DNA from: Galbibacter marinus
GTDB taxonomy: Bacteria; Bacteroidota; Bacteroidia; Flavobacteriales; Flavobacteriaceae
DNA: 64,000 nt
Assembly (NCBI RefSeq): GCF_000300875.1
Contig: NZ_AMSG01000003.1
Coordinates: 186,001 to 250,000 of the forward strand
Direction of reading: 5' to 3'
This document shows positions 1 through 64,000 of the stretch, one piece after another. The translations under genes and the position numbers were made by a program. The notes under the pieces are model-generated. The model did no database searches and had not been told where the DNA came from. It saw only the letters and a list, made by a program, of their open reading frames with translations. Numbering within the stretch: position 1 is the stretch's first letter; the number at the start of each line of letters is the position of its first letter.

Positions 1-2689
1 ACCAAGAAATAAACTAGTGGTTATTACTGGTTTATCTGGTAGCGGGAAGTCTTCATTAGCCTTTGACACATTATATGCTGAAGGCCAAAGGCGTTATGTG
101 GAGAGTCTTTCTTCTTATGCACGACAATTCCTAGGTAGGCTCGATAAACCAAAAGTAGACTATATCAAAGGAATTGCCCCTGCAATAGCTATTGAGCAAA
201 AGGTGAATTCTACCAACCCTAGGTCAACTGTTGGCACTAGTACCGAGATATATGACTACCTTAAATTATTATATGCCAGAATTGGGAAAACCTACTCTCC
301 TATTTCAGGGAAAGAAGTTAAAAAGCATCAAGTAACTGATGTTTTAAATTATGTAAAAACATTTGAGCAAGGCAGCAAACTACTTTTACTCGCTCCAGTG
401 CACATACCCAAGGAGAGAAGTGTTTTAAAAACTTTAGAAATACTATCCCTACAGGGATATGCAAGGATAAAATATCAGGGCAGAGTTCATCGCATTAGTG
501 ATATCGATAAAGAGATCGATCACAATTTCTCCTTAGTAGTAGATCGTATTGTAGTAAAGGACGATGAAGATTTCTATAATCGTTTAGCAGACGCTGTAGA
601 TACCGCTTTTTTTGAAGGTAAAGGAATCTGCGCCATAGAAGATCTCAGTACTTTAGAACAAGTAGAGTTTAGCACCAAATTTGAAATGGATGGCATACAA
701 TTCTTAGAACCTAACACCCATTTGTTTAGCTTTAACAACCCATATGGCGCATGTCCTAGCTGTGAAGGTTATGGTGATATGATCGGTTTAGATGAGGATC
801 TCATTGTGCCAAATACTACCCTATCCGTGTTTGAAAATGCGATATTTCCATGGAGAGGCGATAGTATGAGTTGGTTTAGAGACCAGCTGGTTAATAACGC
901 TTATAAATTTGACTTTCCAATACACAAACCTTGGTTTGAACTCACCGAAAAACAAAAATCATTGATCTGGGAAGGAAATCAATATTTTACAGGACTTACT
1001 GCTTTTTTTAAAGAATTAGAAGATAAAAGCTACAAAATTCAAAACCGAGTAATGCTCTCTCGCTATAGAGGAAAAACTAGATGCACCCAATGTAAAGGAC
1101 TTAGACTTCGCGAGGAAGCTAATTATGTCAGAGTTGGGGATAGAACAATATCCGATCTTGTAAATATTCCAATTACAAGATTACAGGAACACTTCAATAC
1201 CCTTAAACTAGAGGCCCACCAAGAGAAAATTGCCAGTCGACTATTAAAAGAAATAAATACAAGATTAGAATTTTTAAACAATGTTGGTTTAAATTATCTG
1301 AGTCTTAATCGTAAGTCCAACAGTTTATCAGGAGGAGAGTCACAACGTATTAATCTAGCTACTTCCCTTGGAAGTAGCCTAGTAGGTTCTATGTATATAC
1401 TTGATGAACCTAGTATCGGATTACACCCAAAAGACACTGAAAACCTAATTAGTGTTTTAAAATCCTTGAGAGATCTGGGAAATACTGTAATTGTAGTTGA
1501 GCACGATGAGGATATTATGAAGGCTGCAGATCAAATCATTGATATAGGGCCACAAGCAGGAACCCTTGGCGGGGAAGTTGTCGGTAGCGGTACTTATGAT
1601 GAACTTATAAAATTAAATACTCTGACGGCCAACTATCTAAGTGGGAAGGATCAGATAGAGGTTCCTGAAAAGAGAAGGACCTCTAAGAACTCTATTCTTA
1701 TTAAAGGTGCTCGTGAGCATAATCTAAAAAATATAGATGTGGAATTTCCACTAAACTCTTTGACGGTAATTACTGGACTATCGGGAAGTGGGAAGACAAC
1801 CTTGGTAAAAAAGATCGTCTATCCAGCCATATTAAAAGCCACAGGAGGTTATGGTGAGAAGTCTGGTCAATTCTCTGGCATCAGTGGCAATTTCTCCAAT
1901 CTAGGTGCTGTTGATTTTGTTGATCAAAATCCAATTGGACGATCCTCGCGGTCAAACCCTGTGACTTACATCAAAGCATATGATGATATCAGAAACTTAT
2001 TTGCCAAACAAAAACTTTCAAAGATCAGGGGTTATCAGCCCAAACATTTTTCTTTTAATGTAGATGCAGGGCGATGCGAAACTTGTAAAGGAGAAGGTGA
2101 AGTCACCATCGAAATGCAATTTATGGCTGATGTTCACTTGGAATGTGAAACATGTGGAGGTAAGCGTTTTAAAAAAGAGGTACTAGAGGTCAAATATCAG
2201 GATAAGAATATTGATGATGTTCTCAGTATGACCATTGATCAGGCAATCGAATTCTTTTCTCAAAATAAGCAAACTAAAATCACATCTAAATTACAATCCT
2301 TACAGGATGTTGGGCTCGGATATGTGGCCTTGGGTCAGTCATCCTCTACCCTCTCTGGTGGAGAGGCTCAACGAATCAAACTCGCCTCCTTCCTTATCAA
2401 AGGAAGCACCACTACTAAAACATTATTTATATTTGATGAGCCTACCACAGGACTTCATTTCCACGACATTAAAAAACTTCTAAAATCATTTGATGCACTA
2501 TTAGATAATGGACATTCTATTATTGTGATTGAGCATAATTTAGATCTTATAAAATGCGCCGATCACATTATTGATTTAGGTCCCCAGGGTGGTGAAAATG
2601 GAGGGTATCTTATGGGCAGTGGAACCCCAGAACAATTAAGTAGGATTGAGAAAAGTTATACTGGGCAGTATCTAAAAGACAAATTATAG
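1..2689 (+). CDS. uvrA: UvrA excinuclease subunit A (5' partial)
   Basis: ATPase that loads UvrB on DNA lesions in nucleotide excision repair. The frame is open from base 2, so the true start lies outside the window; the GTG at 17 is internal. Both ABC halves are visible: Walker A GLSGSGKS then LSGGESQR in the first, GLSGSGKT and LSGGEAQR in the second, each with a DEP Walker B. The essential zinc module is intact (CETC then CETC around 2080-2160). In the first zinc module only the CPSC half remains, and the partner CxxC of the E. coli protein is absent. Ends with the typical DLGPQGGE and SGTP motifs. Family identification is certain. Confidence 0.97.
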   Translation, partial: PRNKLVVITGLSGSGKSSLAFDTLYAEGQRRYVESLSSYARQFLGRLDKPKVDYIKGIAPAIAIEQKVNSTNPRSTVGTSTEIYDYLKLLYARIGKTYSPISGKEVKKHQVTDVLNYVKTFEQGSKLLLLAPVHIPKERSVLKTLEILSLQGYARIKYQGRVHRISDIDKEIDHNFSLVVDRIVVKDDEDFYNRLADAVDTAFFEGKGICAIEDLSTLEQVEFSTKFEMDGIQFLEPNTHLFSFNNPYGACPSCEGYGDMIGLDEDLIVPNTTLSVFENAIFPWRGDSMSWFRDQLVNNAYKFDFPIHKPWFELTEKQKSLIWEGNQYFTGLTAFFKELEDKSYKIQNRVMLSRYRGKTRCTQCKGLRLREEANYVRVGDRTISDLVNIPITRLQEHFNTLKLEAHQEKIASRLLKEINTRLEFLNNVGLNYLSLNRKSNSLSGGESQRINLATSLGSSLVGSMYILDEPSIGLHPKDTENLISVLKSLRDLGNTVIVVEHDEDIMKAADQIIDIGPQAGTLGGEVVGSGTYDELIKLNTLTANYLSGKDQIEVPEKRRTSKNSILIKGAREHNLKNIDVEFPLNSLTVITGLSGSGKTTLVKKIVYPAILKATGGYGEKSGQFSGISGNFSNLGAVDFVDQNPIGRSSRSNPVTYIKAYDDIRNLFAKQKLSKIRGYQPKHFSFNVDAGRCETCKGEGEVTIEMQFMADVHLECETCGGKRFKKEVLEVKYQDKNIDDVLSMTIDQAIEFFSQNKQTKITSKLQSLQDVGLGYVALGQSSSTLSGGEAQRIKLASFLIKGSTTTKTLFIFDEPTTGLHFHDIKKLLKSFDALLDNGHSIIVIEHNLDLIKCADHIIDLGPQGGENGGYLMGSGTPEQLSRIEKSYTGQYLKDKL

Positions 2690-2911
2690 CCTAAGAATAT
2701 ACAATACCTCGTATCCCGCTCCTATTGTAATGTGATAAGTATTAATAAGGCCATACTCTTGTATTAACAATCTCTTTAAACCTATTGTAGAATTCAGTAG
2801 TTACCATACATACAATAAGATCCGTGCGCTAAAGATCTTCATACTTTGGCGTACTCTTTGTGTTATTAGTTAAGAAAATTCATAGTGAGTTTTTTTGGTT
2901 GGTTAGTTAAG

Positions 2912-2951
2912 AAAACCCTGAAACAGCATTTAGTTTGTTCAGGGTTTTTTT
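2912..2951 (+). terminator. Intrinsic terminator, orphan
   Basis: Arms 2912-2922 and 2938-2948 (core AACCCTGAA / TTCAGGGTT) enclose a 15-base loop and run into a T tract. It lies more than 200 bases after the uvrA stop, so it either ends a long uvrA 3' UTR or a small unannotated transcript. Confidence 0.8.
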
Positions 2952-3055
2952 GTAAATATAGCTTGTGGATCATTTCATTTTCTTAAAATTCAGTTTTTTT
3001 TCAGATCTTCTAGACCTTTATTTACAGTTACTTATGATTGAGTTAAGCATTTGGC

Positions 3056-3063
3056 TAAATTTG
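3056..3063 (+). promoter_or_regulatory. Predicted -7 element TAAATTTG
   Basis: Matches the Bacteroidota TAnnTTTG consensus and sits about 80 bases before the ATG at 3144, leaving room for a leader with an 11-codon upstream ORF. The -33 TTG is poorly spaced. Confidence 0.5.
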
Positions 3064-3105
3064 TGGCACGTAATTTGATTTTTAACTAGCAAGACCGATC
3101 AAAAA

Positions 3106-3141
3106 ATGAAAACCAAAACAATGTTGAATCAAAACCTATAG
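3106..3141 (+). CDS. Possible 11-codon leader peptide (uORF)
   Basis: ATG at 3106 opens an 11-codon frame (MKTKTMLNQNL) whose TAG ends two bases before the ATG of the next gene. The spacing would allow translational coupling or leader control. It may also be chance; nothing else supports expression. Confidence 0.25.
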   Translation: MKTKTMLNQNL

Positions 3142-3143
3142 TC

Positions 3144-4301
3144 ATGAAACAATTATTTATATTACTGATAGCTTTTGTTTTTGGGAGTCAAAACAGTTTT
3201 GCCTCCACACAAAGCAGCATAAGAGGATATGGGAATTCTTTTATTTTTGTAGAAAACGGGATTAACTTTTCGGTGTATCCTGATGGGGAATTCGATTTTT
3301 ATATCGACAATCCTAGAATTACTGCAGGAGTACATACTGGGAATGTGAGTATTACTTTTAACTCAGGATATGCCTATGATCCTTATGTGCAATATGACGC
3401 TTATGGTGCGGTTTTACAGATTGAAAACACGCCTATTTATTATGATTATTATGGACGTGTAACACGAATAGGGAGCATCAACATCCTTTATAATGGGAAT
3501 TATCTAAGAAGTATTGGCGGAATGCACATCTATTTCAATGCCCATGGTATCTTTAGCCATTATTCTGGATTTATAAACGGATATAACAGAGTTTATGTCC
3601 ACAGACCATTTCACAGGTATTTTAGAAGGCCTAGCCCAGCTTTTTGTATGGTAAATTATAGACCATATAGACAGTATTATGTGCCAAAACGATATACATA
3701 CTATAAACCTTATAAAAACAACCACAGAAGAACCTATGCGAATGTTGGTAACACCTATCATTATAAAGCTAATAACTCTAGGAGAAGTGTTTATGAAAAT
3801 GATAAAAGGGTAAGTAGAAGAAACGATGCTGCTATTACTAGAAGTATTAGAGCTAGAAGTGCAAATAGTGTTGCTCCTAGAAATACCAGTAGAGTAAGTA
3901 GAAGTGCTAGTAAAGCAAATGTGAATCGATCAGCTACTAGCGCATCTAGAGAAAACGCTTCTACAACTGTGAGAAGTTCGAGAGCTGCAAACTCTGAATC
4001 TTCAAAGTCGGTAAATAGAGCTGTTCGTAGTTCAAATACCCCAAATAGATCGGCAGTACAAACTAAAAGCTCTCCTGTTCAAAGAACTCAGACTAACACG
4101 AGATCTAGTAGGAGTCCAGTGAATGTAAATAGAAGTAGTAGCACAAGAGCTGCACAACCAAAGGTGACCACACCAAGAAGTAGTAGAAGTAGTTCTAATA
4201 CAACATATAGAAGTTCAAACTCTACTTCAAATAGATCTACACCAGCGGCTAGTTCAAGTAGAAGTAGTTCAAGCAGAAGTAGTTCAAGTGCAAGAAGATA
4301 G
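3144..4301 (+). CDS. Secreted protein with Arg/Ser-rich tail
   Basis: 385 residues. Residues 1-20 form a signal peptide (lysine, hydrophobic stretch, cleavage near SFAS). Residues about 25-150 are a Tyr/Gly-rich domain that looks beta-rich. Residues about 150-220 are Tyr/Arg/His-rich, and from about 220 to the end the protein is low-complexity Ser/Arg/Asn with almost no acidic residues, ending in repeated SSRSS units. I recognise the N-terminal part only as a flavobacterial hypothetical. Export and strong positive charge suggest binding to anionic surface polymers or nucleic acid, which is inference. It stands alone between uvrA and a convergent glycan operon. Confidence 0.8.
   Translation: MKQLFILLIAFVFGSQNSFASTQSSIRGYGNSFIFVENGINFSVYPDGEFDFYIDNPRITAGVHTGNVSITFNSGYAYDPYVQYDAYGAVLQIENTPIYYDYYGRVTRIGSINILYNGNYLRSIGGMHIYFNAHGIFSHYSGFINGYNRVYVHRPFHRYFRRPSPAFCMVNYRPYRQYYVPKRYTYYKPYKNNHRRTYANVGNTYHYKANNSRRSVYENDKRVSRRNDAAITRSIRARSANSVAPRNTSRVSRSASKANVNRSATSASRENASTTVRSSRAANSESSKSVNRAVRSSNTPNRSAVQTKSSPVQRTQTNTRSSRSPVNVNRSSSTRAAQPKVTTPRSSRSSSNTTYRSSNSTSNRSTPAASSSRSSSSRSSSSARR
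4251..4295 (+). repeat. 15-bp tandem repeat, three copies
   Basis: Three near-identical 15-base units (4251-4265, 4266-4280, 4281-4295), each starting AGTTCAAG, encode the SSSRS repeats at the C-terminus of the secreted protein. In-frame units could expand or contract without frameshift. Confidence 0.8.
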
Positions 4302-4333
4302 AAACGTATAATTAAATAGTTCGTTAAATAGGA

Positions 4334-4366
4334 AAAGTCCGTGGATAGTTTTATCTGCGGATTTTT
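4334..4366. terminator. Bidirectional terminator
   Basis: Hairpin with arms AAAAGTCCG and CGGATTTTT, extended by an inner GGATA/TATCT stem, lies between convergent genes. It has A-rich and T-rich flanks on both sides and overlaps the stop codon of the minus-strand flippase gene. Confidence 0.75.
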
Positions 4367-5831
4367 ACGTTTTAAAATATTTCATTTTAATAGCATTGAT
4401 CATGGCAGTGATGTCATCCGATAAATTTAAGGTGTATACAGCCAAGCTAAAGATAAAACCGATAAGAAAAGATTTAAAAAGGATACTAAGAACCGGGTGA
4501 ACATCAAAATCCCACCAATAGAATATCATAAAAATAATAGCCATCACCACTGTTCCACTTAATGTAGCTTTCGTAAAAGGTTGTATGCCTAATTTACGAT
4601 GTACAAAGATGAGCTTTGCAGAGTTATAAATCAAAAAGGATAATAGGGTGGCAAAAGCGGCACCGTTTAATCCCCATATGGGTATAAAAATAATATTAAG
4701 GCCAACAGTTAGACCTGCTAATAGCACCCCAAAGAAAAGCACCATTTGGTAGTAATCTGAATTAAATATAATGGCATTATTATTTCCCATAAGATTGTCA
4801 AATACCTTGGCAAACCCGATTAAAAAAACCACCATTACCGCTTGTTCATAATTTGGTGGAAGCAACTCATACAAGGCATCCACATTCAATGTAATAAGCA
4901 AAAAGATTAGCCCTGCAACCAAATATAGATTGATAGAACTTTTTTTATAGAGAATTTCTAATTCTCCCATGCTCTTTGAATTCAGTAGTTTACTGGTAAT
5001 GGGATATGTGATTTGATGCATGGCTCTAGCGGGAACTGCAATGACCACTGCCATAAACACCGCTACATTGTAATAGGCTATGTTTTCAATATCCTTAAAT
5101 TGACCAAGCATTACCTTATCGATATCAAGAAGCACCGCTGCCACAGAACCAGTGAGTATAATAAGTAAGGAATAATTAAACACTGCCTTGTAATTACTAG
5201 GTAAATACCACTCTATAGTTGGTTTTTTAATCCATATCGCCGCTATTGCCATAAGGACCATTCGAGAACCATAAACCGCCATTAATAAATATATAAACAA
5301 ATGCACTTCAATAAAATCGAAGCTAACTCCCAGGAGTAATACCATTACCATTACCCGGTGATATACTTCCTTGAGTAGATTTCCATAAACAGACTTAAAA
5401 TGTACCTTTGCCCAGGCATAAAACAGTTCAAAATAAGCCATAAATAAAGCCAATACAAAGATAGTCCACACATAGGGCTGAAGTATATTACTTTTTGAGG
5501 CGATTATATCTACAATCCAACCATACCCAATACAACCTATAATTGCTGTTGGTATACAGATTAAAAGAGGCAATAGAAACACAAATCCCGTAAAGGCATT
5601 TTGTTGGCTCTGATCTTTATAAAAACTAAAAAATTTAATGAGTGTATTTTGGGTTCCAAAAGCTAAAATAGGCATCAATATGGTACTAGAAGATAGCAGG
5701 TAACCAACAATACCGTAATAGGTTGGAGTCAAAAAATTAGTATACAAAAAGAGTGTATTAATAGCTCCTATAGCAAATCCAATATAGGTTATGATCGTGT
5801 TTTTTATGGTTTGGTTTGCTACAATCCCCAT
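4365..5831 (-). CDS. Polysaccharide flippase (MOP/Wzx-like)
   Basis: 488 residues, almost entirely hydrophobic, with about 14 predicted membrane helices and no long soluble domain, the pattern of lipopolysaccharide or oligosaccharide flippases of the MOP superfamily. It would move lipid-linked glycans across the inner membrane. It is the last gene of the minus-strand operon DUF4834-YfhO-glycosyltransferase-flippase. Its ATG overlaps the TGA of the glycosyltransferase by one base (TGATG), which implies translational coupling. The substrate cannot be inferred. Confidence 0.85.
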   Translation of the reverse strand: MGIVANQTIKNTIITYIGFAIGAINTLFLYTNFLTPTYYGIVGYLLSSSTILMPILAFGTQNTLIKFFSFYKDQSQQNAFTGFVFLLPLLICIPTAIIGCIGYGWIVDIIASKSNILQPYVWTIFVLALFMAYFELFYAWAKVHFKSVYGNLLKEVYHRVMVMVLLLGVSFDFIEVHLFIYLLMAVYGSRMVLMAIAAIWIKKPTIEWYLPSNYKAVFNYSLLIILTGSVAAVLLDIDKVMLGQFKDIENIAYYNVAVFMAVVIAVPARAMHQITYPITSKLLNSKSMGELEILYKKSSINLYLVAGLIFLLITLNVDALYELLPPNYEQAVMVVFLIGFAKVFDNLMGNNNAIIFNSDYYQMVLFFGVLLAGLTVGLNIIFIPIWGLNGAAFATLLSFLIYNSAKLIFVHRKLGIQPFTKATLSGTVVMAIIFMIFYWWDFDVHPVLSILFKSFLIGFIFSLAVYTLNLSDDITAMINAIKMKYFKT

Positions 5832-7108
5832 CAGCCTATAAATTCAAGTAATGTTTTGGTTAATTCTTTTCTGTGGAATGCTTCTACACCCTGAGGGTGT
5901 ACATGTAAATCATTTTTTTTGTATTCCTTGTAAGCCTCCAGAATATAGTCCCTAAGTAGCTTCCCTTGATCATATTTAAAAAAACGTCCTGTCTGGGTTT
6001 GCTCAATCAATCTTGCGACATCCCAACCACGGGGACCTAATGCTAAAATAGGTCTTTTGGCAGCCATATATTCAAAAAATTTCCCAGGAATGATTCCCTT
6101 TGTCTTTTCTGCATCAATTTCTATAAGTAAAAGCACTTGGGAACTTCTCTGAAGTGCTATAGCCTGCTGATGGCTCACATAACCTTTTAAATGCAGCACC
6201 TTTTCCAAACCAGCAGCTTTTATACTATCAACCACTTGATCACTTACAGTACCAGCCAATATTAATTCTAGGTCTTGTAAAAACTCTGGACGCTCATTAC
6301 AAATTTGAGAAAGAGTCTGCCATAATACCTTCGGATTTCTACCGCTTAATAGTGACCCTATATGGGAAAGGCTAAACTTCTCGGTGAGTTCCACGGGCTG
6401 CGACGGATAATCTAAATATCCATTGGTAATAACCTTAATAGGTTTTGATGTTTTTTGCTCAAACTCCTTTTTGGTAGTATAACTCGTTGTAATGATTTTA
6501 TCAGCCGCTTGCAAAACAGTAGCTTCAAGTTTTTCATGTTTATATTCAGAAGCCTTACTGAGTTTTAATTCCGAGTGATAGCCAATTGTAGTCCAAGGAT
6601 CTCTAAAATCTGCAATCCAACTCAATTGGTTATTAGCTTTTTTTAACTTTAAGCCAATAAGATGTAGACTGTGCGGAGGACCAGTAGTAATAATGGTATT
6701 TATTCCATTGTTTTTTGTATAGTCCTTTAAAAATTTCACTGATGGTTTTACCCAAAATACACGAGCATCAGGAATAAAAAAATTACCTCTTATCCATAAC
6801 ATTACACGCTCTATCCAAGACTGTTTCTTAGTAGCGATAATCCCTTTACTGATTTGTTTGGTTTTTTTAGAGGAAAATATTGAAGCCCATTTATAAGGTT
6901 CTACTATTGACTTTTTAATGATGGTGATATCCTGTGGAATTTCACTTATAAAACTATCGTCCCTAAATGGATAATTTGGGTTATCTGGAATATACACCAC
7001 TACTTGCTTATTAAACTCTGCTAAGAACTTTACAAAGTTTAACCACCTCTGCACTCCTGGTCCACCAGCGGGTGGCCAATAATACGTTATAATTAAAACT
7101 TTATCCAT
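5831..7108 (-). CDS. Glycosyltransferase, GT4-like
   Basis: 425 residues with the GT-B layout of family 4 glycosyltransferases. The N-terminus has the YYWPPAGGPGVQRW motif typical of this flavobacterial group (a glycine-rich acceptor loop). The C-terminal half has the nucleotide-sugar binding pattern GIIPGKFFEYMAAKRPIL, where the FEY glutamate contacts the donor. It probably adds a sugar to an envelope glycan precursor. It overlaps the flippase start and follows the YfhO gene by 36 bases. Confidence 0.87.
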   Translation of the reverse strand: MDKVLIITYYWPPAGGPGVQRWLNFVKFLAEFNKQVVVYIPDNPNYPFRDDSFISEIPQDITIIKKSIVEPYKWASIFSSKKTKQISKGIIATKKQSWIERVMLWIRGNFFIPDARVFWVKPSVKFLKDYTKNNGINTIITTGPPHSLHLIGLKLKKANNQLSWIADFRDPWTTIGYHSELKLSKASEYKHEKLEATVLQAADKIITTSYTTKKEFEQKTSKPIKVITNGYLDYPSQPVELTEKFSLSHIGSLLSGRNPKVLWQTLSQICNERPEFLQDLELILAGTVSDQVVDSIKAAGLEKVLHLKGYVSHQQAIALQRSSQVLLLIEIDAEKTKGIIPGKFFEYMAAKRPILALGPRGWDVARLIEQTQTGRFFKYDQGKLLRDYILEAYKEYKKNDLHVHPQGVEAFHRKELTKTLLEFIG

Positions 7109-7144
7109 AGCACCATATAAAAAATGGTTTCCCCTTTAATGAAC

Positions 7145-9598
7145 TTAATTGTCCTTATTGCTGCCTTTTTTAGCTTTATAGTATATCCCTCCTAGGAGTA
7201 AAATAGATAAAATAATTGTACTCGAAAGACTGATTGCCCCTCCAGTTTTGACTACCTGAGGTTCAAACTCAAATTTAATTTCATGCTCTCCAGAAGGAAC
7301 CCTTAATGCTCTTAGCGCGTAATCAACTCTAAAATGTTCCACCTCTTCTCCATCAATGGTTACCTTCCACCCAAACGGATAGTGCATCTCTGAAAAGACG
7401 GCTAATCCATTATTTGTATTGGAAGACTCATAAAGTAACACATTAGGGCTGTAATACTTTAGGGTAATTTGTGCAGAAGAATCAACATTAAAACGAGCTG
7501 GTAATACATCTTCAAATGCACTTTGATCAAAAACAGCGGTGGTTTTAGTATCAATGCTATCCAAAGCAGACATTTCTTTATCTGGATTATCTACAGCTCT
7601 AAGTTCTTGTACAAACCAAGCAGGCCCATTAGCATAAGGATTAGTAGCTGGATACAATTGCCCCTGATCGTCAGGTCTTATGATATACTTTACATTAAGC
7701 ATATTTAAAATCCCTACATTGTTCTTGGCCAGTTGATATTCAACTAAATCTGAGAGTCTCTTTGGTTTTGCGGCATGATATCCACCTAATGATTTATGAT
7801 AGAATGATGTGGAGGCACCATTGAGTCCTTCCTGACTGTTATATACCCTGTAATGTCCTTTGTCTTGTAATATTTGCTCATCTACCTGAGTTTGTGGGAA
7901 TGGTTGATTTAAATATCGCGCAGATACAAAGTCCTTTTGATTCACATACTGTCTGTCTACACCCACTAAATCAATAAGTATCAATCCACCTACAACTACA
8001 AGCAGCAAATTGGTTTTAAGCTTATCTTTAGTAAACAACCACAGCGCTGCAATAGTTCCAGCTATGAGAATAAAATTTCGAATTAGATCCGAGGTGAGTA
8101 GTCCCATGCGGTCCTCCTTAATTTTCCCCATGAGCTGAGACAATCCCATTTGGTCAAATTGCTGGCGGTAATAAGCATCGTTGACATGGGCGTAGTCAAA
8201 GGTACCTTTGAGTAAAAATATTGCCGAAATGATCCCTAGACAAACAATAGCACCCCATTTCAATGCTTTAATTTTCTGTTTCTGATCAACATCCTTACTT
8301 AAAAAGGCTTTCAATCCTAAAACAGCCAAAATAGGAACACAAAGTTCGATTATAACCTGAATTGAGGTAATTGCCCTAAATTTATTATAAAGTGGAAAGT
8401 AATCGATCATAAAATTGGTAAGCCCGCTAAAATTATGTCCCCATGAAAGCAGTAAGGATACAATACATCCTGCCACTAACCACCATTTTATCGGCCCTTT
8501 AATAAGAACAATTCCAAGGACAAACAACAACAATATAACTGCTCCTAAATAGGCAGGAGCTGCAACTCCTGGCTGATCACCCCAATACATCATATGAGCT
8601 GCTTGATTCTCTACAAAGTCCTTCGCCTGTAATGGAGCAACACCTTGAGAAACCAGAAAGTCATATGTCTTCGAATCAGTACTTAGGGCCTCGTCATTTC
8701 CTCCTCCAACTAGACGAGGAACAAGTAGATTAAAGGATTCAAAAAGTCCATAACTATACTGGGTTATATATTCTTTATCAAGACCCGAAGTGTCTAGTTT
8801 AGGACTTCCATCAGGATTGATGGTAAGTTCACTTGGTCCCCTGGTACTCCATTGAGCATACTGCTGGGTCGCTAATAGATTAGGTGCGTTTGTTGCGACT
8901 GCTAACAAAACAGCTACAAGAAGTATTCCAACAGATTTAAAAAATCGAGGCAACCACTTTTCCTTATAAGCCATTATCAAATAACTCACCCCTATTATCA
9001 AAACCAGGAACATCAAGTAATAGGTCATCTGGAAGTGATTCGCACTAATCTCCAGAGCCATCGCAAAGGCAGTGAGCAAGAAGCCAGAAATATACTTTCG
9101 TTTAAAGACCAATAATATGCCAGCTAGTACAAAAGCAAAATAGCCAATTGCATGCGCTTTGGCATTGTGACCAACCCCGAGGATGATGATTAAATAAGTA
9201 GAAAAACCAAAGGCTAAAGAGCCTAACAAGGCTAATTTCCAATCGACTTTAAGGACCAATAACAACACATAAAATCCGACAAAATATAAAAACAAATAAT
9301 CCGCTGGTCTGGGTAAAAATCGAATAAGCTTATCCAACTTTTTAACATAATCATGAGGATAATTGGCACCTAATTGATAGGTGGGCATTCCACCAAAAGC
9401 CGAATTAGTCCAATAGGACTCTTCTCCTGTTTTTTCCTTGAAGTCATTACGCTCCTTGGCCATCCCAATATATTGTACAATATCGCTTTGGAATATTTGT
9501 TTGCCCTGCAGTACGGGTGAAAAATAAATAAGAGAAGTCAATATAAAAATTAAAAATACTACACTATGTGGTAGTATTTTCTTTAACTGGTCAGTCAT
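7145..9598 (-). CDS. YfhO-family membrane protein
   Basis: 817 residues. An N-terminal helix, a loop with the SDIVQYIGMAKE motif, then many membrane segments to about residue 560, a soluble domain to about 780 and a final helix. This matches Bacteroidota YfhO proteins, thought to be GT-C-type glycosyltransferases. In Gram-positive bacteria YfhO acts in teichoic acid glycosylation; the acceptor here is unknown. It lies between the DUF4834 gene (17-base gap) and the glycosyltransferase gene, so a shared envelope role is likely. Confidence 0.85.
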   Translation of the reverse strand: MTDQLKKILPHSVVFLIFILTSLIYFSPVLQGKQIFQSDIVQYIGMAKERNDFKEKTGEESYWTNSAFGGMPTYQLGANYPHDYVKKLDKLIRFLPRPADYLFLYFVGFYVLLLVLKVDWKLALLGSLAFGFSTYLIIILGVGHNAKAHAIGYFAFVLAGILLVFKRKYISGFLLTAFAMALEISANHFQMTYYLMFLVLIIGVSYLIMAYKEKWLPRFFKSVGILLVAVLLAVATNAPNLLATQQYAQWSTRGPSELTINPDGSPKLDTSGLDKEYITQYSYGLFESFNLLVPRLVGGGNDEALSTDSKTYDFLVSQGVAPLQAKDFVENQAAHMMYWGDQPGVAAPAYLGAVILLLFVLGIVLIKGPIKWWLVAGCIVSLLLSWGHNFSGLTNFMIDYFPLYNKFRAITSIQVIIELCVPILAVLGLKAFLSKDVDQKQKIKALKWGAIVCLGIISAIFLLKGTFDYAHVNDAYYRQQFDQMGLSQLMGKIKEDRMGLLTSDLIRNFILIAGTIAALWLFTKDKLKTNLLLVVVGGLILIDLVGVDRQYVNQKDFVSARYLNQPFPQTQVDEQILQDKGHYRVYNSQEGLNGASTSFYHKSLGGYHAAKPKRLSDLVEYQLAKNNVGILNMLNVKYIIRPDDQGQLYPATNPYANGPAWFVQELRAVDNPDKEMSALDSIDTKTTAVFDQSAFEDVLPARFNVDSSAQITLKYYSPNVLLYESSNTNNGLAVFSEMHYPFGWKVTIDGEEVEHFRVDYALRALRVPSGEHEIKFEFEPQVVKTGGAISLSSTIILSILLLGGIYYKAKKGSNKDN

Positions 9599-9615
9599 TT
9601 AATAAATTGATTTAG

Positions 9616-9885
9616 TTATTCAATTTCCTCAAATTCTATGTATTCTCCAACTTTATTTGAAGAATTTGAGTTTGAAGAATGAGGTTTTTTATCAATAACG
9701 GTCTCCCCTTCCTTGTATTGCGGGGCATTTCTTTTATATTGTTGTTGCGCTTTATATTGTTTTTCAAATTTTTCTCCCATCTTTTTAGAAGCATACTTCA
9801 TTAGATAAGGCGCAAACAAACGTGATAAAATTTTAAACACGTAATAGACCAGAATTATAATTAATATTGTTCGGATTAACTGCAT
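9616..9885 (-). CDS. DUF4834 family small membrane protein
   Basis: 89 residues: one N-terminal membrane helix (about 3-24), then a charged Gln/Lys-rich cytoplasmic tail ending in acidic residues. I recognise it as the Bacteroidota DUF4834 family, of unknown function. It is the first gene of the envelope operon, and its small size suits an accessory role for the YfhO protein, which is inference. Confidence 0.8.
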   Translation of the reverse strand: MQLIRTILIIILVYYVFKILSRLFAPYLMKYASKKMGEKFEKQYKAQQQYKRNAPQYKEGETVIDKKPHSSNSNSSNKVGEYIEFEEIE

Positions 9886-9909
9886 AACAATTCACTTTCA
9901 AAATAAATT

Positions 9910-9917
9910 CAAAAATA
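9910..9917 (-). promoter_or_regulatory. Predicted -7 element (TATTTTTG on minus)
   Basis: CAAAAATA on plus reads TATTTTTG on minus, 25 bases before the DUF4834 ATG, and would start the glycan operon. No well-spaced -33 TTG is seen. Confidence 0.5.
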
Positions 9918-9995
9918 CAACACATTAGCCGTATTTGCAGGTTATAACTGCTAAAAATATAATAAATTCAGTCGAATTCACTCTCACAAAGTTAG

Positions 9996-10021
9996 CAATC
10001 TACCAATAGAAAAGTAGATTG
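9996..10021. promoter_or_regulatory. Inverted repeat, possible operator
   Basis: CAATCTAC (9996-10003) and GTAGATTG (10014-10021) form a perfect 8-base dyad with a 10-base spacer in the divergent region before the beta-barrel and acyltransferase genes. No T run follows, so an operator or leader hairpin is likelier than a terminator. Confidence 0.4.
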
Positions 10022-10093
10022 AACATTGAAATTTAAAAATTCCTTTTAAATTGCCGTTAAATACATAAATTCGTAATTCAAATACAAAATCCG

Positions 10094-11068
10094 ATGAAGA
10101 AGTCAATCTACTTAATTGCTATCGCCCTGATCGCTCTTACACATGAGTTAAATGCACAGTACACGGAAGTTATCAATTCCAATCGTCCTGGTTCTTCCTA
10201 TAGTGCGTTTTCTGTAGGAAAAAATGTTTTTCAGATAGAAGGTGGTTTTTATTACGAACGCTGGGATCATTCTTGGCTAAGAACAAAATCCAACAGGTAC
10301 GCCATGGATATCGTTTTGCGTTATGGTTTTTTATTTGAACAACTTGAGCTGATCTATGACGGACAGTATACATTTGCAAAAGTTATCGAAAACACGGCTA
10401 TTAACCCACGAAAATACAATCAAAACGATTTTACCAAAAATACCATTGGACTCAAATATCTAATTTACGATCCATTTAAAGATCCAGAACGAAACAAACC
10501 TGATCTATACAGCTGGAAGGCTAACAATCACTTGCAGTGGAGAAATTTAATCCCAGCAGTAGCTATTTATGCAGGTGTTAATTTAAACTTTGGTGATAAT
10601 CCATTTTATCCTCAGCAAGAAAGCCTCACACCAAAAGTGATGTTGGCCACTCAACACCACCTCACCCCAAATTGGGTATTTGTCATGAATTTCGCCTATG
10701 ACCAATTCACCTCTGATGATCCGTTATATAGTTATGTATTGACACTCACACATGCACTTCGTGATCCTAGATACACTATATTTGTAGAACATCAAGGGTT
10801 TAAAAGTGACTACTATTCCGATGGAATCTTTAAAATGGGAGCGGCTCGTTTGTTTAACCAAGATTTTCAGTTAGACGCCTCTTTTGGAATTAATATAAAA
10901 GATACCCCAGCTCGCTTTTTTGGAGCAATTGGAGCTTCTTATCGCTTAGATTTTCATCAAGACCCGAAAAACAAATACAACAATTTCTCTGAAAAAGACA
11001 GAGAATTCATAAAGGATGCCAAGAAAAATAGAAAGAACAACAATCCTTTTGAAGAAATAGAAGATTGA
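10094..11068 (+). CDS. Outer-membrane beta-barrel protein (Phenol_MetA_deg-like)
   Basis: 324 residues. A signal peptide (cleavage near LNAQ) is followed by alternating hydrophobic/polar strands rich in Tyr, Phe and Trp. The opening NSNRPGSS motif and spacing resemble the Bacteroidota transporter family around the Phenol_MetA_deg domain. The C-terminal 35 residues are a charged Lys/Asn tail, not a typical barrel end. It ends 7 bases before the N-acyltransferase gene, so the two are probably co-transcribed, and a role in lipid export or outer-membrane placement is possible. Function is inferred only. Confidence 0.7.
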   Translation: MKKSIYLIAIALIALTHELNAQYTEVINSNRPGSSYSAFSVGKNVFQIEGGFYYERWDHSWLRTKSNRYAMDIVLRYGFLFEQLELIYDGQYTFAKVIENTAINPRKYNQNDFTKNTIGLKYLIYDPFKDPERNKPDLYSWKANNHLQWRNLIPAVAIYAGVNLNFGDNPFYPQQESLTPKVMLATQHHLTPNWVFVMNFAYDQFTSDDPLYSYVLTLTHALRDPRYTIFVEHQGFKSDYYSDGIFKMGAARLFNQDFQLDASFGINIKDTPARFFGAIGASYRLDFHQDPKNKYNNFSEKDREFIKDAKKNRKNNNPFEEIED

Positions 11069-11075
11069 TGCCTAT

Positions 11076-12197
11076 ATGATAGAGATTACAGAAATAAAAA
11101 CAAAGAAGCAATTAAAGGAGTTTATAAAATTTCCATTTAATTTATACAAATCCTCCGAAAATTGGGTTCCCCCTATTATTGGTGAGGAGCTCGATAATTT
11201 TGACAAATCTAAAAATCCTGCCTTTAATGATGCCGATGCTTGGTTTTTCCTCGCCTATCAAAATCAAAAAATCGTTGGTAGGGTGTGCGCTATCGTTAAC
11301 TGGGATGAGGTAAAAAAACAAGGCAACCGAAAGATGCGCTTTGGCTGGTTTGACCTTATTAACGATCAAAAGGTCTGCAATGCACTTCTGGATCAGGTAG
11401 TAAGTATCGCAAAAGAACATGAGCTTGAATACATCGAAGGGCCAGCAGGTTTTTCAAACATGGATAAGGCAGGTATGCTCCTAGAGGGTTTTGATCGAAT
11501 TGGAAGTATGCCGACCAATTACAATTATTCTTATTATCCAGAGTTGATAGAAAATTATGGATTTAAAAAAGAAGTTGATTGGAAGGAATACGAAATTATT
11601 ATGCCAGAGCAGGTACCTGATAAGGTTTCCAAGTTTGCTGGTTTACTTCTAAAAAAATACAACTTACGAGTCCTAGACCTTCCAAATACCAAGACACTTC
11701 TACCCTATGCTGAAAAGATATTTGATTTGATGAATAGGTCACACCAACATTTGGAATCCTTTACGCCGATTAAACCATATCAAGTAGAACATTATAAAAA
11801 CAAATATTTAAAATTCCTGGATCCTGATTTCGTGATCCTTATCGCTGATGAAAATGATGAATTAGTAGGTTTTTCTATAATAATGCCTTCTTTTTCAAAA
11901 GCACTTCAAAAGGCCAATGGGAAATTATTCCCTTTTGGATTTTATCATCTTTTAAAGGCTCAAAAATCTGGAGAGAAGGTGACACTCTTACTCATTGGAA
12001 TTGCCCCAGAATACATGCGCAAAGGATTAACGGCAATAATTTTTGACCAGACCTACAAGACCTTTGTCAAAAAAGGAACCCGAGTGATGGAAACCAATCC
12101 TGAACTAGAAACAAATAGTCAAGTACAAGCTTTATGGAAAGACTACAATCCACAACTTATTAAAAAGTGGCGGACCTACCGCAAGTATCTATCCTAG
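11076..12197 (+). CDS. GNAT-fold N-acyltransferase, bacterial ceramide synthase-like
   Basis: 373 residues. It starts with the family signature of a lysine-rich strand, then LYKSSENWVPP, and continues with a GNAT core (IVGRVCAIVN; EGPAGFSNMDKAGMLLEGFD; later LLIGIAPEYMRKGL). This is the YghO-like family, often misnamed GTP cyclohydrolase. From memory, the Caulobacter member bCerS N-acylates the sphingoid base. Here it faces an alpha-oxoamine synthase and an SDR, so N-acylation of a sphingoid or capnine base is the best guess. Co-transcribed with the preceding beta-barrel gene. Lipid class is unproven. Confidence 0.75.
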   Translation: MIEITEIKTKKQLKEFIKFPFNLYKSSENWVPPIIGEELDNFDKSKNPAFNDADAWFFLAYQNQKIVGRVCAIVNWDEVKKQGNRKMRFGWFDLINDQKVCNALLDQVVSIAKEHELEYIEGPAGFSNMDKAGMLLEGFDRIGSMPTNYNYSYYPELIENYGFKKEVDWKEYEIIMPEQVPDKVSKFAGLLLKKYNLRVLDLPNTKTLLPYAEKIFDLMNRSHQHLESFTPIKPYQVEHYKNKYLKFLDPDFVILIADENDELVGFSIIMPSFSKALQKANGKLFPFGFYHLLKAQKSGEKVTLLLIGIAPEYMRKGLTAIIFDQTYKTFVKKGTRVMETNPELETNSQVQALWKDYNPQLIKKWRTYRKYLS

Positions 12198-12234
12198 ATT
12201 GGGAATGGACCAAAAAACATCGAATAACAACTAC

Positions 12235-12281
12235 AAAAAAGAGAAGCTCAAAAACCTAAAGTTTCCAGAGCTTCTCTTTTT
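12235..12281. terminator. Strong bidirectional terminator
   Basis: Perfect stem AAGAGAAGCTC / GAGCTTCTCTT (12239-12249 and 12268-12278) with A and T runs on both sides, between the convergent N-acyltransferase and alpha-oxoamine synthase genes. Confidence 0.9.
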
Positions 12282-12317
12282 ATTATAACCAGTAGATAAT
12301 TTCTACAGAATATCTTT

Positions 12318-13580
12318 TTACTTATCCCCCATAGCGGCTTCAACAGCAGCAGAAAGGCGTTTATATGTACCATTTTCAAGGCGGTCTCTAATAGCAGAGA
12401 ATGCATCTAAAGTCAGTTGAATATCCTCTAGATCATGTGTCGCAGTTGGAATCATACGCAAAAGAATTAATCCTTTTGGTATTACTGGATACACTACAAT
12501 TGAACAGAAAATTCCATAATTTTCACGCAAGTCTTTCACAAGAGCCATAGCCTCAGGAATACTTCCGTTTAAGTATACTGGGGTTACACAACTTTGTGTA
12601 GTTCCAATATTAAACCCACGTTCCTTTAGGCCATTTTGAAGAGCATTTACATTTTCCCAAAGTTTTTCTTTGAGTTCAGGCATTGTCTTCATCATATGCA
12701 AGCGTTTCAATGCTCCTTTTACGTAAATCATTGGTAATGATTTAGCAAACATTTGAGATCGAAGGTTATATTTTAGATAGTCGATCACTTCTTTATCGCC
12801 CGCTAAAAACGCACCAATACCAGCCATAGACTTAGCAAAGGTTGCAAAATAAACGTCGATTTGATCTTGAACTCCTTGCTCCTCTCCTGTTCCTGCACCT
12901 GTTTTACCTAGTGTTCCAAAACCGTGAGCGTCATCGACCAAGAGTCTAAAGTTGTATTTTCCTTTAAGTGCAACGATTTCCTTTAAACGACCTTGCTCTC
13001 CACGCATTCCAAATACACCTTCAGAGATCACTAGGATTCCTCCTCCTGTTTGCTCTGCCATTTTAGTAGCACGTTCTAGGTTTTTCTCAAGGCTTTCCAT
13101 ATCATTGTGTTGATATGTAAAACGTTTACCCATGTGAAGTCGTACACCATCGATGATACAAGCATGTGAATCAACATCATAAACGATGATATCGTCCTTA
13201 GTTACTAATGCATCAATACAAGACACCATTCCTTGGTAACCAAAGTTCAATAAATACGCAGCTTGTTTATCAACAAATTCAGCGAGTTCATTTTGTAGCT
13301 GATCGTGCAAGTCAGTATGACCACTCATCATTCGTGCTCCCATAGGGTATGCAGCGCCATGCTGAGCAGCGGCCTGAGCATCTACCTTAAGTACCTCCGG
13401 ATGATTTGCCAACCCAAGGTAATCATTAATACTCCAGGTGATAACATCTTTTCCATTAAACTTCATTCTATTTGAGATATTTCCTTCCAATTTTGGAAAT
13501 ACGAAATATCCCTCAGCCTGAGAAGCCCATTTTCCTAATGGACCTTTATTCTCAATAATTCTATCAAATAAGTCTCTCAT
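12318..13580 (-). CDS. Alpha-oxoamine synthase: cysteate/serine acyltransferase candidate
   Basis: 420 residues, fold-type I PLP enzyme of the family of serine palmitoyltransferase, KBL and 8-amino-7-oxononanoate synthase. Visible residues: DSHAC with H139, DDAHG (D216, H219) and the PLP lysine K250 in TFAKSMAG. The N-terminus (LGKWASQAEGYFVFPK) belongs to a flavobacterial clade that, from recall, differs from Bacteroides-type serine palmitoyltransferase and is linked to cysteate fatty acyltransferase, which makes 3-ketocapnine. Next to a reductase and a cysteine-synthase-like gene, the cysteate reaction is favoured, but serine palmitoyltransferase cannot be excluded. It has its own predicted promoter at 13637. 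Confidence 0.8.
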   Translation of the reverse strand: MRDLFDRIIENKGPLGKWASQAEGYFVFPKLEGNISNRMKFNGKDVITWSINDYLGLANHPEVLKVDAQAAAQHGAAYPMGARMMSGHTDLHDQLQNELAEFVDKQAAYLLNFGYQGMVSCIDALVTKDDIIVYDVDSHACIIDGVRLHMGKRFTYQHNDMESLEKNLERATKMAEQTGGGILVISEGVFGMRGEQGRLKEIVALKGKYNFRLLVDDAHGFGTLGKTGAGTGEEQGVQDQIDVYFATFAKSMAGIGAFLAGDKEVIDYLKYNLRSQMFAKSLPMIYVKGALKRLHMMKTMPELKEKLWENVNALQNGLKERGFNIGTTQSCVTPVYLNGSIPEAMALVKDLRENYGIFCSIVVYPVIPKGLILLRMIPTATHDLEDIQLTLDAFSAIRDRLENGTYKRLSAAVEAAMGDK

Positions 13581-13636
13581 GTAAATGGAGGTTTTCTATT
13601 CTTTTTAATTGTATTATGTGTTTACTCAACAGAGGG

Positions 13637-13644
13637 CAAAAGTA
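13637..13644 (-). promoter_or_regulatory. Predicted -7 element (TACTTTTG on minus)
   Basis: CAAAAGTA on plus fits TAnnTTTG on minus, 57 bases before the ATG at 13580, in the 93-base gap after the SDR gene. It suggests the synthase can be transcribed independently. Confidence 0.5.
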
Positions 13645-13673
13645 ACTAAAATTAAGGTCTTTTCATAACATAT

Positions 13674-14534
13674 TTACGAATCTTGTAAAAGATGGCGAAA
13701 TTGTTTTTGGAACATCTTATCTAAGAATTTATCGGGGAAGACATGTATGGCCAACCAAAACAGCCATTTTTTCGGAGCAACTAAATATCTTGTTTTGTTT
13801 TTTTTACCCTCTGCAATGTCATAAATTAAATTAGCTACAATACTGGCATCCAATGCCGCACCTTCCATTCCTTGTACAGCTTTATCCATTTTCGCGTAGA
13901 TTCGCTCATATGGAGTGTCTTTATATTTGTTAATCTGCTCAGCTGATTCTGCCTTTGCTTTATTCCATATTTCAGACTGTATTGGTCCTGGTTCAATGAT
14001 GGTCACGCCAATTCCAAAATCCAACAATTCTCTTCTAAATCCATCAGAAATCGCTTCCACAGCATGCTTGGAAGCCGCATAAGGAGCCATAAAGGGTCGG
14101 GTCACACGACCAGCTCCACTGCTGATATTTATCATTCTTCCCTTGGGAAGATCATTGTCAAACCCAAGAAGCGGCAAAAATGTCTGGGACACCCGTACTA
14201 GACCTAACACATTAATATCAAGCTGTTGTGAGAATTCTTCTAAGGCGATATAAGCCATAGGACCATTTACAGAAACTCCAGCATTATTCACAAGGCAATC
14301 CAATGGTTTATCTCCTAAAATAGCCTTGACCTCTAGGTAGGAAGCTTGAATAGCTTTTAAATCAGCAACATCGAAAATCAGTGGATAGAAGTTAGCACCT
14401 AATTCCTCCTGAAGCCGATCAGCATCTGCTTGTTTTCTGACACTTCCGAAAACCATATATCCTCGGCTCAAAAATAAGTTCGCGGTGCTCCATCCTATTC
14501 CAGAGGACACCCCAGTGATCATTATACTTTTCAT
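13674..14534 (-). CDS. Short-chain dehydrogenase/reductase, 3-keto-base reductase candidate
   Basis: 286 residues, classical SDR. Cofactor motif TGVSSGIG at 7-14, NNAG at 83-86, catalytic S139, Y152 and K156 (YAASK), then the PGP motif after the active site. The C-terminal hydrophobic stretch (WLFWLAIHVFP) could associate with membrane, as in ceramide-type reductases. Beside an alpha-oxoamine synthase it probably reduces the 3-keto group of the condensation product (3-ketocapnine or 3-ketosphinganine) with NADPH. It starts 30 bases after the oxygenase stop, with a terminator between. Confidence 0.8.
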   Translation of the reverse strand: MKSIMITGVSSGIGWSTANLFLSRGYMVFGSVRKQADADRLQEELGANFYPLIFDVADLKAIQASYLEVKAILGDKPLDCLVNNAGVSVNGPMAYIALEEFSQQLDINVLGLVRVSQTFLPLLGFDNDLPKGRMINISSGAGRVTRPFMAPYAASKHAVEAISDGFRRELLDFGIGVTIIEPGPIQSEIWNKAKAESAEQINKYKDTPYERIYAKMDKAVQGMEGAALDASIVANLIYDIAEGKKNKTRYLVAPKKWLFWLAIHVFPDKFLDKMFQKQFRHLLQDS

Positions 14535-14550
14535 AGGTATTTTTATCTTT

Positions 14551-14577
14551 AAAAAAAGGGCGCTTTATCCAACGCCC
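14551..14577 (-). terminator. Intra-operon terminator/attenuator
   Basis: On minus, GGGCG (14577-14573), a 10-base loop and CGCCC (14562-14558) are followed by seven T. The hairpin includes the last codons and the stop of the oxygenase gene and precedes the SDR ATG by about 17 bases, so read-through must supply the SDR unless it has an internal promoter. Confidence 0.75.
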
Positions 14578-15428
14578 AAATTCATCATTGCCCTTTGGGC
14601 ATTTTGTATCGCTTTATTATCCTTATATCTTTTCCAACGCTGGCCAGCTAAATAATTCATTCCACTATCAAATGCAAAGAGTCGCAATAGATTCGAGGCT
14701 CCTTGTACTTTTGTTTTTATGGAATCATTAGCGCGCAAAGCTAATGAAAATCCACCTTTAGAATAATATACATAATGCCACCATAGCTTAGGTATAAACA
14801 AGGTTTCTCCATGTTCGATAACTGCTTTAAAACCTTTAGCATGTTTAAAGGCTGGGTACCGCTCTAAATCGGGATCTAACACATCCACATGAGAATGGTT
14901 AGTAAAGGGCAATTTGTATAGAAATTCAGATTGATCAGGTGGATATAGATAGACTACTTTTTGCGTTTGAAAATGTGATAAAAACACATGAGAGCAGTCA
15001 ATATCGTAATGAAGATTAAGAGCAGAACCTTGTCCTCCAAAAAACATCAATGCAAATTTCATAAAACCATCCATAATCGTTGGCGTTTTATAGTCATTTG
15101 CTAATTCAGGAGCACGTTTCATAATTTGAAAATTATGGAATCTTAGACTCGTTGGCTTGTGCTGGATTATATCTAAATAATCTCCAAACCTTTTATAAGT
15201 AGTGGGCTTCATATAGCCATTACCAGGGTCATGATAAGAATCATCATACATTGGAATTTCCCATTCGCCGTATTGCTTCCTGAAAAAATCAAAAGTCCAT
15301 TTTTTCCTAGCAAGCCAGTTTTTTGTCAAATCTTTAAAAATTACAGGTCTCTGGGCAGAAAGATACTGTTCTTTAAATTCCTCTTTGGTGATCCCCTCAA
15401 CTTTATCAACCAAATTGAAATCCGACAT
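14565..15428 (-). CDS. Cupin-8/JmjC-like Fe(II)/2-oxoglutarate oxygenase
   Basis: 287 residues. The double-stranded beta-helix shows an iron triad: H140 and D142 in LHYDID and H218 in LWWHYVYY. K157 lies in the strand that binds 2-oxoglutarate in FIH-type enzymes. Spacing and the FIPKLWWH motif fit the cupin_8 family. It lies 15 bases after the cysteine-synthase-like gene and before the SDR, inside the lipid operon. A hydroxylase acting on the acyl chain or base of a sulfonolipid is attractive but unproven; protein hydroxylation is the alternative. The C-terminal about 50 residues are basic and helical. Confidence 0.78.
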   Translation of the reverse strand: MSDFNLVDKVEGITKEEFKEQYLSAQRPVIFKDLTKNWLARKKWTFDFFRKQYGEWEIPMYDDSYHDPGNGYMKPTTYKRFGDYLDIIQHKPTSLRFHNFQIMKRAPELANDYKTPTIMDGFMKFALMFFGGQGSALNLHYDIDCSHVFLSHFQTQKVVYLYPPDQSEFLYKLPFTNHSHVDVLDPDLERYPAFKHAKGFKAVIEHGETLFIPKLWWHYVYYSKGGFSLALRANDSIKTKVQGASNLLRLFAFDSGMNYLAGQRWKRYKDNKAIQNAQRAMMNLGVG

Positions 15429-15443
15429 GTTTTAAATCTTGCT

Positions 15444-16484
15444 TTATTTGATATACTCAATTTTTTGAGTTGCTTCTGTATTGACAGAATCAAAGAATCC
15501 TTGATCCCGCATCCATTCATCGCTATATATTTTACTCATATAACGTGATCCGTGGTCTGGGAATATCATTATAACATTACTATTCACGTCAAACTCACCT
15601 AGTTCAGCCAACTGTTTGGCAGCTTGAAATGCAGCTCCACTAGTGTAGCCTATAAAGCAACCTTCAGTTTTAGATATCATTCTAGCAGTATGGGCACTTT
15701 CTTCATCTGTCACTTTGATAAATTCATCTATGACCTCAAAATCTGTTGCACCAGGTATTAGGTTTTTTCCTAAACCTTCAATTCTATAAGGGTATATTTC
15801 GTTAGAGTCAAATTCACGAGTTTCGTGATATTTTTTCAAAACAGATCCGTAGGCATCCACCCCAATCACTTTTATATTAGGATTCATTTCTTTTAAAAAT
15901 CGGCCTGTTCCAGATATTGTACCTCCAGTTCCGCTGCAGGCAATAAGGTGTGTAATTTGTCCGTTAGTTTGTTCCCATATCTCAGGACCAGTTGTCCTGT
16001 AATGAGCCTCCATGTTGAGTTGGTTAAAATACTGGTTAATATATACCGAACCCTTCATTTCTTCATGCATTCGTTTAGCGACTTGGTAGTATGATCTAGG
16101 ATCGTCCGCACTTACATGTGCGGGACATACATAAACCTTTGCCCCCATGGCACGCAGCATGTCAATCTTATCAGGTGAAGATTTTGAACTTACTGCCAAA
16201 ATGCAGTCGTAACCTTTGATTACACTTACCATAGCAATACTAAATCCCGTATTACCAGAAGTCGTTTCTATAATGGTGTCACCTGGTTTTAAAATCCCTT
16301 TACGCTCAGCCTCTTCAATAATATGTAACGCTATCCTATCTTTACTAGAATGTCCTGGATTAAAAGCTTCGACTTTAGCGTAGAAGTTTCCTATAAGATT
16401 TTGGGTTATTTTACTTAGTTTTAGTAAGGGTGTATTACCTATTAAATCTAAAACATTATCGTAAGCATTTATCTTTTGTTTCAT
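15444..16484 (-). CDS. Cysteine-synthase-family PLP enzyme, cysteate synthase candidate
   Basis: 346 residues, fold-type II PLP enzyme. PLP lysine K48 in GHSSKDR (usually SxKDR), phosphate loop TSGNTG at 75-80 and the GTGGTISG loop after the midpoint. The C-terminal half resembles the catalytic core of cystathionine beta-synthase without the regulatory CBS pair. Ordinary cysteine synthesis is possible, but first position in an operon with oxygenase, SDR and alpha-oxoamine synthase favours production of cysteate from an activated serine and sulfite. A TAAATTTG box lies 48 bases upstream of its ATG. Confidence 0.75.
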
Positions 16485-16531
16485 AGAAATTTGGTTAGAT
16501 ACAAAATAGATTTGAATTCCTCCAAACCTTG

Positions 16532-16539
16532 CAAATTTA
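16532..16539 (-). promoter_or_regulatory. Predicted -7 element (TAAATTTG on minus)
   Basis: CAAATTTA on plus is an exact TAnnTTTG match on minus between the oligopeptidase stop and the cysteine-synthase-like ATG at 16484. It probably starts the lipid operon. No -33 TTG is seen at the right distance. Confidence 0.55.
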
Positions 16540-16555
16540 AAGACTTTTTTTAAAA

Positions 16556-18694
16556 CTATTGATTAATTCCTTCTAAATCTAAAACAAAGGCATATTCTTG
16601 TGCAACCTCTTTCAAAGCTTCAAAACGTCCCGAAGCGCCGCCATGGCCTGCATCCATATTGGTTTGGAAAAGTAATATTTGTTCTCCTTTTTTAACACTT
16701 CTTAACTTTGCTACCCATTTAGCAGGTTCCCAATACTGCACCTGAGAATCGTGAAATCCTGTGGTGACAAGTAAATTTGGATACTCTTTGGATTCTACAT
16801 TATCATAGGGTGAATAGGACTTCATATAATTGTAATACTCCTTCTTATTTGGATTCCCCCACTCATCGTATTCTCCTGTTGTCAGTGGAATAGATTCATC
16901 TAGCATGGTCGTTAAAACATCTACAAAAGGGACAGCAGCTATTACCCCATTATATAACTCAGGCGCTAGGTTTATCACTGCACCCATAAGTAAACCACCT
17001 GCAGATCCTCCCATAGCATACATATGCTCTTTGGTAGTATAGCCTTGCTGGATTAAGAATTCTGTACAGTTGATGAAGTCCGTAAAAGTGTTCACCTTTT
17101 CTAAAAGTTTTCCATTTTCATACCACTGTCTTCCTAAGTATTCTCCACCTCGAATATGAGCAATGGCATAGATAAATCCCCTATCGAGTAGCGAAAGTCT
17201 TACTGAGGAGAAATAAGGATCTATAGTAGCTCCGTAGGATCCGTATCCATAAAGTAATAGCGGATTCTTACCATTGTTTTTCATGTCTTTTCTATATACA
17301 AGGGAAATAGGGATCTTAGTTCCATCAGTAGCCTTAGCCCATACTCTTTCAGAGGCATAATTATCCTTATTAAAAGTACCTCCTAACACCTGTTGCTCTT
17401 TTTTGACTTTTCTTTCTTTGGTCTTCATATTAAAGTCAATTGTACTTGCTGGTGTTGTTAAAGCATTGTACACAAAACGAAGTGTGTCTGTGTCAAACTC
17501 CAAATTAGTTGAAGTAAACACCGTATAGGTCTCATTGTCGAATGGGATATAATAAGAATCCGTATTATCCCATCGCTGAATCATGATCTTATTTAATCCC
17601 TCAGATCGTTCACTAACCACAAGGTAATCTTTGAAAATATCCACATCCTCCAATAACACTTCAGGGCGGTGTGCAATAACTTCCTGCCAATTTTCTTTTG
17701 AGGTATTATCCACAGAAGTTTTCATGAGTTTAAAATTGGTCGCCTGATCTGCATTGGTGAGAATGTAAAAGGTATCCTCATAATGAGAAATACTGTATTC
17801 CAATCCTCGTATTCTAGGTTGAAATACCTTTGGCGGTTGTTCAGGATGATCGGCATCGATAAAACTAAATTCTGAAGTAAGGGTACTCCCAGATCCAAAG
17901 ACAATATACTTTTGCGACTTGGTTTTATAGACAAAAGCTCTAAAGGTTTCATCGGGCTCATGATAAACCAATTGATCCTCTGACTGTAAGTTTTGAGTAT
18001 CAAACTCATGTTTAAAAATTTTATCAGAGCGTAGGGTTTGCTTATCTTTTCTGGTATAAAAAAATGTTTTATTGTCATTTGCCCATGTGCTAGACCCAGT
18101 GGTGTTTTCAATTCGCAATGGATATATCTGCCCTGTTTCTAAATTTTTAACCTGCAAGACGTATTCTCTCCTACTTACAGTATCTACACCGAATACCGCC
18201 AGGGTATTATCAGGACTTATACTAATACCATTTAAATTAAAGTACGTATGTCCCTTTGCCATTTCATTACAATCAAATAAAACTTCTTGCTCGGCACCTT
18301 CCTCGTCCTTTTTTCTAAGATAGATGGGGTAATCTTTACCCGTTTCATACTTGGTAGAGTACCAATAACCGTTATATTTATATGGAACAGAAGAATCATC
18401 CTCCTTTATCCTTGATTTCATTTCTTTAAAAAGCGACTCCTTAAATTCATCTGTGTGCGCGGTCATTTTATTGTAGTAGTCATTCTCACGCTCTAAGTAG
18501 TCAACTACCTCAGGGTTCTCTCTTTCATTAAGCCAAAAGTAGTCATCCACTCTGATATCACCATGTTTCTCTAAAATCACTTCTTTTTTATCCGCAACTG
18601 GTGGGGTAATATTTTTCATAGTCTTTTGTTGTTTCTCTTTACAGGAACTCACAAAAATAAGGCTTACCATAAGAATAAAAGTACTGTACCGCAT
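16556..18694 (-). CDS. ptrB: Oligopeptidase B-like S9 peptidase, lipoprotein
   Basis: 712 residues, prolyl oligopeptidase family. Residues 1-18 are a lipoprotein signal with lipobox ending at C18, so it is likely tethered in the periplasm. A seven-bladed propeller spans about 80-440, then the hydrolase domain with GGSAGG (S564), FHDSQV (D649) and DAGHGG (H684) as the triad. The [14 protein letters not shown] segment near residue 60 is typical of S9A oligopeptidase B. It cleaves short peptides, usually after basic residues. It is upstream of the lipid operon but separated by 71 bases and a promoter. Confidence 0.9.
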
Positions 18695-18731
18695 ATAAAA
18701 TTTTAATTAATGTAATTCTGAAGTAATTTAG

Positions 18732-18739
18732 TAAATTTG
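18732..18739 (+). promoter_or_regulatory. Predicted -7 element TAAATTTG for ybaB
   Basis: Exact TAnnTTTG match 18 bases before the ATG at 18758. It places the transcript start just before that ATG and rules out the upstream TTG at 18737, which lies inside the box. Confidence 0.6.
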
Positions 18740-18757
18740 TCGCAAAAACTTAAAATT

Positions 18758-19081
18758 ATGTTTGGAGATCTCATGGGAATGATGGGGAAATTAAAGGAAA
18801 CCCAACAAAAGGTAGAAGAAACTAAAAAAAGACTCGATACGGTAACACTTCGTGAAAGAAGCTCTGACAACCTTATTGAGGTAACGATCACTGCAAATAG
18901 GGAATTAAAATCCGTCGAACTTGATCCTTCACTATTACAAGACAAGGAACAACTAGAAGACTATTTGGTATTGTATATTAATAAAGCCATCACACAGGCT
19001 ACCAAGATAAACGAGGCTGAGTTAGCGGCCGTAGCCAAAGAAGGAATGCCAAACATTCCTGGAATGGACATGTTTAAATAG
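18758..19081 (+). CDS. ybaB: YbaB/EbfC nucleoid-associated protein
   Basis: 107 residues from ATG 18758 ([14 protein letters not shown]). Family features: Met-rich N-terminus, a long amphipathic helix with the [11 protein letters not shown] segment, the central strand pattern [19 protein letters not shown], and a C-terminal [11 protein letters not shown] tail. It binds DNA as a dimer and may help organise the nucleoid. It lacks the usual dnaX-recR neighbours. Confidence 0.9.
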
Positions 19082-19266
19082 TAGCTTAATTACCATAGTA
19101 CTTGGTGCTCTAAAGAACCACTTTTCAAAGTGAAATCATCGTATTTACATCCTATAATGAAGTAAAAAATGTGAACTGTTGATATAGTTATCAATATATT
19201 TTTTAAATTCACAAGGAATGTTGAACAATGCTCATTTTTAAATGATCAATTAAGCCAAGTAACCCT

Positions 19267-19593
19267 ATGTATAAGATTGAGAGATCAAATCCTGGTAATG
19301 TTTTTAATTTTTTATTGCTAGCAGAACACGGACACACCATCCTTAAGAGTAATGCATTTGACAGTATTGAGGCTGTAGAAAAAGAGATAGAAAGCGTACA
19401 AGTGAACGCTTTAAATATGAGCCGATATGAGCGTAAAACTACCCCTGATGGGAAGTTCTACTTCAACTTGAAAAATGCCAACGGTTCTATATTAGGAAAA
19501 AGTCAAATGTACTCCTCAGAAGCAGGCATGGAAAACGGAATACTCGCCGTTAAAACCAATTCGAATTCCAAACAAATTAAGCTTCCCTTTTAA
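19267..19593 (+). CDS. YegP-like DUF1508 protein
   Basis: 108 residues with two DUF1508 repeats (about 12-50 and 60-100). The second is clearer, with the DGKFYFNLKNANGSILGKS pattern followed by SSEAGMENGI; the first is degenerate. E. coli YegP has the same architecture; function is unknown. Stand-alone, with a 185-base upstream gap showing only an AT-rich stretch and a small CACTTT/AAAGTG hairpin near 19120. Confidence 0.82.
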   Translation: MYKIERSNPGNVFNFLLLAEHGHTILKSNAFDSIEAVEKEIESVQVNALNMSRYERKTTPDGKFYFNLKNANGSILGKSQMYSSEAGMENGILAVKTNSNSKQIKLPF

Positions 19594-19601
19594 AGGAGAA
19601 T

Positions 19602-20627
19602 TTACAGTTCTAATGCTTTTAATACCTCTAAGGTCCTTGAGTGTATTGAGGCGGTATAATCTAGATGGGTTACCATTCTTAATTTACCTTGACCTAGATG
19701 AATAATTTTAATACCCTGATCGGCTAAGACTTGTAAGAATTCCGTAACAACTACCTTTTGATTTAAATAAAAAATCACAATATTAGTCTGCACTGGCTCA
19801 ATAGCCCGAACGAAAGTTTTATCATTTAAAACCTCTGCTAATTCCGTGGCTCTTTGATGATCATCTGCTAAACGTTCAATATGATGATCCAATGCATAGA
19901 GTCCAGCTGCAGCCAAATATCCAATCTGACGCATTGCTCCCCCCAAAACTTTTCTAATCCGCAGAGCTTTTGAAATAAATTTCTCATCACCGATTAATAA
20001 CGATCCTACAGGACAACCTAAACCTTTACTTAAGCACACTGATATGGAGTCAAAAAGTTCGCCATACTGCTCTGGACTTTCATTCTTGGCAACCATCGCA
20101 TTCCAAATCCGAGCACCATCTAGATGCAATCTTAAATCATGATCATCACACACTGTACGAATTTGTTTAATGGCATTCAAATCCCAACAACTTCCCCCTG
20201 CACTGTTTGCAGTGTTCTCTATACAGACCAAAGAGGTAATTGGAGTGTGAAAAAATTCTGGAGGATTGATTAGATCCTTTACTTGTTTGGCAGTAAAGGT
20301 TCCATTTAAACCATCAACAAGACGACAACTAACTCCACTATTAAAACTTACTCCCCCAGCTTCAAAATTAAACACATGAGCATCCTTATCGGCAATTAGT
20401 TGCTCTCCAGGCTGCGTGTGCACCTTTATAGCTGTTTGGTTAGCCATGGTTCCACTAGGAAAAAATAACGCAGCTGGTTTGCCAAACATTTGTGCTACCC
20501 TTTTCTCCAATTTAATTGCGGTTGGATCTTCTTTAAACACATCGTCACCCACTTTGGCTTTAAACATATGCTCTAACATCGCAGACGTTGGCCTGGTAAC
20601 GGTATCACTGATTAAATTAACTTCCAT
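19602..20627 (-). CDS. Threonine aldolase-type PLP enzyme
   Basis: 341 residues, fold-type I PLP enzyme of the GntG/LtaE family that splits beta-hydroxy amino acids such as L-allo-threonine into glycine and aldehyde. Motifs: N-terminal SDTVTRPT, GDDVFKEDPT, LHLDGARIWNA (PLP aspartate) and CLSKGLGCPVGS with the Schiff-base lysine. The length is typical. It ends 9 bases from the stop of the convergent YegP-like gene. Substrate stereochemistry is not readable from sequence. Confidence 0.9.
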   Translation of the reverse strand: MEVNLISDTVTRPTSAMLEHMFKAKVGDDVFKEDPTAIKLEKRVAQMFGKPAALFFPSGTMANQTAIKVHTQPGEQLIADKDAHVFNFEAGGVSFNSGVSCRLVDGLNGTFTAKQVKDLINPPEFFHTPITSLVCIENTANSAGGSCWDLNAIKQIRTVCDDHDLRLHLDGARIWNAMVAKNESPEQYGELFDSISVCLSKGLGCPVGSLLIGDEKFISKALRIRKVLGGAMRQIGYLAAAGLYALDHHIERLADDHQRATELAEVLNDKTFVRAIEPVQTNIVIFYLNQKVVVTEFLQVLADQGIKIIHLGQGKLRMVTHLDYTASIHSRTLEVLKALEL

Positions 20628-20700
20628 CTATTTAATTTTAACGATCGCTAAAGTTAAACAACGACAGCTAAAAACTTATTAAGATTAAAAAAAGTTGTTA

Positions 20701-20708
20701 TACTTTTG
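20701..20708 (+). promoter_or_regulatory. Predicted -7 element TACTTTTG for prfB
   Basis: Exact TAnnTTTG match 15 bases before the prfB ATG at 20723. The -33 position shows no TTG. Confidence 0.5.
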
Positions 20709-20722
20709 AAAAAAATTACGAT

Positions 20723-21820
20723 ATGATCAGCCACGAACAGGTGAAAAATCTTTCCGATAGAACGGAAGAACTTAGGAAATATCTCAATATAGAGCAAAAG
20801 TTAATCGAGATTCAAAATGAAGAAGAAAAAACTTTTGCGCCAGATTTTTGGGATAAACCCAAGGAAGCTGAAATCATAATGAAGGACTTAAGGACTCAAA
20901 AAAAATGGGTAGAAGATTTTCAGCTCGCTAAAATAATGGTTAGTGATCTGGAGGTTTTACTAGAGTTTTACAAAGAAGGCGATGCCCAGGAAGAGGATGT
21001 GATAAACCAATTCAACAAGGCCAAAGATCTAATTGAAAGCTTAGAGTTTAAAAATATGCTCTCAGAGGAAGGTGATAATATGAGTGCAGTACTTCAGATC
21101 ACCTCAGGAGCAGGTGGAACGGAGAGTTGTGACTGGGCCTCTATGCTTATGAGAATGTACCTTATGTGGGGTGAAAAACACGGTTACAAAATAAAAGAGC
21201 TCAATCACCAGGAAGGTGATGTGGCTGGAATAAAAACAGTAACTCTTGAATTTGAAGGCGATTTTGCATTCGGATGGTTAAAAGGAGAAAATGGAGTACA
21301 CCGATTAGTTAGAATTTCCCCTTTTGACAGTAATGCTAAACGCCATACTTCTTTTGCTTCAGTCTATGTCTATCCACTTGCTGATGATTCCATTGAAATC
21401 GACATTAACCCTTCTGAAATTTCATGGGATTTTGCACGTTCAAGTGGTGCAGGAGGACAAAATGTAAACAAGGTTGAAACCAAAGCTATTCTGACCCACC
21501 ACCCTACTGGGATTATTATTCATAATTCAGAGACACGTTCTCAGCTTGAAAACAGAGAAAAAGCTATGCAAATGCTTAAATCTCAGCTGTATGAAATTGA
21601 GCTAAAGAAAAGACAGGCAGCCAAGGATGAAATCGAGGCCGGAAAAATGAAAATTGAGTGGGGTTCTCAGATCAGGAATTATGTGATGCATCCCTATAAA
21701 CTCATAAAAGATGTTCGCTCAGGACACGAAACTGGAAACGTAGATAATGTTATGGATGGTGGACTAGACGAGTTTCTAAAGGCCTACCTTATGATGATGG
21801 GACAGAATCACGAAGAGTAA
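20723..21820 (+). CDS. prfB: Peptide chain release factor 2, no frameshift
   Basis: 365 residues, the E. coli RF2 length. It carries SPF (in RISPFDSNAKR), the tripeptide for UGA/UAA, and GGQ (SSGAGGQNVNK) that triggers peptidyl-tRNA hydrolysis. Around codon 20-26, where many prfB genes have an in-frame UGA and programmed +1 shift, this gene reads straight through (ELRKYLNIEQKL). It therefore lacks autoregulatory frameshifting. Confidence 0.97.
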   Translation: MISHEQVKNLSDRTEELRKYLNIEQKLIEIQNEEEKTFAPDFWDKPKEAEIIMKDLRTQKKWVEDFQLAKIMVSDLEVLLEFYKEGDAQEEDVINQFNKAKDLIESLEFKNMLSEEGDNMSAVLQITSGAGGTESCDWASMLMRMYLMWGEKHGYKIKELNHQEGDVAGIKTVTLEFEGDFAFGWLKGENGVHRLVRISPFDSNAKRHTSFASVYVYPLADDSIEIDINPSEISWDFARSSGAGGQNVNKVETKAILTHHPTGIIIHNSETRSQLENREKAMQMLKSQLYEIELKKRQAAKDEIEAGKMKIEWGSQIRNYVMHPYKLIKDVRSGHETGNVDNVMDGGLDEFLKAYLMMMGQNHEE

Positions 21821-21870
21821 GCTTAAAAACACATAATTGCAAAATAATAGGAATTTAAATTAAATTAATC

Positions 21871-22212
21871 ATGATCAAAATATACCATAACCCAAGATGT
21901 CAGAAATCTCGTGAAGGATTACAACTTTTAGAGAGTACTGGTAAAAAGATTCAAGTAATAAAATATCTTGAAGACACCCCTACTGTTTTAGAGCTCACTC
22001 AAATTATTGAAACTTTAGAAATTTCACCTATTGAACTAGTTCGAACCAAAGAAGAAATTTGGAAAAAAATTTATAAAAACCTGGAATTAAGCGATCAAGA
22101 AATTATCAAGGCAATGGTAGAGAATCCAAGACTTATCGAACGTCCTATTGTGATACATGACAACAAGGCAGTTATCGGGCGACCTATTGAAAACATTGAG
22201 AGAATTTTATGA
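21871..22212 (+). CDS. arsC: ArsC-family reductase
   Basis: 113 residues, thioredoxin-fold ArsC family. C10 in NPRCQKSRE is the catalytic cysteine position. The arginine-rich stretch PRLIERPIV matches the arsenate-binding loop, and the C-terminal GRPIENIE is typical. Glutaredoxin-coupled arsenate reductase is the usual name, but many such genes without an ars operon, as here, have unknown substrates. It follows prfB by 50 bases. Confidence 0.82.
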   Translation: MIKIYHNPRCQKSREGLQLLESTGKKIQVIKYLEDTPTVLELTQIIETLEISPIELVRTKEEIWKKIYKNLELSDQEIIKAMVENPRLIERPIVIHDNKAVIGRPIENIERIL

Positions 22213-22308
22213 TAAATTTAACCATTTCCACTTAAACCTTCCTATATTTTTAGCGTCTGATTTACAAACGTAATTTATTCGAACTAATTATTTATTTAGA
22301 CGCTTACT

Positions 22309-24816
22309 ATGAAATTTAAAACTTTATGCTGTGCTATCGCAGCAATTTTTATTACTACTTTCAGCTACGCTCAAGGACCAGATAAGCAAATAACTGTTAC
22401 TGGAAAGGTAATCGATGCCGACACCTCTGAACCTTTGGAGTTCGCTACTTTAGTATTACAAAACGCAGATGACCCAAATATTGTCACAGGGGGAATCACA
22501 GATCAAAATGGAGATTTTAGGGTCGAGGCTCCCGCTGGAAGATATAATGTAAGGGTAGAATTCATCTCATACCGCCCTTTCACACTTAATAATCAAAATA
22601 TAACAGAAGATAAAAATTTAGGAACAGTTGAGCTCGCCATCGACGTTGCACAGCTTGATGCTGTGGAAGTGGTTGGAGAAAAAACCACTGTGGAGGTAAG
22701 GCTCGATAAAAAAGTCTACAATCTAGGAAAAGACCTTACCACAAGTGGGGCTACTGTAACGGATGCTTTGAATAATGTTCCTTCAGTTACTGTAGATGTT
22801 GAAGGTGCTATTAGTCTTAGAGGTAATGAAAACGTCCGAATCCTAATTAACGGAAAACCTTCTGCGATGGCAGGTTTTGGTTCCACTGATGCTTTGAAGC
22901 AGCTTCCTGCAGATGCTATTGAAAAGGTAGAGGTTATTACAAGCCCTTCTGCAAGATATGACGCCGAAGGTACTGCAGGGATTTTAAACATTGTATTAAA
23001 AAAGGAAAAAACACTTGGATTTAATGGATCGGTAAGTTTAACTACTGGTTACCCTTCTACAAGTCGTATCAGCGCAAATTTAAATTTAAGAACAGAAAAA
23101 TTCAACATCTTTACCACATTAGGACACTTCTATCGTGAGCCTCCAGGAAAAGCAAACTTTGACAACCGTTATTTCGGAGGATCAACATTCGATAGAGTTA
23201 CTGAAGAAAGAGAAATGATAAGAAAGGATAATGGATTCAATGTTAATTTAGGTATGGAATACTTCCTAACTGATCGTTCTTCCATAACCGCTAGTGTATT
23301 CACACGTCTTTCTGATGAGCAGGATAAAACAAAAAACTCTACAACACGATACATCGATACAGATATTGATAGTAGAACACTACGTGAAGAATTGGAAAAA
23401 CAGGATGATAAATCCTATCAAGTGTCTTTAAACTACACCAATCACTTTAACGATGAAGGCCATAAATTAACGGCTGATCTTCAATACTCAAACGATGATG
23501 AGACTAATAATACCAATGTATTTGAAAACCAATTCTTCCCTAATGAAGCTTATATCGATAGAGAAAAGGTATTTGAGACCGATGTAGAGGATGAATATTT
23601 AATTCAAGCGGATTATGTACTACCTATGGGCGATGCTCAGTTTGAAGCAGGATACCGTGGTGATTTTGAACATACTAAAAACGATTATGAGCTGTCTCGT
23701 TACAATCCAGAAACTGACGAATTTACCATAGATTACGGATTGACGAATGTTTTTGACTATGAGGAGAATGTAAATGCGGTATACACTCAGTATGGTAACA
23801 AGTTTGGTAAATTCTCATTCCTTTTAGGATTAAGATTAGAGAATACCCAGTTAAAAGGTAAAGTAACATCTGATCTAACCAATGAGCAACTTATGGATAC
23901 CTTAGGTTTCGAGTTTGATCCAGATTTCGATAAGAACTATTTAGAATTATTCCCAACAATTAACCTTACGTATGAATTGGGAGAAAACGAAAATGTTTCT
24001 TTGGGGTATAACCGAAGAATCAACAGACCAAGAGGGTGGTTCATTAACCCATTCCCTTCACGTTCAAGTAGAACAAATATCTTCCAAGGTAATCCAGATT
24101 TAAATCCAGCATTTGCGGATGCTTTTGATTTAGGGTATTTAAAAAGATGGGATGATTTAACACTGACCTCCTCTGTTTATTACCAAAGAGAAACAGAGTC
24201 TTTTGACCGAGTTCAAAGAGAAACTGGCCAGCAAACTTCCGATGGAATTAATATTATTAGTACTATTCCAATTAACCTCTCTACAAACCAACGTTATGGT
24301 GGAGAAATTGGTTTAATGTACGGTGGAATTGACTGGTTACAACTCAATGGAAGCTTCAACTTATTTAAATCTAAAACAGATGGAGAATATGAGGGTGTAG
24401 ATTATGGAGCAGAAAACACAAGTTGGTTCTCAAGACTTAGTGCTAAGGTCGATTTACCAGCAAGAGTTGATTGGCAAACAAATGCCTTTTACATGGGGCC
24501 ACGTGAGAACTCACAAACCAAATCCGATGGTATGTTATCAATCGATATGGCTCTTAGTAAAGATATTATGGGAGATAACGCTACCATTTCTATGAACGTG
24601 AGTGATTTATTAAACTCTCGTAAAAGAAATTCTTATACGGAATCTTATGATGAGTTTGGTGATTTATCCTTTACCTCTGATAGCGAATTTCAGTGGAGAG
24701 AGCGTCAATTCACCGTATCCTTTGTTTATAGATTCAACCAGCCTAAAAATGAAAGAGCTCAAAATCGTCAGAACAACAACATGGACGATGAGCAAGGTGG
24801 AGGATTTCAAGGCTAG
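22309..24816 (+). CDS. Outer-membrane receptor, TonB-dependent-like with CarboxypepD_reg domain
   Basis: 835 residues. Signal peptide to about residue 21, then a CarboxypepD_reg-like beta-sandwich (about 28-110, VTGKVIDADTSEPLEFATLVL), a plug domain (about 125-230, including ALNNVPSVTVDVEGAI and IEKVEVITSPSARYDAEG) and an OMP_b-brl_3-type barrel ending in aromatic strands (FTVSFVYRF). The tail is Gln/Asn/Gly-rich. No TonB box is obvious. There is no SusD partner nearby, so the substrate is unknown; peptide or iron uptake are possible. A strong terminator follows. Confidence 0.88.
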   Translation: MKFKTLCCAIAAIFITTFSYAQGPDKQITVTGKVIDADTSEPLEFATLVLQNADDPNIVTGGITDQNGDFRVEAPAGRYNVRVEFISYRPFTLNNQNITEDKNLGTVELAIDVAQLDAVEVVGEKTTVEVRLDKKVYNLGKDLTTSGATVTDALNNVPSVTVDVEGAISLRGNENVRILINGKPSAMAGFGSTDALKQLPADAIEKVEVITSPSARYDAEGTAGILNIVLKKEKTLGFNGSVSLTTGYPSTSRISANLNLRTEKFNIFTTLGHFYREPPGKANFDNRYFGGSTFDRVTEEREMIRKDNGFNVNLGMEYFLTDRSSITASVFTRLSDEQDKTKNSTTRYIDTDIDSRTLREELEKQDDKSYQVSLNYTNHFNDEGHKLTADLQYSNDDETNNTNVFENQFFPNEAYIDREKVFETDVEDEYLIQADYVLPMGDAQFEAGYRGDFEHTKNDYELSRYNPETDEFTIDYGLTNVFDYEENVNAVYTQYGNKFGKFSFLLGLRLENTQLKGKVTSDLTNEQLMDTLGFEFDPDFDKNYLELFPTINLTYELGENENVSLGYNRRINRPRGWFINPFPSRSSRTNIFQGNPDLNPAFADAFDLGYLKRWDDLTLTSSVYYQRETESFDRVQRETGQQTSDGINIISTIPINLSTNQRYGGEIGLMYGGIDWLQLNGSFNLFKSKTDGEYEGVDYGAENTSWFSRLSAKVDLPARVDWQTNAFYMGPRENSQTKSDGMLSIDMALSKDIMGDNATISMNVSDLLNSRKRNSYTESYDEFGDLSFTSDSEFQWRERQFTVSFVYRFNQPKNERAQNRQNNNMDDEQGGGFQG

Positions 24817-24858
24817 TAAAATAGCTTCGTAATTAGAATACAAATGTTAGAAGTTTAT

Positions 24859-24887
24859 AAAAGAAGCCTTTTTAGGCTTCTTTTTTT
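24859..24887 (+). terminator. Intrinsic terminator of the receptor gene
   Basis: AAGAAGCCT (24861-24869) pairs with AGGCTTCTT (24874-24882) around a four-T loop, followed by a run of T. Confidence 0.9.
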
Positions 24888-25136
24888 ATGGTCTTATTTC
24901 TTTAAGCGCCTACTCTTTCAATTGGTGATATTAAATAGGTTCATTTGCAAAGCAGGGATGTATATAGTTTAATAATTTTAATACTGATGAAATAATACCC
25001 CAATACGAACAACCACAATGGATTTCTGAATCTTTAAGTCGGTGAAATACATTTACTAATTTTACAAAACCATTAAACAAATTACACCGCACTATACTGG
25101 AAACCGATACATATATATATATATATGGTCTATATG
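24888..25136. other. Intergenic spacer with AT microsatellite
   Basis: No gene is supported here. It contains (AT)8 at 25111-25126 and lies between two terminators whose stems are nearly the same (GAAGCC type). A 100-codon minus-strand frame has no family features and was rejected. Confidence 0.5.
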
Positions 25137-25165
25137 AAAAAAGAAGCCTTTGGAGCTTCTTTTTT
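25137..25165. terminator. Bidirectional terminator
   Basis: AAAAAAGAAGC (25137-25147) pairs with GCTTCTTTTTT (25155-25165). It lies just after the stop of the minus-strand small membrane gene and serves either direction. Confidence 0.8.
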
Positions 25166-25171
25166 GTTTCT

Positions 25172-25342
25172 TTAATTTTCCTGTGCCTTTTTAGCAGCTT
25201 TTTTTTCTTTGATGAGCTCAATAATTGAACCACCTAACCAATAAGGTATCACGAAGGTTAATAAAAAAATCATTAACCAAAAGCCTATAACCATTACAGT
25301 CATAATCACTAAAAAGCCCAGATACTGATCAAATTCGAACAT
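25172..25342 (-). CDS. Small two-helix membrane protein
   Basis: 56 residues from ATG 25342 (MFEFDQYLGF): hydrophobic stretches around residues 8-40 followed by a basic Ala/Lys tail. The upstream TTG at 25384 is rejected because a TATCTTTG promoter lies between it and the ATG. Not recognised as a named family. Two close helices and a charged tail suggest a small membrane subunit. Confidence 0.65.
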   Translation of the reverse strand: MFEFDQYLGFLVIMTVMVIGFWLMIFLLTFVIPYWLGGSIIELIKEKKAAKKAQEN

Positions 25343-25369
25343 AATTCCGGAAATTTTCTGAATTCGATT

Positions 25370-25403
25370 CAAAGATAAGTACAATTCTTAATTTTCACAT
25401 CAA
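25370..25403 (-). promoter_or_regulatory. Predicted promoter TTG-N23-TATCTTTG (minus)
   Basis: On plus, CAAAGATA (25370-25377) and CAA (25401-25403) give TTG-N23-TATCTTTG on minus, within the 17-23 spacing range, 28 bases before the small membrane gene ATG. Confidence 0.55.
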
Positions 25404-25527
25404 TAAATCAATTAATTTAAATAAAACCCATAATTTCATATAATTACTCCCCTATTTAACTTTGGTTAATCATTCCTTTATTCATCGTATACTTATCAAG
25501 TATTTGACATAAAATGTAACTATGTAA

Positions 25528-25562
25528 TTTGAGAGTTAAAAAAAATAAATACTGTACATTTG
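25528..25562 (+). promoter_or_regulatory. Predicted fumC promoter TTTG-N23-TACATTTG
   Basis: TTTG at 25528-25531, 23 bases, then TACATTTG at 25555-25562, about 28 bases before the fumC ATG. Confidence 0.6.
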
Positions 25563-25590
25563 TGCTATCAATAAAACTTCGATATTTATT

Positions 25591-26988
25591 ATGGAATACA
25601 GAATTGAGAAAGACACCATGGGGGAAGTTCAGGTGCCTTCGGACAAGCTATGGGGAGCGCAAACAGAACGTTCTAGAAACAATTTTAGAATTGGCCCTTC
25701 GGCTTCAATGCCTTTAGAAATTGTATATGGTTTTGCATATCTTAAAAAGGCTGCAGCTTATACTAACTGTGAATTGGGAGTATTACCAATTGAAAAAAGA
25801 GATTTAATCGCCCAGGTTTGTGATGAAATCCTAGAAGGAAAGCACGATCAACAGTTCCCATTGGTTATCTGGCAAACAGGATCAGGAACTCAAAGTAATA
25901 TGAATGTCAATGAGGTTATCGCTAATCGCGCTCATCAAATAGCAGGAAAGGTAATTGGAGAAGGTGAAAAAACAATACAACCTAATGACGATGTAAACAA
26001 ATCTCAGTCCTCTAACGACACCTTCCCTACGGGAATGCACATCGCAGCTTATAAGATGATTGTGGAGGTAACCATCCCTGGGGTCACCAAATTACGAGAT
26101 ACCCTAAAGAAGAAGTCAGAAGCGTATAAGAATGTGGTTAAAATTGGTCGAACTCACTTAATGGATGCCACACCATTGACACTTGGGCAAGAATTTTCAG
26201 GCTATGTATCCCAATTGGATCACGGATTACATGCACTCAATAACACCTTGGATCACCTTTCAGAGCTAGCTCTCGGTGGAACAGCTGTAGGAACAGGACT
26301 AAACACTCCAAAAGGCTATGCAAAACGCGTAGCGGAGTTTATTGCTAAATTCACAGAGCATCCTTTTAAAACTGCAGATAATAAATTCGAAGCCCTAGCG
26401 GCACACGATGCTTTTGTTGAGACTCATGGAGCACTTAAACAACTAGCTGTCTCTCTAAATAAAATTGCTAATGACATCCGCTTGATGGCATCAGGACCTC
26501 GAAGTGGAATTGGTGAGCTTATCATACCTGCAAATGAACCAGGCAGCTCTATTATGCCAGGAAAAGTAAATCCAACACAATGTGAGGCCATAACTATGGT
26601 ATGCGCCCAGGTGATCGGTAATGATGTTGCAATCACTGTAGGTGGAACACAAGGACATTACGAACTCAACGTATTTAAGCCTTTAATGGCTGCTAATTTA
26701 TTAGAGTCAGCTCGACTACTTGGGGATGCTTGTGAAAGCTTTGATGAACATTGCGCCCAAGGAATCGAACCTAACAACAAACGTATAGAAGAGCTGGTAA
26801 ATAACTCACTAATGCTTGTCACTGCTTTAAATACCAAAATAGGATATTACAAAGCCGCTGAGATCGCCAATAAAGCCCACGAAGAAGGTACAACTTTAAA
26901 AGAAGCTGCAATAGCCTTAAATCACTTAACAGCGGAAGAATTTGACCAATGGGTAAAACCTGAAGAAATGGTAGGTGGTTTAAAATAA
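25591..26988 (+). CDS. fumC: Class II fumarate hydratase
   Basis: 465 residues, iron-independent fumarase that interconverts fumarate and malate in the TCA cycle as a homotetramer. It carries the superfamily signature [11 protein letters not shown], the catalytic region [10 protein letters not shown] and substrate residues in [14 protein letters not shown]. Length and start fit FumC. Acting next to acnA (minus strand, 27664) gives two TCA enzymes separated by a transposon remnant. Confidence 0.97.
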
Positions 26989-27010
26989 TTTATGTTTCTT
27001 AAATGGATTA

Positions 27011-27066
27011 ATGATAATTAAAATGCGGGATATCTTGTTATAGACATCCCGCATTTTAATTATCAT
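27011..27066 (+). terminator. fumC terminator: 21-bp perfect inverted repeat
   Basis: Arms 27011-27031 and 27046-27066 pair perfectly over 21 bases with a 14-base loop. The GC core GCGGGAT sits at the loop end and the AT part gives the terminating T-rich arm. Confidence 0.8.
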
Positions 27067-27093
27067 GAGAAATATATAAATCGGAGCGTAAAA

Positions 27094-27120
27094 CCCATTG
27101 ATCGCTTTAGCATGGATGGG
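27094..27120 (+). repeat. IS-like hairpin with CTTTAGC loop (left)
   Basis: CCCAT (27094-27098) pairs with ATGGG (27116-27120), and inner GC/GC closes a TTTA loop. The CCCAT...CTTTAGC...TGGG pattern repeats at 27635-27658, where it overlaps the tnpB stop, so it may be a second copy of an IS200/IS605 end. A further 7-base dyad, ACACTAC (27132-27138) with GTAGTGT (27161-27167), follows. Confidence 0.45.
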
Positions 27121-27189
27121 ATATAAGGGACACACTACCCTTTGAAGAGGATGTATTGACGTAGTGTTTCAGGTAATGCTTCACCAATA

Positions 27190-27650
27190 GAACTAGCCAA
27201 CAGCCGTTTGGACAACCTGCACAAGATCAGTTACGAACTTGTGAGGGATCATCAAGTGATCGCGGTAGAGGATTTGAATGTAAAGGGATGGTCAAAAACC
27301 GAAAACTATCAAAACACATTGCAGATGCAAGTTGGAGCAACTTTGTGAACCTATTGCAGTACAAGTGCCATTGGTACGCAATGGAACTTGTAAAGGTGGA
27401 TAGGTTCAACCCCAGCTCAAAAACGTGCAGCGTCTGCGGTTGGATAAATGAGCATTTGAATCTTTCAACAAGGCAATGGACTTGTAAAAACGCACACGTT
27501 TTAGACCGTGACCATAACGCAAGCATCAATATCCTGAATGAAGAATTAAGAATACATCGGCTGGGACGGTCGATTACAAAGGTGCAGAGTTCAAATAAGA
27601 CTACTTCGGTAGCACAACTTGATGAAGCCCGAAGCCCATCACGTCTTTAG
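27190..27650 (+). pseudogene. TnpB (IS200/IS605 OrfB) C-terminal remnant, frameshifted
   Basis: RNA-guided nuclease of IS200/IS605 elements, only the last about 150 codons. In frame 1 from about 27190: ANSRLDNLHKISYELV and VIAVEDLNVKG, the RuvC-II glutamate region. One base is missing around 27286-27287; the second part restarts at the ATG at 27288 with MVKNRKLSKHIADASW, FNPSSKTCSVCG and DRDHNAS (RuvC-III aspartate). The second zinc half reads TCKNAH, so its last cysteine is lost. No N-terminal domain or tnpA is present. It cannot be an active nuclease. Confidence 0.88.
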
Positions 27651-27658
27651 CGTGTGGG
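27635..27658 (+). ncRNA. Possible omega-RNA 3' hairpin / IS right end
   Basis: CCCA and CACG (27635-27643) pair with CGTG and TGGG (27651-27658) with one bulged T around a TCTTTAG loop. It overlaps the tnpB stop. In IS200/IS605 elements the guide (omega) RNA comes from this 3' end and the right-end hairpin. Expression here is unknown. Confidence 0.4.
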
Positions 27659-27663
27659 TACGT

Positions 27664-30435
27664 TCACGCTTCTGCTTTTAAATATTGCCTTAATACATAT
27701 TGCAATATACCATCATTCTTATAATAGGCAATTTCAATTTCAGAGTCAAATCGCGCCTCTACCTGAAATTCTTTTACCTCCCCTGAAGAATGTACAGCTT
27801 TCACATCAAGCTTTTTATGGGGCACCAAATTAGTGGCCAAACCTGTTATTGTGAAAGTTTCCGTTCCATCAAGCCCATGAGTAGTTGCATTTTCTCCCTC
27901 TAGAAAAGCCAAAGGAGCAACACCCATGCCAATTAAATTACTACGATGGATTCGCTCATAGCTATCTGCTATAACTGCCTTAACCCCTAACAAAAAGGTT
28001 CCTTTTGCAGCCCAGTCCCTTGATGATCCTGACCCGTATTCTTTTCCTGCAATTACAATCAATGGAGTTTGATCTTCCTTATAGGCCATAGCAGTATCAA
28101 ACACAGTTTTTACTTCATTGGTTGGAAAATAGGTACTATAACCACCCTCTTTATCTACAATCTTATTTTTAATTCTCACATTAGCAAAGGTACCTCTCAT
28201 CATAACTTCGTGATTCCCTCTTCGAGACCCATAAGAGTTAAAGTCTGCTGGCTGTACTCCATGCTCCTTTAAATAAGCTCCTGCCGCAGAATTCTCACTA
28301 AAGGACCCCGCTGGAGAAATATGATCAGTGGTCACAGAATCCCCCAAGTATAATAATACCCTTGCGTCTATTATATCTTGCAAAGGATCAGGTTCTACTT
28401 CTAGATTCTCAAAAAATGGTGACTCCTTAATATAAGTTGAATGCTGGTTCCACTGATAATTCTTATCCATGTTTACTTCAAGATTCTGCCAATCTGTTGA
28501 CCCATCAAAGATCACGTCGTATACCTCTTGGAAATCCTCCACTTTCATACATTCATTAATGGTCTTAATGATCTCTTCCCGGCTAGGCCAAATATCTTTT
28601 AAATATACGGGATTTCCATTCGGATCTAAGTCAATTGGATCTTCAATAAGATTTACATCAATTCTACCGATGAGCGCAAAGGCTACCACTAGCATAGGTG
28701 ACATTAAAAAATTCATTTTCACCTGTGGGTGAACCCTAGCTTCAAAATTTCTATTTCCAGAGAGTGCTGATGCTACTACAAGGGATCCTTTGTCAACAGC
28801 TTCAGCTATATGAGGAGGAAGCGGCCCTGAGTTTCCGATACACGAAGTACAACCATATCCAACAGTATGGAATCGCAGTGCTTCAAGATCGATATTTAAA
28901 CCTGCACGCTCTAGATATTGGGTGACCACCTTCGAACCTGGGGCCATGGAAGTTTTCACCCATGATTTGGTGCGTAATCCTCTACGCACAGCGTTTCTAG
29001 CTAATAACCCTGCTCCTACCATAACCGCAGGATTGGATGTGTTTGTACAACTAGTAATAGCTGCAATTACAATGCTTCCATCACTTAATACAAACTCTTT
29101 ATTGTTGTGTTTGATTCGGACTGATTGAATTGCCTCAGGTTGGACTTCAAGTTTAGTTGGCGAACTAACAGGCACCTTTCCAAAGGTAAATTCCGTACGA
29201 GAACCACCCTCTTCTAACCAGGCAGATTCTTGTCTTTCTTTAATTGGACTATAGGTGCGTTCAAATTCCTTTTCTAACAACACTTTAAATTGCTTGTCCA
29301 ATTCCTTTACTAGAATTTTATCTTGAGGGCGCTTGGGTCCTGAAACCGTAGGCTCTAACGATGATAAATCAAATTCAACCACCAAAGAATAACTAACAGC
29401 TTCTTTTCCAGTACGCCACAAAAGATTCTCTTTACAGTAAGCTTCAACAATATCTATTTCTTCCTTAGTACGATTGGTCTGATGCATATACTGTAAGGTC
29501 TGCTGATCAATTGGGAAATAGGTAACGGTACATCCAAATTCGGGAGACATATTGGAGATTGTGGCCCTATCTGTTACGGTCAGATGATCCAAACCATCTC
29601 CAAAGACTTCAACAAATTTGCCCACCACCCCAGTATCTCTTAATGTTTTTGTTATTGAGAGCACCATATCAGTTGCTGTACAATGATCTGGAACCTTTCC
29701 AGTGAGCTTTAGACCAATTACTTCAGGGCATCCGAAATAAATCGGTTGATCAAGCATTGCTGCTTCCGCCTCAATACCTCCTACACCCCAGCCTAGTACC
29801 CCAATACCATTTACCATGGGTGTATGTGAATCTGTTCCCACTAGTGTGTCTGGGAAGAGCCATCCGTCTCTACTGGTAATACCTTTTGCCAAGTACTCCA
29901 GATTCACTTGATGACAAATACCCATTCCAGGTGGAACCACCGTGAAATTACTCAATCCTTGTTGTGCCCATTTTAAAAGTTCATACCGCTCTTCATTTCG
30001 CTGATATTCCTTTTCAACGTTTCTATTATAGGCATAATTGGTTCCGTAATAGTCAACCTGAACAGAATGATCAATGATTAGATCTACCGGTATAGCGGGA
30101 TTTATCTTTTGTCCATCTTTTCCATGCCTAACAAATTCAGATCTTAAGGAAGCGATATCAACCACCGCGGGCACCCCTGTAAAATCCTGCATTAAAATAC
30201 GAGCCGGTTTAAAAGGAATGTCACTATCCTCAGGAGTCGGTTTCCAATTTGCCAGTGTCTTGACATGTTGATCTGTTACACCAAATCCATCATGATTGCG
30301 AATGGCATTCTCTAGTAAAATACGAATACTGAATGGTAATTTTTCAACCTCTCCCAAAGTAAGGTCTGAAAGGGCATAGTAATTATATGTCTTTCCGTTA
30401 ACGGTAAGCTTCTTTTTTAAGTTTTGGATATCCAT
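27664..30435 (-). CDS. acnA: Aconitate hydratase A
   Basis: 923 residues from ATG 30435; the upstream TTG at 30444 adds only three codons. AcnA/IRP-type aconitase interconverts citrate and isocitrate. The 4Fe-4S cysteines are visible in SCTNTS and GCTSCIGNSGP, with the GTDSHTPMVNG and GSGSSRDWAAKG loops and swivel domain at the C-terminus. Its stop (27664-27666) is only 14 bases beyond the tnpB remnant stop, so the insertion touches the gene end but leaves a full-length protein. Confidence 0.96.
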   Translation of the reverse strand: MDIQNLKKKLTVNGKTYNYYALSDLTLGEVEKLPFSIRILLENAIRNHDGFGVTDQHVKTLANWKPTPEDSDIPFKPARILMQDFTGVPAVVDIASLRSEFVRHGKDGQKINPAIPVDLIIDHSVQVDYYGTNYAYNRNVEKEYQRNEERYELLKWAQQGLSNFTVVPPGMGICHQVNLEYLAKGITSRDGWLFPDTLVGTDSHTPMVNGIGVLGWGVGGIEAEAAMLDQPIYFGCPEVIGLKLTGKVPDHCTATDMVLSITKTLRDTGVVGKFVEVFGDGLDHLTVTDRATISNMSPEFGCTVTYFPIDQQTLQYMHQTNRTKEEIDIVEAYCKENLLWRTGKEAVSYSLVVEFDLSSLEPTVSGPKRPQDKILVKELDKQFKVLLEKEFERTYSPIKERQESAWLEEGGSRTEFTFGKVPVSSPTKLEVQPEAIQSVRIKHNNKEFVLSDGSIVIAAITSCTNTSNPAVMVGAGLLARNAVRRGLRTKSWVKTSMAPGSKVVTQYLERAGLNIDLEALRFHTVGYGCTSCIGNSGPLPPHIAEAVDKGSLVVASALSGNRNFEARVHPQVKMNFLMSPMLVVAFALIGRIDVNLIEDPIDLDPNGNPVYLKDIWPSREEIIKTINECMKVEDFQEVYDVIFDGSTDWQNLEVNMDKNYQWNQHSTYIKESPFFENLEVEPDPLQDIIDARVLLYLGDSVTTDHISPAGSFSENSAAGAYLKEHGVQPADFNSYGSRRGNHEVMMRGTFANVRIKNKIVDKEGGYSTYFPTNEVKTVFDTAMAYKEDQTPLIVIAGKEYGSGSSRDWAAKGTFLLGVKAVIADSYERIHRSNLIGMGVAPLAFLEGENATTHGLDGTETFTITGLATNLVPHKKLDVKAVHSSGEVKEFQVEARFDSEIEIAYYKNDGILQYVLRQYLKAEA

Positions 30436-30669
30436 GTGATTCAATTATTTTAAATGAATAATTACTTTCAATTACACACATGGTTTGGAAAATGTAAATT
30501 TCTTTATCAACCAATTAACCATGTGGAAAATTAGTAAGCCCGCTTTAATGCAAGCGAGTTTGATTAAGTAGTTAATTTACAAATTAAAAAGCAATAATCG
30601 GTTTAATATCAGAAGATTTTATAACTCATAGCCACATCTAAAAAATTAAATGCAAAACAATGTTAAAAC
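30436..30669. other. Upstream region of acnA
   Basis: About 230 bases, AT-rich, no gene seen. It must hold the acnA promoter on minus, but no exact TAnnTTTG was found. Confidence 0.4.
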
Positions 30670-30704
30670 AAAAAAAAGCGGAAGTACGTCTTTTTACCCC
30701 CGCT
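30670..30704 (-). terminator. Terminator of the ABC-F gene
   Basis: On minus AGCGGGGGTA (30704-30695) pairs with TACTTCCGCT (30686-30677), two G-T pairs, followed by seven T. Confidence 0.85.
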
Positions 30705-30738
30705 CTTTATGAAATTTGTGAATAGGTATATAATGTTC

Positions 30739-32358
<1,620 letters not shown>

Positions 32359-32386
32359 TCACCTTTGCTTTTTATTATTAAGACCG

Positions 32387-32394
32387 CAAAAGTA
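32387..32394 (-). promoter_or_regulatory. Predicted -7 element for the ABC-F gene (TACTTTTG on minus)
   Basis: CAAAAGTA on plus, 29 bases before the ATG, exact TAnnTTTG on minus. Confidence 0.5.
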
Positions 32395-32483
32395 ATAAAT
32401 TAAGTACACATATCCTCGCCCCGCTTAAACGTTAAAAACTCTTATTTAACGTTGCCTTAACATTTATCTATCAGCGGCTTTTA

Positions 32484-32491
32484 TAGATTTG
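32484..32491 (+). promoter_or_regulatory. Predicted -7 element TAGATTTG
   Basis: Exact TAnnTTTG match 36 bases before the ATG of the thioredoxin-like lipoprotein gene. Confidence 0.5.
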
Positions 32492-32526
32492 TTAGAAATG
32501 GTGCGGAAAACACATCAAGCTGTTAT

Positions 32527-33939
32527 ATGAAGTACTTTTACGTTACGATAATTATTGCCCTTACCTACAGTTGTTCACACTCCCCAACCTCTGCATATTT
32601 CGGAGGAGAGATTGTAAACCCAACTACAGATCATGTATACCTGTATTGGAACAATACTGTAGTTGACTCTGCACAACTGAATCAAAACAATCGATTTTCT
32701 TTTCACATAGAGGACCTCAAAGAAGGTTTATACCATTTTGATCACAATGAATACCAATACATCGTTCTTGAGAAAGGGGATAGCCTTATGGTGCGCTTAA
32801 ACACCTTGGATTTCGATGAATCATTAGTTTTTACTGGTAAAGGTGCTATTAAGAATAATTTTTTGATGGACATGTTCCTCATCTATGAAGACGAAGAAAA
32901 AGCGGTAAACACTTATAGTGAATTAGATGCAGGAGATTTTATGGCTAAAATTGATTCTCTTAGAGCTATGAAACAGAAATTGTTGGAGGACATAAATCAA
33001 GAAGAGTCCCTCTCCCCTTTATCTAAGCATATCGCTCAAAGTGCCATTAATTATCGGTATTTTACAGACATGGAGGAATATCCATTTATTCACAGACGCC
33101 GTACAGGTAAACAACATATCGAAGAACTTCCTAGTCAATTTTATACATTTAGGGAAAATATATCTTATAATGATAGCCTGCTGACCTATTACAGTCCTTA
33201 TTTTAATTACCTAATTACGCATTTCAATAATTTAGCTTTAGGCTTTTGCGAACAAGACTGCGATAAACGTAAGCCAAGTTATAGACGATCCACGCACTAC
33301 AGCCTACATAAACTTGAATTAATCGATAGTTTGGTAAGCAAAAACAAAACCATTCGTGATAATTTAACTCGTAACGCTGCCTTTTCTTATTTACTAGCAA
33401 GACATAGCTCAAAAGAAAATGCTGAGTTTATGGAGGCTTTCAGTAAGTTTTCTAAAGACAACCAACATCAAGAAGAAATCGACTCCTTTTACCACAATGT
33501 ACAACAAATGCAACAAGGACTTAATATCCCTACACTTCATTTGATTACAAATACTGGAGAAAAACTTACCTTAACCTCAGATAACTACAAAAAGAATACT
33601 GTTTTTTATTTTTGGAATTACCATCAACGAAATCACCTTTCAAATATTTTAACGCGGATTAACCGCTTAAAGGAAAAATATCCAGATGTTGATTATATCG
33701 GTATTAATGTAAACGATGACCAAGAACAGTGGCTACAAAATATAGCGAGCATTAAAAATCAAGAGGATGCTAGAAATCAATACCGCACAGAGAACGTTGA
33801 GGAGCTGTTATCCAACTTAGTTATCAAAAATCTCAACAAGATAGTTGTAGTAGATCAGGAAGGTAAAATCGCAGAGGGATTCGCAAACATTTACTACACT
33901 GGGCATCTTGAAAGAAGCCTAAAGTCCATAAATAACTAA
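32527..33939 (+). CDS. Thioredoxin-like lipoprotein lacking CxxC
   Basis: 470 residues. Lipoprotein signal with C16 in TYSCSH. The N-terminal about 100 residues look like the DUF4369-type beta domain of Bacteroidota TlpA proteins; a helical middle is followed by a thioredoxin-like C-terminus (about 330-470). Where the active-site CxxC should lie the sequence reads FYFWNYHQRNH, so redox activity is not expected. It may be a periplasmic binding or scaffold relative of TlpA/ResA. Stand-alone gene. Confidence 0.7.
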   Translation: MKYFYVTIIIALTYSCSHSPTSAYFGGEIVNPTTDHVYLYWNNTVVDSAQLNQNNRFSFHIEDLKEGLYHFDHNEYQYIVLEKGDSLMVRLNTLDFDESLVFTGKGAIKNNFLMDMFLIYEDEEKAVNTYSELDAGDFMAKIDSLRAMKQKLLEDINQEESLSPLSKHIAQSAINYRYFTDMEEYPFIHRRRTGKQHIEELPSQFYTFRENISYNDSLLTYYSPYFNYLITHFNNLALGFCEQDCDKRKPSYRRSTHYSLHKLELIDSLVSKNKTIRDNLTRNAAFSYLLARHSSKENAEFMEAFSKFSKDNQHQEEIDSFYHNVQQMQQGLNIPTLHLITNTGEKLTLTSDNYKKNTVFYFWNYHQRNHLSNILTRINRLKEKYPDVDYIGINVNDDQEQWLQNIASIKNQEDARNQYRTENVEELLSNLVIKNLNKIVVVDQEGKIAEGFANIYYTGHLERSLKSINN

Positions 33940-33961
33940 GGCCTGCAACATTGCAAGCCTT
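33938..33961 (+). terminator. Probable weak terminator
   Basis: AAGGC/GCCTT with inner TGCAA/TTGCA stem starts within the stop codon; only a loose T-rich tail follows. Confidence 0.45.
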
Positions 33962-34020
33962 ATTAATATCTTTAATTTCTCAACCATCAACTAGCCAAGA
34001 AATTGTATTTTAAATATCTC

Positions 34021-34677
34021 TTAGTTTCCTTTCTTGTAATCTGCAAGGAATTTTGCTAATCCGATATCAGTAAGTGGGTGACTCAACAATCCAGTAATTG
34101 CAGATAACGGTCCAGTCATCACGTCAGCACCGAGTTTAGCACAATCAATAACGTGCATTGTATGACGAACGGATGCCGCTAAGATTTCTGTTTCAAAACC
34201 ATAATTGTCATAAATTTGACGGATTTCAGCAATTAGGTTCAAACCATCCGTTGAAATGTCATCCAATCTTCCGATAAACGGAGATACGTATGCTGCACCA
34301 GCCTTAGCAGCTAAAAGTGCTTGTCCAGGAGAAAACACTAATGTACAGTTGGTTTTAATACCCTTATCAGAAAAATATTTCATGGCTTTAACACCATCTT
34401 TAATCATAGGAATTTTCACGATGATCTGCTCATGCAATTCCGCGAGCTCCTCCCCTTCCTTAACCATTGAATCGAAATCAGTAGCAATAACCTCAGCTGA
34501 CACATCACCACCTTCAACGATGTTACATATATCAACGTAGTGTTTTAGAATATTGTCACGTCCGACAATACCTTCTTTTGCCATAAGAGATGGATTAGTT
34601 GTTACACCATCCAAAACCCCTAAAGCCTGCGCTTCTGCTATTTGATCAAGATTTGCTGTGTCTATAAAAAATTTCAT
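34021..34677 (-). CDS. fsa: Fructose-6-phosphate aldolase / transaldolase (TalC type)
   Basis: 218 residues, the short transaldolase family (MipB/TalC/FSA). N-terminal [11 protein letters not shown], Schiff-base lysine in IIVKIPM, then [12 protein letters not shown] and [11 protein letters not shown]. The length fits FSA rather than the about 320-residue transaldolase B. Many Bacteroidota members serve as transaldolase in the pentose phosphate pathway, so the reaction is left open. Single gene. Confidence 0.9.
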
Positions 34678-34795
34678 AGCTTTTATTGTTGTTAAAATTA
34701 ATATCCTGTAAATATAATATAGAGTTTTCTTCTACTGCTATAAAAAACAAATTACTACTACAAAGTTATAATTTAATACCCTTAAAACAGCAGAT

Positions 34796-34834
34796 TTTTG
34801 CTTTTCTTTAAAAATCAGTTTTATAAAAGCAAAA
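34796..34834. repeat. 10-bp inverted repeat
   Basis: TTTTGCTTTT (34796-34805) and AAAAGCAAAA (34825-34834) form a perfect AT-rich dyad between the SRP RNA 3' end and fsa. It could back up SRP RNA termination or mark fsa control. Confidence 0.35.
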
Positions 34835-34877
34835 GGAAGGAAATCAAGACGAAGTTAAATCGTTCATTTTAGGGTAC

Positions 34878-34984
34878 AAAAAAAGGCAAGCTACCTACAT
34901 CGCACCGCTACAACCATATACCCTTGCTGCGTTCCCACCCTGGGGGATTCTACAGGAGCTGGTCGTGTAGGACTTGCCGGGTGC
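34878..34984 (-). ncRNA. ffs: Signal recognition particle RNA (4.5S type)
   Basis: Read on minus, the ends pair (GGCAAG near 34979 with CTTGCC at 34890-34885) and are followed by a T run at 34884-34878. The apical domain shows GGTGGGAACGCAGCAAGG, the SRP54/Ffh binding loop in its Bacteroidota form. The size of about 100 bases fits the small bacterial SRP RNA. With Ffh it targets membrane proteins to the translocon. The T run after the closing stem makes it self-terminating, and an excellent promoter lies directly upstream. Confidence 0.93.
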
Positions 34985-35013
34985 AAAAATACAAACTTTT
35001 TATCTTTAAGCAA
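34984..35013 (-). promoter_or_regulatory. SRP RNA promoter TTG-N19-TATTTTTG
   Basis: On plus CAAAAATA (34984-34991) and CAA (35011-35013); on minus TTG, 19 bases, TATTTTTG, which is the full Bacteroidota consensus with ideal spacing. Transcription would begin near 34980. Confidence 0.8.
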
Positions 35014-35067
35014 TTATTTTACTATCTTAATTTTATTAAATATCTTGCTTTAAATTTCGACAAACCC

Positions 35068-36117
35068 ATGTATTTACCTAAGTTTTTCATCATCAGTTTT
35101 TTAATTCTAAGCACAGGATCTTGCGATTCAAATAAAACTCAAAAAAACTCCTTATTTTCCTTATCAATTAATACTCCAGAAAAGGAAATTCAGCAAGGAA
35201 ATGTCATTGAAATCGAGTTGACCAATAAAAAAAACAAATCCATCGATAAGATTCAGTATACCCTCAATGGGAAAAATGTGGAAGTTTCGGATAACAAACT
35301 TACCCTAAATACTGAAAAACTCGGTATCCAGGATCTCAAAGCCTTGATAACTTTTGAAGGAGATACCGTTTCGGTTTCAAAAAAATTGACGGTACTCTCC
35401 AACACCCCCCCTAAGGTATATACCTATGAAATATTAAATACATATCCACATGATATAAAAGCCTTCACTCAAGGACTTGAATTTCACAATGACACCTTAT
35501 ATGAGAGTACAGGAAGAAAAGGACAGTCCTCACTAAGAAAAGTAGATTACAGGACAGGAAAGGTCTTGCAACAGGTTGACTTAGCGGACACCTATTTTGG
35601 AGAAGGCATTACGATCATGGATCAAAAAATATATATGCTTACCTGGCTAGGTAAAAAAGGATTTGTATTTGATTTAAATACTTTTGAACAACTAGACACC
35701 TTTGAGTACGGGAAAAGCAAAGAAGGATGGGGATTAACCCACGATCCTGGGCAGAAGCACATATATAAAAGTGATGGAAGTGATAAAATATGGCTTCTAG
35801 ATCCACAAACCTTAAAAGAAGTAGGTTTTATTGAAACCGTTACCAATACCTCTGTATTTAACAAAGCTAACGAATTAGAGTACGTAGATGGCATGATCTA
35901 TGCTAATGTTTATCTTAAGGACAGTGCCATGATTATCGATGCTCAAACAGGTGCTATTATTGGAGTAATCGATTTTAGAGGGTTAAAGGATCAAGTCAAA
36001 CAACATCCTAATTTAGATGTCTTAAACGGAATCGCTTATAATCCAAGGTCCAAAACCTTCTTCGTCACTGGGAAGAATTGGGATAAATTGTTCGAAGTGA
36101 GCATCAAAGAAAAATAG
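35068..36117 (+). CDS. Glutaminyl-peptide cyclotransferase, lipoprotein
   Basis: 349 residues from ATG 35068. An upstream in-frame start near 34924 would run through the SRP RNA and is rejected. Lipoprotein signal with STGSC lipobox. After an N-terminal beta domain (about 30-110) the glutaminyl cyclase propeller of plant/bacterial type follows: YPHDIKAFTQGLEF, the ESTGRKGQSSLR strand and NELEYVDGMIYANVY. It forms N-terminal pyroglutamate on exported proteins. In Bacteroidota signal peptidase I substrates often begin with Gln, as seen in several signal peptides here, which fits the role. Confidence 0.88.
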   Translation: MYLPKFFIISFLILSTGSCDSNKTQKNSLFSLSINTPEKEIQQGNVIEIELTNKKNKSIDKIQYTLNGKNVEVSDNKLTLNTEKLGIQDLKALITFEGDTVSVSKKLTVLSNTPPKVYTYEILNTYPHDIKAFTQGLEFHNDTLYESTGRKGQSSLRKVDYRTGKVLQQVDLADTYFGEGITIMDQKIYMLTWLGKKGFVFDLNTFEQLDTFEYGKSKEGWGLTHDPGQKHIYKSDGSDKIWLLDPQTLKEVGFIETVTNTSVFNKANELEYVDGMIYANVYLKDSAMIIDAQTGAIIGVIDFRGLKDQVKQHPNLDVLNGIAYNPRSKTFFVTGKNWDKLFEVSIKEK

Positions 36118-36156
36118 CACTAAAAAGAATAACTTCTAAATTAAGAACATAGATTT

Positions 36157-36546
36157 TTGAAATATTTCACCAAACTTATCGTCGTAACAAAGGAGGATCT
36201 CGATGACTTAGACCACGTAAATAACGTTCGTTATATACAATGGGTACAAGATATCGCCAAAGAACATTGGCAAGCGGAAGCTACAGCCCAAATGCTAAAC
36301 AACTATATATGGATGGTGCGAACCAATTATATCGAGTATAAAGGGCAAGCATTTCTAGGAGAAACTCTCACACTTAAAACCTTCATTAAAGAAGCTTCAG
36401 GGGCAATCTCTGTTCGAGTTGTGGAGATTTACCATCAAGACTCACAGAAACTTATCCTTAGATCTACCGCAGAGTGGTGTCTAATAGATAAGCATTCAAA
36501 GCGAGTAACAAGACTAACTAAAGAATTGACAAACTTGTTCACCTAA
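36157..36546 (+). CDS. Acyl-CoA thioesterase, 4HBT hotdog family
   Basis: 129 residues with a TTG start at 36157, chosen because the hotdog domain begins at once (FTKLIVVTKEDLDDLDHVNN) and no in-frame ATG precedes it. The LDHVNNVRYIQWVQD helix is the YbgC/4HBT signature, here with the aspartate of DH. Single-domain, probably cytoplasmic, substrate unknown. It lies 6 bases from the convergent glycosyltransferase. Confidence 0.85.
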   Translation: MKYFTKLIVVTKEDLDDLDHVNNVRYIQWVQDIAKEHWQAEATAQMLNNYIWMVRTNYIEYKGQAFLGETLTLKTFIKEASGAISVRVVEIYHQDSQKLILRSTAEWCLIDKHSKRVTRLTKELTNLFT

Positions 36547-36551
36547 GGCTA

Positions 36552-37784
36552 TTATTCGTTACTGTTTTTAGCTTCAATCCATTTTGACATGTATTTACTA
36601 GCGGCGGTAGTTTGTTGAGTTAACATGGCACCAATAAAATTCTTGTTTCGATGGTTCTTTAGATCAGATATCACTTGTTGAAGCCTATTTTTGAAGGCCA
36701 CAAAGTGGACCTGGGAGTCGAATCGCTCTCTTATTAAGTTATATCCACTATCCCGAGAGGCTACCCATACTTTTTCATCCAAATACAATTTTACCGCTGC
36801 CTTTGAGAATTCATCCCACTGATCCTCGACAAAACCACCCCAATGCATATTGCCCTGTATTCCTTCTGCTCCAATAGAAGTCGTTACATTTGGCGTTCCA
36901 AAATGCATTGATTCCAGCAACTTACCTTTAAGACCTGCACCAAAGCGTATAGGTGCAAGTGATACCCTTGCCGACTCAAAAACCTCCCTTGCGCTCTCTG
37001 CCCAGCCATGTACTAGAAAACCACTTTGCTCATTGTGAAGTTGTTTGACCTTTACAGAGGAATAAGCCCCGTATATATGAAGTTTTACTTCAGGAAGATT
37101 TTCACGAATACTAGGCCAAATATTATTTTTTAAATTCAGTACGGCATCCCAATTGGGAGCATGCATGAAATTCCCGATAAAAACAAAGTCCTTCTTGTTT
37201 TTCCAGTCTTTTATATTAACAGTCTCTTGCTCTACGACCAAGGGAAGGTAAAAAAGTAAATTTGATGAAACTCCAAATAAGTTTTCAAGTAGCTGCATCT
37301 CGAACTGAGAGATAACTAAACTAAGATCTGATCGAAAGATACTAGCCAATTCCCTTTTCGACAATTCATTTGATAGGAGTTTGGACTCTGTCAGCTGTTC
37401 TCCCTTTTTATAACACTGTTGGCGAACAAATCTAAGACAATGTAAATCTTCCGTATCTAAAATCCGGATACAATTTGGACAACATTCCGCAACTCTCCAA
37501 CCAAATTGTTCTTCTGTCATGTACCGATCAAAAACAACAGCATCAGGGTTTAGAATCTTTATAAAGTCATCGAAACTAGAATGATTTAATCTAATTGGAA
37601 CCATTTCCACTCCCAGTGACTTTAAATCAGAAGGATGTTCTCCAAGCTTAGCGGAACTGGCAAATGTAATCTTAGCCCCAAGGTCACTAAAATACCTTAT
37701 TAATTGTATCATTCGGCTCCCTGCCGCAGAAGAGTTAGCCTCTGGCCATACAAATCCAATAAATAGTACGCTTTTTATCTCCAA
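36552..37784 (-). CDS. Glycosyltransferase, GT4-like
   Basis: 410 residues, GT-B fold pattern. N-terminal VLFIGFVWPEANSSAAG, a central FIGNFMHAPNWDAV start of the donor domain and the C-terminal RFGAGLKGKLLESMHFGTPNV donor-binding region with its conserved glutamate. It probably makes an envelope glycan. It starts 5 bases after the YciO/Sua5 stop, so the two may be co-transcribed. The last about 25 residues are a helical tail. Confidence 0.82.
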   Translation of the reverse strand: MEIKSVLFIGFVWPEANSSAAGSRMIQLIRYFSDLGAKITFASSAKLGEHPSDLKSLGVEMVPIRLNHSSFDDFIKILNPDAVVFDRYMTEEQFGWRVAECCPNCIRILDTEDLHCLRFVRQQCYKKGEQLTESKLLSNELSKRELASIFRSDLSLVISQFEMQLLENLFGVSSNLLFYLPLVVEQETVNIKDWKNKKDFVFIGNFMHAPNWDAVLNLKNNIWPSIRENLPEVKLHIYGAYSSVKVKQLHNEQSGFLVHGWAESAREVFESARVSLAPIRFGAGLKGKLLESMHFGTPNVTTSIGAEGIQGNMHWGGFVEDQWDEFSKAAVKLYLDEKVWVASRDSGYNLIRERFDSQVHFVAFKNRLQQVISDLKNHRNKNFIGAMLTQQTTAASKYMSKWIEAKNSNE

Positions 37785-37789
37785 AATAA

Positions 37790-38413
37790 TTAGTTGATTA
37801 CATCTAATGAACCCTTACCCTTTCTAATTACAGTAGGAGTGGCTTGTGAAAGATCAATTACTGTAGAGGCCACATTATCACCATAGCCACCATCGATAAC
37901 AATGGATACTAAATTATCCCATTTTTCATGGATAAGCTCAGGATCCGTAGTATATTCAATCAATTCATCCTCATCATAGATGGAAGTAGAAACAATAGGA
38001 TTTCCAAGCTTTTGAACCAAACTCAAGGCAATTGAATTATCTGGAACTCTTATTCCCACTGTTCTTTTCTTTTTAAATACTTTTGGAAGTTTATTACTGC
38101 CAGGTAAAATAAATGTATATGGCCCTGGTAAAGCTCTTTTTAAAATCTTAAAAGTGGCAGTGTCTATTTGCTTAACATAGTCCGATAAATTACTCAGATC
38201 TGCACAAATAAATGAAAAATTGGCTTTTTCTAATTTCACACCTTTTATCCGCGCGATTTTCTCCAGTGCCTTAGTATTGGTTATATCACATCCAAGCCCA
38301 TATACCGTATCCGTAGGATAAATCACCAGTCCTCCATTTCGAAGTACACTGACGACCTTCTCAATCTCTCGAGGGTTAGGATTCTCTTCATATATACGTA
38401 CTAAGTCCGCCAT
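37790..38413 (-). CDS. YciO/Sua5-family threonylcarbamoyl-AMP synthase-like protein
   Basis: 207 residues, YrdC fold with IYPTDTVYGLGCD, the lysine-rich ARIKGVKLEK loop, PGPYTFILPGS, RVPDN and STS motifs. Sua5/TsaC makes threonylcarbamoyl-AMP for t6A37 in tRNA. The sequence resembles the short YciO branch (TFILPGSNKLPKVF), whose activity is less certain. It is upstream of the glycosyltransferase. Confidence 0.87.
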   Translation of the reverse strand: MADLVRIYEENPNPREIEKVVSVLRNGGLVIYPTDTVYGLGCDITNTKALEKIARIKGVKLEKANFSFICADLSNLSDYVKQIDTATFKILKRALPGPYTFILPGSNKLPKVFKKKRTVGIRVPDNSIALSLVQKLGNPIVSTSIYDEDELIEYTTDPELIHEKWDNLVSIVIDGGYGDNVASTVIDLSQATPTVIRKGKGSLDVIN

Positions 38414-38522
38414 AATACAAAATCTAAAATAAAGTTCAACACTAACTTATATTAAACGATCGTTACTCACTAAAATCTCTTGGTAAATTTTCAGTTAAAC
38501 TACATGAAAAAAATAGTTGAGA

Positions 38523-39833
38523 CTACTTAGCTACCACCTTTACATCCTTTGACCTAGTCTCTTTTTTGTAAGGTCTGATAATTAGTCTGGCTGCGCGATC
38601 AAATCTTATATAATTATATACCCAATTCACAAATACAATTGCGCGATTTCTAAAGCCTATCAGAGACAACAAGTGCACAAACATCCAGACAAACCAAGCA
38701 AAAAAACCTTGAAACTTCCAACTTGGCAGATCGACCACTGCTTTGTTTCTGCCAATGGTTGCCATGGTTCCTTTATCCTTGTAAACAAAAGGTTTTAGGT
38801 CTGTTTTGTTTTCCAGTATTTTCAATAAATTATCTCCCAGATTTCTTCCCTGCTGCATGGCCACTTGAGCAACCATTGGGTGCCCTCTGGGATAATCCTC
38901 ACTTGTCATACAGGCGATGTCTCCAATGGCAAATATATTCTTATAATGACTTACCTGAAGGAATTCATTTACCTTCAGTCGATTTCCTGGCAATAAACAT
39001 TCAGAGGTTTTTAGACCATCGATAAGAGCTCCTTCAACTCCAGCAGCCCAAATCATGGTAGCTGTTCGAAATGTCAATTCAGAGTTGGTCGATACTATAT
39101 CACCATCATATCCAGTAACCAGAGTATCCTTCCAAATATTGACCCCCATTTTCTCTAAAAACTCCTCAGCTTTTCTTGAGGCTACCTCACTCATTCCGTC
39201 AAGAACACGATCCGAAGATTGAACAATATTTATCTGAGCCCTTCGCGTATCCAAATCTGGATAGTCCTTAGGAAGGATTCCTTTTTTTATCTCAGCTAGA
39301 GCCCCAGCGAGTTCAACACCAGTTGGTCCACCACCGACAATAACAAAATTCATTAATGCATCTTGCTCATCTAGACTATCAGTGAGCAATGCTTTTTCGA
39401 AATTTTGCAAAATCAAACTGCGAAGGTTAAGTGCCTCAGGCACCGTCTTCATAATCATACTATTTAATTCAATTTCTTTGTTACCAAAGAAATTAGTTTT
39501 AGAGCCTGTGGCTAAAACTAAATAGTCATATTTCAAAGGCCCAATATTGGTTTCTAATTTTTTTGCCTCAGGATCAATCCTAGTTACGTTAGCCAATCTA
39601 AAATAGAAATTGGGAAACCTGCTTAGAATTTTTCGAATGGGATATGCGATAGAATCTGGTTCGAGCCCACCTGTAGAGACCTGATACAATAAAGGCTGAA
39701 AAGTATGGTAATTATGTTTGTCCAACATCACCACCTGAACCTCTTGCTTGGCGAGTTTTTTAGCGAGTTGAATACCAGCGAAGCCTCCTCCTATGATTAC
39801 AACTCGGGGTATAGTTATCTGCGGTATATTCAT
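38523..39833 (-). CDS. ndh: Type II NADH:quinone oxidoreductase
   Basis: 436 residues, single-subunit NDH-2. The FAD site is VVIIGGGFAGIQLAKKL at 11-27. QPLLYQVSTGGLEP and the second dinucleotide site VIVGGGPTGVELAG (NADH) follow, with IFAIGDIACM near the quinone side. The C-terminus has hydrophobic helices (WFVWMFVHLLSLIGF) that anchor it in the membrane. It passes electrons from NADH to menaquinone without proton pumping. The men genes next door make that quinone. Confidence 0.93.
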   Translation of the reverse strand: MNIPQITIPRVVIIGGGFAGIQLAKKLAKQEVQVVMLDKHNYHTFQPLLYQVSTGGLEPDSIAYPIRKILSRFPNFYFRLANVTRIDPEAKKLETNIGPLKYDYLVLATGSKTNFFGNKEIELNSMIMKTVPEALNLRSLILQNFEKALLTDSLDEQDALMNFVIVGGGPTGVELAGALAEIKKGILPKDYPDLDTRRAQINIVQSSDRVLDGMSEVASRKAEEFLEKMGVNIWKDTLVTGYDGDIVSTNSELTFRTATMIWAAGVEGALIDGLKTSECLLPGNRLKVNEFLQVSHYKNIFAIGDIACMTSEDYPRGHPMVAQVAMQQGRNLGDNLLKILENKTDLKPFVYKDKGTMATIGRNKAVVDLPSWKFQGFFAWFVWMFVHLLSLIGFRNRAIVFVNWVYNYIRFDRAARLIIRPYKKETRSKDVKVVAK

Positions 39834-39923
39834 GTCTTGAATTTATACATTAAAGGTATCAATTTAAATTCTACTACAACCACTGATTTTTAATATTCTA
39901 CTGGCCAAAACAAGGGAAAAACT

Positions 39924-41657
39924 TTAATTCTGTGATAAAAACTTAAAATAACCGAGTAAAATTTCGTCATTTAAAAGTCTTGGGGTGTGAATTTCTAATA
40001 ATTTAGCTCTTTGGGAATCTTTGTAAAATGCTATCAAGTGTTCTTCTAACTCTTCTTGGTTTGCTGCACTTAGATACTCTACTCCAAAGGTTTCGCAAAT
40101 CCCCTTAGCCCTTAAGGAGTGTTTGGTTTCAAAATAGGTGCTGAAATTATCGGTGTTTTTATTCCCTGGTAAAATCCTAAAAATACCACCTCCCTGATTA
40201 TTAATAACTATAAGCCTAAAATTAGATGGTATATAATTGTTCCAAAGGGCATTCGAGTCATAAAAGAAACTAAGATCCCCTGTAATAATAAGAACTGGTC
40301 GATTACTTGCCACAGCCGCTCCTACTGCCGTACTAATACTACCATCTATTCCACTTGTACCTCGATTACAGAAAACCTGTAACTTTTCGTTTAATTGAAA
40401 CAATTGCGCATATCGAATGGTCGAACTATTACTCAACTGTAGTTGGTAATGATTTGGAATGGTTTTTAAAATTCGCTCGTAAACGCTAAAATCAGAAAAA
40501 GGTAACTGGGTTACATACTGCTTGTGAGCCACGCTCCGCTGTGCTTTAACCTTCAGCCATGTACTTTGTTGTCCAGTGGAACTAGGTTCTACTAGATTTA
40601 AAAATGCGGATAAAAACTCCGATGGTTTGGTTTTAAAGTGCCGTTCCAAGCAGTAAAAAGTATCATAAGCCTTTTTCGGATCAATATGCCAATGATGTTT
40701 AGGTGGATAATTTCTTAAAAATGCTTTTATCTTTTTAGATACCACTAGCCCTCCAAAAGTAAGTAGTACATCAGGTTGTAATTCTTTAAAATGAGGCTCA
40801 TCCTTCTTATTGAATTCCAAGGGGGCTATAATTTTATCGATGTTTGGAAAAAAATCAGAATGGTGTAAATTAGAAGTTGTCTCAGTAAAGACAATCACAC
40901 TTGTATCATTTGCTAACTTCTCCAATACTTCAAAAGGAATTTCATCTGGGAAATTTACCCCTACTAACACCATTTTCTTTTCAGCCGAATTCCAAATTTT
41001 AGAATAGGACATTAATTCCTCAGATGTAATCGTGTAGTCGGACAAGGAGGCTGATATAACTTCGGGATGAACTAACTGTTGCTCCACACTGTGATAAAGC
41101 GGCTCTTCAAAAGGGATATTGATATGCACTGGTCCACTTTCCATAATAGCGGTGTTTATGGCATAATTTATTTTGTGCTCATTTTCCTTTTGATGATTAT
41201 TATAGATGGTTTCTTCACCTGATGTCTTACCATCATAAGTATATTGATCTTCTTTTAAATTGGCTGAATACAGAATATGCCTATGGTATACATCGTTTTG
41301 TCTGATGGTTTGCCCATCTCCAATATCGATCTTAGAAGAAGGACGATCAGCCGAGAGAACAACAAGTGGAATGTCACTGTAAAAGGCCTCCGATATGGCT
41401 GGATAATAATTCAAAAGAGCTGAACCAGAAGTACACAATAAGGCCACGGGCTTTTTAAGTTGCTGTGCAATTCCTAAAGCAAAAAAACCAGCAGAGCGCT
41501 CATCTACAATACTATAAGTTTTAAAATAAGGATCTTCTGTGAAACTAATGGTTAAAGGTGCATTTCTACTACCTGGAGAAATAATGATATGTTGAATTTC
41601 TTTTAATTTGCATAACTGCGATACCGTTTGTGCTAAAACAATGCTCGATCTCTTCAT
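39924..41657 (-). CDS. menD: SEPHCHC synthase MenD
   Basis: 577 residues from ATG 41657 (MKRSSIVLAQ); the upstream TTG is rejected. Thiamine diphosphate enzyme: N-terminal IISPGSRNAPLTI, the glutamate in DERSAGFFALG, and the ThDP/Mg site GDLSFFYDSNALW to NNQGGGIF. It joins 2-oxoglutarate to isochorismate in menaquinone synthesis. Order on minus is menI, menF, menD, with a 71-base gap before menD. Confidence 0.95.
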   Translation of the reverse strand: MKRSSIVLAQTVSQLCKLKEIQHIIISPGSRNAPLTISFTEDPYFKTYSIVDERSAGFFALGIAQQLKKPVALLCTSGSALLNYYPAISEAFYSDIPLVVLSADRPSSKIDIGDGQTIRQNDVYHRHILYSANLKEDQYTYDGKTSGEETIYNNHQKENEHKINYAINTAIMESGPVHINIPFEEPLYHSVEQQLVHPEVISASLSDYTITSEELMSYSKIWNSAEKKMVLVGVNFPDEIPFEVLEKLANDTSVIVFTETTSNLHHSDFFPNIDKIIAPLEFNKKDEPHFKELQPDVLLTFGGLVVSKKIKAFLRNYPPKHHWHIDPKKAYDTFYCLERHFKTKPSEFLSAFLNLVEPSSTGQQSTWLKVKAQRSVAHKQYVTQLPFSDFSVYERILKTIPNHYQLQLSNSSTIRYAQLFQLNEKLQVFCNRGTSGIDGSISTAVGAAVASNRPVLIITGDLSFFYDSNALWNNYIPSNFRLIVINNQGGGIFRILPGNKNTDNFSTYFETKHSLRAKGICETFGVEYLSAANQEELEEHLIAFYKDSQRAKLLEIHTPRLLNDEILLGYFKFLSQN

Positions 41658-41728
41658 GTTTAAATTGCCTAATTGGAGTAACAAAAATACTCAAAATAAG
41701 TCCCTTTATCCATAAAAAGTCAAGTAAT

Positions 41729-42790
41729 TTACGGGGTGCCAGTAACTACATTTAAAATAGTCTTTCCTTTGTTTACGGTCTCTTCCCACTCCCTCTCAGC
41801 AACTGAATCAATAGTAATTCCACCTCCAACATACAACACCAACTCATTTCCAATATACTGCATACAACGCAGGTTAACATAAAGTTGGGCTTGTTGTTCC
41901 ATATTAATGGTTCCTAAATATCCTGTGTAGTAGTTGCGTTTATAGAATTCATTAGCTTGAATAAAATCCAAAGCAGGGAGTTTGGGTAAACCGCACACCG
42001 CTGGGGTGGGATGAAGTTCTTCAATAAGTCCTTCCAAATCACCTGATAATTTAGCAGTAATTTTAGTCTGTAAATGGTATAGCTTAGCAGCTTTTACGGT
42101 TTGTACCTCCGAGACTTTAATATCACTACTATAGTCCTTTAAGGCATCTAAAATAGCCACTGTAACCATGGCCTGTTCTTGTTTTTCTTTCTCTCCCCAC
42201 TGAACTGTAGTTTGACCATGATCTCCAACAGTTGCTGCTAAAGCCATGGTATGTATTTTTTGATCCTTTACATCAATAAGAGTTTCAGGGCTTGCTCCCA
42301 TCCACAGCCCTACTTTAGGATGATACCACAGGTAGCAAAAAGCATCTGGGTAACGCCGAGCTAAATTTTTATAAAGTCCGATACAATCCAACTCAGGTAG
42401 GGATATACGCTGTTCTCTAGAAAGCACCACTTTTTGAAACTTTCCATTTTCAATCGCTTTAACCCCGCTGTCTACTAGGGACAAGTGACGCTGTTTTTCC
42501 GGATATTCCAGCTCTAATATCTCTATAGAATGACCACTACTTACACTGGACAATTCACACTGAATTTCCTTTGAAGAATCCTTTGGAATAATAACTGCAT
42601 TTTCTTTTCCAACAAAAGGCACCATTATAAAACCCTGCTGCTTCATATGAACCAATTTATGGAGTGTATTATCAAATTGTAACATTCCATGGATCTTCGT
42701 TTTGGCCGGGTATTTATACAACACTAAAGGCAACTCTTGATCGTAATGATTAGAGACTTCCTTAAAAAAAACTTCACCAGTGAGAATCAT
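41729..42790 (-). CDS. menF: Isochorismate synthase MenF
   Basis: 353 residues, chorismate-binding family. Motifs: GKFQKVVLSREQ with the general-base lysine, GASPETLIDV, the HPTPAVCGLPK loop typical of isochorismate synthases and the C-terminal GGGITIDSVAEREWEET. It converts chorismate to isochorismate for menaquinone. The absence of an nrps/ent context and the adjacent menD and menI support MenF over EntC. It starts 4 bases after the menI stop. Confidence 0.94.
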   Translation of the reverse strand: MILTGEVFFKEVSNHYDQELPLVLYKYPAKTKIHGMLQFDNTLHKLVHMKQQGFIMVPFVGKENAVIIPKDSSKEIQCELSSVSSGHSIEILELEYPEKQRHLSLVDSGVKAIENGKFQKVVLSREQRISLPELDCIGLYKNLARRYPDAFCYLWYHPKVGLWMGASPETLIDVKDQKIHTMALAATVGDHGQTTVQWGEKEKQEQAMVTVAILDALKDYSSDIKVSEVQTVKAAKLYHLQTKITAKLSGDLEGLIEELHPTPAVCGLPKLPALDFIQANEFYKRNYYTGYLGTINMEQQAQLYVNLRCMQYIGNELVLYVGGGITIDSVAEREWEETVNKGKTILNVVTGTP

Positions 42791-42794
42791 AATA

Positions 42795-43220
42795 CTAATT
42801 AGCTTTTGGCAATCGAATAGTAGTTAATTTACAAATTGAAATTATGTTGTCTTTTTGATCAGTAATTTTAATCTCCCATAATTGCGTAGTGCGGCCCTTA
42901 TGGAGGAATCGAGCAGTAGCATAAACTTCCCCCTGCGAAATACTCTTCAGGTGATTGGCACTAATTTCAATTCCTCGTATGATAAAATCTTTGGTATCTA
43001 AAAACACAAATGAGGCTGCACTACCCACACTTTCTGCTAGAGCCACAGTAGCACCACCATGTAAAACACCATCAGGTTGATGTACTCTAGGATTAACAGG
43101 CATTTTGGCAACAAGGTAATTATCACCGATTTCAATATATTCTATTTGAAGGGTTTCCATTAGTGTATTTTCACACCTTTGGTTAATCGTTGCTAAAATC
43201 TTTTCCTTATCAATTTGCAT
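42795..43220 (-). CDS. menI: Hotdog thioesterase, DHNA-CoA hydrolase candidate
   Basis: 141 residues from ATG 43220; the first TTG (43253) lies in the promoter region. It matches the YdiI/EntH family: RVHQPDGVLHGGATVALAESVGS with the catalytic glutamate and histidine-containing loop. E. coli YdiI is the menaquinone enzyme MenI that releases 1,4-dihydroxy-2-naphthoate. First position in a cluster with menF and menD strongly supports that role here. Confidence 0.8.
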   Translation of the reverse strand: MQIDKEKILATINQRCENTLMETLQIEYIEIGDNYLVAKMPVNPRVHQPDGVLHGGATVALAESVGSAASFVFLDTKDFIIRGIEISANHLKSISQGEVYATARFLHKGRTTQLWEIKITDQKDNIISICKLTTIRLPKAN

Positions 43221-43225
43221 ATTAT

Positions 43226-43247
43226 TACTTTTGGACTCACAAAAATA
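43226..43247. promoter_or_regulatory. Facing divergent -7 elements (menI and GNAT)
   Basis: TACTTTTG at 43226-43233 (plus) and CAAAAATA at 43240-43247 (TATTTTTG on minus) lie six bases apart in the 39-base gap between the two start codons. Transcripts would begin within or next to each other's promoter. No -33 box is well placed for either. Confidence 0.55.
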
Positions 43248-43259
43248 CAACAAACGTTG

Positions 43260-43802
43260 ATGAATATACCGACCTTACAAAACGAAATTGTAAAACTGGA
43301 ACCCTTAACTCTGGAAAATTACAAAAACCTATATGCTATTTCCTCTGAAAGAGATTTACTTCAATATTCTCCCTCAGATATTTCTACATTTCAGGCCTTG
43401 ACAAATTATGTCCAACAAGCATTGTTAGCATGTGAAAAGGACTTGGCGCTACCATTTATTATCTATGACAAAACAACACAGCGCTATGCTGGCAGCACCC
43501 GGTATATGAACATGGATTGGAAAAACAAGGTACTACATATAGGATCTACTTGGATCGGAAAAGAATTCCAAGGAACTGGTCTTAACACATCCATGAAAAA
43601 GTTAATGATCAATTATGCTTTTCATAAAATGAATTTTGAAAAGGTTGAGTTTAGAATAGATCAACGCAATGTTCGATCGCGTAAAGCGGTCGAAAAGCTA
43701 GGTGCACAGCTTGAAGGCGTGCTAAGGCAAAACGTTTTCTTGAGTGATGGATACAAAAGAAATACCTGCTGTTATGGTATTTTAAAAAATGAATGGTTAT
43801 AG
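43260..43802 (+). CDS. GNAT acetyltransferase, RimJ/RimL-like
   Basis: 180 residues from ATG 43260; an upstream in-frame start would overlap menI. The acetyl-CoA motif V is WIGKEFQGTGLNTSMKKLM and the C-terminal FRIDQRNVRSRKAVEKLGAQLEG is typical of the RimJ/RimL group that modifies ribosomal proteins or small amines. Substrate unknown. Divergent from the menaquinone cluster. Confidence 0.85.
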   Translation: MNIPTLQNEIVKLEPLTLENYKNLYAISSERDLLQYSPSDISTFQALTNYVQQALLACEKDLALPFIIYDKTTQRYAGSTRYMNMDWKNKVLHIGSTWIGKEFQGTGLNTSMKKLMINYAFHKMNFEKVEFRIDQRNVRSRKAVEKLGAQLEGVLRQNVFLSDGYKRNTCCYGILKNEWL

Positions 43803-44021
43803 CTACCAATCTTGAAAAACTTCTCTACTAAATTTTTAGGATCACCTTTGTTTGTCTGATAATGACATTTTGAATTAAGTCGTTAAAGCTATATTAAAAT
43901 GTGTTAAATATTTTATTAAAATACAACTTACAAGCAACCTTTTCCGTTTACTTCATCGTATACATACAATAATCACTAGGTCGATTATTATAAAGAATTA
44001 AACTATTAAAAAAGCAATATT

Positions 44022-44135
44022 ATGACCTCAAACTTATGGATATTAGAAATCGCTAAAATTTTTGCAATTTTAGGAATTGTGATTTGGATAATAAAAGAAA
44101 TAGGAGTTCGACTAATTGAAAGAAAAAAGCGATAA
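44022..44135 (+). CDS. 37-residue single-helix membrane protein
   Basis: ATG at 44022, one hydrophobic segment (ILEIAKIFAILGIVIWII, residues 7-24) and a basic tail ending ERKKR before TAA. The sequence has the positive-inside pattern of small inner-membrane proteins. It sits in a 730-base gap between GNAT and dnaK genes. No homologue is recognised. Confidence 0.5.
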   Translation: MTSNLWILEIAKIFAILGIVIWIIKEIGVRLIERKKR

Positions 44136-44219
44136 CTCAAATGGCCTAACATTATTACAAATCGCAAATCATTTGCCTATTATGTATTTGTAAAATAAGA
44201 TGGAGTCTTTTTTGTACAT

Positions 44220-44399
44220 ATGTCGAATTATATGGATAAGACTGTACAACAAATGATTTTAAGAACTCTTCCCTTTTATAATTCCATGTCAAACGGGATG
44301 CTAGCGGACTTGATGAATCTCATCATTTATCACTAATAGATTATGTGGATGCCGCCAAGGGTTCGAAAGCTGATCAACAAGCTAAGTACAAAATATATT
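44220..44399 (+). other. Possible small or frameshifted gene
   Basis: From ATG 44220 a 38-codon frame runs to 44336. In another frame, from about 44297, a protein-like stretch DASGLDESHHLSLIDYVDAAKG continues to a TGA at 44399, one base before a strong terminator. It may be one decayed small gene or two chance frames. Confidence 0.3.
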
Positions 44400-44400
44400 G

Positions 44401-44438
44401 AACCTCTCTTTTAAAATGATCTAAGAGAGGTTTTTTTT
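44401..44438 (+). terminator. Intrinsic terminator
   Basis: AACCTCTCTT (44401-44410) and AAGAGAGGTT (44423-44432) form a perfect 10-base stem followed by eight T. It shows that something is transcribed rightward from 43802-44400. Confidence 0.88.
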
Positions 44439-44450
44439 GACCTCGATCAT

Positions 44451-44483
44451 AAAAAAATCCCGAGACCATCGCCCCAGGATTCT
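44451..44483 (-). terminator. dnaK terminator
   Basis: On minus AATCCTGGG (44481-44473) pairs with CTCGGGATT (44465-44457) with two wobble pairs, then T run to 44451. Confidence 0.85.
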
Positions 44484-44535
44484 TTTGTTTATTAGATGTC
44501 CAGCCCTAAATAGGACTAAGCAATCATATCACTTA

Positions 44536-46527
<1,992 letters not shown>

Positions 46528-46675
46528 CAATAAAAAGCTAACATCAACTGTTTAAGCCACTAAGTTGCTGTCATTACTACCCGACTGTGTGGCAAATTAT
46601 TCTAAACGACAAAATTCTCTCTACTCTAATTACGCTGCAAAATCTATAAGACACACACCTTTAGCTAAATCTTTT

Positions 46676-46681
46676 TGTAAC
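46676..46681 (+). promoter_or_regulatory. Possible ECF -35-like TGTAAC
   Basis: TGTAAC lies about 47 bases before the sigma gene start; AAC-containing -35 boxes are typical of ECF promoters. The -10 partner is not clear. Confidence 0.25.
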
Positions 46682-46727
46682 ATTGTAAGCAAGTTGACTA
46701 CTAATACTTAAAACATCAATCTCAACT

Positions 46728-47222
46728 TTGACACACGACCTAGAGCATAAATTTGTAAACCAGTTGGAAGCAAACCAAAATATCGTACATAAAATATGTA
46801 AGATTTATACGGATTGCCCTGATGCGCATAAAGATTTGTTCCAAGAGATCACCATCCAATTATGGAAAGCCTATCCCAAATTTCGAGGAGATGCTAAATT
46901 TAGCACATGGATGTACCGAATAGCGCTCAATACAGCTATTACTCTTTATAGGAAATCTAAAAGACGCCTCCCAACTGATAATATAGACCCAGTTCTCTAT
47001 AGGGTCAAAGCGATAGATTATGACGATACAGAGGAACAACAATTATCCTTGATGTATGATGCAATTAAACAACTCAACGACATAGAGAAGGCACTAGTAT
47101 TTTTATACTTAGAGGATAAGAATTACTATGAAATTTCAGAGACGATGGGTATTACCGAGATCAATGCAAGAGTTAAAATGAATAGAATTAAAAAGAAACT
47201 AAGAAATATACTAAATCCCTAA
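46728..47222 (+). CDS. ECF-type RNA polymerase sigma factor
   Basis: 164 residues from a TTG at 46728; no in-frame ATG precedes the sigma2 region. Region 2 is LFQEITIQLWKAYPKFRGDAKFSTWMYRIALNTAI and region 4 is YYEISETMGITEINARVKMNRIKKKL, with a short linker. It is the flavobacterial ECF form. Its stop overlaps the start of the next gene (TAATG), marking a two-gene unit. A TGTAAC at 46676-46681 could be an autoregulatory -35 element. Confidence 0.88.
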   Translation: MTHDLEHKFVNQLEANQNIVHKICKIYTDCPDAHKDLFQEITIQLWKAYPKFRGDAKFSTWMYRIALNTAITLYRKSKRRLPTDNIDPVLYRVKAIDYDDTEEQQLSLMYDAIKQLNDIEKALVFLYLEDKNYYEISETMGITEINARVKMNRIKKKLRNILNP

Positions 47223-47839
47223 TGGAAGAGCTTGATTTATTAAAAAAGGATTGGCAGAAAAGGGAGAAGAATCTACCCAAGCTATCCTACGAAGATATCT
47301 ATAAGATGATGCTTAGGAAATCATCTTCATCAGTACGATGGATTTTTTATATTAGTATACTTGAATTAGGACTAGGTATCCTAATAATTTTATTCTACCA
47401 TCCAAACGTGGGTAAACAAATACAACTGCCCAATTTCATCAATTACTTCTCTTACATTTCCATACCTGTGTTATTGTATTTTGCCTACCGCTTTTTCCAA
47501 AATTATAGAAACATCTCTACTACTGCATCGGTTAAAGGCTTACTGGAAAGTATCATGAATGCCCGCAGGACCGTACGATTATATATTATCTTAAATTTAG
47601 TGCTCGGTGGATTAGCCTCTATTTTTACTTTTATATATGTGTATATCAATCAACAAGGTGGTTGGGACATCTTTGTTCATGAAGCTCAAATAAAGGATTA
47701 TCTCATTATTTTTGTAGTCGCAGTCATTGCAACATTGATTGTATTGTTCGTACTTTTAGGTATATACCTTCTACTCTATGGTTTCTTAATGAGACGTTTA
47801 AGACACAATTATAAAGAGCTAAAGAAAATGGAGGTTTAA
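47222..47839 (+). CDS. Four-helix membrane protein, anti-sigma candidate
   Basis: 205 residues. An acidic/basic N-terminal cytoplasmic stretch of about 38 residues (LLKKDWQKREKNLPKLSYEDIYKMM) is followed by about four membrane helices (near 40-60, 75-92, 118-140 and 160-188) and a basic tail. It is translationally coupled to the ECF sigma gene, the usual place for an anti-sigma factor, but it lacks a recognisable FecR or zinc anti-sigma domain. Role inferred from position. Confidence 0.7.
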   Translation: MEELDLLKKDWQKREKNLPKLSYEDIYKMMLRKSSSSVRWIFYISILELGLGILIILFYHPNVGKQIQLPNFINYFSYISIPVLLYFAYRFFQNYRNISTTASVKGLLESIMNARRTVRLYIILNLVLGGLASIFTFIYVYINQQGGWDIFVHEAQIKDYLIIFVVAVIATLIVLFVLLGIYLLLYGFLMRRLRHNYKELKKMEV

Positions 47840-47859
47840 CACTGTATATGGATTATAAA

Positions 47860-48657
47860 TTACCACGCACGTTTTTTATTTAGACGTTCAATTTCAGCTA
47901 TTTCCTCTTGAGGAATTACTTTTAAAAATGAAGGATGTTGTTCAATGGAATACTCAATTTTCTCCACAATTTCCTCTATAGTTTCATTGTCATAATCAAT
48001 ATCCAAAGGTTCTTTAATAACCATAGATTGTAGAATTCCCTTCTTTTTAATGCGAAGTCCTTTTCGATCAAAGGATCGTCTAAAGCCGTCAATAACAACA
48101 GGTATAACGATTGGCTTATAATGCTTAATAATATGAGCTGTTCCTTTACGAATAGGCTTCCAAGGCTTGGTGGTTCCTTGGGGAAAAGTAATCACCCATC
48201 CATCATCCAAGGCCTTACTGATATTTGAAATATCACTAAACTTTACCTTTCGATTGACATCCTTTCCAGCTTCTCTCCAAGTACGTTCAATACTTATAGA
48301 TCCTGCATAGGCCAATACCTTTGGCAAAAATCCAGACTTCATGGTTTCTTTGGCTGCTACATAATAAAGATTCATCTTAGGTTGCCATAGGTATCCCACA
48401 TTTTTAATGGAGTCCACTCGCCCACTTAAACTAGCATTGAAGACGTGAAACATGGCAACCACGTCCGCAAAATAGGTCTGGTGATTTGAAATAAATAAAA
48501 CACCTGTTTCTGGTAGATTTTTGATAATTTCTGATCCCTCGATCTGAAGTTCATTGAATCCTCGGTAGCGTCTATGAGTGAGCACACCTGCAATTCGAAT
48601 CAACCATTTCTTTATAAATAATATATGTCCAAAAGGATTTCTTTTGAATATAGCCAT
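47860..48657 (-). CDS. PlsC-family lysophospholipid acyltransferase
   Basis: 265 residues. The HX4D catalytic motif is NHQTYFAD, followed by the FPQGTTKPW block (the EGTR-like motif) and RKGTAHIIKHYKPIVIPVVIDG. N-terminal basic and hydrophobic residues suggest a peripheral inner-membrane enzyme. It acylates a lyso-lipid, such as lysophosphatidic acid or an ornithine-lipid precursor. It follows the NUDIX gene by 42 bases on the same strand. Confidence 0.85.
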   Translation of the reverse strand: MAIFKRNPFGHILFIKKWLIRIAGVLTHRRYRGFNELQIEGSEIIKNLPETGVLFISNHQTYFADVVAMFHVFNASLSGRVDSIKNVGYLWQPKMNLYYVAAKETMKSGFLPKVLAYAGSISIERTWREAGKDVNRKVKFSDISNISKALDDGWVITFPQGTTKPWKPIRKGTAHIIKHYKPIVIPVVIDGFRRSFDRKGLRIKKKGILQSMVIKEPLDIDYDNETIEEIVEKIEYSIEQHPSFLKVIPQEEIAEIERLNKKRAW

Positions 48658-48699
48658 CTTAAATCTTTATCATTAATAGGATTTTCAAAAATACAAAAC

Positions 48700-49347
48700 T
48701 TACAGTTCAATTGACTTTTTAAAAAGGTCTTTTATTTCACTTAGTATCATTGCTGTGGCTCCCCAGACCGTAAAATCATTAAAGCTAAAGGAAGGAACGG
48801 TTATGTTATCAGCATAGGAAGTACTCAGTGTTTGTGAAGTCTCAAAGCGATCGTCCATAAAATCAGAGAACAGTACTTCAATAATCTGCTCCACTTCTGA
48901 GGGTTGTGCCACAAACTTAGGTGTTCTATTGGTTAGACCAATAAAAGGATGTACCATAAAATTACTTGGAGGAATAAAAAGTTCTGTAACTGGTTTTACG
49001 AGTTGAATTTGTTGTGGTTTTACCCCAACTTCTTCCCATGTTTCTCTAAGAGCCGTTTCTTGTATATTTCGATCTGAAAGTTCCACTTTACCCCCTGGGA
49101 ACCCGACCTGATTTGAATGCACTCCATTATAGGTTTTTCGAAGTATCAGTAAAAGACGCGTCTGATTACTCAGATCTGGATAAAATAGACTAATCACCCC
49201 GGCTTTTCGAGCTACCTTCTTTGATAACTTCCATTTATCAATTTCCTGTATTCTAGCCTCTGGCGCCATTTTATTATGAGATTCTTCTCCTGGTAATGGC
49301 ATATTTTTTATTTTTGAAACTAAATCATGAAAATCAGAAAATTCCAT
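48700..49347 (-). CDS. NUDIX hydrolase, CoA diphosphatase-like
   Basis: 215 residues from ATG 49347. The NUDIX box is GGKVELSDRNIQETALRETWEEVGV, preceded by the longer GVHSNQVGFPGG typical of CoA pyrophosphatases (NudL). It cleaves a diphosphate linked to a nucleotide, probably CoA. Its ATG directly abuts the ATG of the plus-strand cyclophilin (CATATG at 49345-49350). Upstream of the acyltransferase gene. Confidence 0.85.
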   Translation of the reverse strand: MEFSDFHDLVSKIKNMPLPGEESHNKMAPEARIQEIDKWKLSKKVARKAGVISLFYPDLSNQTRLLLILRKTYNGVHSNQVGFPGGKVELSDRNIQETALRETWEEVGVKPQQIQLVKPVTELFIPPSNFMVHPFIGLTNRTPKFVAQPSEVEQIIEVLFSDFMDDRFETSQTLSTSYADNITVPSFSFNDFTVWGATAMILSEIKDLFKKSIEL

Positions 49348-50085
49348 ATGCAATATTCTTTAAGAACTACTACAATATTACTATTAATTATTTTAACCGC
49401 CTGCAACCAACCGTCAAAGAAAAATAAGGTATCTCCTAAGACCAACCCAAAAGATAGTATTGAACTTTCAAAAGATAGTATCGCTAATTCAGCCAAAGAG
49501 AAAAAAGAAGAGAAGCAAGAAGAAAAACCATTTGTGCTTACGGAAGAAAACGCTATTCCTTTTTTCTTTGATTATCAAAAAACACATAAACAATCCAAGG
49601 TCAAAGTACACACCTCAATGGGAAATTTCATCATTGATTTATATGACAACACACCCTACCACAGGGCCAATATGATATACCTCAGTTCTAAGAAATATTT
49701 CAACAACACCTTTTTTCATAGAGTAGTTAAGGACTTTATTATTCAAGGTGGAAATACGGATTTAAAGATGACAGCTGACAAACGTGATAGTATTGGCTTT
49801 TATCTTTTACCTCCAGATACTCGAAAAGGCCATAAACACATCAGAGGAACGGTATCTATGCCCAGTAGCGATGACGTTACTAATCCTCATAAACTAGCCT
49901 CTCCATATGAGTTTTTCATAGTAACCACAAAAACAGGCGCACCACATCTTAATGGAAAATTTACTGCCTTTGGAATGGTTACCTCAGGAATGGATGTGGT
50001 AGATAAAATCAATTATGTTAAAACAGGTCCAGACGAATGGCCACTGACCAATGTGGTAATAGATTCTATTGAAATCCTAGATTAA
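49348..50085 (+). CDS. Cyclophilin-type peptidyl-prolyl isomerase, lipoprotein
   Basis: 245 residues from ATG 49348 (an earlier ATG at 49327 would extend inside the NUDIX gene). Lipoprotein signal with LTAC lipobox. A Lys/Glu-rich linker (about 22-62) leads to the cyclophilin domain: NTFFHRVVKDFIIQGGN with the catalytic arginine, GTVSMPSS, and HLNGKFTAFGMV. It helps fold proteins in the periplasm or at the outer membrane. Confidence 0.9.
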   Translation: MQYSLRTTTILLLIILTACNQPSKKNKVSPKTNPKDSIELSKDSIANSAKEKKEEKQEEKPFVLTEENAIPFFFDYQKTHKQSKVKVHTSMGNFIIDLYDNTPYHRANMIYLSSKKYFNNTFFHRVVKDFIIQGGNTDLKMTADKRDSIGFYLLPPDTRKGHKHIRGTVSMPSSDDVTNPHKLASPYEFFIVTTKTGAPHLNGKFTAFGMVTSGMDVVDKINYVKTGPDEWPLTNVVIDSIEILD

Positions 50086-50150
50086 CATTTACCTGGTTTT
50101 AAGGATGGATGCGTTAAACTTATTTGGTATTAGAGCTGTAACTCTTATAA

Positions 50151-50180
50151 ATTGTTTATATATATCAAATTCAAAACAAT
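50151..50180. promoter_or_regulatory. Dyad upstream of oxyR
   Basis: ATTGTTT (50151-50157) and AAACAAT (50174-50180) form a 7-base dyad with 16-base spacer, 48 bases before the oxyR ATG and just upstream of its promoter. LysR-type regulators commonly bind such sites. Confidence 0.4.
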
Positions 50181-50203
50181 TATAGGTTTTAGCAATAGTT
50201 TTG

Positions 50204-50211
50204 TATCTTTG
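50204..50211 (+). promoter_or_regulatory. Predicted -7 element TATCTTTG for oxyR
   Basis: Exact TAnnTTTG match 17 bases before the oxyR ATG at 50229. Confidence 0.55.
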
Positions 50212-50228
50212 TTTTTAAAAAAATTACT

Positions 50229-51173
50229 ATGACCATTACCCAATTACAATACGTGCTAGCTGTTGCTGAGCATCAAAACTTTACACACGCGGCTGAAAAA
50301 AGTTTCGTTACCCAACCTACCCTGAGTATGCAGATACAGAAACTTGAAGATGAACTGGATATTCTCATTTTTGATCGTAGCAAGAAGCCTATCCAACTCA
50401 CTGCTGTTGGGGAGAAAATAGTGGAACAGGCTAAAAATATTGTCAATGAATCACATCGCATACAAGATATTGTGGATCAAGAAAAAGGCTTTATTGGTGG
50501 TGAATACAGAATTGGAATCATCCCCACAATAATGCCAACCCTGCTACCCTTGTTTTTGAAAAACTTTGTCAACAAATATCCTAAAGTCAATTTAAAGATT
50601 GAGGAGCAAAACACCGATGTACTCATTGAAAGATTGGAAGATGGTTATCTTGATGCTGCTATTGCAGCCACACCCCTAGATAACCCAACCATAAAAGAAA
50701 ATGTATTGTACTACGAGCCTTTCGTAGCTTATGTTCCGCAGAGTCATAGGTTGCACCAGGTTAAAAAAATCACAATGGAGGACTTAGATTTGGAAGATAT
50801 TCTGCTTCTTGAAGATGGGCATTGCTTTAGAGAAGGGGTGATCAACCTTTGTAAAAACAAAAATTTTAAGGATGATCGCTTTCATGTGGAGAGTGGTAGT
50901 TTTGAGACCATGATGAAACTAGCCGATGAAGGAATGGGTATGACATTACTCCCATTTTTACACACCATGGATCTTAGCGAGAGTCAAAAATTAAATCTTC
51001 GATTTTTTAAAGAACCTAATCCTGCACGTGAGGTTAGTTTAATATATCATAAAAGCGAATTGAAAATGCATATTACCCATGCATTAAAAGAAATCATTAC
51101 AGGAGTCATCAGGGGAGCAATCGCTTTTCAAGATGTAAAAATTATTAGTCCTGTGGCCCATAAAATAAACTAG
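50229..51173 (+). CDS. oxyR: Hydrogen peroxide sensor OxyR
   Basis: 314 residues, LysR type: winged helix at 1-60 (LQYVLAVAEHQNFTHAAEK; TQPTLSMQIQKLE) and a regulatory domain. The redox cysteines are C199 in LLEDGHCFREG and C208 in NLCKN, the same numbers and spacing as E. coli OxyR. Peroxide oxidation of these would switch it to activator of catalase and Dps-type genes, none of which is seen nearby. A dyad lies just upstream, suggesting autoregulation. Confidence 0.93.
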   Translation: MTITQLQYVLAVAEHQNFTHAAEKSFVTQPTLSMQIQKLEDELDILIFDRSKKPIQLTAVGEKIVEQAKNIVNESHRIQDIVDQEKGFIGGEYRIGIIPTIMPTLLPLFLKNFVNKYPKVNLKIEEQNTDVLIERLEDGYLDAAIAATPLDNPTIKENVLYYEPFVAYVPQSHRLHQVKKITMEDLDLEDILLLEDGHCFREGVINLCKNKNFKDDRFHVESGSFETMMKLADEGMGMTLLPFLHTMDLSESQKLNLRFFKEPNPAREVSLIYHKSELKMHITHALKEIITGVIRGAIAFQDVKIISPVAHKIN

Positions 51174-51230
51174 GAGTACTTTGTAATAACACTACATTAT
51201 CTGACTAAGACCTAAAGAGGAATATTTTTA

Positions 51231-51274
51231 TAAAGTATACTATTAAAAAATGGTTCTTCTAATAGTATACTTTA
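51231..51274. terminator. 15-bp AT-rich inverted repeat
   Basis: TAAAGTATACTATTA (51231-51245) and its exact complement (51260-51274) enclose a 14-base loop between the convergent oxyR and small-protein genes. It has no T run or GC core, so terminator is the likely but not proven role. Confidence 0.5.
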
Positions 51275-51281
51275 TAGACTG

Positions 51282-51476
51282 TTATTTGATGTAAATTAAA
51301 CATTGTGATAATTCGGGTCTACCTTGGATATAGACGTTAAGCCAAATTCTTAATTCATCGATTTCGTAAGGTAGTAATCTAGAGGCAGCTTTTTCTAATT
51401 CTTTACAGAATAATTTAGGATCAAAGCTCACCTTATGCAACACCATTTTAGTGTACTCAAACATAGCTCTAGCCAT
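51282..51476 (-). CDS. Conserved small flavobacterial protein
   Basis: 64 residues, predicted helical, no signal. The segment FDPKLFCKELEKAASRLLPYEIDELRIWL is, from recall, conserved in flavobacterial genomes with no assigned function. It may be a small soluble adapter. The ATG at 51476 gives MARAMFEYTK. Stand-alone. Confidence 0.6.
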   Translation of the reverse strand: MARAMFEYTKMVLHKVSFDPKLFCKELEKAASRLLPYEIDELRIWLNVYIQGRPELSQCLIYIK

Positions 51477-51575
51477 TGGTTTAAAAATTTATTAGGTTGA
51501 CTTAAAAGTAACGAATAGGTGGACATAAAATTGTTGTCTTTCCGTTAAAATCAAAGTTTAATTGTTAAAAAGTAT

Positions 51576-51947
51576 TCAGTGTGTGTTTTCTAGTCTTGTC
51601 AAGGTTTCAAAGTTTCCAAGCTCCTTAGGATTTGTACCAAACTTATTTATACAAGAGTCACCTTCTTTGAAGAGCTGTCGAAAACAATAAAATGGAATCA
51701 AATGATACCATCCACTATGACCCATGTCGTGGCATCTCTTCACTCCCTGTGCTGTTATAAAATACAATACTGGAAGAAAAAATAACCAAAAAACGAAGGA
51801 ATAACTGCCAAGCTGAATTTGCAATATGGCAGCCGAGATACTTGATAATAAATAGCATAGGAAATAACCAAGAACGCATAACAATACGCTTAAACCGAAT
51901 TCGGTTCTACGTATCCTTCCACTGAAGGAAAAGGGGTTTTTAAACAT
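51576..51947 (-). CDS. DUF805 family membrane protein
   Basis: 123 residues. It opens with FSFSGRIRRTEFG, the DUF805 signature, has three hydrophobic segments, then GVKRCHDMGHSGWY and the loop after it. The family is of unknown function. Stand-alone. Confidence 0.88.
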   Translation of the reverse strand: MFKNPFSFSGRIRRTEFGLSVLLCVLGYFLCYLLSSISAAILQIQLGSYSFVFWLFFLPVLYFITAQGVKRCHDMGHSGWYHLIPFYCFRQLFKEGDSCINKFGTNPKELGNFETLTRLENTH

Positions 51948-52099
51948 TTTTTTAAGATTTAGGCAATTGTAAATATATGATAATTTTTAACATTCACTCT
52001 AATATTTCTTCAAATTATTGTAATTGCTGTTAATAAATTTAGTTTACCAGCGATAGCTTATTGTATTTTAGTATTTTGTACTTGGCAAATTAATTCATA

Positions 52100-53362
52100 A
52101 TGAAAAGAATCATTTTAATTTTTATAACAGCAAGCCTTGTAAGTTGTTCGGGGTACAAGTCGCTTACAAAAAAAGTAACTACACAATTTGACAATTCATT
52201 TTTTGAAAACCAATTTAGTGGACTCTTTGTCTATGATCCAATTTCAGGTGATACTATTATTAATTACAACGGAGACAAATATTTCACCCCAGCCAGTAAT
52301 ACGAAAATTTTTACTCTATACGCAGCAATGAGTCTACTGCCGGATTTTCTACCAAGTATTCAGTATACCACCTCCGATGGTAAAATGTACATTCGAGGAG
52401 TAGGAAACCCAGCAGCATTACATCCCGTTCTCCAAGATAGCTCCCTTATTGAATTCCTCAAAAAACAACAAGACATACACCTTTATTATGATAATTTAGA
52501 AGATACTCAATTGGGTCCTGGATGGGCTTGGGATGATTTTGATGCTTACTATTCACCCGAGCGAAGTTCTTTGCCTTTATTCGGGAACATTGTAAGATTG
52601 TCCAATCGAGATTCCTTATATGTTTCCATAGATTCTTTTAAAAACCATGTTAAACTTCAACGGGCTTCATATAGAAGGGCTATTGGCAAAAATGAATTCT
52701 ACCTTTCAACTAGCCAAAAGGATACTATAGAGGTTCCATTTATTACCGATAGCACTGTTATAAGGAAAATTCTAGAACATCAAACCGGCAAATCCATTAC
52801 AATTGTTGATCATTTCCCAACCACAGAAATAAAAACAATTTATGGCATTGCCGCTGATTCAGTGTACAAGCAACTTATGCAGGTAAGTGATAACTTTATT
52901 GCCGAACAGCTACTCATTATGGCCTCCACTACTCTTGGGGATAATCTTAGTAGCGCAAAGACTCGTCAATACATTTTAGAAAATCAATTAAACGGACTTG
53001 CACATAAGCCAAGATGGGTAGATGGTTCAGGCTTGTCAAGATACAATCTATTCACTCCTTCTTCAATGGTATATACCCTAAAGGAACTATATGAGATGAC
53101 TCCAAAAGAGACACTCTACAATATTTTTCCTACTGGTGGAGAAAGTGGAACGTTAGAACGATATTTTAAAGGGGATCCACGTCCTTACATACACGCAAAG
53201 ACAGGAAGTTTAAGTAACAATTATTGCCTGAGTGGTTATCTTGTTGCCGATTCTGGGAAAACCTTAATTTTTAGTTTTATGAACAATCACTATAGACGAA
53301 GTTCTAATGACTTGAAAGCAAAAATGGCACAGATCCTAGAATTCATACGTGACAATTATTAA
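52100..53362 (+). CDS. dacB: D-Ala-D-Ala carboxypeptidase/endopeptidase PBP4-like, lipoprotein
   Basis: 420 residues. Lipoprotein signal with VSCS lipobox. Serine peptidase family S13: SxxK at S66-K69 (TPASNTKIF), SDN (VSDNFIAEQ), and KTG (HAKTGSLSN). It is shorter than E. coli PBP4, with no large inserted domain. It trims or cleaves peptidoglycan crosslinks in the periplasm. The mutS2-like gene follows, with a promoter between. Confidence 0.88.
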   Translation: MKRIILIFITASLVSCSGYKSLTKKVTTQFDNSFFENQFSGLFVYDPISGDTIINYNGDKYFTPASNTKIFTLYAAMSLLPDFLPSIQYTTSDGKMYIRGVGNPAALHPVLQDSSLIEFLKKQQDIHLYYDNLEDTQLGPGWAWDDFDAYYSPERSSLPLFGNIVRLSNRDSLYVSIDSFKNHVKLQRASYRRAIGKNEFYLSTSQKDTIEVPFITDSTVIRKILEHQTGKSITIVDHFPTTEIKTIYGIAADSVYKQLMQVSDNFIAEQLLIMASTTLGDNLSSAKTRQYILENQLNGLAHKPRWVDGSGLSRYNLFTPSSMVYTLKELYEMTPKETLYNIFPTGGESGTLERYFKGDPRPYIHAKTGSLSNNYCLSGYLVADSGKTLIFSFMNNHYRRSSNDLKAKMAQILEFIRDNY

Positions 53363-53401
53363 AATAGCTTAAAAGCTACCTTAAAAACAGGTGAATATTA
53401 G

Positions 53402-53409
53402 TAAATTTG
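53402..53409 (+). promoter_or_regulatory. Predicted -7 element TAAATTTG for mutS2
   Basis: Exact match 30 bases before the ATG at 53440; the earlier in-frame start at 53407 would lie inside the box and is rejected. Confidence 0.55.
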
Positions 53410-53439
53410 CATGCTAAATTAGCTATTGGCCCACGTTTT

Positions 53440-55623
53440 ATGCACAAAATTTATTCTAAAACCTTACAAGATCTCGAGTTTTCTACAGTCCTAGAACAGG
53501 TTTCTTCTCTATGCATAACCGCATTGGGAAAAGAAGCTGCAACAGAAATCATCCCTTTTACTAGTAAAGAAGAACTAGAAAGCGCACTAAAGCAAACCAA
53601 TGAGTATCTCGCTTCTTTTGAAAATGACAATACCATCCCAAATCACTTTTTTGAGTCTATTACCCCAGAGATTAAACTTCTGAAGGTTGAAAATAGCTTG
53701 ATTGAAATTCAGGGATTTCGCAATATTGCCTTAATATCAGAAACGGTCAATAGCCATATTGTATGCTATAAAAAATTTGCAGAGTATTATCCGGAGCTAC
53801 ACAATAGTGTTAGTCATATAGAATTTACCAAAGTCATACAAAATGAAGTCCATCAGATTATTGATCGTTTCGGTGAAATTAAAGATACCGCATCATCTAA
53901 TTTGCAAAAAATCAGACGAGACATCGCTCAAGTACGCACAAAAATCAATCAGAGTTTCGGTGGTGCATTAAGCACATACGCTTCTGCGGGGTATTTGGAT
54001 GATATACGAGAATCTGTTATTGACAACAGACGGGTCCTTGCAGTTACTGCGATGTATCGCAAACGTGTCAAAGGAGCTATTTTAGGTAATTCTAAAACTG
54101 GAAGTATTGTATATATAGAACCTGAAGCAACACGGCAGTATAGCCATACCTTGACCAATTTAGAATACGATGAACAAGAAGAAATTCAAAAAATTTTAAG
54201 GGAGCTTACTAATTTTTTACGCCCCTACAAAGAATTACTTACCGCTTATCAGGAGTTTTTAATTCGCATTGATACTGTGGCGGCCAAGGCCAGATATGCC
54301 CGTGAGTTAAACGCGGTGTTACCGGAGATTACCACAGAGCGTCGATTTAATCTTATTGATGCCTATCATCCCCTGCTCTATAGTTCCAATAAAGCCGCCT
54401 TAAAAACTACTTACCCTCAAACCATTGAGTTGCATCAAGAGAATCGCATTATTGTGATTTCGGGACCCAATGCTGGGGGGAAAAGTATCACCCTTAAAAC
54501 CGTTGGTCTGTTACAATTAATGCTTCAAAGTGGACTGTTGGTTCCTGTGCATCCAAGATCTTCCATGTGTCTTTTCGATCGCATTTTGACAGATATTGGT
54601 GATAACCAATCCATAGAAAATCATTTAAGCACCTATAGTTACAGGTTAAAGAATATGAATTTTTTCCTTCGTAAGTGCAATCATAAGACCCTGTTTTTAA
54701 TTGATGAGTTCGGAACTGGAAGTGATCCTGAACTTGGAGGAGCATTAGCAGAAACATTTTTGGAAGTCTTCTATGAAAAAGAAGCTTTTGGTATTATAAC
54801 TACTCATTATTCCAATTTAAAAATATTAGCCAACGAACTTCCCTACGCCACCAACGCCAATATGCGATTTGACAATAAAACGCTAGAACCTGTATTTCAA
54901 TTAGTCTTAGGAGAGGCTGGAAGTTCGTTTACCTTCGAGGTTGCTCAGAAAAATGGTATTCCCTACAGTTTAATCAATCGGGCAAAAAAGAAAATTGAGC
55001 GCGGTAAAGTTAGATTTGATGCCACTATTGCTAAACTGCAAAAGCAGCGCAGCAAAATGGAGAAAACCTCCACTGACCTTGTCGATCAACAATCCAAAGC
55101 AAAGCAAGAGGCTAAAAGGCTAGAAGAACTCAATGCGCGAATAAAAGACAAGCTGGAGCAATATCAACAACTTTACGATCACAACCAACGTATGATTTAC
55201 CTTGGTAACAAGATTAACACCATTGCCGAGGATTACTTCATTAACAAGAAAAAAAGACCTTTAATTTCAGAGTTTCTCCGTATAGTTGAAACAGAAAACT
55301 CGAAGCGAAAACAAGAATCCGCTGCCACGAAAAAGAAACAGCGCGCTCAAAAGAAAGTGGTGGAATCTGAGGTGCAAAAGCAAGTAGATAAAATTAGAGA
55401 ACGGAAGAAAAAGGAAAAAGCAGAAAAAACTGCCAAGGCAATAACTAACCCGAAACCAACACCTAACTTAAAGGTTGGAGACAGAGTCCGCCTATTAGAC
55501 AGTAAATCAGTTGGTAGCATCGATCAAATAGAGAAAAATAAAGCAACGGTTAACTACGGCATTTTCACAACAAAGGTCAGCTTAGATCAATTGGAGCTCG
55601 TGGAGGCCAAAAAGAAAAAATAA
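53440..55623 (+). CDS. mutS2: MutS2-like ATPase without Smr domain
   Basis: 727 residues from ATG 53440. N-terminal MutS2 core and clamp coiled-coil (about 40-330), then the MutS ATPase: Walker A SGPNAGGKSITLK, LIDEFGTGSDPELGG and the TTHYSNLK switch. A long Lys/Gln/Glu coiled coil follows (about 520-650). Where MutS2 usually has KOW and Smr nuclease domains, only the KOW-like strand (LKVGDRVRLLDSKSVG) is found, and the protein ends without Smr. MutS2 acts on recombination intermediates or stalled ribosomes; without Smr it cannot cut nucleic acid that way. Confidence 0.9.
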   Translation: MHKIYSKTLQDLEFSTVLEQVSSLCITALGKEAATEIIPFTSKEELESALKQTNEYLASFENDNTIPNHFFESITPEIKLLKVENSLIEIQGFRNIALISETVNSHIVCYKKFAEYYPELHNSVSHIEFTKVIQNEVHQIIDRFGEIKDTASSNLQKIRRDIAQVRTKINQSFGGALSTYASAGYLDDIRESVIDNRRVLAVTAMYRKRVKGAILGNSKTGSIVYIEPEATRQYSHTLTNLEYDEQEEIQKILRELTNFLRPYKELLTAYQEFLIRIDTVAAKARYARELNAVLPEITTERRFNLIDAYHPLLYSSNKAALKTTYPQTIELHQENRIIVISGPNAGGKSITLKTVGLLQLMLQSGLLVPVHPRSSMCLFDRILTDIGDNQSIENHLSTYSYRLKNMNFFLRKCNHKTLFLIDEFGTGSDPELGGALAETFLEVFYEKEAFGIITTHYSNLKILANELPYATNANMRFDNKTLEPVFQLVLGEAGSSFTFEVAQKNGIPYSLINRAKKKIERGKVRFDATIAKLQKQRSKMEKTSTDLVDQQSKAKQEAKRLEELNARIKDKLEQYQQLYDHNQRMIYLGNKINTIAEDYFINKKKRPLISEFLRIVETENSKRKQESAATKKKQRAQKKVVESEVQKQVDKIRERKKKEKAEKTAKAITNPKPTPNLKVGDRVRLLDSKSVGSIDQIEKNKATVNYGIFTTKVSLDQLELVEAKKKK

Positions 55624-55719
55624 TCCACCATCCATTAAGTACAACTAGAACAAATTCCTTCGCAATACGAGTGGGAATATCTATTTTTAACTGTAATTTT
55701 ACCTAAAAATTAAACGACG

Positions 55720-56538
55720 ATGTCAGTAGCAAAAAAAGAATATAAAAGAGTAACGGTAAAATCATTAATTGAAATGAAACAGCTTGGAGAAAAGATCTCC
55801 ATGCTAACCGCATACGATTATTCCATGGCAAGAATCGTAGATGGAGCCGATGTAGATTGTATTTTAGTTGGTGATTCTGCTAGTAATGTCATGGCAGGTC
55901 ATGAAACCACGCTACCGATCACTCTTGACCAAATGATTTACCATGCCAGCTCTGTTATTAGAGGCGTTCAAAGAGCGTTAGTGGTGGTAGACCTCCCCTT
56001 TGGGAGTTACCAGTCTGATCCTAAAGAAGCATTGCGCTCGGCCATTAGAATTATGAAAGAAAGTGGCGCACATGCTATTAAACTAGAAGGAGGAAAAGAA
56101 ATTAAAGAATCTATAAAGAAAATTTTAAATGCTGGTATTCCAGTAATGGGCCACCTAGGTCTCACTCCTCAGTCCATTTACAAATTTGGAACTTATACTG
56201 TTAGAGCTAAAGAAGAAGAAGAGGCCAATAAACTAAAAGAAGACGCTCAATTCTTGGAAAGAGCAGGTTGTTTTGCTATTGTACTGGAAAAAATACCCGC
56301 TAAACTAGCTAAGGAAGTAGCCCAGTCGGTGTCAATACCTGTGATTGGGATTGGAGCAGGAAATGGTGTCGATGGACAAGTTTTAGTTCTACATGATCTT
56401 TTGGGAATGACCCATGAATTTAATCCTCGCTTCTTACGTCGTTACATGAACTTGTACCAAGAGATGACTCAGGCCATTTCAAGCTATGTTTCTGATGTGA
56501 AGTCAAGAGATTTCCCTAGTGATCAAGAGCAATATTAG
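55720..56538 (+). CDS. panB: Ketopantoate hydroxymethyltransferase
   Basis: 272 residues, TIM barrel. [22 protein letters not shown] holds the metal aspartate, with [23 protein letters not shown] and [17 protein letters not shown] following. It transfers a hydroxymethyl group from methylene-tetrahydrofolate to 2-oxoisovalerate for pantothenate/CoA. It forms a unit with the pseudouridine synthase gene 17 bases downstream. Confidence 0.96.
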
Positions 56539-56555
56539 TGATTTAATCCACTGTG

Positions 56556-57248
56556 ATGAAGCATTTTTCAACAAAGGATAATCTTCAAATTATTTACGAG
56601 GACAATCATATTATTGTCATCAATAAACGTGCTGGAGATCTCGTGCAAGGAGACAAAACTGGGGACACTCCTTTAGCCGACATTGTTAAAGCGTATATTA
56701 AAGAAAAGTATCAAAAACCAGGAAATGTCTATCTCGGTGTGGTGCATCGTCTTGATAGACCTACAACTGGTATTGTGTTGTTTGCAAAAACATCAAAAGC
56801 TTTACCTAGGTTAAACAAGCTTTTTAAAGATAAAAAAGCCAACAAAACCTATTTGGCTATTACAAAGGGAAAGCCACCTAAAGATAAGGCTACTTTGGTG
56901 CATTGGATGAAACGAAATCCAAAACAAAACAAATCCTATGCTCATGAAAAAGAGGTGGCAGAGAGTAAAAAAGCCATTTTACACTATGAGCTTCAAAAGG
57001 TCTTGAATAATTACTACCTATTAAAAGTTGATTTAGAAACCGGTCGGCATCATCAAATACGCTCGCAGTTATCAGCCATTGGTTGTCCGATCAAGGGAGA
57101 CCTAAAATATGGATTTGGTCGTAGTAACAAAGACGGGAGTATCCACTTGCATGCCCATAAGCTAACATTAGTTCATCCAGTGAAAAAGCAAGAACTTACC
57201 TTTACTGCACCACTACCAGATGACCCCTTGTGGAATGCTTGCAAATAA
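56556..57248 (+). CDS. RluA-family pseudouridine synthase
   Basis: 230 residues from ATG 56556 (a GTG at 56553 is the alternative). Catalytic aspartate in HRLDRPTTGIVLFAKT, then NKTYLAI, LETGRHHQIRSQLSAIG and the YG motif. No S4 RNA-binding domain is visible, so it resembles the single-domain RluA/TruC-like group. Target RNA unknown. Downstream of panB. Confidence 0.88.
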   Translation: MKHFSTKDNLQIIYEDNHIIVINKRAGDLVQGDKTGDTPLADIVKAYIKEKYQKPGNVYLGVVHRLDRPTTGIVLFAKTSKALPRLNKLFKDKKANKTYLAITKGKPPKDKATLVHWMKRNPKQNKSYAHEKEVAESKKAILHYELQKVLNNYYLLKVDLETGRHHQIRSQLSAIGCPIKGDLKYGFGRSNKDGSIHLHAHKLTLVHPVKKQELTFTAPLPDDPLWNACK

Positions 57249-57338
57249 AAAGAATCATTTTCTTAGCCTTATAATAGAACATTCAAGAGAATTACAAGAC
57301 GATAATTTAGCTCAATACGACCTAAAAAAGAATTAAAA

Positions 57339-57761
57339 ATGGAAGATTTAAATGATAAAAAAATAGTGCTCTTTGATGGTGTTTGTAACCTTTGCACTGG
57401 GACTGTGACTTTTATAATCAAACGCGACCGAAAGGATAAATTTCGTTTTGCTTCCTTACAAAGTGAGATCGGTAAACAACTTATGGAAGAACGTCATATT
57501 GACACAACGAGCAATAATTCCATTGTTGTCATTGAGCCTCAAGTAGCATATTATGTCAAATCCAGTGCAGCTATTGAAATAGCCAAGGAACTTGGTGGAT
57601 TATGGCCTGCATTACAGGTGTTTTCTTATATCTTGCCCGAAGGCATACGGGATTCCTTATATGAAATAATCGCAAAAAACCGATATAAATGGTTTGGGAA
57701 AAAGGACAGTTGTATGATTCCAACACCTGCCCTTAAATCAAAATTTCTTGACGCCGATTAA
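57339..57761 (+). CDS. DCC-family thiol-disulfide oxidoreductase
   Basis: 140 residues, DUF393/DCC family. The name-giving VLFDGVCNLCTGTV has the CxxC-type cysteines, followed by RFASLQSEIGKQL. The fold is thioredoxin-like; role unknown. Its stop overlaps the ackA stop by 4 bases (TTAA at 57758-57761), tail to tail. Confidence 0.85.
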   Translation: MEDLNDKKIVLFDGVCNLCTGTVTFIIKRDRKDKFRFASLQSEIGKQLMEERHIDTTSNNSIVVIEPQVAYYVKSSAAIEIAKELGGLWPALQVFSYILPEGIRDSLYEIIAKNRYKWFGKKDSCMIPTPALKSKFLDAD

Positions 57762-58945
57762 CTGATCATCTCATAGCAATCCTTAGCGATTTCTAGTTCT
57801 TCATTTGTGGGAACCACAAGGACTAAAACCTTGGAAGACTCCTTGCTTATAATTCTATTTTCGGTTGATCGTACGTTGTTTTTGTAATCTTCGAGTTCAA
57901 TCCCTAAATAATCCATGTCATCGCAAATCATACGCCGAAGGACACTGCTATTTTCCCCAATACCAGCGGTAAAAACAATAACATCAACCCCATTCATCGC
58001 TGCAGCATATGAACCTATATATTTTTTTATGCGGTATGCATTCATCTCTAATGCCAGTTGACATCTTCGATCCCCCTTCTCTGCTCTATCTTCAATTTCC
58101 CTCAAATCACTAAACCCAGTCATACCAATCATACCACTCTTTTTATGAAGTATCTCAGAGACCTCATCTAAGGTGTATCCTAGTGTATTAACCATATAGA
58201 AGATCACTGACTGATCAATATCCCCGCTTCTAGTACCCATAATAAGGCCATTTACTGGACCAAAGCCCATTGAGTGATCAACACTTTTCCCATTTTGGAC
58301 AGCCGTAATGCTACAACCATTTCCTAAGTGAATGGAAATAAGTTTCGATTTCTTCTTACTGATAAAATCTTTAGCCTTTGTACTTACATACTTATGACTG
58401 GTTCCATGAAAACCATACAGTCGTATGTAATTTTCCTTCAAAAAGGAATCCGGGATGGCATATTTATAGGCACGCTCTGGAATAGTTTGATGAAATGCCG
58501 TATCAAAAACAGCTACTTTCTTAGCATTTGGAAAAACCTTTTCCGCTACTTCAATTCCAGTATAATTATGTGGATTATGAAGTGGAGCAAGGCTAAATAA
58601 ACGTTTTATAGTAGCTTTAACCTTGTCATCAATAAATACCGTACTCGAAAAATCTTTACCGCCATGAACGACCCTATGGCCAACAACATCAATCTCATCG
58701 ACACTTTTAATCGCTCCTCTCTCACTATCCATCAACAGGGCGGCAATACGCTCCAAACCAACTTGATGGTTTTCAATTTCAACAGTTTCAGAAATATTCA
58801 TCTTCTTAGACTTATAGTGAATGGCAGCGTTTGAAAGACCAATACTTTCAACCAGACCGGAGGCGATTACAATTTCTCCTGGCATGCGCATTAATTGAAA
58901 TTTAATAGAAGAACTACCTGCATTGATGACTAATATTTTTTTCAT
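57758..58945 (-). CDS. ackA: Acetate kinase
   Basis: 395 residues, ASKHA fold. NAGSSSIKFQL opens the protein; GHRVVHGG, FDTAFHQTIPERAYKYAIP and TAGIGENSS follow. It makes ATP and acetate from acetyl phosphate. It is 45 bases after pta on the same strand, the classical pta-ackA operon for overflow acetate and acetyl-phosphate control. Confidence 0.96.
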   Translation of the reverse strand: MKKILVINAGSSSIKFQLMRMPGEIVIASGLVESIGLSNAAIHYKSKKMNISETVEIENHQVGLERIAALLMDSERGAIKSVDEIDVVGHRVVHGGKDFSSTVFIDDKVKATIKRLFSLAPLHNPHNYTGIEVAEKVFPNAKKVAVFDTAFHQTIPERAYKYAIPDSFLKENYIRLYGFHGTSHKYVSTKAKDFISKKKSKLISIHLGNGCSITAVQNGKSVDHSMGFGPVNGLIMGTRSGDIDQSVIFYMVNTLGYTLDEVSEILHKKSGMIGMTGFSDLREIEDRAEKGDRRCQLALEMNAYRIKKYIGSYAAAMNGVDVIVFTAGIGENSSVLRRMICDDMDYLGIELEDYKNNVRSTENRIISKESSKVLVLVVPTNEELEIAKDCYEMIS

Positions 58946-58990
58946 AACTATCTAAAACTTTTTACTTCTAATTTATGATTTTGGATCCCT

Positions 58991-61081
58991 TTATAATCCT
59001 TGGGCTTGAATTGCGGTAATAATAACTGTATTAAAGATATCATCTACTGTACAGCCTCTACTGAGATCATTAACAGGTTTGTTTAGCCCTTGAAGCATAG
59101 GTCCAATGGCTAAGGCTCCTGTTTCTCTTTGTACAGCTTTATAGGTGTTATTTCCTGTGTTTAAATCAGGGAATATCAATACACTTGCCTGACCAGCAAC
59201 TTCTGAATTTGGAAGTTTACTCTGTGCCACACTACTATCAACCGCAGCATCGTACTGAATCGGCCCTTCTACTTTTAAATCAGGTCGCTTAGACTTCACA
59301 ATTTCGGTAGCTTCTCGTACTACATCCACATCCTCACCTTTACCGGAACTCCCTGAAGAATAAGACAACATGGCCACCTTAGGCTCGATTCCAAAGGCTT
59401 GGCTACTATCTGCTGATGATATCGCAATCTCCGCCAGTTCTTCCGCATTTGGATTTGGATTAATAGCACAATCTCCAAAGACGGATACGCGATCCTCCAA
59501 ACACATAAAGAATATTGAAGAAACCACCGAGACTCCTGGTTTAGTTTTAATAAATTGTAATGCTGGTCGAATAGTATGTTGCGTAGTATGAGCAGCACCA
59601 GAGACCATTCCATCTGCATCTCCTTTATAAATCATCATTGTACCATAATAGGATACATCGCTCATCCAATCCTTTGCAATGTCCATATTGACACTTTTGT
59701 GTTTACGTAGTTCATAAAATGTTTCTACATAATCCATGAACTTTTCTGAATTGGTTGGATCGATTATCTCTATGCTATCCAAATCAATTTGTAAGCCCAA
59801 ATTATTGATCTTTTCAATAATCTTAGTCCGATCACCTAAAAGTGTTATATCTACAATATCTATGGCTCTAAGATGTGCTGTGGCTTGAAGAACCCTATCA
59901 TCCGTACCTTCTGGTAGGACGATTCTTTTCTTATGTTGTTTGGCACGACTAATCAGATCGTATTGAAACATTCTAGGAGTAATCCCTTTGGGTTTGAAAC
60001 TAATAAGACGCTCCGCTAGGGAATCAAACTTAACATGATTCTGGAAGGTACTTATGGAAGTTTTAATTTTTGAAATACTCTCTGCATATATATTGGCTTT
60101 AATACTTCCCACTTTATTAGCCACATTAAAGGTACCTCCCTGCACGGAGACTATTGGAACAACTTGGCTGAGTCCCTCGATGAGCTTTAGTATCGAAACC
60201 TCTGGGATCAGACCACCTGTGAGTATAATCCCTGAGATACGAGGATAGTTGCTTGAGGTATTAGCCACAAGTGCCCCTAATATAATATCACCACGATCCC
60301 CTGGAGTAATTACCAAACTGTTTTCTTTTAGTTTGGTGATATAATTTCTGAGCTGCATCGCTCCAACTCCAAAACTTGCCGTTTGATTGTCCAAGAAATC
60401 TTCTCCAAATAACACCTTACCGTCTAAAAAGGCTACAATTTCTTTCATAGTTGGATTGGCCAAGGACTCTATTCTTGGAATTGCAAATACATCAACTTCT
60501 TCTGGAAGAAAATCCCGTAAGACATTCTCAGCAATCTCTAGGTTTTGTGCGTTGATTTTATTGGCAACAACAGCCATTACATTGACATCTTTGTTGAGAT
60601 ATGTGTTGTAGGCCATGCGCAGACTCAACGCCAAATCTTCCTTAGTCTTCCCAACACCAGTTGAAACTAATATTGTTGGAAGTCCTAGATTTTTGGCAAT
60701 CATCACATTGAGATCGAACTCAAAAACACTACTCTCTCCCGCAAAATCCGATCCTTCAACCAGTACGAAATCAAAACGTTTCTCTAAGGACTTGTATTTT
60801 TGAATAATTAAATCAAAGACCTGGCCAACTTTGTTGTTGTTTTGCATTTCAATTACTTGATGCGAGGTAAACGCATAGGCGTCTTGGTAGGTCATCTCTA
60901 CATCAAAATAAGAAAGGACAGTTTCTATATGATTATCTTTCTCCCTTTTTGTATCATTAATAATGGGTCGAAAGTAACCCACCTTAGCAGTTTTCCCTAA
61001 AAAGGTTCGCATTAAACCTAAAGTAATTAATGATTTACCACTATCTGATTCTAGTGTAGCAATATAAATTCCTTTATTCAT
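58991..61081 (-). CDS. pta: Phosphate acetyltransferase, long form
   Basis: 696 residues from ATG 61081; the TTG five codons upstream is rejected. The N-terminal P-loop domain (ATLESDSGKSLITLGLM) resembles dethiobiotin synthetase, the middle is the DRTGG domain, and the C-terminal third is the catalytic Pta domain (LPEGTDDRVLQA; SYSSGSSGKG). It converts acetyl-CoA to acetyl phosphate. The long form is usually regulated by NADH or pyruvate through its N-terminal domains. Confidence 0.95.
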   Translation of the reverse strand: MNKGIYIATLESDSGKSLITLGLMRTFLGKTAKVGYFRPIINDTKREKDNHIETVLSYFDVEMTYQDAYAFTSHQVIEMQNNNKVGQVFDLIIQKYKSLEKRFDFVLVEGSDFAGESSVFEFDLNVMIAKNLGLPTILVSTGVGKTKEDLALSLRMAYNTYLNKDVNVMAVVANKINAQNLEIAENVLRDFLPEEVDVFAIPRIESLANPTMKEIVAFLDGKVLFGEDFLDNQTASFGVGAMQLRNYITKLKENSLVITPGDRGDIILGALVANTSSNYPRISGIILTGGLIPEVSILKLIEGLSQVVPIVSVQGGTFNVANKVGSIKANIYAESISKIKTSISTFQNHVKFDSLAERLISFKPKGITPRMFQYDLISRAKQHKKRIVLPEGTDDRVLQATAHLRAIDIVDITLLGDRTKIIEKINNLGLQIDLDSIEIIDPTNSEKFMDYVETFYELRKHKSVNMDIAKDWMSDVSYYGTMMIYKGDADGMVSGAAHTTQHTIRPALQFIKTKPGVSVVSSIFFMCLEDRVSVFGDCAINPNPNAEELAEIAISSADSSQAFGIEPKVAMLSYSSGSSGKGEDVDVVREATEIVKSKRPDLKVEGPIQYDAAVDSSVAQSKLPNSEVAGQASVLIFPDLNTGNNTYKAVQRETGALAIGPMLQGLNKPVNDLSRGCTVDDIFNTVIITAIQAQGL

Positions 61082-61441
61082 CCTAATTAAAGTCAAGTTT
61101 TTAGAGCCATTCGCCTAACGCCTCTAATTGCTATCAAAAATACTAGATATTACCATGCTTTCCTAAATGTTTATGGTCTTTATCTTGGATTTATTTTAAC
61201 AAAATTCAAGTCCACTAACATCCAATTATATTTTAAAAAACCTCCTTTTAAAAAAGTTATAAAATCCATTTCTTACATCGCCTAGCAAGTAGCGTGATGT
61301 TTTATTTGTATAATAATTTGTTAATTTGCCAATACAGACTAAGATTAGGGAATAAGCTAGGTTCAAAAATCTGTCTAATCCAATAAGGACAAACCTTTTG
61401 TATAATATACCCGCCTCTTAATTAAGGACCACTAAAACCAG
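61082..61441. other. Divergent intergenic region pta/hutI
   Basis: 360 bases without a gene. CAAAAATA (61135-61142) is a TATTTTTG -7 element on minus, 53 bases before pta. For hutI only near-matches such as TAATTTG are seen, so its promoter is unclear. No hairpin of note. Confidence 0.5.
61135..61142 (-). promoter_or_regulatory. Predicted -7 element for pta (TATTTTTG on minus)
   Basis: Exact TAnnTTTG on minus 53 bases before the pta ATG. No well-spaced -33 TTG. Confidence 0.5.
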
Positions 61442-62689
61442 ATGTCAAGAATGAAAATACTATTTACCAATATAAAAGAGCTTCTACAAACTAGAGACAA
61501 CCCAACAACAGCGCTTAAAGCCGAGGCTATGAAAGTGCTACCGACCATTAAAAATGCGTACCTTCTTATAGAAGATCAAAAAATATCTCAGTACGGAAGC
61601 ATGAATAATCTCCCTACCATTGAGGTGGATAAACAGGTAGATCTCAGCGGCAAAATGGTACTTCCTACCTGGTGTGATAGCCATACACATTTGGTATATG
61701 CTGGAAATCGGGAACAAGAATTCATAGATAGAATCAATGGGTTGAGTTATGAAGAAATTGCTGCCAAAGGTGGTGGAATCCTAAATTCAGCCAAAACCCT
61801 CGAGAATACCAGTGAGAATGAATTATTTGAACAATCCGTAAAACGATTAGAGTCTGTAGGGCGACTAGGAACAGGAGCGCTTGAAATTAAAAGCGGATAT
61901 GGGCTTTCCTTAGAGGGCGAACTTAAAATGCTCCGGGTAATAAAACGCTTAAAAGAATATAGCGGCATTACCATAAAAAGCACCTTTTTAGGTGCTCATG
62001 CCGTACCTTTATCATTCAAAGAAAATCGACAAGCCTATATAGACTACATTATCGCCACCATATTACCAGAGGTGGTATCACAAGGACTTGCAGAGTATAT
62101 TGATGTTTTCTGTGAAAAAGGATATTTTTCAGTATCTGATATGGAAAGAATCCTTGAAGCCGCTACAGAAAAAGGACTTATACCCAAAGTTCATGTGAAT
62201 CAATTTAATGCAATAGGTGGTATTAAGGCTGCTATAAAATACAATGCCTTAACTGTTGATCACCTTGAGGTCATCGAAGAGCAAGATATAACTGCGATGC
62301 AAAACGCAAACACCATAGCCGTCGCACTTCCCCTATGTTCCTTTTTCCTCGGAATTCCATATAGTCCTGCAAAGAAACTTATAGAAGCAGGGATACCCTT
62401 TGCCCTTGCCAGTGATTACAACCCAGGCTCCTCTCCAAGTGGAAACATGAATCAAGTGGTATCAACCGCATGTATTAAAATGAAATTAAATCCAGAAGAG
62501 GCCATAAATGCTGCCACAATAAATGCAGCACATGCCATGGGAATAGCATCCACTCATGGAAGTATAACTCCTGGTAAGGTGGCCAACTTTATTATTACAA
62601 AGGACGTGCCCTCTTATGGATATTTAATGTACGATTTTGGCAATAACAACATTGACTCAGTGTATATCAATGGGATGGCTTTAGATTAA
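61442..62689 (+). CDS. hutI: Imidazolonepropionase
   Basis: 415 residues, amidohydrolase. [13 protein letters not shown] holds the metal histidines, with [34 protein letters not shown] and [14 protein letters not shown] following. It opens 4-imidazolone-5-propionate in histidine breakdown. The other hut genes are not in the window. Its stop shares TTAA with the AIM24 gene stop. Confidence 0.95.
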
Positions 62690-63486
62690 AAACGATTATC
62701 ACCATCGAGAAGGTTTCCTAATCCCCCTAGTACACTCCCTTCGCCTTTACTCTTACCGCCTTGTTGTGGAATGGCCGCAAATACACGACTTGCAAGACGA
62801 CTAAATGGTAAAGACTGAATATACACCACCCCAGGACCTCTTAGTGTCGCATAGAATAATCCTTCTCCACCAAAAACTGTATTTTTAATACCTCCAACAA
62901 ATTGAATATCATAATCTATGTCTTTTGTAAAACCCACAATACATCCTGTATCGACCTTTAGCAATTCACCTTCGGCCAATTCTTTTCTAGCCAAGGTTCC
63001 TCCAGCGTGAACAAAAGCCATACCGTCTCCTTGCAGTTTTTGCATTATAAAGCCTTCTCCCCCGAAAAAGCCACGACCTAAACGTTTGGAAAATTCAATA
63101 CCAACTGAGACCCCTTTAGCCGCACATAGGAAGGCGTCTTTCTGACAGATAAACTTACCTTGGTACTTTCTTAGATCAATAGGAACTATCTTTCCTGGGT
63201 ACGGTGCAGCAAAACTCACCTTTTTCTTTAGCCCTGTTGTATTTAGGTAAGCAGTCATAAACAGACTCTCCCCGGTTAGCATACGCTTCCCAGCGGAGAA
63301 CAGCTTCCCTAAAACTCCACGGTCTTGGTTAGATCCATCTCCAAAAATTGTATCCATATTCAATCCATCTTCCATCATCATAAAACTCCCTGCTTCTGCA
63401 ACTACTGCTTCCTGTGGATCTAATTCTATTTCCACAAATTGCATTTCTTCTCCGTAAATTTGGTAATCAATTTCGTGTGCTGTCAT
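62686..63486 (-). CDS. AIM24/TIGR00266 family protein
   Basis: 266 residues, beta-rich. [31 protein letters not shown] begins the domain; the [22 protein letters not shown] and [23 protein letters not shown] repeats mark TIGR00266. The C-terminus is Gly/Ser/Lys-rich. Function is unknown; a membrane- or phage-associated role has been proposed for relatives. Tail-to-tail with hutI. Confidence 0.88.
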
Positions 63487-63552
63487 AATTTATTTCATTT
63501 GGTTGTTTCACTCTTATTAGTAGAATAAATAATTGATTTGTTACAATACCCC

Positions 63553-64000
63553 TCACAAAGATGACTTTAATTTGATGGTCCATTCAAAGTCAAAGACACT
63601 CACCACATCACCTTGACTATCCTTACCTGTGGATTGCATCCAAAAGGTCTGTCCTTCCCCACTGGATATAGCCTTAACTATAGCATTATCAACTACAACA
63701 CCTTGCTCACATTCAAAGGTAATTTTACCTTTGGCTTTTTTTGTAAAAACCGCTTTGTTTTGGGCAACTAACATAGAAATCCGATGATTACTTTCCTTTA
63801 TTTTACCGATTACTAAGGCCCCTGTGGACAACTCTGCTGCCATACCTTGTACAGCCCAAAACATAGAATTAAATGGATTCTGATTCATCCATCGATGTCG
63901 AACTGTTGTTGTGCATTTTACATCATTAATCTGGTTAACCCGTACCCCACACATCCATGCAGAAGGCAACTTGATCATTGCAAAGTTATTAAGTTTTGAA
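63553..64000 (-). CDS. DUF4442 thioesterase-like protein (5' partial)
   Basis: At least 148 codons, open to the window edge. The first ATG (63978) starts MIKLPSAWMCGVRV, but the frame stays open upstream to the end and relatives have a few residues before KLPSAW. The hotdog fold is shown by HRWMNQNPFNSMFWAVQGMAAELSTG. It may hydrolyse acyl thioesters; substrate unknown. Confidence 0.75.
   Translation of the reverse strand, partial: SKLNNFAMIKLPSAWMCGVRVNQINDVKCTTTVRHRWMNQNPFNSMFWAVQGMAAELSTGALVIGKIKESNHRISMLVAQNKAVFTKKAKGKITFECEQGVVVDNAIVKAISSGEGQTFWMQSTGKDSQGDVVSVFDFEWTIKLKSSL

Follow-up and report, generated by a model that had tools for sequence, protein, structure and literature searches.

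What does an oxygenase gene do in an operon for a lipid whose described synthesis has no oxygenase step? The question is raised by a 64,000-nucleotide stretch of the Galbibacter marinus genome (contig NZ_AMSG01000003.1), here termed the window, in which a Cupin_8 gene, termed cupin8, lies among genes of sulfonolipid synthesis. Gliding, inflammation and the development of choanoflagellates have all been connected with sulfonolipids (PMC11211663, in excerpt). As set out in the excerpted text of PMC10191378, the capnine pathway consists of CapA, CapB and CapC followed by N-acylation, with no oxygenase step, which bears out the statement of an earlier note on this DNA that no described step needs such an enzyme. 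The answer put forward here is that cupin8 may encode a lineage-restricted, optional tailoring hydroxylase of capnine or sulfonolipid, a reading held at about even confidence. The observations that support it are the operon, the catalytic residues, selection on the gene, its repeated linkage with the pathway and its loss where the neighbouring short-chain dehydrogenase/reductase (SDR) gene is kept.

The four genes are arranged on the minus strand in the order capA, cupin8, SDR, capB, with gaps of 15, 30 and 93 bases (Table 1). The earlier note had placed the oxygenase gene 15 bases after a candidate cysteate synthase gene in a lipid operon. The spacing is as described, the candidate can be upgraded in that CapA scores above the NCBI curated equivalog cut-off for cysteate synthase, and the lipid operon holds, the capB product having its match in a PDB entry named 'Cysteate-C-fatty acyltransferase'. 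Against NCBIfam models, CapB gave no match above any model's cut-off. Both capA and capB match the described capnine pathway (NF053679; PDB 28eh; PMC10191378, in excerpt). They adjoin in 27 loci of the family without the cassette, whereas here cupin8 and the SDR gene stand between them. A search of the operon strand from 12300 to 17200 for the Bacteroidota -33/-7 promoter pattern found no exact match. At 10094-12197 of the window, capB is faced by two genes, one of the GNAT family and one outer-membrane-like (Phenol_MetA_deg); in many flavobacterial loci examined, the former has also stayed next to the cap genes.

Table 1. Genes of the operon and codons of interest in cupin8 (positions in the window)
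Feature	Position	Strand	Basis
capA, cysteate synthase	15444..16484	-	NF053679, 647.6 bits (cut-off 600)
cupin8, Cupin_8/JmjC-type Fe(II)/2-oxoglutarate oxygenase, 287 aa	14565..15428	-	ORF; Pfam PF13621; JMJD5 by sequence and fold
SDR, probable 3-ketocapnine reductase, CapC-like role	13674..14534	-	Pfam adh_short; KdsR NF049977, 135 bits
capB, cysteate C-fatty acyltransferase	12318..13580	-	748 bits to PDB 28eh
H98-N99-F100-Q101 codons of cupin8	15126..15137	-	H98, N99 and Q101 restricted to operon-linked clade
H140 codon, first iron ligand	15009..15011	-	Sequence; 96/96 homologues; aligned with JMJD5 His
D142 codon, second iron ligand	15003..15005	-	Sequence; 96/96 homologues
K157 codon	14958..14960	-	Aligned with JMJD5 lysine; 96/96 homologues
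H218 codon, third iron ligand	14775..14777	-	Sequence; 96/96 homologues

The cupin8 reading frame is intact and opens with ATG. The only Pfam family named for it is Cupin_8, which it matches with 104.4 bits (cut-off 27.4), and an NCBIfam search at E 0.001 returned zero family matches. Human JMJD5 (PDB 3uyj, 6f4n), a JmjC hydroxylase, matches by sequence (4.4e-24), and a Foldseek comparison of the cupin8 structure model with JMJD5 (8.7e-16; TM 0.63 by query length) points to the same double-stranded beta-helix fold, at moderate model confidence. Mean pLDDT of the model is 64 and falls below 50 at residues 133-145, so that the substrate pocket is not readable from it. H140, D142, H218 and K157 are identical in all 96 aligned homologues, these being the distinct open reading frames of at least 150 amino acids from the fetched loci, with two decayed copies excluded. 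The lysine of JMJD5 with which K157 aligns is taken by us to be the 2-oxoglutarate binder. Both the iron triad and the lysine position are where the earlier note had seen them, and by its sequence cupin8 is a genuine Fe(II)/2-oxoglutarate oxygenase gene.

Among proteins of known structure, those that come closest in sequence and in fold are JMJD5, TYW5, JMJD7 and FIH, whose substrates are protein or tRNA. JMJD5, at 26-29% identity among the matches listed, shares the fold, iron triad and lysine with cupin8 but acts on proteins, whereas the context of cupin8 is lipid synthesis. Human TYW5 (PDB 3al5, 3al6), a tRNA hydroxylase, shares the Cupin_8/JmjC fold at 19-22% identity. These relatives speak against the tailoring reading. 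Because they modify protein or tRNA, some weight goes to a macromolecular substrate: cupin8 might encode a JMJD5-like protein or tRNA hydroxylase, acting for example on CapA, CapB or a ribosomal protein, with its place in the operon doing no more than coupling its expression to lipid synthesis. This we regard as rather unlikely, for reasons of linkage and phylogeny given below.

In the proposed scheme, CapA makes cysteate, from which CapB forms 3-ketocapnine by condensation with a fatty acyl group. The ketone would probably be reduced by the SDR, which in Galbibacter would take the place of the usual reductase. After this reduction, or on an intermediate, the cupin8 enzyme would act, with O2 and 2-oxoglutarate, to add one hydroxyl to the capnine base or to the amide-linked acyl chain. 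The base is slightly favoured on two grounds: the shared occurrence of cupin8 and the SDR gene, and an undiminished share of C15:0 2-OH in a species in which cupin8 has probably decayed. We infer both the lipid as substrate and the position of the hydroxyl.

OlsD, the ornithine lipid hydroxylase of Burkholderia cenocepacia, offers a parallel in role; it acts on another lipid and belongs to another fold family than cupin8. The olsD gene encodes a dioxygenase that hydroxylates the amide-linked acyl group of this aminolipid (PMC4484230, in excerpt), as is proposed for cupin8. Hydroxylated sulfonolipids are already known as products, a point absent from the earlier note. RIF-1 of Algoriphagus machipongonensis has a 3,5-dihydroxy base and a 2-hydroxy acyl group, and differs from other known capnoids by these extra hydroxyls (PMC3463246, in excerpt); the likeness to the proposed product is by product only. 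With hydroxylated sulfonolipids known and olsD as precedent, a lipid hydroxyl is the simplest job for an operon-bound oxygenase. No enzyme was found named for the RIF-1 hydroxyls in the excerpts consulted, and a search of open-licence full texts yielded, among the records listed and the excerpts consulted, no gene for sulfonolipid hydroxylation and nothing relevant that links a cupin or hydroxylase with sulfonolipids. To our knowledge, no earlier JmjC/Cupin_8 oxygenase has a membrane-lipid substrate. We tentatively suggest, at somewhat less than even confidence, that cupin8 could be the first, an optional enzyme acting on the capnine base or the N-acyl chain in company with a non-orthologous 3-ketocapnine reductase, and a candidate for RIF-1-type hydroxylation. 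If true, JmjC chemistry would be extended from proteins and tRNA to membrane lipids.

The synteny survey proposed in the earlier note gave a divided result: the gene order recurs in two families, but it is not general and has decayed twice. The order capA-cupin8-SDR-capB is intact in 10 genomes. Six are of Galbibacter/Joostella, namely the window genome, G004, G. pacificus (L003), G. orientalis (L004), Joostella atrarenae (L005) and G. mesophilus (L006); three are of Robertkochia (L007-L009). The tenth, G033, belongs to another family of the same order and is the sole genome of that family in the sample. In G033 the genes overlap at each junction (4, 4 and 8 bases), the outer neighbours differ from those in the window, and the operon proteins are 51-67% identical to the window's.

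CapB is present in 146 of the 149 family genomes drawn. Among the best 30 of these 146 capB loci, two have the four-gene order (L038, L039) and one (L045, of genome G097) has the SDR gene and a cupin8 remnant. The remaining 27 have capA 109-399 bases from capB, a distance too short for the 860-base cupin8, and no SDR gene in between. A general synteny of cupin8 with the cap genes across flavobacteria is rejected on the basis of these 27 loci and of the following count over the whole draw. A profile of operonic cupin8 detected a full-length operonic member in two of the 149 family genomes (the window genome and G004), both of the window's genus; matches were found in 108 genomes, and those other than in these two were paralogues at 215-266 bits and the G097 fragment. 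The other 28 loci fetched from this draw had no capA or capB within 1.5 kb flanks. A draw of 395 genomes from the order gave six that pass 1e-82, two operonic (the window genome and G033) and four unlinked. From the phylum, 33 of 395 genomes drawn pass 1e-70, and in the 30 of these loci that were fetched, cap genes were found in the flanks only at the window's own. Accordingly, among the genomes searched, the order that contains cupin8 is restricted to Galbibacter/Joostella/Robertkochia and one distant genome. The tailoring step suggested in the earlier note is a reasonable reading, though of smaller reach than its wording implies. That most flavobacteria examined have cap genes without cupin8 counts against a tailoring role; a protein or tRNA hydroxylase is in turn disfavoured by the close association, repeated in two families, with precisely the genes of capnine synthesis.

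Several routes of spread were considered. Viral contigs gave zero relatives, in a search by two short patterns only, and a phage-borne cassette was rejected. So was a plasmid-borne one, the 15 listed of 29 plasmid records being at 24-30% identity and none from Bacteroidota. Recent transfer of the whole operon is not favoured: in a quick CapB tree, whose inner nodes are weakly supported and whose branches are long, the Galbibacter and Robertkochia proteins fall inside Flavobacteriaceae and that of G033 outside.

The SDR itself is below the cut-off of 400 bits for the KdsR profile (Table 1). The proven 3-ketocapnine reductases of C. gleum and A. finegoldii are encoded by genes that do not adjoin cfat (PMC11211663, in excerpt). 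KdsR-like matches of 245-278 bits are found in nine of nine control flavobacteria without the cassette, in G053 and G097, and in all three Robertkochia; none of the KdsR-like matches exceeds the model cut-off. No match of this strength is present in any of the seven genomes of the window's genus (G000-G006), where the best scores are 145-195 bits. All seven keep the operon SDR, which in G002, G004 and G006 is itself the best KdsR match. G033 has a KdsR-like match of 212 bits besides its SDR. The profile is unspecific, with matches at 1e-25 in 13 of 14 control genomes and at 1e-38 in six of 14, none over the cut-off; what carries the replacement argument is thus the difference in score, 245-278 bits as opposed to 195 bits or less. 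Because a strong KdsR-like reductase is missing in all seven genomes, the SDR is read as probably the 3-ketocapnine reductase in Galbibacter, where it is probably a newcomer and a non-orthologous replacement of CapC.

The cupin8 gene has decayed in G001 and G097, in both of which the SDR gene and capB are open. In G001, a member of the window's genus, 223 bases lie between capA and the SDR gene. They hold a trace of cupin8 residues 143-161, with 10/19 positions identical and E 4e-4, the search space being very small. Another possible trace, of residues 148-175 in another frame, has E 0.026, barely better than a chance antisense match at 0.045. Further matches to cupin8 in G001 are paralogues only, at 34-36%. 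What is left in G097 codes for residues 174-260 only and is 55% identical. Having decayed twice while the SDR gene, capA and capB stay, cupin8 is an optional extra that is dispensable. A tailoring step would be expected to show loss with the SDR kept, a core step would not. Linkage of the gene to the pathway, combined with its loss in two relatives, opens the question of sulfonolipid hydroxylation to direct testing.

The double decay fits an accessory modification and equally a passenger gene, that is, a cupin8 with an unrelated job that came along with the SDR gene as the useful member of an acquired pair. Loss of cupin8 with the SDR kept in G001 and G097 would be as expected of a passenger, and so would the finding that, among the genomes compared, all those without the usual reductase have the SDR. 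However, dN/dS of cupin8 is 0.035-0.13 in nine of ten pairs from five Galbibacter/Joostella sequences, values that are rough as dS is high (0.6-3.4) and one pair is saturated; for capA and capB it is 0.013-0.036. The gene is evidently under purifying selection, it has the full catalytic residues, and the pair has survived to the distance of G033 (53% identity), all of which make a passenger improbable. Loss of cupin8 while capA and capB stay also bears on another alternative, in which the substrate is not a lipid but a small water-soluble intermediate or head group, such as cysteate or another amino acid. 2-Oxoglutarate oxygenases commonly hydroxylate free amino acids, and cupin8 comes immediately after capA in each of the 10 intact operons. 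Such a substrate would require CapB to take an altered amino acid, yet CapB is not unusual, being 92-94% identical within the genus group and 86-89% identical to the 27 family loci without the cassette. With the loss counted too, a small-molecule substrate has only a slim chance.

The phylogeny of cupin8 returns to the question of a lipid or a macromolecule as substrate. A tree was made from 45 of the 96 rows, namely the 10 operonic, 10 labelled orphan and 25 hand-picked of 76 others, with decayed copies excluded. The 10 operonic proteins form one clade (support 99/98) within a wider clade A (100/99), which adds eight unlinked homologues of other families, 39-54% identical, the number being eight because the orphans of G347 and G214 fell outside. 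Clade A stands apart from the common flavobacterial paralogues. The unlinked homologues are 38-54% identical to cupin8 and none adjoins capA or capB, a point against the tailoring reading. All 10 genomes with an unlinked orphan homologue (eight of clade A, with G347 and G214) carry capB; of 24 genomes compared, one lacks it, namely G027 (76% complete, with a paralogue only). As capB is near-universal in the family, co-occurrence of cupin8 with capB says little.

H98, N99 and Q101 are present in 10 of 10 operonic proteins, in none of the eight unlinked clade A members and in none of the 78 others; position 98 is F in the 86 non-operonic rows. These three and A126 are, among others, private to the operonic clade, and the private residues adjoin the invariant R96, ahead of the H-x-D motif. 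Such changes argue against a protein or tRNA hydroxylase. A sign in its favour is that the homologues of G320 and G229 (clade A; L141, L142) and of G347 and G214 (outside it; L143, L144) lie beside genes for ribosomal L13, S9, S2 and EF-Ts, identities that are Pfam-backed for G320 and, for EF-Ts only, for G347. Against this, no ribosomal neighbourhood was found around the homologues of G351, G324, G634, G827, G857 and G869.

If cupin8 acts on the lipid, published fatty-acid profiles may bear on which part. One specific version is hydroxylation at C-3 of the amide-linked iso-C17 acyl group, a role like that of OlsD but in another fold. It counts against this version that 3-hydroxyacyl groups are as a rule supplied by fatty acid synthesis. 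G001, with its decayed cupin8, is probably G. kalidii EGI 63066. The excerpted Table 3 of PMC13166967 lists iso-C17:0 3-OH as undetected for G. kalidii, as opposed to 21.38% in G. mesophilus, 18.9% in G. pacificus, 15.7% in G. marinus and 13.3% in G. orientalis; of the strains tabulated, just the first two were measured side by side. The gene is intact in G. mesophilus, G. pacificus and G. orientalis, and G. marinus is the window species. For Robertkochia, another genus in which cupin8 occurs, two members are given with 29.5 and 15.5% of this acid (PMC7386787, in excerpt). However, excerpts of other papers call it characteristic of Bacteroidetes (PMC5167729) and give 17-28% in Luteirhabdus, Marinirhabdus, Marixanthomonas and G. 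mesophilus (PMC8590676). Since operonic cupin8 is rare in the draws, iso-C17:0 3-OH cannot in general depend on it. With a single loss as its basis, the contrast between G. kalidii and its relatives is suggestive but confounded, a lead only, and a C-3 acyl hydroxylase is very improbable. The same table gives C15:0 2-OH as 1.83 in G. kalidii, 1.2 in G. mesophilus, none in G. pacificus, 1.0 in G. marinus and trace in G. orientalis; it is thus not lower in the probable G001 species, contrary to 2-hydroxylation of that acyl chain by the tailoring enzyme proposed here.

Other Cupin_8 genes are found in these genomes. A paralogue in G001 (L129 6301-7185; L242; G001:C1), 35-36% identical to cupin8, lies in a run with genes for an MMPL/acyltransferase protein, an FAD oxidoreductase, an AAT-family acyltransferase and an AMP-binding enzyme (by Pfam), downstream of three open reading frames with ketosynthase domains, in a polyene/flexirubin-like cluster. 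The Cupin_8 family therefore occurs in operons for lipid-like products. This cluster may be the pigment cluster of G. kalidii, since that is the sole flexirubin-positive species in the table (PMC13166967, in excerpt). A run judged by eye to be similar surrounds a Cupin_8 paralogue in G107 (L134). Besides cupin8, the window genome encodes another Cupin_8 protein (L002/L130; G000:C1:76044-76877), with 35% identity, next to a biotin-synthase-like gene (Radical_SAM and BATS). Tandem pairs of Cupin_8 genes, approximately 37-40% identical to the window's, are found in genus g186 at all five loci examined (L112-L116).
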